A DNA stretch of 34,265 nt from Deltaproteobacteria bacterium (GTDB lineage Bacteria; Myxococcota_A; Polyangia; Polyangiales; B10-G4). Shown here piece by piece: positions 1 through 34,265 of this stretch. Numbering within the stretch: the first letter of the stretch is position 1; the number at the start of each line of letters is the position of its first letter. A model generated the notes under the pieces. That model worked only from the letters and a program-made list of their open reading frames with translations. It was not told the DNA's origin and searched no databases. The translations under genes and the position numbers were made by a program. Location: positions 1-34,265 of the forward strand of contig QMMC01000015.1 in NCBI GenBank assembly GCA_003647065.1. The letters run 5' to 3'.

Positions 1-1713
1 CACGGTGCCCGCGCACGGTGTCTCCACGTATCGCTGACGAACCTGGAAGAGCTGGCCGAAATCGGCCGTCGCGACGCCCCCGTCGGACAGCTCGGCGATG
101 TGAACGCGGATTCGTTCACAGATTTGCTCTGTGGCCCGAGGCTGGAGCATCCAGCTTGCGGCGTCTTCACCCATCAGTGTGGTGAGGTCTCCGCGCTCCG
201 GGTCGATCCCATCTATGACCGCCTCGACGACGTTTGAGGCCGCTTCGCGAGTTCGGCGCATCCTCTCGGTGTGCGACTGGATTTCTCGCTGCTCGCTATT
301 GGAGAGCTCGCCGTGGGCGATGAGGCGGGCTACCCGCCCATCGATCTCGACCACCGCTGAGCTCATCGCTCGGATGAAGACACGCAGCATTACTTCGCGC
401 CGATCCACGTCGTCTTCTTCGGACTGTCGGTTCTGCTCGATCAATGTGGGCTCTCGGTTTTCCAGGTGTGCTCGCCAGTCGCGCAAGAGTTCGTCGAGAT
501 CGCGAGCCACCTCCGCGGCGTCCTCCTCGTCACGGGTTGCGAAGCTCATCGTCCAGCTCACTTCCGGCTCTACTCGAACCGCATAGGGCACGGTTGCTTG
601 GACAGCTACCCCGCGGATATTCGCGCGAATTCGAGTCCGGGCGTCGTCGGCTTCATCGGGCAGGCAATCGGCCATGCCACTCGGAAGATTGCGGCAGAGG
701 ATCTCAAACGGTAAACGTTCCGGCCGAATCTCGATCTTGGTCTCACGGGCGCCCGCCTCGAGTTGTTCGCCGAGGAGGCGCGCGTACTCCATGTTTGTCG
801 TCTCACTCCGTTCGCCGGCGCGATTCCAATCTCGGGCGTACGCACTAACCGCCGGCCAGGTTCCGAAGGCCCACCAGTCTCCACGTCGCACCAGCGCACC
901 TTCGGTGTGTGAGCATTCGGTCGAGCCCACTTCCTTTGGATGGCAGCGTCCGTCCAATCCGCTGAAGTTGTGGGAAAGGGGAAAGGGTGGGTCATTCAGA
1001 CCATCAAGCTCCATCAACCCGACATGCCGTCGCTGGTCACCATCGTCAAAGTTCACTATCAAGACATGAAAGCCAGTCATCGCAGTTGAGAGGCGTCGAC
1101 CGCACTGGAGCCCCTCGCGGACTTTCTCGGTCCGCAGAATCTGGAAGAACCCCGCCTCCGCAAGTGCTTGCGCCTGCTGCCCCTCTGCCGCCGTGAGGCG
1201 TTCGCTAACGTGTGTTCCCCCGCAAAAAATTGCGAGTTGGGATGCCCTCCCGCCGGCGAAAGAGCCCGAGTCTTCGCCATCATCGCGTAGCCGGACGACC
1301 ATTATCGAGCTGACCTGTGAGGGCAGCCCCTCCTCGAGAATGACCTCAGCGATCGGAGCCTCTGGGAAGAGCAGCGAAGGCAAGATGGTCGCAGCGGCGA
1401 AAACGATGGCGCCCCCTCCGAGACCGAGAACGAGTCCGACTACGACCTTGATGAGACGTCGGCGGGGGCCAGGCGCGGGCTTTCCTTCGGTGGGACCCGG
1501 GCTGATCGATCCGCTGATGGCTGGCTGCGCGGCGGCCCCGGAGAGGAGGGCTGCGACCGCGGGCAGGTCTTCCGCTGCGATCCAGTCGACGGTCCCGTCG
1601 ATGAGTATCTTGGTCCTGGGAGTCACGACGTCTCGCCGGATGTATTCGGCCACCTGCTCCATCGTGTAGGGACCTTCCGCGTTCCCCGCTCTGTCGATCC
1701 AGAATTTCTGCAT
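1..1713 (-). CDS. GYF_2-domain membrane protein (C-terminus beyond window)
   Basis: This frame is open from an ATG at 1713 to the window edge, giving 571 codons without a stop; the 3' end is missing. Residues 1-55 look like a GYF_2 domain: FWIDRAGNAEGPYTMEQVAE, then a WIAAEDLP element. A proline-rich linker (about 64-86) and one strongly hydrophobic segment (about 88-112, after RRR) follow. The remaining ~450 residues are hydrophilic, acidic and charged, with several cysteines, and resemble nothing I recognise. The topology suggests a cytoplasmic GYF_2 head and a large outside or periplasmic part. GYF domains bind proline-rich peptides; GYF_2 is common in myxobacterial membrane and signalling proteins, but the ligand here is unknown. 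A GGAGG lies 5 nt before the ATG. The upstream lipoprotein gene ends 11 nt away on the same strand, so they probably form one operon. Confidence 0.8.
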   Translation of the reverse strand, partial: MQKFWIDRAGNAEGPYTMEQVAEYIRRDVVTPRTKILIDGTVDWIAAEDLPAVAALLSGAAAQPAISGSISPGPTEGKPAPGPRRRLIKVVVGLVLGLGGGAIVFAAATILPSLLFPEAPIAEVILEEGLPSQVSSIMVVRLRDDGEDSGSFAGGRASQLAIFCGGTHVSERLTAAEGQQAQALAEAGFFQILRTEKVREGLQCGRRLSTAMTGFHVLIVNFDDGDQRRHVGLMELDGLNDPPFPLSHNFSGLDGRCHPKEVGSTECSHTEGALVRRGDWWAFGTWPAVSAYARDWNRAGERSETTNMEYARLLGEQLEAGARETKIEIRPERLPFEILCRNLPSGMADCLPDEADDARTRIRANIRGVAVQATVPYAVRVEPEVSWTMSFATRDEEDAAEVARDLDELLRDWRAHLENREPTLIEQNRQSEEDDVDRREVMLRVFIRAMSSAVVEIDGRVARLIAHGELSNSEQREIQSHTERMRRTREAASNVVEAVIDGIDPERGDLTTLMGEDAASWMLQPRATEQICERIRVHIAELSDGGVATADFGQLFQVRQRYVETPCAGTV

Positions 1714-1724
1714 CGGTCCTCCGT

Positions 1725-3020
1725 TCAATGACACTGGTGCTGGACGCACGAGGCTGTGCATGCCGAGTCGTTGCTACACGATTGCGCGCATTGTCTACGG
1801 CAGTCCGCACGCCGCCGCCGCGTCGCAGCCTCGGCTTCACGTGCACGCTGCCGAGCGGCGGCATCGGCTTCACGGGTCCGTCGCTGCCGCTCCAGTTGCT
1901 CTTGCTCGGCGCGCCACTGTTGCTCCGCGGCGGCGGCGCGCCGTTCGGCTTCCTGTCGAAGGCGGAGGTCTTCGGCTTGCTGCGCGGCCTCTCGTTCCCG
2001 ACGCTGGGCTTCCAGGCGTGCGGCGCGTTGAGCGAGACGTGAGTTGGCGCTCTCTAGTATGGACCGCGCCCTGGGAGCGTGTGCTCCGTCTGGAAAGAGC
2101 TGCATGTACGTTTCGAGCCCCTCGCAATCCGAGGGCTCCTCCGCCGCGGCGCAGCGCGTTGATTCTGCCGCTGCCCAGACCCGTTCGTCGAGGTGTGACC
2201 GGAGGGGCGCGAGTTCGAGCGTCCCGGAACCCGAGTGGCCGTCGACTAGGATCGGGAGGAACGGCCTGTGGTGCCGTAGAGCCAGCGCGGCGGGTACGAC
2301 CATTGCCGCGTCGACCGCGAGCTCACCATCGGAGTCCAGCGTTCCGAGCACCACCGGGCCGCTGGCCCCCGCCGGCGCCAGGCTCACTGTGGCCCCAGCA
2401 AGTGGACGGCGCGGGCGGCACGGTGCCGGCGAACCCTGCGGTCCGAGGTCGATTGTTTCGAGGGACATCTCCTCGTCGCGCGGCAGAAGCCCGATGAAGT
2501 GAGCCGCCGAGCCTCCGACCATTGCGATGCTGGCCAGGAGCAGAATGACGCCGCCGGCCACTGCGCTTTCCGCCGTGAGGCTCGACTCGTCGCCGGGCGC
2601 CACGCTGTCTTTGGAGGGGAAGTCGAAGACGTTTGCCACGAAGAGCCCGCCCAGCACTCCGGCTACGACGCCGCCGACACCCATCAGTGCCATCTGCACG
2701 GGGATCTTGCTCTCCCGTGCATACGAGTAGGTGATCTCCACGTGTTGCTGTCGAGACACCTGACAGACTTCCTCTGCGCGGACGCTGAGCTCTGAACCCA
2801 TTTGGGAGACCTCGATCGCGGGTTCCGCGGTTTCCAGGGTTTGGTCGTCTTCACGCAGCACCCGCTGCGATTGCTCGACCAGGCGACCGCGCTGGTATGA
2901 GCAGCCCCCGGCGAGGGCCATGACGACGGCCAGGGACACGAGTCGCGTGCCGAACAGACATCTGTGACGCCCCGGCGGGTCTTGTTCTTTCACCGACGCC
3001 CCCATCGCAGCGGTTGCCAT
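1725..3020 (-). CDS. Lipoprotein with two hydrophobic segments, coiled coil and Cys-rich tail
   Basis: Numbered from the ATG at 3020, the N-terminus carries a basic stretch (GRHR), a hydrophobic run and a lipobox-like LAGGC with Cys40, so it is probably an outer-membrane or envelope lipoprotein. Two further hydrophobic segments follow (IPVQMALMGVGGVVAGVLGG and AVAGGVILLLASIAMVGGSA). Next come a beta-rich stretch and a long Arg/Glu/Ala/Gln coiled coil. The C-terminus has a CRRQCAQSC-type tail with six cysteines spaced mostly CX3C. The start is uncertain. A GTG at 2993 gives a more usual signal length (Cys31). A GTG at 3044 has the best ribosome-binding site (GGAG, 6 nt) but makes the signal unusually long. 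I do not recognise the family. It is probably co-transcribed with the GYF_2 gene downstream, and the inverted repeat at 3100-3128 lies upstream. Confidence 0.7.
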   Translation of the reverse strand: MATAAMGASVKEQDPPGRHRCLFGTRLVSLAVVMALAGGCSYQRGRLVEQSQRVLREDDQTLETAEPAIEVSQMGSELSVRAEEVCQVSRQQHVEITYSYARESKIPVQMALMGVGGVVAGVLGGLFVANVFDFPSKDSVAPGDESSLTAESAVAGGVILLLASIAMVGGSAAHFIGLLPRDEEMSLETIDLGPQGSPAPCRPRRPLAGATVSLAPAGASGPVVLGTLDSDGELAVDAAMVVPAALALRHHRPFLPILVDGHSGSGTLELAPLRSHLDERVWAAAESTRCAAAEEPSDCEGLETYMQLFPDGAHAPRARSILESANSRLAQRAARLEAQRREREAAQQAEDLRLRQEAERRAAAAEQQWRAEQEQLERQRRTREADAAARQRAREAEAATRRRRADCRRQCAQSCSNDSACTASCVQHQCH

Positions 3021-3099
3021 TTTCGGGTTTTCGCCAAGACCCACGGCTATCTCCATGCATGGGTGGTTCTGCGCATGCGCGGCGGAGAAGCACCCTCGA

Positions 3100-3128
3100 C
3101 TAAACCGGGCATATGGTACCCGGTTTAG
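3100..3128. promoter_or_regulatory. Perfect 10-bp inverted repeat, candidate XRE operator
   Basis: CTAAACCGGG (3100-3109) and CCCGGTTTAG (3119-3128) are exact reverse complements separated by 9 bp. The element sits in the short region between the divergent XRE regulator (GTG at 3157) and the lipoprotein operon (start near 3020). Its size and symmetry suit a dimeric helix-turn-helix repressor, so autoregulation plus control of the divergent operon is the simplest reading. A transcribed hairpin is possible, but there is no T-tract. Confidence 0.6.
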
Positions 3129-3156
3129 GTTCGGTGTCACCAGGTATCAGGGGGTT

Positions 3157-3441
3157 GTGCCTCGCCTCGGCGCCGAGCCCATACTGGTCAACGTCGCCGC
3201 GAACCTTCGCCGTGTGCGGCACCGGCGCGGCCTCACGCAAGAGCAGCTTGCGGAGCAAGCCGGCGTGGACGAGCGCTACCTGCGCCGCCTAGAGGCCGCG
3301 ACCGTGAACCTCACCGTCGTTCAGCTAGGCCGGCTCGCCAAAGTCCTCGACGTCCCGCCTGGTTTGCTCTTGCGGAAGGCGCAGATGCCCAAGCGAAAGC
3401 CCGGGCGCCCCAAGAAACGCGGGCCTCGCTCGGATTCGTGA
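3157..3441 (+). CDS. XRE-family HTH regulator with AT-hook-like tail
   Basis: The likely start is GTG at 3157, giving 94 residues. An AGGGGG lies just upstream of it. The longer in-frame ATG at 3055 would place the inverted repeat inside the gene. Residues about 14-68 form a typical Cro/C1-type helix-turn-helix: NLRRVRHRRGLTQEQLAEQA, then VDERYLRRLE, then VVQLGRLAKVLDVPP. The C-terminus is very basic (KRKPGRPKKRG) and contains a GRP core flanked by Lys/Arg, as in AT-hook minor-groove binders. XRE proteins bind palindromic operators as dimers, and a perfect palindrome lies 28 bp upstream of the start. The protein is probably an autoregulated repressor of itself and the divergent lipoprotein/GYF_2 operon. 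The regulatory target is inferred. Confidence 0.8.
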   Translation: MPRLGAEPILVNVAANLRRVRHRRGLTQEQLAEQAGVDERYLRRLEAATVNLTVVQLGRLAKVLDVPPGLLLRKAQMPKRKPGRPKKRGPRSDS

Positions 3442-3544
3442 GGGCGAGATACTCAGGCGGGTGGGGTCCCGACAGCCAGTGCTGAGCAAGTGTCGGAATC
3501 CGGGTACGGACCGCTCCCCTTTGCGATTTCCTGGTCCCCGCTGG

Positions 3545-3979
3545 TCAGTCCCCGAGTAGCTGAATCGCCAGGTCGAGGAAGTCCGTTTCGGTGATGATGC
3601 CGACGAGCTTGTTGTCGGCCTCCACGACCGGCAGACACCCGCGCTTGTGGTCTCGCATGCGGCGTGCGGCTTCGGCGATGGTCGTATCTGGCGACACCGT
3701 ATCGACGTCGCGCTGCATGAGTTGGGCTACGAAGATGTTCTGTTCGAGCTTCGCCTCGAAGGCGGTTCGGGTGGCGCTCGGGTTCAGCGAACTCATCGAG
3801 GCCTTCAGCAGGTCGCGCTGGGTCACCAGGCCGATGAGCTTCTCTCCGTCGACGACCGGGAGATGCCGGAAACCGAATCGCTCGAGGCCGTCTGCCAGAA
3901 GCTCGAGGTTTTCTTCTTCGCGAAGCGTCACGAGCTCGCGGCTCATGATGTCACTGACGAGCCTGGGGGTTTCTGCCAT
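3545..3979 (-). CDS. Two-CBS-domain protein
   Basis: This is a soluble protein of 144 residues made of a CBS (Bateman) pair. The first CBS motif starts at VSDIMSRELVTLREEENL and contains FRHLPVVDGEKLIGLVTQRD. The second starts at VAQLMQRDVDTVSPDTTI and contains CLPVVEADNKLVGIITETD. Such pairs bind adenosine nucleotides (AMP, ATP, sometimes S-adenosylmethionine) and act as energy sensors; stand-alone two-CBS proteins such as Hrp1 occur in hypoxic/dormancy regulons. I chose the ATG at 3979 because a GGAG lies 9 nt upstream. The ATG at 3994, which overlaps the stop of the preceding USP gene by one base, has no ribosome-binding site. It is co-directional with that USP and probably translationally coupled. 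No catalytic domain is attached, so a partner is expected but not visible. Confidence 0.9.
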   Translation of the reverse strand: MAETPRLVSDIMSRELVTLREEENLELLADGLERFGFRHLPVVDGEKLIGLVTQRDLLKASMSSLNPSATRTAFEAKLEQNIFVAQLMQRDVDTVSPDTTIAEAARRMRDHKRGCLPVVEADNKLVGIITETDFLDLAIQLLGD

Positions 3980-3993
3980 GGTCTTGCTCTCCA

Positions 3994-4437
3994 TCAGTCT
4001 GCGACGGGTACCGTGAGGACCGGCACCTTTGCCGTGCGCACGACGCGCTCGGCGACGCTCCCGAGCAACAAGTGCTTGAGCCCGGTGCGTCCGTGGGTGC
4101 CCATCACGATCATGTCGGCGCCTTCTTTGGCAGCGATGCGAGTCACCTCGCTGAAGGGAGTGCCTTCGGTGAGGCGCCCGGTGAGGGTGACGTCGTGCCC
4201 CGAATAACGCCGGAGGAGGTCGTCGAGTTGCTTCTGGAGCTCCGTCGTGAGGCTCGCGACGAACTCGGGTTGGGCCAGGATCGCGCCGTCCGGGAGCGCG
4301 TAGGTTGGCAGTTGGTAGACGTGGACTACGTCTATGGTCGCCCCCACCTTGGACGCGAGATCGATCGCGTAGCGGAGCGCGTGCTCCGAGGTCTCCGAGA
4401 AATCGACCGGACTGAGGATTTTCTTGATCTCTCCCAT
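3994..4437 (-). CDS. Universal stress protein, ATP-binding type
   Basis: This is a single UspA domain of 147 residues. It begins with the family-typical IKKILSPVDFSE and ends with the nucleotide-binding signature GTHGRTGLKHLLLGS (Gly113, Gly116, Gly126, Ser127), which is the G-x2-G-x9-G-S/T form of ATP-binding USPs. Such proteins accumulate on starvation, hypoxia or redox stress; the cytoplasmic target is usually unknown. The ATG at 4437 is preceded by AGGAGAG at good spacing. It is the first gene of a two-gene operon with the CBS protein downstream, and it is transcribed divergently from the tandem USP/sensor-kinase operon. A sigma54-like promoter lies about 110 nt upstream on this strand. 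Confidence 0.93.
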   Translation of the reverse strand: MGEIKKILSPVDFSETSEHALRYAIDLASKVGATIDVVHVYQLPTYALPDGAILAQPEFVASLTTELQKQLDDLLRRYSGHDVTLTGRLTEGTPFSEVTRIAAKEGADMIVMGTHGRTGLKHLLLGSVAERVVRTAKVPVLTVPVAD

Positions 4438-4451
4438 CGTGCTCTCCTGGC

Positions 4452-4463
4452 TTTGCGCGCAAA
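4452..4463. promoter_or_regulatory. 12-bp perfect palindrome in usp leader
   Basis: TTTGCGCGCAAA is an exact palindrome 15 bp upstream of the minus-strand USP start (4437) and downstream of its putative sigma54 promoter. It would therefore lie in the transcribed leader, just before the ribosome-binding site. It could be a regulator site. In DNA this GC-rich, a 12-bp palindrome can also be chance. Confidence 0.3.
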
Positions 4464-4546
4464 TCTTATGTCGCGGCGGGGCGATGGTGACAAAAATGCG
4501 CCTCTTTCGCGAGACACCAAGTCAATCCCATCGATCTTCAGTAGTA

Positions 4547-4562
4547 AGCACGTCTCAGGCCA
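4547..4562 (-). promoter_or_regulatory. Putative sigma54 promoter for usp-CBS operon
   Basis: Read on the minus strand the site is TGGCCTGAGACGTGCT. It has the invariant GG and GC 10 bp apart and matches the -24/-12 consensus TGGCACG-N4-TTGCW at TGGC, G7 and TGCT. It faces the USP gene at 4437 and leaves a leader of roughly 100 nt. An NtrC-type activator is encoded 2 kb away, which makes sigma54 control plausible. Confidence 0.45.
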
Positions 4563-4565
4563 GGG

Positions 4566-4582
4566 TCCACGATGCTCCACGA
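4566..4582. repeat. Direct heptamer repeat between divergent sigma54-like promoters
   Basis: TCCACGA occurs twice (4566-4572 and 4576-4582), 10 bp apart, so both copies face the same side of the helix. The repeat lies exactly between the two divergent -24/-12 candidates. It may be half of an activator-binding site, but this rests on position and periodicity alone. Confidence 0.3.
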
Positions 4583-4585
4583 AGC

Positions 4586-4601
4586 TGGCACGGGGGTAGC
4601 A
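4586..4601 (+). promoter_or_regulatory. Putative sigma54 promoter for tandem-USP/sensor-kinase operon
   Basis: TGGCACGGGGGTAGCA matches the sigma54 consensus TGGCACG-N4-TTGCW at every specified position but one (A for T in the -12 box). The expected start of transcription is near 4612, about 30 nt before the ATG at 4641. This is the best -24/-12 match I found in the window. Confidence 0.55.
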
Positions 4602-4640
4602 GGGCAGGGTAAGGAGTCTCGGACCCAGGGAGACCATGAA

Positions 4641-5609
4641 ATGGAAGAACCTCTGATTCTCTGTGCGACGGATCTCAGCGATGAGGGCGACCGGGCCATC
4701 GATTTGGCCATCGCCGCCACCCGTTCCCTCGGCGGTCGCCTGGCCCTGGTGCACGCCGTCGGGCCGGAGGCTCACGCGGACGACGCGCCAGCGGCGATCT
4801 CTGCCGCGGCCGACACCCTCGAGGATCGCCTGAGCGCTCGGAGAGAACGCGCAGAACGGGGTCTCGAAGCTGCCCGGGCCCGAGTCGAGGGCTCAGGCGT
4901 CGCGGTCACGGCGCGGTTCTTCGAGGGCACGACCCCCGCCGATGCCATCCTGAAAGCTGCCGAGGAGCTCGAGCCCGCGCTCCTGGTCCTCGGCCGCCGT
5001 CACCGAGACACGGGCTTCGTGGGCAAGACGGTCGATCAGATCAGTCGCAAGGGGCCCTGCCCGATGTTCGTCGCCCCCCCCGATGGTGAGGCTCCCCAGT
5101 CTCTCGCCGGAGCCCACTGGGTCGTCGGCGCCGATTTCTCGGACCATGCTCTCGGCGCCATTCGAGCGGCCCGGGCCCTCATCGCGAAGCTCGGCGGCGA
5201 GGTCACCGTCGTCGCCGTGGTTTCACCGAGCGGGGCCGAAGACGTCCCCTACGAAGAACAGACTCCTCAGACGGCGCTCCGGGAGCAGTCCATCCTCGAG
5301 CAAGAGGCCGAGCTCTCGGCCCTCGCGGAAAGAGAGGTTCCGGGCGCGGCGGCCCTCACCGTGCGCTCCATCGACCGGCCGTCGGTCACCCTCGACCGGG
5401 TGGCGTCGGAGCAGGGGGCCGACGCGATCATCGTGGGCACCCACGGCCGGAAGGGGGTGGTTCGTTTCATTCTCGGGAGCACTGCCGAGCGGCTCTTGCG
5501 AATATCGCGGCGTCCGGTCCTGGTCGTGCGGGACTGCCCCATGGTCGGCTCTCCGTTCTACGCGGCGCCGGAGACCGAGGGGCCGGGGGACGCGGGCACG
5601 GATGACTGA
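4641..5609 (+). CDS. Tandem universal stress protein, two UspA domains
   Basis: The protein has 322 residues and two fused UspA domains. Domain 1 (about 3-147) begins LILCATDLSDEG, but its nucleotide-binding loop has degenerated to GRRHRDTGFVG, without G-x2-G-x9-G-S/T. Domain 2 (about 158-298) begins WVVGADFSDHA and keeps the full signature GTHGRKGVVRFILGS. The second half should therefore bind ATP, and the first half is probably structural or regulatory. The ATG at 4641 has a GGGAG 8 nt upstream; longer in-frame starts have no such site. The last 8 nt overlap the sensor-kinase gene, so the two are translationally coupled. That makes the USP a likely accessory or output of the same signalling system. 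The acidic Gly/Pro-rich C-terminal tail is probably disordered. Confidence 0.92.
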   Translation: MEEPLILCATDLSDEGDRAIDLAIAATRSLGGRLALVHAVGPEAHADDAPAAISAAADTLEDRLSARRERAERGLEAARARVEGSGVAVTARFFEGTTPADAILKAAEELEPALLVLGRRHRDTGFVGKTVDQISRKGPCPMFVAPPDGEAPQSLAGAHWVVGADFSDHALGAIRAARALIAKLGGEVTVVAVVSPSGAEDVPYEEQTPQTALREQSILEQEAELSALAEREVPGAAALTVRSIDRPSVTLDRVASEQGADAIIVGTHGRKGVVRFILGSTAERLLRISRRPVLVVRDCPMVGSPFYAAPETEGPGDAGTDD

Positions 5610-6876
5610 CTCGATCCCGAGCGACGCTCCGAATACGGTGCTCTCGGAGGTCATGGCGTACATCGGCTTCGGGGACCGAGATGCGGTGCTCTTGAAGGCG
5701 GCGGGACCGATCCTCCGACCCCATTTTGCGGGGCTCGTCGAGGCGTTCTACGACGCCGTCGAACACAACCCCGGCGCTTCCCGAGCCATCAGCGGGCCCG
5801 CCCAGAGGAAGCGCCTCGAGGTCAGCCTCCTCAACTGGCTCGAAGGTCTCTTTGGCGGGGTCTACGACGATCTCTACCTCGCCCAGCGATCCCGCATCGG
5901 CGAGGTGCACGTACGCATCGGCCTCGAGCAACGCTACATGTTTGCGGCCATGGGGCTCGTCCGGGAGCACTTGATCACGGCCCTCATCGCGTCGTCGATG
6001 GTTGGTGACCAGGAGCGCCAGACTCGCCGAGCGATCAACCGCATTTGCGATATCGAGCTCGCCATCATGCTCGAGTCCTATCGCGATGCTTACACCGACG
6101 GCCTCCGGTCCGAGCGCCAGGCGCTGGCCGAAGACCTCGAGGTCGCCCAGTCCGAGCGCGAGGTACTCATGGTGAAAGCCGCGCGGCACGAAGCGCTGGC
6201 GACCATCGGCACCCTGACCGCGGGCCTCGCCCACGAGGTCCGCAATCCCCTGAACGCCGCGAAGCTCCAGCTCGAGCTCATCGGGCGCGCGTCGAAGAAG
6301 CTTCAGGACAAGGGGCGGTCGGATCGAATCGGTGAACGGGTCAAGATCGTCAACAGCGAGCTGGTCCGGCTCAAAGAGATGCTCGACGACTTCTTGGCCC
6401 TCGCCCGGCAGCGGCGGATGGACCGAGAGGTCGTTCCCGTTCTTCCGCTCTTCGCCGAGGTCCTCGAGCTCGAAGCGCCGGTTGCGGCGGTCGACGGCAT
6501 TCGCCTCGAGATGGCCTGGGAGGGCAGGGGCTCCGAACTCTCCATCAATGCCGACCGGCCGAAGATCAAGCAGGTCCTGATGAACCTCGTGGCCAATGCC
6601 GTCGACGCCATGCGCGGCTTCGAGGGGGGCAGCGTTCATCTCGGCGCCGTCGACGAGGGCGATTGGGTCGCGCTCGAAGTCTGGGACACCGGTCCGGGCA
6701 TCGAGGAGGCGGTCGTGGGGAAGCTCTTCGAGCCCTTCGTCACTACCAAAGAGGCCGGAACGGGCCTCGGTCTGTCGATCGTCAAGCGGATCGTCGAGGC
6801 CCACGGGGGGGAGATCACCGTCGGTGACCGCGATCCTCACGGCACCGTGATGCGCTTCACGCTCCCCAAAGGCTGA
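5602..6876 (+). CDS. Globin-coupled sensor histidine kinase
   Basis: The protein has 424 residues and no membrane segment, so it is a cytoplasmic sensor. Residues about 12-165 form a protoglobin-type sensor domain. IGEVHVRIGL contains the proximal haem ligand candidate His103 in the context typical of globin-coupled sensors, and Tyr50 (EAFYDAV) suits the distal B-helix tyrosine. A short coiled linker (165-195) leads to HisKA with the phospho-acceptor His211 (GLAHEVRNPLN). The HATPase_c domain has the N-box (Asn328, Asn332), DTGPGIEE (362-369) and FEPFVTTKEAGTGLGLS. The best-known relative in design is AfGcHK of Anaeromyxobacter, an oxygen/redox-sensing kinase. The start ATG lies inside the end of the tandem USP gene (8-nt overlap). 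The gene converges on the NtrC-type regulator, 3 bp away, which is the probable cognate partner (inference). Confidence 0.93.
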   Translation: MTDSIPSDAPNTVLSEVMAYIGFGDRDAVLLKAAGPILRPHFAGLVEAFYDAVEHNPGASRAISGPAQRKRLEVSLLNWLEGLFGGVYDDLYLAQRSRIGEVHVRIGLEQRYMFAAMGLVREHLITALIASSMVGDQERQTRRAINRICDIELAIMLESYRDAYTDGLRSERQALAEDLEVAQSEREVLMVKAARHEALATIGTLTAGLAHEVRNPLNAAKLQLELIGRASKKLQDKGRSDRIGERVKIVNSELVRLKEMLDDFLALARQRRMDREVVPVLPLFAEVLELEAPVAAVDGIRLEMAWEGRGSELSINADRPKIKQVLMNLVANAVDAMRGFEGGSVHLGAVDEGDWVALEVWDTGPGIEEAVVGKLFEPFVTTKEAGTGLGLSIVKRIVEAHGGEITVGDRDPHGTVMRFTLPKG

Positions 6877-6879
6877 CGG

Positions 6880-8274
6880 CTACGGGGTTCGGAGCGCGCC
6901 GTCGGCGGCTTGCTCGGCGGTGACGCCCCACTCCTTGAGCCGGTACTGGATCTTGCGTCGGCTGATGCCGAGCATCTCAGCTGCTTCCCGGGTCGAGCCG
7001 CGGGTCGCTTCGAGGGTTTCGGCGATGGCGATTCTCTCGAGGGAAGCGAGCTTCATGCCCGGCACGAAGAACGACTGGTTCCCCGTGGACTGGCGCGCGG
7101 CGTCGAGGGCCGGGAAGTCTTCGATTTCGAGGCGCTCCCCTTCGCTCATGACCACCGCTCGTTCGATGGCGTTTTCGAGCTCCCGGACGTTGCCCGGCCA
7201 GGATTGGGCGACGATGGCTCTGAGGGCCTCGTCGCTGAACCCCGAGAGAGCGCGGTCGTTGTCCTCGGCGTAGTGCTCGAGGAAGTGGTGGGCGAGGACC
7301 GAGATGTCACTCCGGCGCTCGCGCAGCGGGGGGATGTCGATCTGAACTACGTTCAGGCGGTAGTAGAGGTCTTCCCGAAAACCACCCTCTCCGACGAGGG
7401 CTTTGAGGTCTCGGTTCGTCGCCGCGACGACGCGCACGTCGACCTCGATGGTGTCGTTTCCGCCGACGCGCTCGAACTCCTTTTCCTGTAGGAAGCGCAG
7501 CAGCTTGACCTGCACCGACGGTGAGATTTCGCTGACCTCGTCGAGGAAGAGCGTGCCCCCGTGGGCCTGGCTGAAGCGCCCATCGCGGCGGCCGGTAGCA
7601 CCGGTGAAGGCGCCGCGTTCGTGGCCGAAGAGCTCTGACTCGAGGAGGGTCTCGGCGAGGGCCGCACAATTGAGGCGGACGAAGGGCCCATCGCGGCGGC
7701 CCGAGTTGTGGTGGATCGCGGCGGCGATGAGTTCTTTGCCGGTGCCCGATTCACCTTGGACGAGAACGGTCGCGCGACTTTTGGCGACCTGGGCCACCAT
7801 CTTCATCACGCGCTGCATGGAGGGGTGGCCGCCGATGATTCGCCCGTAGGAAAAGCGCTCCTGAAGGGCCTCGCGCAGTTGGGCGGCCTCGCGTTTGAGG
7901 TTTGCGGTCTCGAGGCCGCGGGCCACGAGGGCGCTCAGGGCGTCGAGGTCGAGGGGCTTTTGCAGGTAGTTGTCGGCGCCCTTCTTGATGGCCTCGACCG
8001 CCGTATCGATGGTGCCGAAAGCGGTCATTACGAGAAAGACGGTGCCCGGCGCTACGGGTTTTCCCTGTTCGAGGAGGCCGATGCCGTCGAGGATCGGCAT
8101 CTTGAGATCCGTCACCACGACGTGCGGGTCGAACTCCTCCAGCATGTCGAGGGCCTTCTTGCCATCCGAAGCGGATTCGGTCTCATAGCCTTCGTCTGAG
8201 AGAAGCTCGGCGAGCGCTTCTCGGGCGTTTGCCTCGTCGTCTACGACGAGAACGCGGCCGCAGGGTGCGCTCAT
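6880..8274 (-). CDS. NtrC-family sigma54-dependent response regulator
   Basis: The protein has 464 residues and the full NtrC architecture. The receiver domain (1-120) has acidic pocket Asp12/Asp13, phospho-acceptor Asp56, Thr84 and Lys106. The AAA+ domain (about 143-380) has Walker A GESGTGKE (174-181), an intact sigma54-contacting loop GAFTGA (221-226), Walker B TLFLDE and the arginine-finger region. The C-terminal Fis-type helix-turn-helix is at about 413-447 (STREAAEMLGISRRKIQYRL). The protein should activate sigma54 promoters when phosphorylated. The ATG at 8274 has GGAGG close upstream. It is the last gene of an operon with the sigma factor and the CBS-hemerythrin protein (gap 31 nt). 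The neighbouring globin-coupled kinase is the likely phosphodonor. The sigma54-like sites at 4547-4601 and 9993-10008 are natural targets, but this is inference. Confidence 0.95.
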   Translation of the reverse strand: MSAPCGRVLVVDDEANAREALAELLSDEGYETESASDGKKALDMLEEFDPHVVVTDLKMPILDGIGLLEQGKPVAPGTVFLVMTAFGTIDTAVEAIKKGADNYLQKPLDLDALSALVARGLETANLKREAAQLREALQERFSYGRIIGGHPSMQRVMKMVAQVAKSRATVLVQGESGTGKELIAAAIHHNSGRRDGPFVRLNCAALAETLLESELFGHERGAFTGATGRRDGRFSQAHGGTLFLDEVSEISPSVQVKLLRFLQEKEFERVGGNDTIEVDVRVVAATNRDLKALVGEGGFREDLYYRLNVVQIDIPPLRERRSDISVLAHHFLEHYAEDNDRALSGFSDEALRAIVAQSWPGNVRELENAIERAVVMSEGERLEIEDFPALDAARQSTGNQSFFVPGMKLASLERIAIAETLEATRGSTREAAEMLGISRRKIQYRLKEWGVTAEQAADGALRTP

Positions 8275-8305
8275 GGCGCCTCCGGGATTCCTGAAGACAT
8301 CGGTT

Positions 8306-9154
8306 TTAGCCGCCGAACCCCACATCGATTGGGTCGTCCTTGAGTAGTTGGGGGTTGAGGAGATCACGATCCTCTCTCGACATATCGTCACGGACGTCCC
8401 CGATGAACGTGACAATCCTCTCGGCGAGGGGGGGGCCTTCCACATTATCGAGCTCGGCGAGCTCCGTGGTGAGCTGTTCCCGCTGCTCGGCATGATGGGA
8501 AAGCAGCTGTTCTTCGCGTTCCTTCCCGAAGCCTACGGTCTGGCGGAGGGCAGGGCCCAGGATCTGGTCTTCGACGTCGATGTGTGCCCTGAGGCGCTCG
8601 TAGAGGTCGCGGGTCTCGATGCGCAGCGCGGTGAGCGCGTCCTTTTCGCCCGCGATCACCTGCCGGGCCAGCTCCTCGATCTGGTCGATGATGCTCCGGA
8701 GGACGACGTGCTCTTCGCTGATGCGCCGACGGACAGCGGACGGGCGGAGCGCGCTCGTATCCTGGCCGTCTCGCGTGAGGTGGTCCCAGAGCATGCCGAG
8801 GCAGTCGGTGGTGGTCACGATCCCGACCACGTTGCCTTCGTCCACGACCACGACGCTGCCGTATTTGTGCGTGGCCATCTCCTTGACCACGGTCGCGATT
8901 TCGGTGTCCGAGTTCACAGAGTACGGTGCCGGGCTCATCGCCTCTTCGACGGTAATGGCCTCGAGGCCCACGGACGGCAGGGAACCGACGAGGGCAATGT
9001 CTCGCTCCGAGATGAGCCCTTCGAGTTGGCCACCGCGGAGGGCCGGCAGGTGGCGGATGTGGTGGGCGCGCATGCGCCGCGCGGCCTCGGCGAGGGGCTG
9101 CTCGACACCGATGGAGTACGGCGATGGCGTCATCAGATGTCGAATCTTGGCCAT
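8306..9154 (-). CDS. CBS-CBS-hemerythrin-like fusion protein
   Basis: This is a soluble protein of 282 residues. Residues 1-60 and about 66-125 are CBS domains (IRHLMTPSPYSIGVEQPLAE ... HLPALRGGQLEGLISERD; VEEAMSPAPYSV ... SVVVVDEGNVVGIVTTTD). Residues about 144-270 look like a four-helix HHE/hemerythrin-like domain with EEH (His149), HIDVE (His191, Glu195) and SHH (His220/221). In the last helix the usual H-x3-E is DMSRE, so the expected His is Asp257 while Glu261 remains; iron binding may be altered or lost. The domain pairing suggests coupling of nucleotide status to oxygen or redox sensing. The ATG at 9154 has GAGG 5 nt upstream. The gene lies 7 nt after the sigma factor and 31 nt before the response regulator, clearly in one operon. 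Confidence 0.88.
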   Translation of the reverse strand: MAKIRHLMTPSPYSIGVEQPLAEAARRMRAHHIRHLPALRGGQLEGLISERDIALVGSLPSVGLEAITVEEAMSPAPYSVNSDTEIATVVKEMATHKYGSVVVVDEGNVVGIVTTTDCLGMLWDHLTRDGQDTSALRPSAVRRRISEEHVVLRSIIDQIEELARQVIAGEKDALTALRIETRDLYERLRAHIDVEDQILGPALRQTVGFGKEREEQLLSHHAEQREQLTTELAELDNVEGPPLAERIVTFIGDVRDDMSREDRDLLNPQLLKDDPIDVGFGG

Positions 9155-9161
9155 GAATACC

Positions 9162-9980
9162 TCAAGCGACGCAGGAGAGCAGCGCGCTCCGAAGCTTCAT
9201 TTGGGCACGCTTTTCGATTTGTCGAACCCGCTCTCGGCTCAGGCCGAGGGATTCGCCCAATATGGCCAGAGTTTCGGTGTCTTCGCAGAGGTAACGGCGA
9301 CGCACGATTTCGCGCTCGCGCTCCGACAGAGCTTCGAGGGCAGTCTTGACCTGAGCGCGCTGGTAGTCGCGGAGCTCGAGGGCCGCGGTGAGCTGCTCGG
9401 GGGTGGGCGCTTTGTCCGGGAGCTCGCGGATCGTGCCGTCGTCGAGGGGCCCGACGACACTGTCGCGGCAGCCGAGGGCCGCTTCGACCAGGGCCACGTC
9501 CTCTTCGGGGACCCCGAGGGCTTCGGCGACCTCCGTCCGCGCTGCGCACCGGCCCTCGCGCTGGGCGATGAGCCGCTGGGTCTTGCGCAGGCCCGAGATT
9601 ACCCTCCGGGCGTTGCGCGTGGACGGCGTGCCGACGATCCGCCGGTTGGCAAAGGCGAAGCGGCGCACGTGGGAGCGGACCCACCAGGCGGCGTAGGTGC
9701 CGAAGCGGGTGCCTCGGTCGCTCGAAAAGCGCCGCGCCGCCTCGAGGAGGCCGAGGTTGCCCTCGCTGATGAGATCTTCCATCGACGTGCCCTGGCACGC
9801 GTAGCGCTTCGCCACCGAGAGCACGAGCCTCAGGTGGGCATCGAGGAGGTGCTGAAGCGCGACATTTGACCCGGCCCGAAACTGCTCAATTAGCTCGCGC
9901 TCCTCGTCGGCCCGTAGAAGGGGGGTCTCACGAGCGATTTGCCGGTAGCGCGCGAGGCGGTCGTGTGTATGTCGCTTCAT
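9162..9980 (-). CDS. RpoH-like (sigma-32 type) RNA polymerase sigma factor
   Basis: The protein has 272 residues. It shows region 1.2/2.1 (ARETPLLRADEERELIEQF), 2.1-2.2 (LLDAHLRLVLSVAKRY, MEDLISEGNLGLLEAARRF), 2.3-2.4 (GTRFGTYAAWWVRSHVRRF), an RpoH-box-like stretch after region 2 (SGLRKTQRLIAQREG) and region 4.2 (ILGESLGLSRERVRQIEKRA). The length and the missing region 1.1 place it with sigma-32/heat-shock-type factors, like SigB and SigC of Myxococcus, rather than the housekeeping factor. The ATG at 9980 has only a weak GGGCGG upstream. A sigma54-like promoter ends so close to this start that the message would be almost leaderless. It is the first gene of the operon with the CBS-hemerythrin protein and the NtrC-type regulator, which suggests a cascade from sigma54 to an alternative sigma factor. 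Confidence 0.92.
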   Translation of the reverse strand: MKRHTHDRLARYRQIARETPLLRADEERELIEQFRAGSNVALQHLLDAHLRLVLSVAKRYACQGTSMEDLISEGNLGLLEAARRFSSDRGTRFGTYAAWWVRSHVRRFAFANRRIVGTPSTRNARRVISGLRKTQRLIAQREGRCAARTEVAEALGVPEEDVALVEAALGCRDSVVGPLDDGTIRELPDKAPTPEQLTAALELRDYQRAQVKTALEALSEREREIVRRRYLCEDTETLAILGESLGLSRERVRQIEKRAQMKLRSALLSCVA

Positions 9981-9992
9981 GACCGCCCATAA

Positions 9993-10008
9993 AGCACGGA
10001 CCGGGCCA
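9993..10008 (-). promoter_or_regulatory. Putative sigma54 promoter for sigma factor operon
   Basis: On the minus strand the site is TGGCCCGGTCCGTGCT, followed by TT. It matches TGGCACG-N4-TTGCW except for C5 and G12, with correct GG-to-GC spacing. Its -12 box CGTGCTT is identical to that of the usp promoter at 4547-4562. The predicted transcription start (near 9983) falls a few bases before the ATG at 9980, which is odd and lowers confidence. Confidence 0.45.
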
Positions 10009-10033
10009 GCCCATTTCCCCAACGCTCCCGGGC

Positions 10034-10073
10034 CCCGCGCTAAAATCATGCGTAGATTTTGCGCCGCGGGGCT
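10034..10073. promoter_or_regulatory. Long imperfect inverted repeat, candidate activator site or terminator
   Basis: CCCCGCG (10034-10040) and AAAATC (10042-10047) pair with GATTTT (10055-10060) and CGCGGGG (10065-10071). There is a small asymmetric internal bulge and a 7-bp centre. The element lies 26 bp or more upstream of the -24 box of the sigma-factor promoter and 27 bp after the stop of the beta-CASP gene. It may be an activator-binding site for the NtrC-type regulator, or a terminator-like hairpin. No T-tract follows on the minus strand. Confidence 0.4.
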
Positions 10074-10099
10074 GTCTCAGCGCAAGCGTGGCGCCCGAC

Positions 10100-11503
10100 T
10101 CAATGTCGAATTCGGGTTCCGGGTTCGGGGATCGACACGCTCGGGAACCGCCGCTCGTCGAGGAGCGCGGCCAGCGTTTCCATCGCCTTGATCTCGCCGT
10201 GGACTAGGGCGACGTGGCGCAGGGGTCCCCGGTCGCGGACCGCCTCCGCGAAGCGCAAGAGGGCGGCCTGGCCGGCGTGGGCGCTGAAGCCGTTGAGCAC
10301 GCGGACCTCGGCCCGGCGTTCTTGCTCGACGCCGAAGACCCGGACCCGGCTGCGTCCTTCGACCAGCCGGCGCCCGAGGGTGTGGGGCGCCTGCCAGCCG
10401 ACGATCACCACGGAGTTGTCTTTGTGGCCGAGGGTCGCCTTGAGGTGGTGGACGACCCGCCCAAACTCGCACATCCCGCTCGCGGAGATGATGATCGCGG
10501 GATCCGGTGATCTGTCGATCGCCTTGCTGTCTTCGACGCTCTCGACGTAGCGCAGTCCTTCGAAGTCGAAGGGGGACTGGTCCCCGGAGATCGCGAGGCG
10601 CGCTTCCTCGTCGTAGCACTCGGGGTGCTTCCGGAAGACTTCGGTGATCTTCACCGTGAGGGGGGAGTCGACATAGACGGGGATCTTCGGGAGACGTCCT
10701 TGGTCGTGGAGCCGCTTCAAAGAGAAGACGATCTCCTGGGCGCGCTCGAGGGCGAAGGAGGGGATCACGACCTTGCCGCCCCTATCGAAGGTGCGCTGGA
10801 TGATGTCCAGGAGTGCGTCTTCGGTGCTCTCGATCGGGTCGTGCTCTCGGTCCCCGTAGGTGCTCTCGGTGATCAGGAAGCTGGTGTTGTCGGGGATCTC
10901 CGGGTCCTCGAGGATGGGCATCGCGTACCGACCGAGGTCACCGGTGAAGACGACGCGCTTGGTCTGGCCCACGTCGTCGACGTCGAGGGCGACGATGGCG
11001 CTGCCCAAGACGTGCCCCGCATCCAAGAACGTGACCTCGACCCCTTCGGCAACGGTCACCTTATGGCGGTAGGGAACGGCCCGGAAGAGGGTGAGCACGC
11101 CCTTCACGTCGTCGGCATCGTAGAGAGCCTCGACGGGGTCCTGTTCTGTCCCGTCGCGTTTGTTCTGCTTATTGATGTAGCGAGCGTCGCTCTCCTGGAT
11201 CATCGCCGCGTCGGCGAGCATCACGGTGCAGAGGTCGACCGTCGCCGGCGTCGCGTAGATGGGCCCCCGATACCCTTTCTTGTAGAGCAGCGGCAGGGCG
11301 CCGGAGTGGTCGATGTGGGCGTGGCTGAGGCACACCGCGTCGAGCTCCCTGATGTTTATCGGGAGGTTGCGGTTCCTGGCCAGGGCTTCCTGACGCCGCC
11401 CCTGGTAGAGGCCGCAGTCCAGCAGCACTTTGGCCCGGGGCGCGTGGATAAGGTGCATCGAACCGGTGACGGTCCGCGCAGCTCCTTGAAACTCGATTTC
11501 CAG
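10100..11503 (-). CDS. Beta-CASP metallo-beta-lactamase-fold RNA hydrolase, probable CTG start
   Basis: The protein has 467 residues and shows all metal and beta-CASP motifs. These are SHAHIDHSG (His61, His63, Asp65, His66), DAGHVLGS (His164), FTGDLGR (Asp189), motif A ITESTYGDREH (Glu213), motif B SASGMCEFGRVVHHL, GFSAHAGQ (His409) and motif C VHGE (His435). The family (CPSF73/Ysh1-like) comprises zinc-dependent RNA endo/exonucleases. Homologues typically begin M-x-I-x-F-x-G-A-A-x-T-V-T-G-S. Here that register requires a CTG at 11503, which has AGGAG 6 nt upstream. No ATG, GTG or TTG lies in frame nearby; the only upstream ATG (11557) is inside the USP gene and has no site of its own. The gene starts 12 nt after the USP stop and is probably co-transcribed with it. 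Confidence 0.9.
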   Translation of the reverse strand: MEIEFQGAARTVTGSMHLIHAPRAKVLLDCGLYQGRRQEALARNRNLPINIRELDAVCLSHAHIDHSGALPLLYKKGYRGPIYATPATVDLCTVMLADAAMIQESDARYINKQNKRDGTEQDPVEALYDADDVKGVLTLFRAVPYRHKVTVAEGVEVTFLDAGHVLGSAIVALDVDDVGQTKRVVFTGDLGRYAMPILEDPEIPDNTSFLITESTYGDREHDPIESTEDALLDIIQRTFDRGGKVVIPSFALERAQEIVFSLKRLHDQGRLPKIPVYVDSPLTVKITEVFRKHPECYDEEARLAISGDQSPFDFEGLRYVESVEDSKAIDRSPDPAIIISASGMCEFGRVVHHLKATLGHKDNSVVIVGWQAPHTLGRRLVEGRSRVRVFGVEQERRAEVRVLNGFSAHAGQAALLRFAEAVRDRGPLRHVALVHGEIKAMETLAALLDERRFPSVSIPEPGTRIRH

Positions 11504-11514
11504 AGCGGTCTCCT

Positions 11515-11979
11515 CTAGTCGTCCAGGGGCTGGGCGCGGACGGTCAGGACGGCGCATGGGGCGTGGCGCACGACACGCTCGGCGACGCTCCCGATCAACA
11601 TGTGGGCGAGGCCCGTGCGACCGTGGGTCGCGATGACGATGAGGTCGGCCCCGATGTCTTTGGCGGCCTCGCAGATGGCGTTGGGGGCGGACGCCGCCTG
11701 GGCGATGATTTGGTTCACTTCGCTCACGTCGGCGTAGTGCTCAGCGGCGATCTCGTCGAGGTTCTTGCGGACGACCCCTTCGAGCTCGGCGACGATCTTT
11801 TCGCGGAACCCTGCAGGGTTCGGGATGGCCCCCGGAGGCACCAGGGGGTCCGGGTCGATCGCGTGAAAGAGCGTGACCTTCGCCCCGGCGGCGGCGGCGA
11901 GGTCGGCCCCCGCGCGAACCGCGTCCGCTGCCCCGTCCGAGAAGTCGGTCGCCACGAGAATGTGTTTCGCAAGTGCCAT
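11515..11979 (-). CDS. Universal stress protein
   Basis: The protein has 154 residues and one UspA domain: HILVATDFSDGAADAVRAG at the start and ATHGRTGLAHMLIGS near the end. The nucleotide loop keeps G-x9-G-S, but the first glycine is Ala, a common variant in ATP-binding members. The ATG at 11979 has GGAG 5 nt upstream; an in-frame ATG at 12006 does not. It is transcribed with the beta-CASP hydrolase downstream. It is the third USP gene of the island and is more like the one at 3994 than like either half of the tandem protein. I found no -24/-12 element in the 79 bp upstream, so it may be regulated differently from the other two. Confidence 0.92.
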   Translation of the reverse strand: MALAKHILVATDFSDGAADAVRAGADLAAAAGAKVTLFHAIDPDPLVPPGAIPNPAGFREKIVAELEGVVRKNLDEIAAEHYADVSEVNQIIAQAASAPNAICEAAKDIGADLIVIATHGRTGLAHMLIGSVAERVVRHAPCAVLTVRAQPLDD

Positions 11980-12058
11980 CGGCTCTCCTGATCCTCTGCA
12001 TAACACGGAGGGCCCGCAACCTCGTAATGTCAGATGGCCTCGGCCATACTCGGGTCCG

Positions 12059-12526
12059 ATGGCTCACCCGAACGCGACCCTGATCGATGGCTTCTACCGT
12101 TCCTTCGCGGAGCGCGATGCGGACGCGATGGCGGCCTGCTACGCGCCGTCCGTACGTTTCTCAGACCCGGTGTTTCCGGGCCTCGAGGGCAAGAAGGCCG
12201 GCGACATGTGGCGCATGCTCTGCAAGGGGGCGACCGATCTGCGCGTCGAGCACCGTGACGTCGTCGCCGACGATGAGACCGGGACGGCGCACTGGGAGGC
12301 CTGGTACTCGTTCAGCGCGACCGGTCGCCCGGTGCACAACGTCATCGAGGCACGTTTTCGCTTCGCCGACGGCCTCATCGTCGAGCACGAGGATACCTTC
12401 AGCTTCGGCCGATGGTCGCGGCAGGCGATTGGAGCGCCGGCCTTGCTGCTCGGTTGGACCGGGCTGATTCAGAAGAAGGTCCGGGCGACCGCGGGCAAGC
12501 AACTCGACCGGTTTTCCTCGCGGTGA
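12059..12526 (+). CDS. NTF2/SnoaL-like domain protein
   Basis: The protein has 155 residues. Residues about 5-115 have the NTF2-like pattern of a helix pair (LIDGFYRSFAERDADAMAAC YAP split) followed by strands with FSDPVFPGLEGKKAG, TAHWEAWYSF and VIEARFRFADGLIVEHEDTF, as in SnoaL-like polyketide-cyclase/limonene-epoxide-hydrolase-fold proteins. Many such stand-alone proteins have no known substrate, and none can be assigned here. The C-terminal tail is basic. There is no Shine-Dalgarno before the ATG, but a CATACT hexamer ends 8 nt upstream, so the message may be leaderless. It diverges from the USP/beta-CASP operon. Confidence 0.85.
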   Translation: MAHPNATLIDGFYRSFAERDADAMAACYAPSVRFSDPVFPGLEGKKAGDMWRMLCKGATDLRVEHRDVVADDETGTAHWEAWYSFSATGRPVHNVIEARFRFADGLIVEHEDTFSFGRWSRQAIGAPALLLGWTGLIQKKVRATAGKQLDRFSSR

Positions 12527-12563
12527 GTGTACGAGGTCTGTCGATATTGGCTATCCTGGAACC

Positions 12564-13022
12564 ATGGCTCGCATGACCTTCCTCGTATTCGTCGCCGCGG
12601 CGGCTCTGGCGCTGTCTGGTTGTACCAGCGAGGAGTGCGTCGACTGCGGCAGCTGTGAGGGCCGCGAGTTGACCGAAGACCTGGTCGACGCTCGGCCCGG
12701 CTACACGGTCGACGGCGAGCCCGTCGTCACCCTGCGCTACGACCTCGCCGGGTCCTGCGCCGGCAGCGGCGCGCGCACGTTCGCCGTGTGGAGGCCGCCG
12801 TCCATCGACGTGCTCACGACCGGCGTCGAGATCGACCCCGACATGGCACCGGAGAGCGAACCCGGCTCGTCGGTCTATCTCTACCGCACCCACATGCTCT
12901 CGATCGATGTGCGCCGTGAGACCGGGACCTCCGTCGTGCTCGCCTTCCTCGACGGCACCGGCATGCCCCCGGGATTGCGCTGCGAGCCGGTGGACGGGGT
13001 CCTCAGGTGTGAAGAGATCTGA
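12564..13022 (+). CDS. Small Cys-rich lipoprotein, unknown function
   Basis: The protein has 152 residues, an 18-20 residue signal and the lipobox LSGC (Cys20). A cysteine cluster (CTSEECVDCGSC) follows at once, then a beta-rich domain with charged strands (TLRYDLAG, FAVWRPPS, SVYLYRTHMLSIDVRRETG) and a C-terminal CEP...RCEE pair. The even cysteine spacing suggests disulfides in the envelope. No family is recognised. The ATG follows a TATCCT hexamer by 6 nt and lacks a Shine-Dalgarno. It lies 37 nt after the NTF2-like gene on the same strand. Confidence 0.8.
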   Translation: MARMTFLVFVAAAALALSGCTSEECVDCGSCEGRELTEDLVDARPGYTVDGEPVVTLRYDLAGSCAGSGARTFAVWRPPSIDVLTTGVEIDPDMAPESEPGSSVYLYRTHMLSIDVRRETGTSVVLAFLDGTGMPPGLRCEPVDGVLRCEEI

Positions 13023-13067
13023 AGTCCGCGCCCCCGTGGTGCCGTCCCGACACCCGCCACCGGGCCA

Positions 13068-13090
13068 AGAGGCGTGTGATTTGGGCCTCT
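13068..13090 (+). terminator. Weak hairpin between two lipoprotein genes
   Basis: AGAGGC (13068-13073) and GCCTCT (13085-13090) form a 6-bp stem with an 11-nt loop, followed by GATTTGTT. The stem is short and the T-run is interrupted, so termination of the upstream lipoprotein gene is only a possibility. Confidence 0.25.
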
Positions 13091-13130
13091 GATTTGTTCC
13101 CTCGCCGAAATACCGGTCATACTGAGGGCC

Positions 13131-14042
13131 ATGCGCTTTCTTTCTATCCTCACGATTCCCGCGATCCTGACCGCCGGGCTCCTCCTCTCAGCCTGTGAGA
13201 GCAGCGACGTCCCCGACACCGGCCGGACGGACTCCAGCGTGATGTGCGGTGCGGGCATGCACGACTGCGCCGGGACGTGTGTCCCGGACCAGGTCAACGA
13301 CCCGGCCCGCGGCTGCAGCCTCGGCTGCGGCGACGCCTGCCCCGCGCCGAGCCCCACTGAGTCCGGCAGCGCGATTTGCACCTCGAGTGGTCGCTGCGAC
13401 GTGATGTGCATCGCGCCCTTCCGCAAGGTGGGCAGCCGGTGTGAGTGCGTTCCCCAGACCTGCACGCAGGCCGGCGCCCAGTGCGGCAACGCGGTTGATG
13501 ACGGATGCGGCGGTCGCCTCGACTGCGGCACCTGCGGCGATGGGCGCATGTGCACCGAGACCAACCAGTGCTCTTGCACCGTGGACGCGGCCGAGCCGAA
13601 CGACATGGAGCTCCAGGCGTTCATGCTCGGGGACTTCCCCGATACCCCCGACACGGAGATGACCTTCTCCGCTTACACGTTGGATTCCGACACCGACGTC
13701 GACCTCTACCGGGTCCGGGTCCGGGATACGGCGACCGGCAGCCCGACCGTCCGCGTCGAGCTGCGCAACATCCCCGCGGGCTCCAACTTCGAGCTCGGCG
13801 CCTGGTACCGCTGCGACGAGGGAGGCGACGCGACGCGCTGCGACGCCGGGACCGACGCCACCGATACGACCCTCGGCCCCGTCGGGTGCCTCTCCGAGGA
13901 GACCGGCACCACGTCCGAGCGTGTGCAGCTCCAGTCGTTCTGCGATACCGACGACGAGAGCGGGAACGTCATCATCCAGGTGCGCAGCAGCACCTGGCTG
14001 AACGCCTGCATGCCCTACGAGTTGTTCGTCTCGGTCAGCTGA
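13131..14042 (+). CDS. Cys-rich lipoprotein with C-terminal PPC-like domain
   Basis: The protein has 303 residues, with a signal peptide ending in the lipobox LSAC (Cys22). Residues about 38-150 hold roughly 20 cysteines in short CxxxC and CGxC repeats (CAGTCVPDQ, CSLGCGDACP, CGNAVDDGCGG), the small disulfide modules common in myxobacterial surface lipoproteins. Residues about 152-303 begin DAAEPNDMELQA and continue with SDTDVDLYRVRV, the pattern of a pre-peptidase C-terminal (PPC)-like beta-sandwich. An outer-surface role is likely and the partner is unknown. There is no Shine-Dalgarno before the ATG, but CATACT ends 7 nt upstream. The gene converges on the gene at 14047 with a 4-bp gap. Confidence 0.82.
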   Translation: MRFLSILTIPAILTAGLLLSACESSDVPDTGRTDSSVMCGAGMHDCAGTCVPDQVNDPARGCSLGCGDACPAPSPTESGSAICTSSGRCDVMCIAPFRKVGSRCECVPQTCTQAGAQCGNAVDDGCGGRLDCGTCGDGRMCTETNQCSCTVDAAEPNDMELQAFMLGDFPDTPDTEMTFSAYTLDSDTDVDLYRVRVRDTATGSPTVRVELRNIPAGSNFELGAWYRCDEGGDATRCDAGTDATDTTLGPVGCLSEETGTTSERVQLQSFCDTDDESGNVIIQVRSSTWLNACMPYELFVSVS

Positions 14043-14046
14043 GCCC

Positions 14047-15060
14047 TCAGGCGACGGCTCGGGCCTCTTCGTCGGCGCTCAGGACCACGTCCAGCTCTTC
14101 GGTGAGGCTCCGGAGGGCCGCTTCGGCGTCGCCCGAATTTTCGTGGCGGGCGTCGTGGCTCGCGATGCTGACCGCGACGTCTTCGAGGCGGTCCACGAGC
14201 ATGGTCAGCTCTTGGAGGGCGTCTCGTTCGGCCTGGTCGAGGTCGACGAAACGGCGCTTTCCGGTGCCGCCAAAGGCACTCAGGCGGCGCCGGGCACGGG
14301 CGGCGGTACGGTGTGCCGCGACGAGTCGCCGGCCTTCCTGGCGGGCATCCGCTGCGGATGTGACGAGGGGCACGAAGGCCGGGCCGAGGCGCTTCGCCTC
14401 CCGCTCCACGGCGTCCGCCGCCCGGAATACGCGTCGCGAGAGGGCGTCGACCGGGGTGCGGCGGCGGCGGTAGCCGATGAACGCAAAGAGCAGTGCGGGT
14501 GCCCCGGCAGCGAGAGCGCTCAGGCCTACGAGGGCCGCGGTCCCGAGGGGTGCCGCGGCGCCGGCCGGCGGCCCGGGCGAGGGAAGCGCCGCCATCACGG
14601 CCATCGGATCGGTGGTGACATCGACGACGATTGCCCCGCGCAGACCATCGCGGACCTCGCTCACCGTCGACAGAGAGTGCCGCGCGATGACCGAGGGGTC
14701 GATTCGTAGCGAGCGTGCGGCGCCGAGGTCGACGACGTAGGTGTGGGCGGCGACGTCTTCGTCTACGACTCGCGCTCCCGGCGGGAGGACCAGGAGGTCG
14801 ACGCGCTGGGCTCCGCCTTCGGTGAAACGGTAGAGCGCGTCGTAGCGCAGGCCGTCGACGGTCGAGGTGATCGTGCCGCTGAGGGTCACGGTGGTGCGCC
14901 CCGCGGGCAGGGTCACGCCGGCGTTCGTCGCCAGGGCGTCGACATCGAGGCCGGGGGTCCACGCCGGCAGCGGGGCCCGGTCCTGGGCGACGGCGCCGCC
15001 GACCCCGGTGAGCCCTGCGATGAGCGCCGAAGCCAGGGCCGCGAGAGCCAGTTTCCTCAC
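14047..15060 (-). CDS. Exported protein with one transmembrane segment and coiled-coil tail
   Basis: The protein has 337 residues. The GTG start overlaps the stop of the VWA gene by four bases (GTGA), so translation is coupled. A signal peptide (KLALAALASALIAGLTG...AVAQ) is followed by a beta-rich domain of about 130 residues (VTLSGTITSTVDGLRYDALY, AHTYVVDLGAARSLRID). A hydrophobic segment lies at about 172-196, followed by RRRR. The last 130 residues are charged, helical and probably cytoplasmic. The layout suggests an envelope sensor or scaffold working with the VWA protein. No family is recognised. Confidence 0.8.
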   Translation of the reverse strand: MRKLALAALASALIAGLTGVGGAVAQDRAPLPAWTPGLDVDALATNAGVTLPAGRTTVTLSGTITSTVDGLRYDALYRFTEGGAQRVDLLVLPPGARVVDEDVAAHTYVVDLGAARSLRIDPSVIARHSLSTVSEVRDGLRGAIVVDVTTDPMAVMAALPSPGPPAGAAAPLGTAALVGLSALAAGAPALLFAFIGYRRRRTPVDALSRRVFRAADAVEREAKRLGPAFVPLVTSAADARQEGRRLVAAHRTAARARRRLSAFGGTGKRRFVDLDQAERDALQELTMLVDRLEDVAVSIASHDARHENSGDAEAALRSLTEELDVVLSADEEARAVA

Positions 15061-17033
15061 CGCATCCTCCGGTCGGCGAAGGAGCCCATCGCCATCACCA
15101 GGGTGCGCTGGTCGCCGTAGCCGAAGCCGTTCCAGGCGCCATCGACGACGCGTTGGTACTGAGCGAGGAGCGTCGCGTCCCGGGCCAGCAGCGGGTCGCG
15201 CCAGAGCCGCGCGCCCGCTTCGAGGACCTCCTGGCGCTCCTGGAGGATTTGTCGTGCGCCCGCTTGGTCACCGCTCGCCAGAGCGTCGGCGGCGCGCTGG
15301 AGCGCCTCGCCGGCTTGGAACGCGAGGACCGTGCGCTTGACCGTGCGTTCGGTCGACGCAACGGCTCGTTCGCGGGTCGAGACCCGGCGCGCCGTGACGT
15401 TGACGTCGGCCGTGCCGTTGGCCTCGCGGTACATGTCCTTGTAGTCGAGGTAGACGTGGGCCAGCCCGGCGATGGTCCCGGCCCGGCCCGGCGGTACCTC
15501 GAGCTCCATCAGGATTACGTGCTGGTCTCCCCGGCGGAAGGTCGGCAGGTGCATGCGCAGGCCGCCTTCTTCGTCGCGGCGGTTCTGGGTGATGCCGAGC
15601 TCTTCCGCGATGCGACGGTCGGTGGCGACCTCGGTCTGCCGGACGGCGGCGTGCTCTTCTGCGCTGAGGACCCGCGAGCCGTAGACTCGCTTGGCGGTCA
15701 CGCCTTCGCCGAGGACGATGCGAACGCGGAGGGCCTGGGCGACCGCCTCGGCCCGCGCCTCGAGCTCGTCCTCGAGGATGGCGGCGATGTCCGCCGGGCG
15801 CCTGACGAAGTGATAGCTGCCGCTGCCCTCACGGGCGATGGTGAGCATTGTCTCTTCGTCGAAGTCCGTCCCGAGGCCAATCGCCGTGGTGAGCACGCCG
15901 TGCTCGTCGTAGAGCCGCCGGGCGAGGCCGCCGAGGTGGCTCGGGGCGGCGTTGCCATCGGTCGCCCGACCATCGCTGATCAGGACGACCAGGCCCAGGT
16001 CGTTGGGCCGGTCGCGGCGCGGAGGATCGGCGAGGGCCAGGTCGAGGCCCGCGCTGATGTTGGTCCCACCGCCGGGGCGGATGCGCGAGAGGGCCGCGTG
16101 GGCGCTCTCCCCGTCGCCGACCCGGGATGATGCGAGCAGGGGCTCGGCGTACGAGTCGTAGGCGATGATGCCGATGCGGTCGTCGGGGCCGAGGCGTCGT
16201 ACGAGCTGGTGGGCCGCGTCGATCGCATGGGTGAACTTCTCTCCCGACATGGACCCGCTCCGGTCGATCACCAGGCGAATGTCCATGCGCGGGCGTCGGG
16301 GAAGCTCTCCCTGGCGTGCGAGGAGGGCTATCTGCAGGTGCACCGTGTCGCCGCGGGCGGTGACCCGTGAGCGCTCGGCCTCGACGTGCAGGGCCACGGC
16401 GTCCCTCGAGGGGCGCGCATAGGGAAGGGCGTCCCGCTCGTGGAAGGCGGCGAGCTGAATTCGTTCTCCGCCGACCATGACGCCCCGGTCGAGGAGGTCT
16501 TCGAGGCGCGCCGACGAGCCGCTGCCCCCGACGAAGTTGTTTGCGAGCACGCCGCTCTGGGGCAGCGCCGCGGCCGGCGGTGCAGCGCTCGCGGGGGACC
16601 TCCGGTACATGCCCGTTCGAAGACGACGGGGGGCAGGGGCGGGCCTCGCGGCGCCGCCGCGGGCTCCCTCGAAGGGAGCCTCCTCCGCTTCCACCGCTTC
16701 GGCTTCCGGCATCATCCCCGGGATGACCGTGGCGGACGCCGCGGGCGTAGGGGACTCGTCGGCCGAGGCTGCGACCACCACTCCGGCGCTGTTCCATGCC
16801 CCCGCGGGGCCCTCGGAGTCGTCGGTCGGCGCAAAGGGGTGAGGCTCCGCGACTCCCACCGTGACGGCTGCCTCGTCACCTACGCCCAGGGCGAAGAAGG
16901 TCAGCCCCAGGCCGGCGAGCACGAAGAGCCCTGCCGCCCCCGTCCAAATCCAGCGACCCCTATTTGCACTGCCCTCTTGTTGCGTCCGGCGCACGTTTCC
17001 CGTGGCGGCGCGGTCCTCATCGGCCCGTCCCAT
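15057..17033 (-). CDS. Membrane-anchored von Willebrand factor A protein
   Basis: The protein has 658 residues. One transmembrane segment (about 29-50) follows a short charged N-terminus. A long Ala/Pro/Glu-rich linker (60-160) leads to a VWA domain (about 250-425) with an intact MIDAS: DRSGSMS (Asp257, Ser259, Ser261), Thr324 (GGTNIS) and Asp354 (LISDGRATDG). It should bind Mg or another divalent cation and mediate protein-protein contact in the periplasm or at the surface. A C-terminal beta-rich and helical part (430-658) follows, as in YfbK/VIT-type VWA proteins. It is the first gene of a two-gene operon with the signal-peptide/TM protein at 14047. The 213 bp upstream separates it from the divergent lipoprotein at 17247. 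Confidence 0.88.
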   Translation of the reverse strand: MGRADEDRAATGNVRRTQQEGSANRGRWIWTGAAGLFVLAGLGLTFFALGVGDEAAVTVGVAEPHPFAPTDDSEGPAGAWNSAGVVVAASADESPTPAASATVIPGMMPEAEAVEAEEAPFEGARGGAARPAPAPRRLRTGMYRRSPASAAPPAAALPQSGVLANNFVGGSGSSARLEDLLDRGVMVGGERIQLAAFHERDALPYARPSRDAVALHVEAERSRVTARGDTVHLQIALLARQGELPRRPRMDIRLVIDRSGSMSGEKFTHAIDAAHQLVRRLGPDDRIGIIAYDSYAEPLLASSRVGDGESAHAALSRIRPGGGTNISAGLDLALADPPRRDRPNDLGLVVLISDGRATDGNAAPSHLGGLARRLYDEHGVLTTAIGLGTDFDEETMLTIAREGSGSYHFVRRPADIAAILEDELEARAEAVAQALRVRIVLGEGVTAKRVYGSRVLSAEEHAAVRQTEVATDRRIAEELGITQNRRDEEGGLRMHLPTFRRGDQHVILMELEVPPGRAGTIAGLAHVYLDYKDMYREANGTADVNVTARRVSTRERAVASTERTVKRTVLAFQAGEALQRAADALASGDQAGARQILQERQEVLEAGARLWRDPLLARDATLLAQYQRVVDGAWNGFGYGDQRTLVMAMGSFADRRMR

Positions 17034-17246
17034 TATCGTATCCCTTCTCGGGGGCCCTCTCCCGGTGGCCGCCCGCTCCGTCCTGTGACCGCGACCCCGC
17101 CGAGATACTTGGCGATTTGGAAAAGAAACTTTGTCGGGAATTTATCCACCTGTGTGACGTAGTTTTCCGTCCCTCGTGAATCCGCGTTTCTCCCGTCGGT
17201 TGGCCGAGCTCGGTCCGGTATTATCGACCGGTCTTAGGAGAAATGC

Positions 17247-18653
17247 ATGACCACCCGAACGTCGACCTTCGTCCTCTTCGTCTCATTCCTGACGGCCATC
17301 GGCCTCTTGGTCGGACCCGCCTGCGGCGGTGACGACAACGAGGTGTGCGTCATCGGCGCCGTCGACGCCTGCGAAGCGGGGTTGGTCTGCGAAGAGGTCG
17401 TCGGCGGTATGCCCGCGTGCTTCGCCCCCATCGAGCTCCGTGGCCGCGTCTTCGACGCCTCGACGGACGTGGGCATCGCCGATGCGACGATCGTGGCCCT
17501 CGACGTCAACGGCGCCGCGCGCTCGGACGTCGCCCGGAGCGGAATCGACGGGACCTACTCGTTGCCCATTGCGGTGCCGCGGGCCGAGGACGGTACCTTC
17601 AACTCGGAGAGCATCAAGCTGCGCGTCGACGCCGACGGCTATCAAACCTTCCCGACGGCGCCCCGGAGCGCGTTGCCCATCGAGGTCAGCGAGTCCGCCG
17701 CGGTCGACATCGAAGGCGTGCGCGTCATCATGACGGCGACGACCGACGTTGCGCTCATCGGCCTTCCGGCCGGGGGCGGCGGCGGACGCATCGAGGGCTT
17801 CATCATGCATCCGGACCCCTCCGGTGTCCTCGTCGTCGCCGACCAGGGCGGTAACGCAATCTCGACCGCGATCAGCGATCGCGGCGGCAACTTCATCCTC
17901 TTCAACGTCCCCGCCGGGACCACTCAGGTCGAGGGCTATCGCGCGGGCATCAACATCGCCCCGGCTACCGTCGAGGCGAGCGGCGTCCTCGACACGGTCT
18001 CCCTCGTGGGCACGAGCGACGGTCTCGGAACGGTCACCGGTTCGGTCAACATCGTCAACGCCCCGGGAGGGCTCCTGACGAGCGTGATCCTGGTCGTCGA
18101 CTCGACCTTCGATGAGACCGCGATTCGGGGCGAAGCCCCGGCGGGGCTCCGAGCCGAGATGGTCAGTAGCGCGTTCAGCATCGAAGGCGTGCCCCCGGGG
18201 CGCTACGCGGTCCTCGCGGCCTTCGAAAACGACCAGCTCGTCCGCGACCCCGACGAGAGCATCGCCGGTACCGACATCGTGCGCATCGACGTCGCCGGCG
18301 ACCTCGACATCGCGGACAGCTTCAAGGTCACCGAGGCCCTCGCGGTGGTGAGCCCCGGCGCCGACACCATCGAGGTCATCACCGGCGACCCGACCTTCGT
18401 CTGGGCCGATGACAGCTCTGAGGACGGCTACGAGCTTCGCGTGTACGACAGCTTCGGTGAGATCGTGCACGAAAACACGATGATCCCCGGCGTGTCAGGG
18501 AGCAGTGACGTCAGCTACACCTGGACCGGGGCAGCCCTCGAGGTCGGCCTCGTCTATCAGTTCCGCGCGTGGAGTTTTCGGGAGCCGCCGTCCGGGACCA
18601 GGACTTTCATCTCGGCGACCGAGGACCTGCGCGGCGTATTCGCCGTCGAGTGA
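17247..18653 (+). CDS. Lipoprotein with carboxypeptidase-regulatory-like repeats
   Basis: The protein has 468 residues. The signal peptide ends in GPAC (Cys26), followed by CGGDDNEVC and a small Cys-rich head. At least three beta-sandwich modules follow: LRGRVFDASTDVGIADATIV (about 63), a second beginning GRIEGFIMHPDPSGVLVV (about 180) and TVTGSVNIVNAPGGLLTSVI (about 260). Each pairs with an FSIEGVPPGRYAV-type strand, the hallmark of CarboxypepD_reg-like/CNA-B-like folds. The C-terminal SPGADTIEVI...FVWADDSSEDGYELRV resembles a fibronectin-III-like end domain. It is probably a structural or adhesive surface protein. GGAGA with 6-nt spacing precedes the ATG, and the sequence TATTAT lies further upstream. 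It converges on the DUF2891 gene. Confidence 0.85.
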   Translation: MTTRTSTFVLFVSFLTAIGLLVGPACGGDDNEVCVIGAVDACEAGLVCEEVVGGMPACFAPIELRGRVFDASTDVGIADATIVALDVNGAARSDVARSGIDGTYSLPIAVPRAEDGTFNSESIKLRVDADGYQTFPTAPRSALPIEVSESAAVDIEGVRVIMTATTDVALIGLPAGGGGGRIEGFIMHPDPSGVLVVADQGGNAISTAISDRGGNFILFNVPAGTTQVEGYRAGINIAPATVEASGVLDTVSLVGTSDGLGTVTGSVNIVNAPGGLLTSVILVVDSTFDETAIRGEAPAGLRAEMVSSAFSIEGVPPGRYAVLAAFENDQLVRDPDESIAGTDIVRIDVAGDLDIADSFKVTEALAVVSPGADTIEVITGDPTFVWADDSSEDGYELRVYDSFGEIVHENTMIPGVSGSSDVSYTWTGAALEVGLVYQFRAWSFREPPSGTRTFISATEDLRGVFAVE

Positions 18654-18665
18654 TTCGGCGCGCCG

Positions 18666-18690
18666 CCGGTCGGGTCTTCAGCCCGGCCGG
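18666..18690. terminator. Stem-loop between convergent genes
   Basis: CCGGTCGGG (18666-18674) pairs with CCCGGCCGG (18682-18690) with one G-T pair and a 7-nt loop. It lies just after the stop of the plus-strand lipoprotein and overlaps the stop of the minus-strand DUF2891 gene. It may end transcription from the plus strand; there is no T-tract. Confidence 0.35.
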
Positions 18691-19685
18691 CCGGTGATGA
18701 GGTAGGCGGCGAAGGTGCCCAGCCAGTGGGCGCCTTCGTAAGGGCGCCCCGTGATGGCGTCGAGGCCCGCTTCGGCGTGCTCCTGGCCGAGCGCTTCGAG
18801 GCGCGGTCGTCGCGCGTCGTCTTCGGGCAACGCTCGACCGATGGCCTTCAGCATCCAAGCCCGGCTGAGGTTCAGGCCATCGAGGTGGGCCAGGCGGCCG
18901 TCGTTTTCGTCCATGACCGAGACTGGTGTGAGGTCGACGTCAGTGAGGTTCGGAAGCGCCGTCGTCAGCCAGGTCGCGAAGTCCTCGGGCCCGAGGACGC
19001 GGCTCATGAGGTCGGCCGTGCCGAGGGAGGCAGAAAGGAAGTCTTCTCCCGAGGGCTCGAGGTGGAGCGGCAGGTCTCGGTCTTCGCCGTGATAGTCCAA
19101 GACGCGCCGGGTGATGAAGGCCGTCGTGCCGTCGGTTTCGGTCGCTCGGGACCAATCCAAGAAGAGCCCCAGGGAGAACGCGGTTTGGCTGTGCACGCCG
19201 CTGCGAATGGGGCGGTGAAGGGTCACCAGCCACGCCGAGAGGCGAGCCCCGGCGAGCATCGCCAGGGGCCGGAGGACCCTTCCGAGGGGCACGAGGGCCC
19301 AATCCTTCGATGCCGTGAGCTCGTGGTGAAGGGCCAGCACCCAGGCGAGGCCGTAAGGCCGCTCGAACGAGGGCCGCGAGTCGAGGTGCAGCAGCTCGCG
19401 GGCGACGTTCTCGGCCGTGAGGCTCTCGGCGAGGGCTCGTCGACACTCGTCGGCGAGGCCTGACCCCTGATGCACCGCCCGGGCGAGGAGCCAGTGGGCG
19501 TGCACGGCAGAGTGCCAGTCGTAGCAGCCGTAGAACGCCGGCGTGAGTTCCCGGGGCAGGCGGAGGTCGGCCTCGCCTTCGAGGCGCAGGGCCACCTGGT
19601 TCGGGTATTCGCGGCGGATGCACGCGAGGGCGAGGCGGACGAAGGGGTCTATCGCCTCCGCCTTTGCCTCTGCCAGAGGGCTCAT
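18678..19685 (-). CDS. DUF2891 family protein
   Basis: This is a soluble protein of 335 residues rich in helices. The motif CYDWHSAVHAHWLLARAV near residue 53 is typical of DUF2891, an uncharacterised family expected to have an alpha/alpha-barrel-like fold; His/Asp/Trp conservation there hints at an active site. Other typical stretches are RPYGLAWVLAL, HSQTAFSLGLFLDW and LNLSRAWMLKAI. The ATG overlaps the stop of the yggX gene by four bases (ATGA) and has AAGGA just upstream, so translation is coupled. The in-frame extension further upstream is a shadow of that gene. The function is unknown; pairing with an iron/oxidative-stress protein may be meaningful. Confidence 0.87.
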   Translation of the reverse strand: MSPLAEAKAEAIDPFVRLALACIRREYPNQVALRLEGEADLRLPRELTPAFYGCYDWHSAVHAHWLLARAVHQGSGLADECRRALAESLTAENVARELLHLDSRPSFERPYGLAWVLALHHELTASKDWALVPLGRVLRPLAMLAGARLSAWLVTLHRPIRSGVHSQTAFSLGLFLDWSRATETDGTTAFITRRVLDYHGEDRDLPLHLEPSGEDFLSASLGTADLMSRVLGPEDFATWLTTALPNLTDVDLTPVSVMDENDGRLAHLDGLNLSRAWMLKAIGRALPEDDARRPRLEALGQEHAEAGLDAITGRPYEGAHWLGTFAAYLITGRPG

Positions 19686-19972
19686 TCCTTTTCGGGGACC
19701 CAGGCGGTCTCGATCTGCTCGCCCTCTTCGGCGCCGAAGTAGATCTTCATCTCCTTGAGCATGAACTCCGTACCCTTCTTGCTCGAGAGGTCGACGCGGT
19801 ACGTATTGATGTAGCGCACGCTCTCTTTGAGCCACTCCTCCCACGCCTGGTGGGAGATGTTGTCGAAGATCCACTGCCCGAAGTCGTTCGGGAAGGGAGC
19901 CCTCGCGAGGGCGGGGAGGTCTTCGTCCTTCTTCTTGCAGTGGACGATGCGGTCGTTGTCGGCTTGGGCCAT
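19682..19972 (-). CDS. yggX: YggX-type Fe(2+)-trafficking / oxidative damage protection protein
   Basis: The protein has 96 residues, the usual size. It matches the family along its length: IVHCKKKDEDLPAL (conserved Cys12), APFPNDFGQWIFDNISHQAW and EEWLKESVRYINTYRVDLS, then MLKEMKIYFG. YggX proteins protect iron-sulfur enzymes and limit Fenton chemistry, either by handling labile iron or by shielding clusters with the conserved cysteine. It is cytoplasmic. GGAG lies 6 nt before the ATG. The stop overlaps the start of the DUF2891 gene. The tail is somewhat longer and more acidic than in E. coli YggX. Confidence 0.9.
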   Translation of the reverse strand: MAQADNDRIVHCKKKDEDLPALARAPFPNDFGQWIFDNISHQAWEEWLKESVRYINTYRVDLSSKKGTEFMLKEMKIYFGAEEGEQIETAWVPEKE

Positions 19973-20042
19973 GCCTTGCTCCGGGATTTCGGCGCCGACT
20001 ATGGGGCAGGACCGACCGGGGCGCCACCCCCGTCAGCATCGA

Positions 20043-20756
20043 TCACTCTGCGAGCTCGTCGGCGACCCCCGCCAGGACGCCTCGTGCGTCGTCGACGATG
20101 GGCGCGATGTGGCCGGGCATGATGCGGACCAGGTCCGCGAGCTCCGAAAGCTCGTGGAGATGAGCGGCGTATTCGCTCTTGTCCTTGACCAGAAAGAGCC
20201 GGGTGACGCCGGTGACCTTGGGGCGGCCGGTCTGGCCGAGCATCTTGTAGACCGCGCCGAAGAGCCCGGGGAGATGCGGTTGGTTGAAGAGCGCATCGTT
20301 GAATATCAGCGTCACGCCGTCTTTGGAGCGCACTTCGAGCACGCCCTCCACCTCGCCGAGGCCCCGGAGGTGGGTGAGGGAGAAGGTATCGGTCCCTTCG
20401 ATCTCGTCGTAGGTCAGGTCGACAGGCACGACCTTCTCGACCTTCTTTCGCGCGCCCCGCGGGCAGATGACCACCAGGTCGGGGTAGCGGTCTTTGTAGC
20501 GGCGGGCGTCCATGCGGTGGAACGCGCTCGGGACCACCAGCCAGGTCGGAGTGCCCCACTCCTCGAGGCGCGCCATGCCTTCTTCGTCGAGGGCGATTCC
20601 GTTGTGGATCAGCAGGCGCCCGTCATCGTTCTTCACGACGAGCATGTGGCGGCGGAGCGCCACGGTCGGCAGCTCGCCCTCGACTCGCCAGAGGTTGTCG
20701 GTGAACTCTTCGATGGCGTCGTGCTGGAGGACCTTCCAGCTGGGAGGGGGCGTCAT
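20043..20756 (-). CDS. DUF4336-like degenerate metallo-beta-lactamase-fold protein
   Basis: The protein has 237 residues from ATG 20756 (245 from ATG 20780); neither start has a clear Shine-Dalgarno. The sequence follows the metallo-beta-lactamase fold order (NLWRVEGELP, HMLVVKNDDGRLLIHNGIAL, WLVVPSAFHRMDARRYKDRY, LEVRSKDGVTLIFNDALFN, IMPGHIAPI). The classical H-x-H-x-D-H is replaced by SAFHRMD, so it is probably not a standard two-zinc hydrolase. This matches DUF4336-type proteins, whose function is unknown. It lies 70 nt upstream of yggX on the same strand and may share its operon. Confidence 0.78.
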   Translation of the reverse strand: MTPPPSWKVLQHDAIEEFTDNLWRVEGELPTVALRRHMLVVKNDDGRLLIHNGIALDEEGMARLEEWGTPTWLVVPSAFHRMDARRYKDRYPDLVVICPRGARKKVEKVVPVDLTYDEIEGTDTFSLTHLRGLGEVEGVLEVRSKDGVTLIFNDALFNQPHLPGLFGAVYKMLGQTGRPKVTGVTRLFLVKDKSEYAAHLHELSELADLVRIMPGHIAPIVDDARGVLAGVADELAE

Positions 20757-20899
20757 GGCGGGGAGGTTAGCGCGTGCCATCGAGAGACGTCATGGAACCA
20801 CCGCATCAGATGCTCCGCGGGGGAACCGGCGAGGTCTATGTACTCCAGCTGACCGACCGTCGCCGGGCGAAATTGCGGGTCTTTTTGGAATGGGTCGTG

Positions 20900-20914
20900 T
20901 GGCTCGCTACTTGC
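20900..20914 (+). promoter_or_regulatory. Sigma54-like promoter upstream of 633-residue lipoprotein
   Basis: TGGCTCGCTACTTGC fits TGGCACG-N4-TTGC with one mismatch (T5). It lies in the roughly 260-bp gap between divergent genes and points to the lipoprotein starting at 21017, leaving a leader of about 90 nt. It is outside the stress island, and chance matches are possible. I see no other clear element in this gap. Confidence 0.35.
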
Positions 20915-21016
20915 GTGGGCATTCCTGGCGACGGCGGGTTGGTCGATGACCACACGCAACGCAGGCGCGCTCCTCGTTGCCACTGGGCGGGGTGAAATCT
21001 CCGCGGGAGATCTGCT

Positions 21017-22918
21017 TTGGGCATGACGGACACTCGGATACTGATCTTACTCGGATTGCTCCTCGCCTCGTGCAGCAGCAGCGGTGGCAACAGTGACGGA
21101 GGCGCTGCCGTCAGTGCCGACGCGGATCGCAATGCACCCGACGCGGACCGCAACGCGCCTGACGCGGATCGCAACGCGCCCGACGCGGACCCCAGTGTTG
21201 CGGATGGAGGGGCAACGACTGCTTGCGCCGGCGAAGTGCCTCGTTGCGCGGACCACGAAACGCGCCGCTATTGCAGCGGGGGCGAGTGGTTCGACGAGAC
21301 ATGTGCGACCGGCTCGGGATGCGTTGCGGGCGCATGCGTGCCGGGCGCCTGCTCGGATGAATGCAACCTCGGCGAGTCGAGCGGCGCCGGTACTTGCGAG
21401 GTCTACGACATCCGCTCCTCGACGTGGACCGCGACGAGCCCGGTTGCCTCTACTCACGATCGCGCTCGTGAGTACAATCGATGGCTGCGGCGGGACAGCC
21501 TGGCCGCTGGGGGCGTGGGCAGCGTGCGCTACAGCGATCCGCCCAGCTACGACAACCCCGTGTACATGGGGGGCCTGGGCGATTCTGCCCTCTGGACCGG
21601 TACCTACTTGGCTGCCGAGGCTCTACGTCTTCAGGCCACGGGTTCGGCCGATGCTCGCGCCAACGTGATTGAGCTCGTCAACACGCTGCATGTTTGGTTC
21701 AACGTATCCGGTGATCCCGGCCTCCTCGCTCGCTTTGCCATCCCCAGCGACACGCCGCGCCCCGTGGTCCTCGGCGACATGAACTGTGCGGACGCCCGGG
21801 CCTTTTGCGGCGTCGATTACGAGGGAACCAACTACGATTACGTCGGCAATATCAGTCGAGACCAATACCAGGGGGTGATGCTCGGCTACGCCTTGGCCTA
21901 TGAAGCGTTGAGCTCGGAGGATGAGGCGACGCGAGGGCTCATTCGCGATGATGTGGTGGAGTTCGTCGAGGAACTGATGAAGGAGCGCACGCTTCCCGTC
22001 GAGATCACGGTGAACGGCTTCTCCGCCGGCGTCCGCAACATCAACCTGCGTTTCGTGATCCTCGATACTCGTGAGCTGCGCGACGGGGTCATCGAGTTGT
22101 CCGTCGACACCAGCAACGTCGCGAATTCCAACGTGACTGGTTTTCGCGAGTTCGCCCCGAACATGGCCCACATGATTCGCCAACTCCCCCTGCTCGGCTC
22201 CACCCCAGACATACGCCGCTCAGGGACTGCGATCATGCTGATGTCCTTCTTTCAGGTGGCTCTCGAAGTCAGCGAGAACGTCCCCGCCTATGCGAGTCGC
22301 CGTGCATCGATTCTCGAGTACTACGACAGCGCCTCGGGGCAAGGTGGCAACGCGAACGACTGGCTCGATATCGCCGAGGACTGGGTCTACACCGGAAGCT
22401 GCGGCAGCGGATACTACGGCAACAACATCACCATGCTGCCCATGCACAATCTCGCTCGTCTGGAAACCGACCCGACTCGGTTGTCGGTCATTCGCGACGA
22501 GATCCTCCGCGGGAAGATGTGGAGCGATTTCGAGAACACCAAGAACAGCTTCTTCTCGTTCATCTATGCAGCCGACTATCCGGGGGTCAGCGCATCCGTG
22601 GCGAGCGATGCGGCCGCCCAGTTGGCGGGGTTTTCTTCGCCGCCCCGAGTCAGGGTCGGGGTCGATTTGCGAACTGACGCCAGGTACATGCCCCACCAAA
22701 GTGGATGCTCGGACCAGACCGGACACGATGGCGCCGTCGATGTGGCGGACCGCGTGGTCGAAGATTTCATGTGGCAGAGGCACCCCTGGGGCCTTCACGA
22801 CACCGCCGACCTCGCGCAGACCTTCCCCGGCGTCGATTACCTCATCGCCTACTGGCTCGGCCGCAAAGAGAACTTCGTGAGCGATGACAAGGTAGGCACC
22901 TGCCTCGCATGGCACTAA
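21017..22918 (+). CDS. Large lipoprotein, possible alpha/alpha-barrel domain
   Basis: The protein has 633 residues. The TTG at 21017 has GGAG 7 nt upstream; the ATG at 21023 is in frame two codons later and may be the start instead. A signal peptide with lipobox LASC (Cys19 from the TTG) is followed by a low-complexity linker with three DADRNAP heptads, then a Cys-rich head (CAGEVPRCAD ... CNLGESS). The main domain (about 150-633) is helical with Trp, Tyr and Asp/Asn-rich motifs (YMGGLGDSALWTGTYLAAEA, YDYVGNISRDQYQGVMLGYA, MLPMHNLARLE, WQRHPWGLHD). This suggests an alpha/alpha-toroid such as found in glycan-active proteins, but I cannot name a family. The beta-helix gene follows 15 nt downstream. 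Confidence 0.82.
   Translation: MGMTDTRILILLGLLLASCSSSGGNSDGGAAVSADADRNAPDADRNAPDADRNAPDADPSVADGGATTACAGEVPRCADHETRRYCSGGEWFDETCATGSGCVAGACVPGACSDECNLGESSGAGTCEVYDIRSSTWTATSPVASTHDRAREYNRWLRRDSLAAGGVGSVRYSDPPSYDNPVYMGGLGDSALWTGTYLAAEALRLQATGSADARANVIELVNTLHVWFNVSGDPGLLARFAIPSDTPRPVVLGDMNCADARAFCGVDYEGTNYDYVGNISRDQYQGVMLGYALAYEALSSEDEATRGLIRDDVVEFVEELMKERTLPVEITVNGFSAGVRNINLRFVILDTRELRDGVIELSVDTSNVANSNVTGFREFAPNMAHMIRQLPLLGSTPDIRRSGTAIMLMSFFQVALEVSENVPAYASRRASILEYYDSASGQGGNANDWLDIAEDWVYTGSCGSGYYGNNITMLPMHNLARLETDPTRLSVIRDEILRGKMWSDFENTKNSFFSFIYAADYPGVSASVASDAAAQLAGFSSPPRVRVGVDLRTDARYMPHQSGCSDQTGHDGAVDVADRVVEDFMWQRHPWGLHDTADLAQTFPGVDYLIAYWLGRKENFVSDDKVGTCLAWH
21119..21190 (+). repeat. 21-bp tandem repeat coding for DADRNAP heptads
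   Basis: Three copies of a 21-bp unit (21119-21139, 21140-21160, 21161-21181) and the start of a fourth encode DADRNAP heptads in the linker of the lipoprotein. Copies differ at third positions (GCGGATCGCAATGCACC vs GCGGACCGCAACGCGCC). In-frame repeats of this kind vary in number between strains and set the linker length. Confidence 0.8.
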
Positions 22919-22933
22919 ACTGTTCGAGTTGGC

Positions 22934-24194
22934 ATGTCTTCCGGCCCAGTCATCTCGATGGTCGTCGCCGTGTTCGCGCTGGTGGCGTTCGCCTGCGGTG
23001 ACGACGTAGACGTCGTGACCGATAGTGGTAGCACCGATACCGGGACCGACGGCGGAGGCACCGGGACCCCAATCGACATCCCGTGGCTCGCCGCTGGGGC
23101 GCCTCCCGTCGGTCTGACGCCGTGTCCCGATGGGTGGCGCGAGGTCACGGGAGCCTACGTGACCGAGTGTGATCCATATCCCGAAGCGGGCCCCGAGGCC
23201 TGTGGGCCGGGCGAAGCGCACTTCCCGGGGGAGCCCGGGTGCCGGGCTGTCGGCGCAGCGTGCCCCTCGGGGGACTATGCGACCGTGCTACCGAGTACCG
23301 GCGAGATCATCTACGTGAAGGCGGGGGCGGACCCCGGCGGAGAAGGCTCGCGTTCGTCGCCCTACGGCTCGCTTTCCGAGGTGAGTTGGTTGACGGTCAC
23401 CGCTGGCACGACGGTTGCGCTGGCCAAGGGAACCTACGCGGGCACCCTGCCGCTCCAACCCGGAGCGCAAGTCATCGGAGCGTGTGCCCGGGACACGATC
23501 GTCACTGGCGTCGACGCGCCTGTGCTCGCGGTCGTCACGGTGAACCGCAGTGGTGCTCCGGCGGTGGTTCGAAACTTGTCGATCGCTGACGCTCCTCAGA
23601 TCGGGGCCGTGGTTCGGGTGGGTCGTGAACTCACTCTCGAGGGGGTGATCATCGAAAGGTCGCGCATTGCGGGGCTGGTGGCCGGCGGTTCCGGGGCGGT
23701 GCTGACGCTCGACGACGTCGTCGTTCGCGGTGTTCGGCCAGAAGCCGGCACCGGCGCCCTCGGTCGAACGCTCAGTCCAGGTCGGAGTCGTAGCGTTGGC
23801 TGCGGCGACTATCGAGCTTCGCGATTTCGCGCTCACGACCGTCTCGCATTCGGAGTGCGCTTCCTCGACATGCCCCGACGAGGTGCTGGGGTACGGCGCC
23901 GCTGCCATCTCCGCGACCATGCGTCTCGAGAGGTTTCTCATTCAGAACGCGGCGACCTGCGGGGTCTTCGTGGCCCCCCTCGCCACTTTCGGAGAAGCCG
24001 ATGAGCCAGAGGAGCCTCCGTTCTTGGAGCTCGCTTCGGGGATGGTTTCCGAGGCCGTGATCGGTGCCTGCGTTCAGGTGGACGGATACGATCTGAGTCG
24101 CCTCACCGACGACGTGGCATACAGCGCCACCGGCACAAACCTCGACACCACGATGCTCCCGGTGCCGGGGACGGTGGGCGCGGCGGGTCCCTGA
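22934..24194 (+). pseudogene. Beta-helix-type lipoprotein split by a frameshift
   Basis: The first frame (22934-about 23765) encodes a signal peptide with lipobox VAFAC (Cys21), a Cys-containing head and a right-handed-beta-helix-like domain: IYVKAGADPGGEGSRSSPYG, then stacked VxVxGV-type rungs up to LTLDDVVVRGVRPEAGTG. After that this frame turns into Arg-rich sequence (GRSRSVGCGDYRASRFRAHD), while the +1 frame carries the expected continuation (VQVGVVALAAATIELRDFAL, then MRLERFLIQNAATCGVFV) to the stop at 24194. One extra base (or two missing) near 23755-23790 explains this. Joined, the protein would have about 419 residues. There is no long homopolymer at the site. It may be a real inactivating mutation or an assembly error. 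There is no Shine-Dalgarno; the gene lies 15 nt after the previous one. Confidence 0.8.
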
Positions 24195-24210
24195 AGCAGA
24201 ATCCGTGGCG

Positions 24211-24257
24211 GCTTGTTCTGGGGGGGCTTGGCCCTGACCGTCCCGGTCAGAACAAGC
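24211..24257. terminator. Inverted repeat between convergent genes
   Basis: GCTTGTTCTG (24211-24220) and CAGAACAAGC (24248-24257) are exact reverse complements around a 27-nt GC-rich centre. The element includes the last codons of the minus-strand FG-GAP gene and follows the beta-helix gene. A bidirectional transcription end is likely, although no T-run is present. Confidence 0.45.
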
Positions 24258-26646
24258 AGAGCGCCGCGGCCGGGGCCCCGAGGTCATTGCCGGGGTGGCA
24301 GTCGGCGACCTCGTCGTCCGGGTCGACCTCGACCAGGAGCTCGTCGGCCGAGGTGACGGTGCCGCGGCAGCCGATCTCTTCGCATTCGCCGGGCTCGAGG
24401 AGGCGCGTCGTGGTGGACTCGCAGACCGCCACGGCGCCCTCGGTGAATCGCACGGTCACGCCGTCGATGACCGGGTTCGTCCCGCGATTGCAGACCCGCG
24501 CTCGGAGATCGAGGTCAGCGGGGAGCTCCGCCGTGCAAATTTCGTCGACATTGAAGAACACCACGGTGAGGTCGGCGATGTTGAGCACGCCGAGGTCGCC
24601 CTGGACGTTTTGCCGGAAGTTGTTGAGGCCCGGGACGGTCCAGTTCTGCTGCCAGGCGCTGGTCTGGACGACCTGAGCATCGTCCGTGACGTGGGTGACC
24701 GAGTAGGCGTGTTGGTTCCATATGGGACGCGACGAGGCCCAGCGGTCCTCGGGGTCGCGGAGGATCACGAAGCCGTTCTGGGCGACGTGGGCGTCACCCC
24801 CGGGGAAGAGCGGGTCCATCGCCGGGCACCCTGTATTCATGGTTCGGGCCACCACGATCTCGGTCGCGAAGTCACCGTCGACGTCGGCGATGATCGGCAG
24901 CTCGAAGCCGGTCCCACTCGAGGCCGGCGTGCTGAAGAGCACCTCGCCGTTCGCCCCGTCGTAGACGCGCAAGTAGCACTCGTCGCGGTAGACCGCTTCT
25001 CCGCGGCCGTCTCCGTTGAAGTCGAAGATGCTCGACCCCGTGCCGCTGGACGAGAAATCGCTCGACGGCTGGGCCCAGAGCACGCCGTTTGGCAGGCCCG
25101 TGCCCGCCGCGCCCCGGACGCAGGTGCCCCCGGGGCGCTGGGGCTCCGCCGAATCCGGCGTGTCGTCGCAGTCGAAGTCGTAGACGGCGTAGAACTCGTT
25201 GGCCGCCGCCGCGAACTCTACCTGTCCGTCGCCGTCGAAGTCGCTCGCCGTCGGCGCCCCGCCGTGGCCGCCTGCCACGCCGGTCGAATGATGAAGCTCG
25301 ATCGGCCCGAAGATCACCGTGCCGTCGAGGGTCTGCACGCGGATGGTGCCGGTCGTCGTCGGATCGAAGACGTTCGTCTCCGCCGATACGACGATCACCT
25401 CCGGGAGGTTGTTGGGGGTGGGCATGCCTGGAAGCACCGAATACTGGCCGAGGTCGGCAAGGCCAATATGTCCCGTGCGATGGGCCGGTAGCGAAGAGAA
25501 GTAGCTCTCGTCGACCCACTCAGTGGTGACCGGGTCCCACTCGGCGATGCGCGTCCCGGTCACGAGCTCGACCCGCCCATCGAGGTCGACGTCGGCGGCG
25601 GTGTGCATCGGACCGTGGGTGATGTAGGTGACGGGTTCGACCGCGTTCTGTAGGCAGCCGAGGTGGTCGAAGACCATGGTGCCGATGAGGATCTCCGGGT
25701 CTCCGTCGTCGTCGAGGTCGAAGACCCCGGGCCCGAAGTTCGCCGAGTTGGTCGCGATGTCCACGGCTGTGCCGGTCTCGCAGTCGCGCCCATACCAGAG
25801 CCGATTGGCGCTCGGCGTGCCCCCGGTGACGGAGACCGAGAGGGCATAGAGATTCAGCGGGACCGAGTTGCCCGCCCCGGTCGTCCGGTGCATGCCGATG
25901 ATCTCCGGGTGGCCGCCGGTCGGCACGTCACCGTCGAGATCAACCACGGCCCACTGCGTGCCATAGCCCGGGCGGTTGGCGTCGTCCGAATCCCCTGCGC
26001 CGCCAATCTGCAGCTGCTCCTCGCAGGTCCGCCCATCGAAGATGCGTAAGGTGCCGATTCGCGCCGACAGGCCGCTGTCGTGGAACCAGGTGGTCGCGAT
26101 GATCGACGGTTGGAGGCGCCCCGGGTCCTCGTCGAGGTTGAGGTCGGCGACGATGGGCGCGGTATAGATTAGAGCCGAGGCGGTGTTTGGGTCGCCGGCG
26201 GCCGGGCCGGTCCACTCGCATTGGACGGTGGGCAGGACATCTTCGAGGGTGTTTGGGCGTTGGCACGCCGGGTCGTTGATCACCTCTGGCGGCACGCCGT
26301 AGGGAAGGCACTCGCCGTCGGCGCTGCAATACGAGTCGCCCGGGCAATCGTCGTGGGTCGTGCACGTGCCGAGGTCTGGAACGCAGGTGCCAAAGCGACA
26401 CCGGGCGGTTCCCATACAGGCCGGGGTGCAACCGCCAGCGTCGGCGTCGCCCGTGCCCGAGTCCGTCGCGGCCCCGCTGTCGCCGGCGGTTCCCGAGTCG
26501 CCCGCGTCCCCTGCATCTCCGGCGTCCACCGGGCCGCCGTCGACGTCGGGTGAGTCCGAACAGTCGCAACCGATTACGGAGAAGAGGGCGAGGCAGAGCG
26601 CCCACCTCGAGATGGAGAGCAGGTGGACTGACGATGAATGACGCAC
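24247..26646 (-). CDS. FG-GAP/VCBS-repeat lipoprotein
   Basis: The protein has 799 residues and a GTG start with GGGAG 5 nt upstream. The signal peptide ends in SVIGC (Cys27). Next come a long Asp/Gly/Ala/Ser linker (GDAGDAGDSGTAGDSG...) and a Cys-rich module (CTPACMGTARCRFGTCVPDLG; CTTHDDCPGD). The main domain has beta-propeller repeats with Ca-binding-like DxDxDG loops: VDLDGDVPTGGHPEIIG, FDLDDDGDPEILIG, ADVDLDGRVELVTG, SDFDGDGQVEFAAAANEF, FDFNGDGRGEAVY, IADVDGDFATEIVVA. A C-terminal CARDB-like region (ICTAELPADLDLRARVCNRG) is typical of myxobacterial large lipoproteins. It is a surface protein, perhaps adhesive; no enzyme activity is visible. It lies 52 nt downstream of the DUF362 gene. 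Confidence 0.9.
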   Translation of the reverse strand: MRHSSSVHLLSISRWALCLALFSVIGCDCSDSPDVDGGPVDAGDAGDAGDSGTAGDSGAATDSGTGDADAGGCTPACMGTARCRFGTCVPDLGTCTTHDDCPGDSYCSADGECLPYGVPPEVINDPACQRPNTLEDVLPTVQCEWTGPAAGDPNTASALIYTAPIVADLNLDEDPGRLQPSIIATTWFHDSGLSARIGTLRIFDGRTCEEQLQIGGAGDSDDANRPGYGTQWAVVDLDGDVPTGGHPEIIGMHRTTGAGNSVPLNLYALSVSVTGGTPSANRLWYGRDCETGTAVDIATNSANFGPGVFDLDDDGDPEILIGTMVFDHLGCLQNAVEPVTYITHGPMHTAADVDLDGRVELVTGTRIAEWDPVTTEWVDESYFSSLPAHRTGHIGLADLGQYSVLPGMPTPNNLPEVIVVSAETNVFDPTTTGTIRVQTLDGTVIFGPIELHHSTGVAGGHGGAPTASDFDGDGQVEFAAAANEFYAVYDFDCDDTPDSAEPQRPGGTCVRGAAGTGLPNGVLWAQPSSDFSSSGTGSSIFDFNGDGRGEAVYRDECYLRVYDGANGEVLFSTPASSGTGFELPIIADVDGDFATEIVVARTMNTGCPAMDPLFPGGDAHVAQNGFVILRDPEDRWASSRPIWNQHAYSVTHVTDDAQVVQTSAWQQNWTVPGLNNFRQNVQGDLGVLNIADLTVVFFNVDEICTAELPADLDLRARVCNRGTNPVIDGVTVRFTEGAVAVCESTTTRLLEPGECEEIGCRGTVTSADELLVEVDPDDEVADCHPGNDLGAPAAALCLF

Positions 26647-26698
26647 GGGGACTCCCTGGTAAGCCAGCTCAGTGTAGCGGACTTTGCGGCGTCGTCGT

Positions 26699-28762
26699 TC
26701 ACTCGCGGCGCACCAACCGCAGCCAGCCGAAGCGCGCGGGCACGTGGAAGTTCGGGCGCTCGGTGTAGGTCGGGAAGCGGGCGAGGTGCGTGCGATCGCC
26801 GCGGGGGCCGGCGATGCGGTAAAGGGCGAGCTTGAGTTGGGAGGGATTGAGGGTTTCCCGGCCGACGGCCGCGGCGGGGATGCGTACCTCGATGGTGAAG
26901 CGTCGTGCTTCTTCGTCGACCCGGGTGCCGAGGGTCATTCCGCTCGACCATTCCACGTCGCCGCGGGGGCGACGGCTGCGGTCGATGTCGATGTCCATAA
27001 AGTGCCCCCGGGGGCCGAACTCGTATTCCCGGTAGGTGCCGCGGGAGCGCGGGGAGTGGTCGAGGAAGACCTCGACGGCGTCGAAGCGATAGAGGTTCGG
27101 GTGTTCCGTTTCTATCGGGGCCTCGGCGTCGACGTTCAAGGACTCGTAGGCGCAGTCGAAGGCGAAGTAGAGCGCCTCGGGGGTCCATAGGGCCCGTCCG
27201 AGGGTCTCGGGTCCCGCGTCGCGGCCGCGCCAGTCGGTGTCGATGGGCATGACCTCGGCGTGGGACCACGCTTCCTCGTCGAGGACCCCGTCGATGGTCG
27301 GCGCCTCGGTGGCTCGGCGCGCGGTCATGGCGTTTTCGATCCACGGGAGCGCGCCCATGGGGGAGGGGCTCCTGCCGATTTCGAAGCCCGGCATGCCACG
27401 GTAGTGGGCCACCCGGCGGCCACCCGCGCGACTCCGGAACGAAGCATCGCCGACGATCGTGATGCCCCGGAGGACGTCGGTCGTCTGCCAGAATCGCCGC
27501 GCTGCTTCTTCCACCAAGGGCGGCGAGGCGTGGCCGATCTCCCGGGCGAGGTCCGCATTGTCGAGGTAGCCCATGTATTCGATGGCGACGGCTTCGGCGA
27601 AGACCGGGTTGGTGCTGCCGATGGCGACGCCGTCGTCGAGGGGCTCGATGAGCGCGAAGCCGTCGCCGGCGACCGGGGGCACGCCGTCGATGAGGGTGGC
27701 ATCCGGGAGGGCGATTTCGAGCACGTCGACGATGCGCTCGGCGAAGGCCTCGAGGGCCGCGGTGTAGGCGGCGCGGTTGTCGTCGTGCTGGTTGCGAAAG
27801 CGATGCAGCCACGTGCCGAGCTCTCGGTGCATGCGCCCCGCTCCGCTCCGCGGGGCCTCGGCGCCTTCCATCACCACCAGGCCCATGTTGTTCTTGATCG
27901 CCAGGGTCATCACCGCGAAGCGGTGCATCTTCAAGCGCGGGACCGAGATGAAGAGCCCGTCTCGCAGGTGGCGGGCGACGATGCGGGGCAGCCGGAGGCC
28001 GGATTGCAGGCGCACGGCGTCGGCGTTCGGTGCGGCGAGGGTGGGCGCCAGGTCTCCGTCGGGGCCCCGGTCGTCGTAGAGGCCGTAGTACTTCACCTCT
28101 TCTTCTTCGAGCAGTCGGTCGAGGCCCGTCGCTCGCTGCCAGTCATCGAGCTGCTCGGGCCGGGACCACACCTCGACGATGCTGATCTCCCGGTGGCCCC
28201 GGGCCTTCAGGCAACGCACGACGCCGCGCAGGAAGTCGATGCCCGTCGTGCGCAGCTGGATGCCGTCATCGATGCGATGGGGGCGCAGCAGATTGATGCC
28301 GGCGAGGTTCGGCTTGATGAGCACCGGCGTATCGGCGGGCCGCCGCGGCACGACCTCTTCGCAGAGGCGCCGGCCCGCGGCTTCACCGTCCCGGGTGCGG
28401 ATGACGTGCACCTCGGCCTGTCGCTCCCGGCGCATCCGGGCCCGGTGGGCGGCGACCAGGGCGGCGACCCCGACTTCGTCCGACGCGTCTTCTTCGGCGC
28501 CGGGTTCGGTCTCGGTGGCTGCCGGATCGTCCGGCTCGCCGTGGTGCATCTCGGAGGCGGCGGTCACTTCGTCCGGGGCCGAAGGTTCAGATGCCTCCTG
28601 TTCTTCGTCCTCCCCGGCGGCACCGGCGGTCGGAGTGCCTGGGGTGCTCGGAGCACTGGTCGATGCCCGCGTGGGATCCGCCCGGTGCGGCTCGCTGGGA
28701 GCGTCGTCACCGCACCCGAAGGTGAGGGCGCCGCAGATCAGGGCAAGGACGTAGGGCCGCAC
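26699..28762 (-). CDS. DUF362 / CBM9-like fusion lipoprotein
   Basis: The protein has 687 residues and a GTG start. The signal peptide ends in LTFGC (Cys17), and a long Glu/Ala/Pro/Thr linker runs to about 95. Residues about 115-460 fit DUF362: VLIKPNLAGIN near 147, LISVPRLK-like FISVPRLKMHRF, LAIKNNMGLV, and VGSTNPVFAEAVAIEYMGY, with an IDGVPP segment. Residues about 490-687 resemble a CBM9/DOMON-like beta-sandwich: APTIDGVLDEEAWSHAEV, ALYFAFDC, VEVFLDHSPRSRGTYREYEF, SQLKLALYRI. DUF362 occurs in ferredoxin-linked and uncharacterised proteins; no 4Fe-4S motif is seen here. A secreted carbohydrate-binding role is possible. TACCCT lies 6 nt before the GTG. Confidence 0.85.
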   Translation of the reverse strand: MRPYVLALICGALTFGCGDDAPSEPHRADPTRASTSAPSTPGTPTAGAAGEDEEQEASEPSAPDEVTAASEMHHGEPDDPAATETEPGAEEDASDEVGVAALVAAHRARMRRERQAEVHVIRTRDGEAAGRRLCEEVVPRRPADTPVLIKPNLAGINLLRPHRIDDGIQLRTTGIDFLRGVVRCLKARGHREISIVEVWSRPEQLDDWQRATGLDRLLEEEEVKYYGLYDDRGPDGDLAPTLAAPNADAVRLQSGLRLPRIVARHLRDGLFISVPRLKMHRFAVMTLAIKNNMGLVVMEGAEAPRSGAGRMHRELGTWLHRFRNQHDDNRAAYTAALEAFAERIVDVLEIALPDATLIDGVPPVAGDGFALIEPLDDGVAIGSTNPVFAEAVAIEYMGYLDNADLAREIGHASPPLVEEAARRFWQTTDVLRGITIVGDASFRSRAGGRRVAHYRGMPGFEIGRSPSPMGALPWIENAMTARRATEAPTIDGVLDEEAWSHAEVMPIDTDWRGRDAGPETLGRALWTPEALYFAFDCAYESLNVDAEAPIETEHPNLYRFDAVEVFLDHSPRSRGTYREYEFGPRGHFMDIDIDRSRRPRGDVEWSSGMTLGTRVDEEARRFTIEVRIPAAAVGRETLNPSQLKLALYRIAGPRGDRTHLARFPTYTERPNFHVPARFGWLRLVRRE

Positions 28763-28816
28763 GTGCCGAGGGTACCAGGCGCCGCGATGACCCGAGGTGA
28801 GATCGGAATCCCCCGG

Positions 28817-30124
28817 TCAGCCGAGGAGGCCGCCGAGGGACGCGGCGATCAGGGGCGCGGCGGTGAGCCAGGCGGCCGACAGGGCGACGTTGAGCCACGC
28901 GTTCATCTTCGATTCGTGGTGTTCGATGACAGCGACTCGATCGCCGGAGACCGTTCTCCAGGAGGCGGGTCCTTCGGCCGTACGGTAGCTCGGGGGCCGA
29001 TGTCGTCCTTGGGCCATCGCGAGGACCGGGCCCGGGGCGGTTGACGAGGTCGATATTCCTCGCTGCGGGGTCAGCCCGTCATCGAAGGCGATGCCGCCGT
29101 GTGCGTCCGTGTGACCGGCCCTCGCGCGCCGGGCGATGTGTGCCCGCCCCCACGCTACGGCGGCCAGGAGCAGAGCCAGGAGAGCCAGGGCAAGCCCCCC
29201 GGCTCCGGCGATGACCCAGCCTCTCGGGGGCGCGAGGGAGTCGGCGATACGTCGTGTCTCGACGTCGACGACCTCGCCGGTCGCGCCGTCGAGGGCGATG
29301 ATGTTGAATGACTCACCCATGAGCCAGAGATCGTGGGCGGCGTCGTGACGCACCGAGACGGGCCACCGGGAGTCCAACTCCACGGGCTCACCAAAACTCC
29401 GGGACCCGTCGGCGGGCGTCCCGAAGGAAACCTGGCAACGTGCTTCCGGCGTGCAGCTCCGGTGAAGGGTCTTGCCCGTGATGCGCACCTCGTCGCGGCG
29501 CTGACATCGCGAGGCCGCGCATTCATAGCCAGCGGGGCAGAGAGCCTCGGGGTCGGCCTCGGGGTTGCCGCCACACCACGTCATCCCGTCTGCGGTCGTG
29601 ACCGCGGGCAGCGTGCCGACCACCGTCAAGGTCTCCGCCCAAGCGCGGGGCTCCGGATTGCCCGCTCGGGCGAGGCCTCCCGGTACCAAGACGACCAGCG
29701 TTGTCAGCCCGGCGACGGCGCCGGCGGCCGCGATGAGACGCAACCGGCGCCCGGCCCCGAGCGCCACGACCGCGCCGCCGACGACGGCTGCTGCGCCAAA
29801 AAGCACCAGACCAATCAGATAGATTCCCACATCGCCCGTCCCGCAGCGCCAATGGCTCGTGACCACCGGCTCTGCGATCCAGGCCATGCAACCGAGCCAT
29901 ACCACCGGGGCCGTGGCCCCCACGCCGCCGGCGATCCCTGCCCCGAGGCGCCCCGGCGCCAACCAGGCCGCGATCACGGCGACCCCGAGGAGCCCCGCCG
30001 CGAGGAGCGGGGCCATTGGGAGAATCTCGCCTCCCATCGCGATGGTGAGGGCCAGGAAGAGAGAAACGCCGGCGGCGAGCCCTGAGACACCGCCCGCCAC
30101 AATCGCGTCTTTTGCCCGTTTCAC
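28817..30124 (-). CDS. Polytopic membrane protein with Cys-rich loop
   Basis: The protein has 435 residues from GTG 30124; longer ATG starts would add a basic, poorly conserved N-terminus. About five hydrophobic segments in the first 165 residues (AGGVSGLAAGVSLFLALTIA, LLAAGLLGVAVIAAWLAPG, IGLVLFGAAAVVGGAVVALG and so on) precede a Cys-rich outside domain (CGGNPEADPEALC, CAASRC, SCTPEARC). A further TM (VIAGAGGLALALLALLLAA) and a short cytoplasmic tail with a last hydrophobic run follow. I recognise no family. The DUF362 lipoprotein gene follows after 54 nt on the same strand. Confidence 0.75.
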   Translation of the reverse strand: MKRAKDAIVAGGVSGLAAGVSLFLALTIAMGGEILPMAPLLAAGLLGVAVIAAWLAPGRLGAGIAGGVGATAPVVWLGCMAWIAEPVVTSHWRCGTGDVGIYLIGLVLFGAAAVVGGAVVALGAGRRLRLIAAAGAVAGLTTLVVLVPGGLARAGNPEPRAWAETLTVVGTLPAVTTADGMTWCGGNPEADPEALCPAGYECAASRCQRRDEVRITGKTLHRSCTPEARCQVSFGTPADGSRSFGEPVELDSRWPVSVRHDAAHDLWLMGESFNIIALDGATGEVVDVETRRIADSLAPPRGWVIAGAGGLALALLALLLAAVAWGRAHIARRARAGHTDAHGGIAFDDGLTPQRGISTSSTAPGPVLAMAQGRHRPPSYRTAEGPASWRTVSGDRVAVIEHHESKMNAWLNVALSAAWLTAAPLIAASLGGLLG

Positions 30125-30383
30125 GGCTCTAGAACGCCCGAGGACTCGGGCGCTTACACCCCGCACCGCGATTCTTCTCTGGAAGCTCAGTAGCCGACCG
30201 ACATGCCGATGGCGCGCAGCACGCTCTCCCCGGGTCCCCTTCACAATTTCGCCTCATTTGCTCCTCGGAATCTCCTCGGCTCCTCCGCGGGGAGGCCTTG
30301 TCGGTCTTCTAAACCAGAGGAGTGGCGCGGCCTCCTCGGGTTCTCCGAGGTGACGCCGGGTCCAGGGAGAGTGAGGAGAGACC
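30125..30383. other. Divergent intergenic region with leader hairpin
   Basis: This is the non-coding gap between divergent membrane-protein genes. The only clear structure is CCTCGG-GTTCT-CCGAGG (30334-30350), a 6-bp hairpin 33 nt before the plus-strand ATG. Repeated TCCTCGG stretches occur around it. I see no convincing promoter or protein-coding frame. Confidence 0.4.
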
Positions 30384-31151
30384 ATGGAGATCACTGAAGC
30401 CATGCCGGGGCCGGCGCCCCAGTTCCCAACCCACGTCGTACCGACGGTTGAGGCCGCGGGGGCGGTCGCCGAGAAGGCGGCACCCCCGCAGTCGACACCT
30501 GCCGACTGCGCTGCCGCCGCTGAACACGCGCCCGCCGCCGCCCGCTCCGCCGAGGTTGAGCGCGGCTGGTCCGCGGACCTGGTCGGGCCCCTGGGACCCA
30601 CCGAGCATTTCGACGCGCGGACCGTCACTGTGCGTGCTCTGACCGGCGTCGGCCTCTCGGCGCTCTACGGACTGGCCCTCGGGTCCCGCGACGGAGGCTG
30701 GGCGCTGCTCACGGACGCCCTCGCCGTGCCGATGGCCCTCATCGCCGTTTGCATCGTCGGCATGCCCGCCCTCTTCATCGCCTTTGCGTTCCTCGACGCA
30801 CCGATCGAGCCCAAGGGCATGGCGATGGTCTCCGCTCGCTCCCTCGCGACGGCGGGGCTGGTCCTCGCGGGCCTCGCCCCGGCTGCGGCTCTCTTCATCG
30901 TGACGACCGAGGGCCGGATGGCGGCCGTATTGATCGGCAGCTTCGGTTTGCTGCTCGGGGCGGCCTTCGGCTTGCGCGCGCTGCTCTTCGACGTGGTCCG
31001 GACCCTATCCGGGGCGCGGATCACCACGCAGCTCGCCGCCGTCGTCGCATGCCTCGTATTTTGCGCGTTCGCCGTGCTGCTCTCGGCTCGGGTAATCGAG
31101 TCGTTCGGCTCGCTCATGTCCATCCTCGCGCTCATCGAAGGTGCATCATGA
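30384..31151 (+). CDS. Multi-pass membrane protein, paralogue of next gene
   Basis: The protein has 255 residues. The first 75 are Ala/Pro/Glu-rich and probably disordered. Four to five hydrophobic segments follow (about 84-100, 110-137, 155-174, 179-200, 216-234). The stretch AVPMALIAVCIVGMPALFIA ... LATAGLVLAGLAPAAALFIV aligns with KLPLALLATLVVCVPGFHVL ... GALVLLALSPLLWLAI of the next protein, so the two are paralogues. GGAG with 6-nt spacing supports the ATG. The stop overlaps the next start (ATGA). The function is unknown. Confidence 0.83.
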   Translation: MEITEAMPGPAPQFPTHVVPTVEAAGAVAEKAAPPQSTPADCAAAAEHAPAAARSAEVERGWSADLVGPLGPTEHFDARTVTVRALTGVGLSALYGLALGSRDGGWALLTDALAVPMALIAVCIVGMPALFIAFAFLDAPIEPKGMAMVSARSLATAGLVLAGLAPAAALFIVTTEGRMAAVLIGSFGLLLGAAFGLRALLFDVVRTLSGARITTQLAAVVACLVFCAFAVLLSARVIESFGSLMSILALIEGAS

Positions 31152-31924
31152 TGACCCTAGTGGGTCGCCTCCTCCGGGCGCCGGGGGCCGTCGCGCGCCA
31201 GTGTCTCGAGGGGGAGGGGCAGCGCGAGCTGGTCACGACGTCCCTGGTCGCCATCGCTTTCGGGGCCGGAATCTTCGGGGCCGTGGTCGGCTCCTTCCGC
31301 GGAGACCTCCAAGTCCTCTACGCGAGCCTCAAGTTGCCCCTGGCGCTCCTCGCGACCCTCGTCGTGTGCGTGCCGGGGTTCCACGTCCTGGCTCTGGCCC
31401 TCGACCAGCCGCGCACGCTCCGGGCGACCATCTCCCTGGCTCTCGCGGCGGCTGGGCGCGGGGCGCTGGTATTGCTGGCCCTCTCGCCGCTCCTGTGGCT
31501 CGCGATCGACGCCGGCGCGAGTTATCACGGGAGCGTTCTTCTGGCCTCGGCCTGCTACGGCGTCGCGGGCCTCGCCGCCCTCAGCGTCCTGCTGCGCGGC
31601 CTCGGCACCGGCGGCCGGCGGCTCATGTCGGCGGCGGCATCGATCGTGCTCTTCCTCGCCGTGTCCGGGCAGACGGGGTGGATTCTGCGCCCGTACCTCG
31701 GGCGCCCGGCCCAGCAGGAGATCCCGTTTCTCCGGGCTCGTGAAGGAGGATTTGCGGACGCCGTATGGACGAGCGGCCGGTCCGCCCGCGGAGACTATGA
31801 CGAGCCGCCGGCGCCCATCGAAAGCACGCCGCCACTATCGGGGGCCGTGGACGACCTGAACTGGGCGGACCGCATCGAACGCGACGACCATCTGAAGCGC
31901 ATGAGCCAAAGGAGGGCCCAATGA
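31148..31924 (+). CDS. Multi-pass membrane protein, paralogue of previous gene
   Basis: The protein has 258 residues and about five hydrophobic segments (about 30-48, 62-84, 95-120, 129-149, 160-180). A hydrophilic C-terminal tail follows (DDLNWADRIERDDHLKRMSQ) that is absent from its paralogue. Two consecutive ATG codons begin the gene; the first overlaps the previous stop by four bases and the second is equally possible. The conserved core pattern P-x-A-L-(x)-C-x3-P is shared with the neighbour. The next gene starts inside its stop (ATGA). The three coupled genes probably build one membrane complex. Confidence 0.85.
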   Translation: MMTLVGRLLRAPGAVARQCLEGEGQRELVTTSLVAIAFGAGIFGAVVGSFRGDLQVLYASLKLPLALLATLVVCVPGFHVLALALDQPRTLRATISLALAAAGRGALVLLALSPLLWLAIDAGASYHGSVLLASACYGVAGLAALSVLLRGLGTGGRRLMSAAASIVLFLAVSGQTGWILRPYLGRPAQQEIPFLRAREGGFADAVWTSGRSARGDYDEPPAPIESTPPLSGAVDDLNWADRIERDDHLKRMSQRRAQ

Positions 31925-32637
31925 GCCTCGTCGACTTGCTCGTGCTCTATGGAGCAATGGGGCTGGCTTGCGCCGTAGCGATCTACCGACGCCGCGGCAC
32001 GGGTGGCCGCGGTGCGTTCGTCGCAGCGCTGATCGCCATCCCCCTGTGGCCGGTCTGGGGCCCGGTGGTCTTGACCTCACCGCGGGAGGACCTCCGTCGT
32101 CGCCTTCGAGGCGGTACCCGGGCGGCTCGCCGCATCGAACTCGCCCTCCATGAGGCCCTCGAGGCCGCCCGGGGCAGTCAGCTCTCGGCGCTCCTGCCCG
32201 CCGAGGCCGTGTCGCGCATCGTCTCCGCGGTGGAGACGAGCGACGCCCGGCGCACCGAGCTCGACGTGCTCCTCGCCCGCCCGGGCTTCGACCTCGCTTC
32301 GGCACGCGAACGCCTCGAAGAACTCGGTCGGGGCGGGGCGACGCCCCGGGCGATGGCGACGGCTCGCCTGCACCTGACCAACGTCACCCAGCTGCACGCG
32401 ATGCGGGATCGCGACGAGCGCACCCTCGTCGACCTCGCCGAGCTCGTAGAGGCCTTGCGCACCCAGCTTGTCCTGGCGCGCTTCGCGGGCTCGTCGGTCG
32501 AAGGCGTCGGCGACATCGTCACGGACATGTGGGCTCGGGTGGAGGGCCTCGGTGAGGCCATGGATGAACCCTTCGGCACCCCGATGGATGAGCTCACGGA
32601 CGAGCCGGCGCTATCGGAGCGGCCCTCGGCCGCGTAG
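31921..32637 (+). CDS. Membrane protein with large helical cytoplasmic domain
   Basis: The protein has 238 residues. Two N-terminal hydrophobic segments (about 4-22 and 33-52, separated by RRRGTGGRG) are followed by about 180 residues of charged, Leu/Ala/Glu/Arg-rich helix that looks coiled-coil (ARRIELALHEALEAA, ERTLVDLAELVEALRTQLVL). I recognise no family. It overlaps the previous gene by four bases. The response regulator starts 10 nt after its stop, so the membrane genes and the two-component system may form one operon. Confidence 0.8.
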   Translation: MSLVDLLVLYGAMGLACAVAIYRRRGTGGRGAFVAALIAIPLWPVWGPVVLTSPREDLRRRLRGGTRAARRIELALHEALEAARGSQLSALLPAEAVSRIVSAVETSDARRTELDVLLARPGFDLASARERLEELGRGGATPRAMATARLHLTNVTQLHAMRDRDERTLVDLAELVEALRTQLVLARFAGSSVEGVGDIVTDMWARVEGLGEAMDEPFGTPMDELTDEPALSERPSAA

Positions 32638-32647
32638 GGTGGGCCCG

Positions 32648-33352
32648 ATGGCCACCGGGCACATATTGGTCGTGGACGACGAGGCCCACATCCGCGACGT
32701 CCTCGACTACGCCCTGACCCAAGAGGGCTACCGGGTGACGGCGGTCGGTGATGGCCGGAGCGCCCTCGAAGCGCACCTCGAAGGCGCGCCGGACCTGGTC
32801 GTCCTCGACGTCATGTTGCCGGAGCTCGATGGGCTCAGCGTCTGCCGGGAGATTCGGAGCCGGTCCGAGACCCCGATCCTCTTCTTGTCGGCCCGCGGCG
32901 AAGAGATCGACCGGGTCCTGGGCCTCGAGCTCGGCGGAGACGACTACCTCACCAAGCCCTTCTCGCCCCGCGAGCTCATTGCCCGGGTGCGCGCGATCCT
33001 GCGCCGCGCGGACAAGGCGCCGTCGGCGGGGGCGCCCACATCCGACCCCGGCGGAGTCGTCTACGAGCACGGCGAGGTGCGCATCGACGTCGAACGCCAC
33101 GAGGTAATCGCCGGGGGGAAGACGGTGTCGCTCACCCCTACCGAGCTCGGGGTGCTGGCGGCGCTCTTGAAGAGGCCCGGAGTGGTGCTCAGCCGCGTTC
33201 AACTCATGGAGCACGCCTGCGGTTTCGGCAACCACGTCACGGAGCGGACCATCGATACCCACGTACGCCGAATCCGAGCGAAGTTTCGGGACCTCGGCCA
33301 GGGCGATCCCATCCAGACGGTGCACGGTGTCGGGTATCGGGCCGCCCAGTAA
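32648..33352 (+). CDS. OmpR/PhoB-family response regulator
   Basis: The protein has 234 residues. The receiver domain (about 4-120) has acidic pocket Asp10/Asp11, phospho-acceptor Asp54 (VVLDVMLPELDG), Ser81 in the Thr/Ser position and Lys103 (LTKPFSPREL). The winged helix-turn-helix (about 138-232) ends with RTIDTHVRRIRAKF and GVGYR, which is fully typical. The ATG at 32648 is preceded by GGGTGGG. It pairs with the sensor kinase downstream, whose start probably overlaps its last codons. It likely binds direct repeats near its own operon. No target is visible in this window. Confidence 0.94.
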   Translation: MATGHILVVDDEAHIRDVLDYALTQEGYRVTAVGDGRSALEAHLEGAPDLVVLDVMLPELDGLSVCREIRSRSETPILFLSARGEEIDRVLGLELGGDDYLTKPFSPRELIARVRAILRRADKAPSAGAPTSDPGGVVYEHGEVRIDVERHEVIAGGKTVSLTPTELGVLAALLKRPGVVLSRVQLMEHACGFGNHVTERTIDTHVRRIRAKFRDLGQGDPIQTVHGVGYRAAQ

Positions 33353-34265
33353 CGAGCCGTCGTCGGGCGAAGGGGCCCACCAGGGAGCGCCCAAGCCGCG
33401 GCGGTCATTCGTCGCCTGGGCGAGGGCCCAGCTCGGTCGCCTGCGCGTTCGCCTCTTGGTGGTGAACGTCATCGTCGTATTGGTTCCGGTCTTCGGCCTC
33501 GAGTTCGCCCGCCTCTACGAAAAGCAGCTGCTCGGGTCCCTCGAACGCGACATGCGCAACCAAGCCGTGCTGGTTCGCGCTCTCCTCGAGTCGGACCTCG
33601 AAGAGGGCGTATCGCTCGAGGATCCCCGCCATGCGGGTATCCTCACCGACGCCGCGGTTCGCACTCGGACCCGCGTGCGGGTCCTCGGCGCGGATGGCGG
33701 ACCGCTCGTCGATTCGCACGAAGACGGCCCCCCCGAGGGCGTCGAACCACCGCCGCCGCGCCTCGGGGGATCCGTCGGGCAGGCCGTGTCGAGCAGCTAC
33801 GAGTCGGCGCGGTCCGCCGCCGGTCGAGGTCGTGGCGGGCCGAGGTGGTCCGAGGTCGAGGACCGACAGGAGGTGCGCGACGCCCTCGGAGGCCGGGCGT
33901 CGGCTTACACCCGCGTCCGGGACCGGGCGCCAGGGGTCTTTCTCTTCGTGACCGAGACCATTCGCCACGGCGGGGAGGTTCGCGGCGTCGTCTACGTCAC
34001 CCGGTCGACGCGCCCCGTGATGGTGGAGCTCTATCGTATCCGCTCAGGCCTCATCCGGGTCCTCCTGGTCGCCCTCTTCATCAGCCTCCTGAGCACCCTG
34101 GTCCTCGCTTGGACCATCTCGCGCCCGCTCTCGCGCTTGTCCCGGGCCGCCCGGCGCATCACCGCTGGCGAGCGCGGTGTGATCGTGCCCGTCGAGGGTA
34201 CCGGCGAGATCCACGAGCTCGGGCAATCCTTCGCGACCATGACCGACGAACTGCGCGCCCGGGCC
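33327..34265 (+). CDS. Membrane sensor histidine kinase, cut by window edge
   Basis: The frame is open to the last base, giving 313 codons without a stop. The best start is GTG 33327, which overlaps the response regulator by 26 nt; no ATG occurs before the first TM. The N-terminus has a short basic region (KPRRSF), TM1 (about 42-60) and a periplasmic sensor domain of about 180 residues with a Pro/Gly-rich insert (PPPPRLGGSVGQAVSSSYES) and a GVFLFVTETIRHGGEVRGVV strand pair. TM2 is at about 242-263, followed by the start of a HAMP domain (SRPLSRLSRAARRITAGERG ... ELGQSFATMTDELR). The layout resembles ChvG/ExoS-type stimulus-sensing kinases. The kinase domains lie beyond the window. Confidence 0.85.
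   Translation, partial: MSGIGPPSNEPSSGEGAHQGAPKPRRSFVAWARAQLGRLRVRLLVVNVIVVLVPVFGLEFARLYEKQLLGSLERDMRNQAVLVRALLESDLEEGVSLEDPRHAGILTDAAVRTRTRVRVLGADGGPLVDSHEDGPPEGVEPPPPRLGGSVGQAVSSSYESARSAAGRGRGGPRWSEVEDRQEVRDALGGRASAYTRVRDRAPGVFLFVTETIRHGGEVRGVVYVTRSTRPVMVELYRIRSGLIRVLLVALFISLLSTLVLAWTISRPLSRLSRAARRITAGERGVIVPVEGTGEIHELGQSFATMTDELRARA

Follow-up and report, generated by a model that had tools for sequence, protein, structure and literature searches.

The 34,265-nucleotide stretch analyzed here (the window) belongs to an assembly of 7.08 Mb that is 86% complete. It contains two operons headed by genes for universal stress proteins (USPs), which diverge from a shared intergenic region, and next to them genes for a globin-containing histidine kinase and a sigma54 activator. 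The genes and features of this island are as follows.

3545 to 3991, minus strand: two-CBS-domain protein, downstream of usp (PF00571, two stretches)
3994 to 4437, minus strand: usp, single-domain universal stress protein, 147 amino acids (PF00582)
4457 to 4471, no strand: weak NmpR-type box GCGCA-AATCT-TATGT, centre 4464, score 7.7
4487 to 4501, no strand: weak NmpR-type box GTGAC-AAAAA-TGCGC, centre 4494, score 6.3
4547 to 4562, minus strand: weaker sigma54-type promoter TGGCCTGAGACGTGCT of the usp-CBS operon, implied start ~4536, score 10.9
4563 to 4585, no strand: 23-bp spacer with the direct repeat TCCACGA at 4566 and 4576, probably no activator site (chance-level repeat)
4586 to 4601, plus strand: sigma54-type promoter TGGCACGGGGGTAGCA of the tandem-USP/kinase operon, implied start ~4612, score 16.2
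4641 to 5609, plus strand: tandem universal stress protein, 322 amino acids (PF00582, two stretches)
5602 to 6876, plus strand: protoglobin histidine kinase, globin plus NmpS-type kinase core (Pfam, PDB 5ohe, H-box, tree)
6880 to 8274, minus strand: NmpR-type sigma54 activator with receiver, AAA+ domain with GAFTGA, and Fis-type HTH (domains, comparison with AM003)
8306 to 9154, minus strand: CBS-hemerythrin protein, upstream of the activator gene (PF00571, PF01814)
9162 to 9980, minus strand: sigma70-family factor (RpoH/RpoS-like), first gene of the activator operon (profile match)
9993 to 10008, minus strand: sigma54-type site TGGCCCGGTCCGTGCT before the activator operon, implied start ~9982, score 11.7
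10050 to 10094, no strand: NmpR-type box pair, centres 10057 and 10087, at -75/-105 of the ~9982 start, pair score 24.7

The genes are arranged as originally predicted, with the tandem-USP and kinase genes on the plus strand and usp and the CBS gene on the minus strand. The 203-bp intergenic region at which usp and the tandem-USP gene diverge (4438-4640) holds both sigma54-type elements and the TCCACGA repeat. The tandem-USP start at 4641 matches that of L070, L074, and L078, which align from residue 1; a start at 4572, which would have put the promoter inside the gene, was rejected because relatives support 4641. The kinase gene overlaps the tandem-USP gene and is convergent with the activator gene. 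We set the starts of the activator and sigma70-factor genes at 8274 and 9980; their longest frames reach 8493 and 10049, respectively. The genome has a single match to rpoN (PF04552, 224 bits). Deleting rpoN in M. xanthus is reportedly lethal (PMC12316311).

Candidate promoters were scored with a rough sigma54 matrix (maximum, 19.1) of approximate base frequencies, and the implied start was placed 11 bases past each 16-mer. Both elements were found where they had been predicted, and the 23-bp gap between them is exact. Each has GG at -24, GC at -12, and 10 bases between. Against the full consensus TGGCAC/TTGC, the plus site has TGGCACG with TAGCA and the minus site TGGCCTG with GTGCT; TGGCCTG also opens a site before the globin kinase gene of Myxococcus xanthus AM003. 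The matrix scan, which had been suggested as a check on both elements, bore out the plus site, whose score is the highest in the window (0.017 equally good sites expected per window from 60 Markov shuffles) and which ends 40 bases ahead of the tandem-USP start codon. The minus site ranks seventh, with 2.9 such sites expected per window in Markov shuffles, and taken alone it is marginal. Within the 203-bp intergenic region, the p values are 0.002 for the plus site and 0.018 for the minus site, and a reversed-matrix control peaks at 9.3. The strict pattern TGGCACGNNNNTWGCW has 3 matches in the assembly and its reversed control has 2, so the consensus alone says little genome-wide. Elsewhere in the window, the sigma54-like site TGGCACGACGGTTGCG (23404-23419, score 15.3) lies within a plus-strand frame (22934-24004) and could be a chance match or an intragenic promoter.

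Activator orthologues with 59 to 70% identity (E ≤ 1e-165) are encoded in 93 of the 144 genomes of the order, this one included, and often adjoin a kinase of the same kind. Forty regions around related activators or kinases were fetched and mapped. Sites scoring 18.3 of 19.1 stand directly before the tandem-USP gene in four genomes of one genus (L076, L078, L101, and L103). A usp orthologue diverges from a tandem-USP or kinase gene in 11 regions from 9 genomes, a set to which the near relatives L072 and L073 contribute two regions each and which omits L091, where 3 kb separate the genes, and pairs whose USPs are more distant (L068, L071, L084, and L099). Fisher p for these regions was 1.6e-7 in the usp-ward direction and 1.3e-11 in the partner-ward direction (9e-7 and 4e-10 without the window); two of the 11 (L070 and L074; 59 bp) have no site. 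In L071 (2048-2126) and L084 (7783-7968), sigma54-like sites of divergent USP genes face each other, so that their transcripts would overlap.

Close pairs of sites also recur. Among 41 sequences (639 kb, window included), pairs scoring at least 10.5 with a gap of 5 to 40 bp were back-to-back six times, face-to-face never, and tandem once. The threshold of 10.5 was picked with knowledge of the minus site; the counts are 3, 0, and 1 at 11.5 and 1, 0, and 0 at 12.5. One of the six back-to-back pairs is that of the window; two lie between usp and the kinase gene (L072 and L073), one lies between usp and the tandem-USP gene (L087), one adjoins a USP gene (L080), and one precedes the activator gene (L102). 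At gaps of 101 to 300 bp and a score of 10.5 the contrast is gone (8 versus 7), and sets B and C (40 and 78 loci) show no such excess, with 1 and 0 back-to-back and 3 and 4 tandem pairs. L072 and L073 are 92% alike over the region; their usp-ward sites differ at 1 of 16 positions and their kinase-ward sites at 3 of 16, and the spacer length differs as well. Given that sites exceed chance in both directions and that close back-to-back pairs recur in relatives, the divergent pair is probably real, and the idea that the two USP operons have divergent sigma54 promoters gains support from this comparison. The literature matches listed include no report of abutting sigma54 promoters of this sort.

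Only the plus promoter might depend on sigma54, with the minus element a chance match and the usp-CBS operon read by another sigma factor. The frequency expected for the minus score fits such an arrangement, as do the usp-ward maxima below 9.5 in 5 of the 11 comparable regions, the lack of any box-like match above 3 in the region scanned upstream of the minus start, and a terminator-like hairpin in the minus leader. This hairpin, with its T run (4498-4517, minus strand), overlaps a weak box and could be an attenuator or a chance feature. We nevertheless consider this alternative unlikely, if still a serious one: usp-ward sites in relatives exceed chance even without the window, five of the six close back-to-back pairs are at USP genes, and a search with the classical consensus found no sigma70-type match in 4400-4700.

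The TCCACGA repeat does lie between the two promoters with a period of 10, but the activator site that it had been taken for did not withstand comparison. Exact 7-mer direct repeats occur 8 times in the window at period 10, and the mean over periods 7 to 20 is 9.4 per period. None of the six other close back-to-back pairs has TCCACGA within 30 bp; the 6-mer TCCACG has one copy, on the reverse strand, at L073. In addition, the repeat lies 30 to 46 bp upstream of each implied start, which we take to be where the polymerase itself sits. We therefore rejected TCCACGA as an activator site, as it is at chance level, missing at other pairs, and located in a stretch that polymerase itself would cover.

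A different motif emerged upstream of the related promoters. The palindrome CGCA-N5-TGCG has 27 exact matches ahead of 22 of 34 island promoters, with 0.45 matches expected; these promoters were chosen by hand on sigma54 score and position, and some share a region or genus and so are not independent. When one mismatch is allowed, a spacer of 5 gives 58 matches and the next-best spacer 30. Box centres in relatives cluster at -105 and -75. At sigma54 sites of other regions, outside the motif-finding set, a box is found upstream in 10 of 21 cases (genus as above), 3 of 10, and 16 of 78, compared with 0, 2, and 4 in the mirror interval.

According to the available part of McAllister et al. 2025 (PMC11841059), M. 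xanthus NmpR binds GCGCA-N5-TGCGC, as seen by EMSA and with lacZ. In five of the seven promoters bound, according to the same part of that paper, paired sites are separated by 14 to 15 bases; promoters with a mismatch in each site were not bound. The sigma54 promoters targeted there include those of hemN, nmpU, a USP gene, and an operon that is led by a CBS gene and contains nmpR, and one of the targets goes up in hypoxia. The window activator is 53% identical to the nmp-locus protein of M. xanthus AM003, and its recognition helix is nearly the same. In the helix comparison, the L070 row, which is out of frame, was disregarded. Judged by sequence, the window activator is the NmpR orthologue and the motif found in the relatives is the NmpR box. 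As a positive control, the USP and hemN-like promoters of AM003 (named from frames) have boxes at about -95/-65, and its globin kinase gene has boxes and a sigma54 site upstream. At the AM003 nmpU promoter we found boxes 50 bp apart, whereas the available text of PMC11841059 gives 24 bases between; one site may differ.

Simple pattern searches were less discriminating. Core box pairs showed no excess over controls in the window's own genome (7 places versus 9) or in AM003 (10 versus 9), where 3 of the 10 places have a sigma54 site of at least 10 with a box pair upstream. An exact composite of box and sigma54 site had 0 matches in the window's own genome and 5 for the control; a narrower composite matched in 79 of 144 genomes, and its controls matched too. 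Two further observations concern box-like sequences elsewhere. G049 and G094 contain many copies of a stretch that starts CGCACCCGCTGCGC and continues with a further box-like sequence and a TGGC...TGC element; these copies may form a big separate sigma54 regulon in that genus. In L256 (1499-1544; G000:C43:7448-7489), divergent cytochrome-like frames, one of them followed by a cytochrome oxidase subunit II-like frame (read from frames), flank an NmpR-type box pair whose members score 18.3 and 9.8 and are 31 bp apart, with no sigma54 site of at least 8 nearby.

Within the window, the best boxes precede the activator operon. No pair as high as 10057/10087 arose in 100 shuffles; the two boxes, each with one mismatch, are 30 bp apart. 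This promoter (9993-10094) follows the NmpR promoter rule, having two boxes and a sigma54 site at a fitting distance, which suggests that the activator operon is self-regulated, as in M. xanthus. Its implied start lies just 2 bases before the first start codon, which speaks against this; the matching leader in L070 and L074 is about 35 to 40 bases.

The pair at 4464/4494 in the usp leader is weaker. It has the family spacing of 30 bp centre to centre and a score of 14.0 (0.11 such pairs expected per window). Each box has one good and one poor half, and both break the GCA-N5-TGC core, so that the region 4438-4640 shows the spacing of an NmpR promoter but not the box, perfect or one-off, that the rule asks for. 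The pair lies at -148/-118 of the plus start, off the usual box distance, and at +72/+42, that is, downstream, of the minus start. A comparable pair at 12218/12237 scores 15.5 with centres 19 bp apart. Because M. xanthus promoters with such sites were not bound, activator binding at 4464/4494 is uncertain. The boxes closest to the promoters are mostly on the usp side in the window and in L072, L073, L085, and L095; L087 and L079 have their good boxes within the tandem-USP gene.

The degenerate boxes leave room for both promoters being sigma54 dependent and fired by another NtrC-type activator, and a first search of the genome for relatives of the adjacent protein gave 137 candidate places, of which 11 were scored. 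We think this rather improbable: the pair with the family spacing falls in the same island as the good pair, the same-gene regions of L072, L073, L085, and L087 have good boxes nearby, and NmpR of M. xanthus targets promoters of the USP, nmpU, and CBS-led kinds (available part of PMC11841059). A third possibility, that GC-rich intergenic DNA produced both matches by chance and that there is no promoter at either, is very improbable, even with a strict-pattern count close to its control and a 15.3 site inside a coding frame at 23404, as the plus site ends 40 bases before a start codon and such sites recur in relatives.

The kinase combines protoglobin, HisKA, and HATPase domains in one frame, and its gene is the only protoglobin gene found in the assembly. 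Residues 9-162 match the globin domain of AfGcHK from Anaeromyxobacter (PDB 5ohe; E 1e-30), and H103, presumably the haem ligand, is conserved in all 10 kinases aligned. No separate NmpS or NmpT gene was found in the window, and the four-component NmpU/NmpT/NmpS set does not occur there; a distant NmpS may lie elsewhere in the 86% complete assembly, where 12 of 62 candidates were scored. In a tree of 55 kinase cores, with three rows dropped beforehand, a single clade (100/100) unites all 20 NmpU-type cores, and the window core falls on the NmpS-type side; 2 of the 13 globin-plus-NmpS rows in this tree (L091 and L095) are ordinary NmpS proteins mislabelled via an open upstream frame, L095 having the usual order receiver-PAS-kinase. 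The window H-box, AGLAHEVRNPLNAAKLQLEL, is as in NmpS proteins, and the NmpU type is SIGHELRNPLAV. At L087 (8948-10564), a single frame runs from a protoglobin through a middle stretch to an NmpS-type kinase and may represent a form intermediate between NmpS and the window kinase; the middle stretch is PAS-like by eye and matches no Pfam PAS model.

In the available part of Bretl et al. 2018 (PMC6211767), the NmpS and NmpT receivers, and not NmpR, are the substrates of NmpU, and NmpS phosphorylates NmpR only. The model given there has oxygen turn the globin kinase on, so that NmpS and NmpR are kept off and the two kinases are in opposite states. The words fusion and fused are absent from the text of that paper. 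In the window, the globin would act directly on the kinase that drives NmpR, and the fused kinase could represent a shortened Nmp pathway. Since the known globin kinase is switched on by oxygen and keeps NmpS and NmpR off, the oxygen response of the fused form could take either sign. A more elaborate version is a direct Nmp form in which the globin sits on an NmpS-type kinase in the receiver's place, its effect is inverted or the genes are on in air, and one box cluster in the usp leader serves two sigma54 promoters, close enough for their polymerases perhaps to exclude each other, as a one-or-other switch; we regard this version as doubtful.

Overall, we favour, with moderate confidence, a reading of 4438-4640 as a divergent sigma54 promoter pair in an NmpR-type oxygen regulon whose activator and globin kinase are encoded alongside. 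Sites, box motif and spacing, gene families, and recurrence in relatives are computed features of the DNA. In this model, sigma54 polymerase would wait at 4586-4601 for the tandem-USP and globin kinase genes and more weakly at 4547-4562 for usp and the CBS gene. The globin kinase would sense oxygen and phosphorylate the adjacent NmpR-type activator, which would bind GCGCA-N5-TGCGC at the good pair before its own operon and at the degenerate pair in the usp leader. From 4464/4494 it would open the plus promoter in the customary manner, from an upstream position; if the minus promoter is opened too, the activator would act from downstream of its start. What we infer is that the promoters depend on sigma54, that the activator binds the weak boxes and can work from downstream, and that oxygen is the signal. 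The earlier proposal that one NtrC-type activator controls both promoters is plausible, and control is probably exerted by oxygen through a variant of the published system.

In nif-type regions, divergent sigma54 promoters share activator sites. The window likewise has two divergent sigma54-type promoters near candidate activator sites, but here only 23 bp separate the elements, and the box-like sequences fall outside the pair, on one side. The DosR hypoxia regulon of mycobacteria also joins haem sensor kinases and USP genes, as this island does, although DosR is not known to be a sigma54 activator. A link between DosR and USPs is mentioned in the available part of PMC11841059. The closest likeness is to NmpRSTU of M. 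xanthus, which, in the available parts of PMC11841059 and PMC6211767, has a protoglobin kinase, an NtrC-type NmpR orthologous to the window activator, sigma54 promoters, boxes paired about 30 bp centre to centre, and targets that include a USP gene, the CBS-led operon with nmpR, and nmpU. Unlike NmpRSTU, the window has its globin fused to an NmpS-type core in place of separate NmpS and NmpT genes, and its two USP operons diverge from abutting sigma54 sites with weak boxes. The window kinase shares the globin domain of AfGcHK, which the available part of PMC6211767 describes as an NmpU homologue, whereas its core groups with those of NmpS.

The NmpR box and the geometry of its promoters, previously studied in one species, are here traced in many genomes of another order, and such regulons thereby become readable from sequence. 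The fused kinase offers a natural test of how a signalling chain keeps or flips its sign when a kinase in its middle drops out. How far looping activation depends on side and spacing could be tested on abutting sigma54 promoters whose boxes lie to one side and, for one of the starts, downstream.
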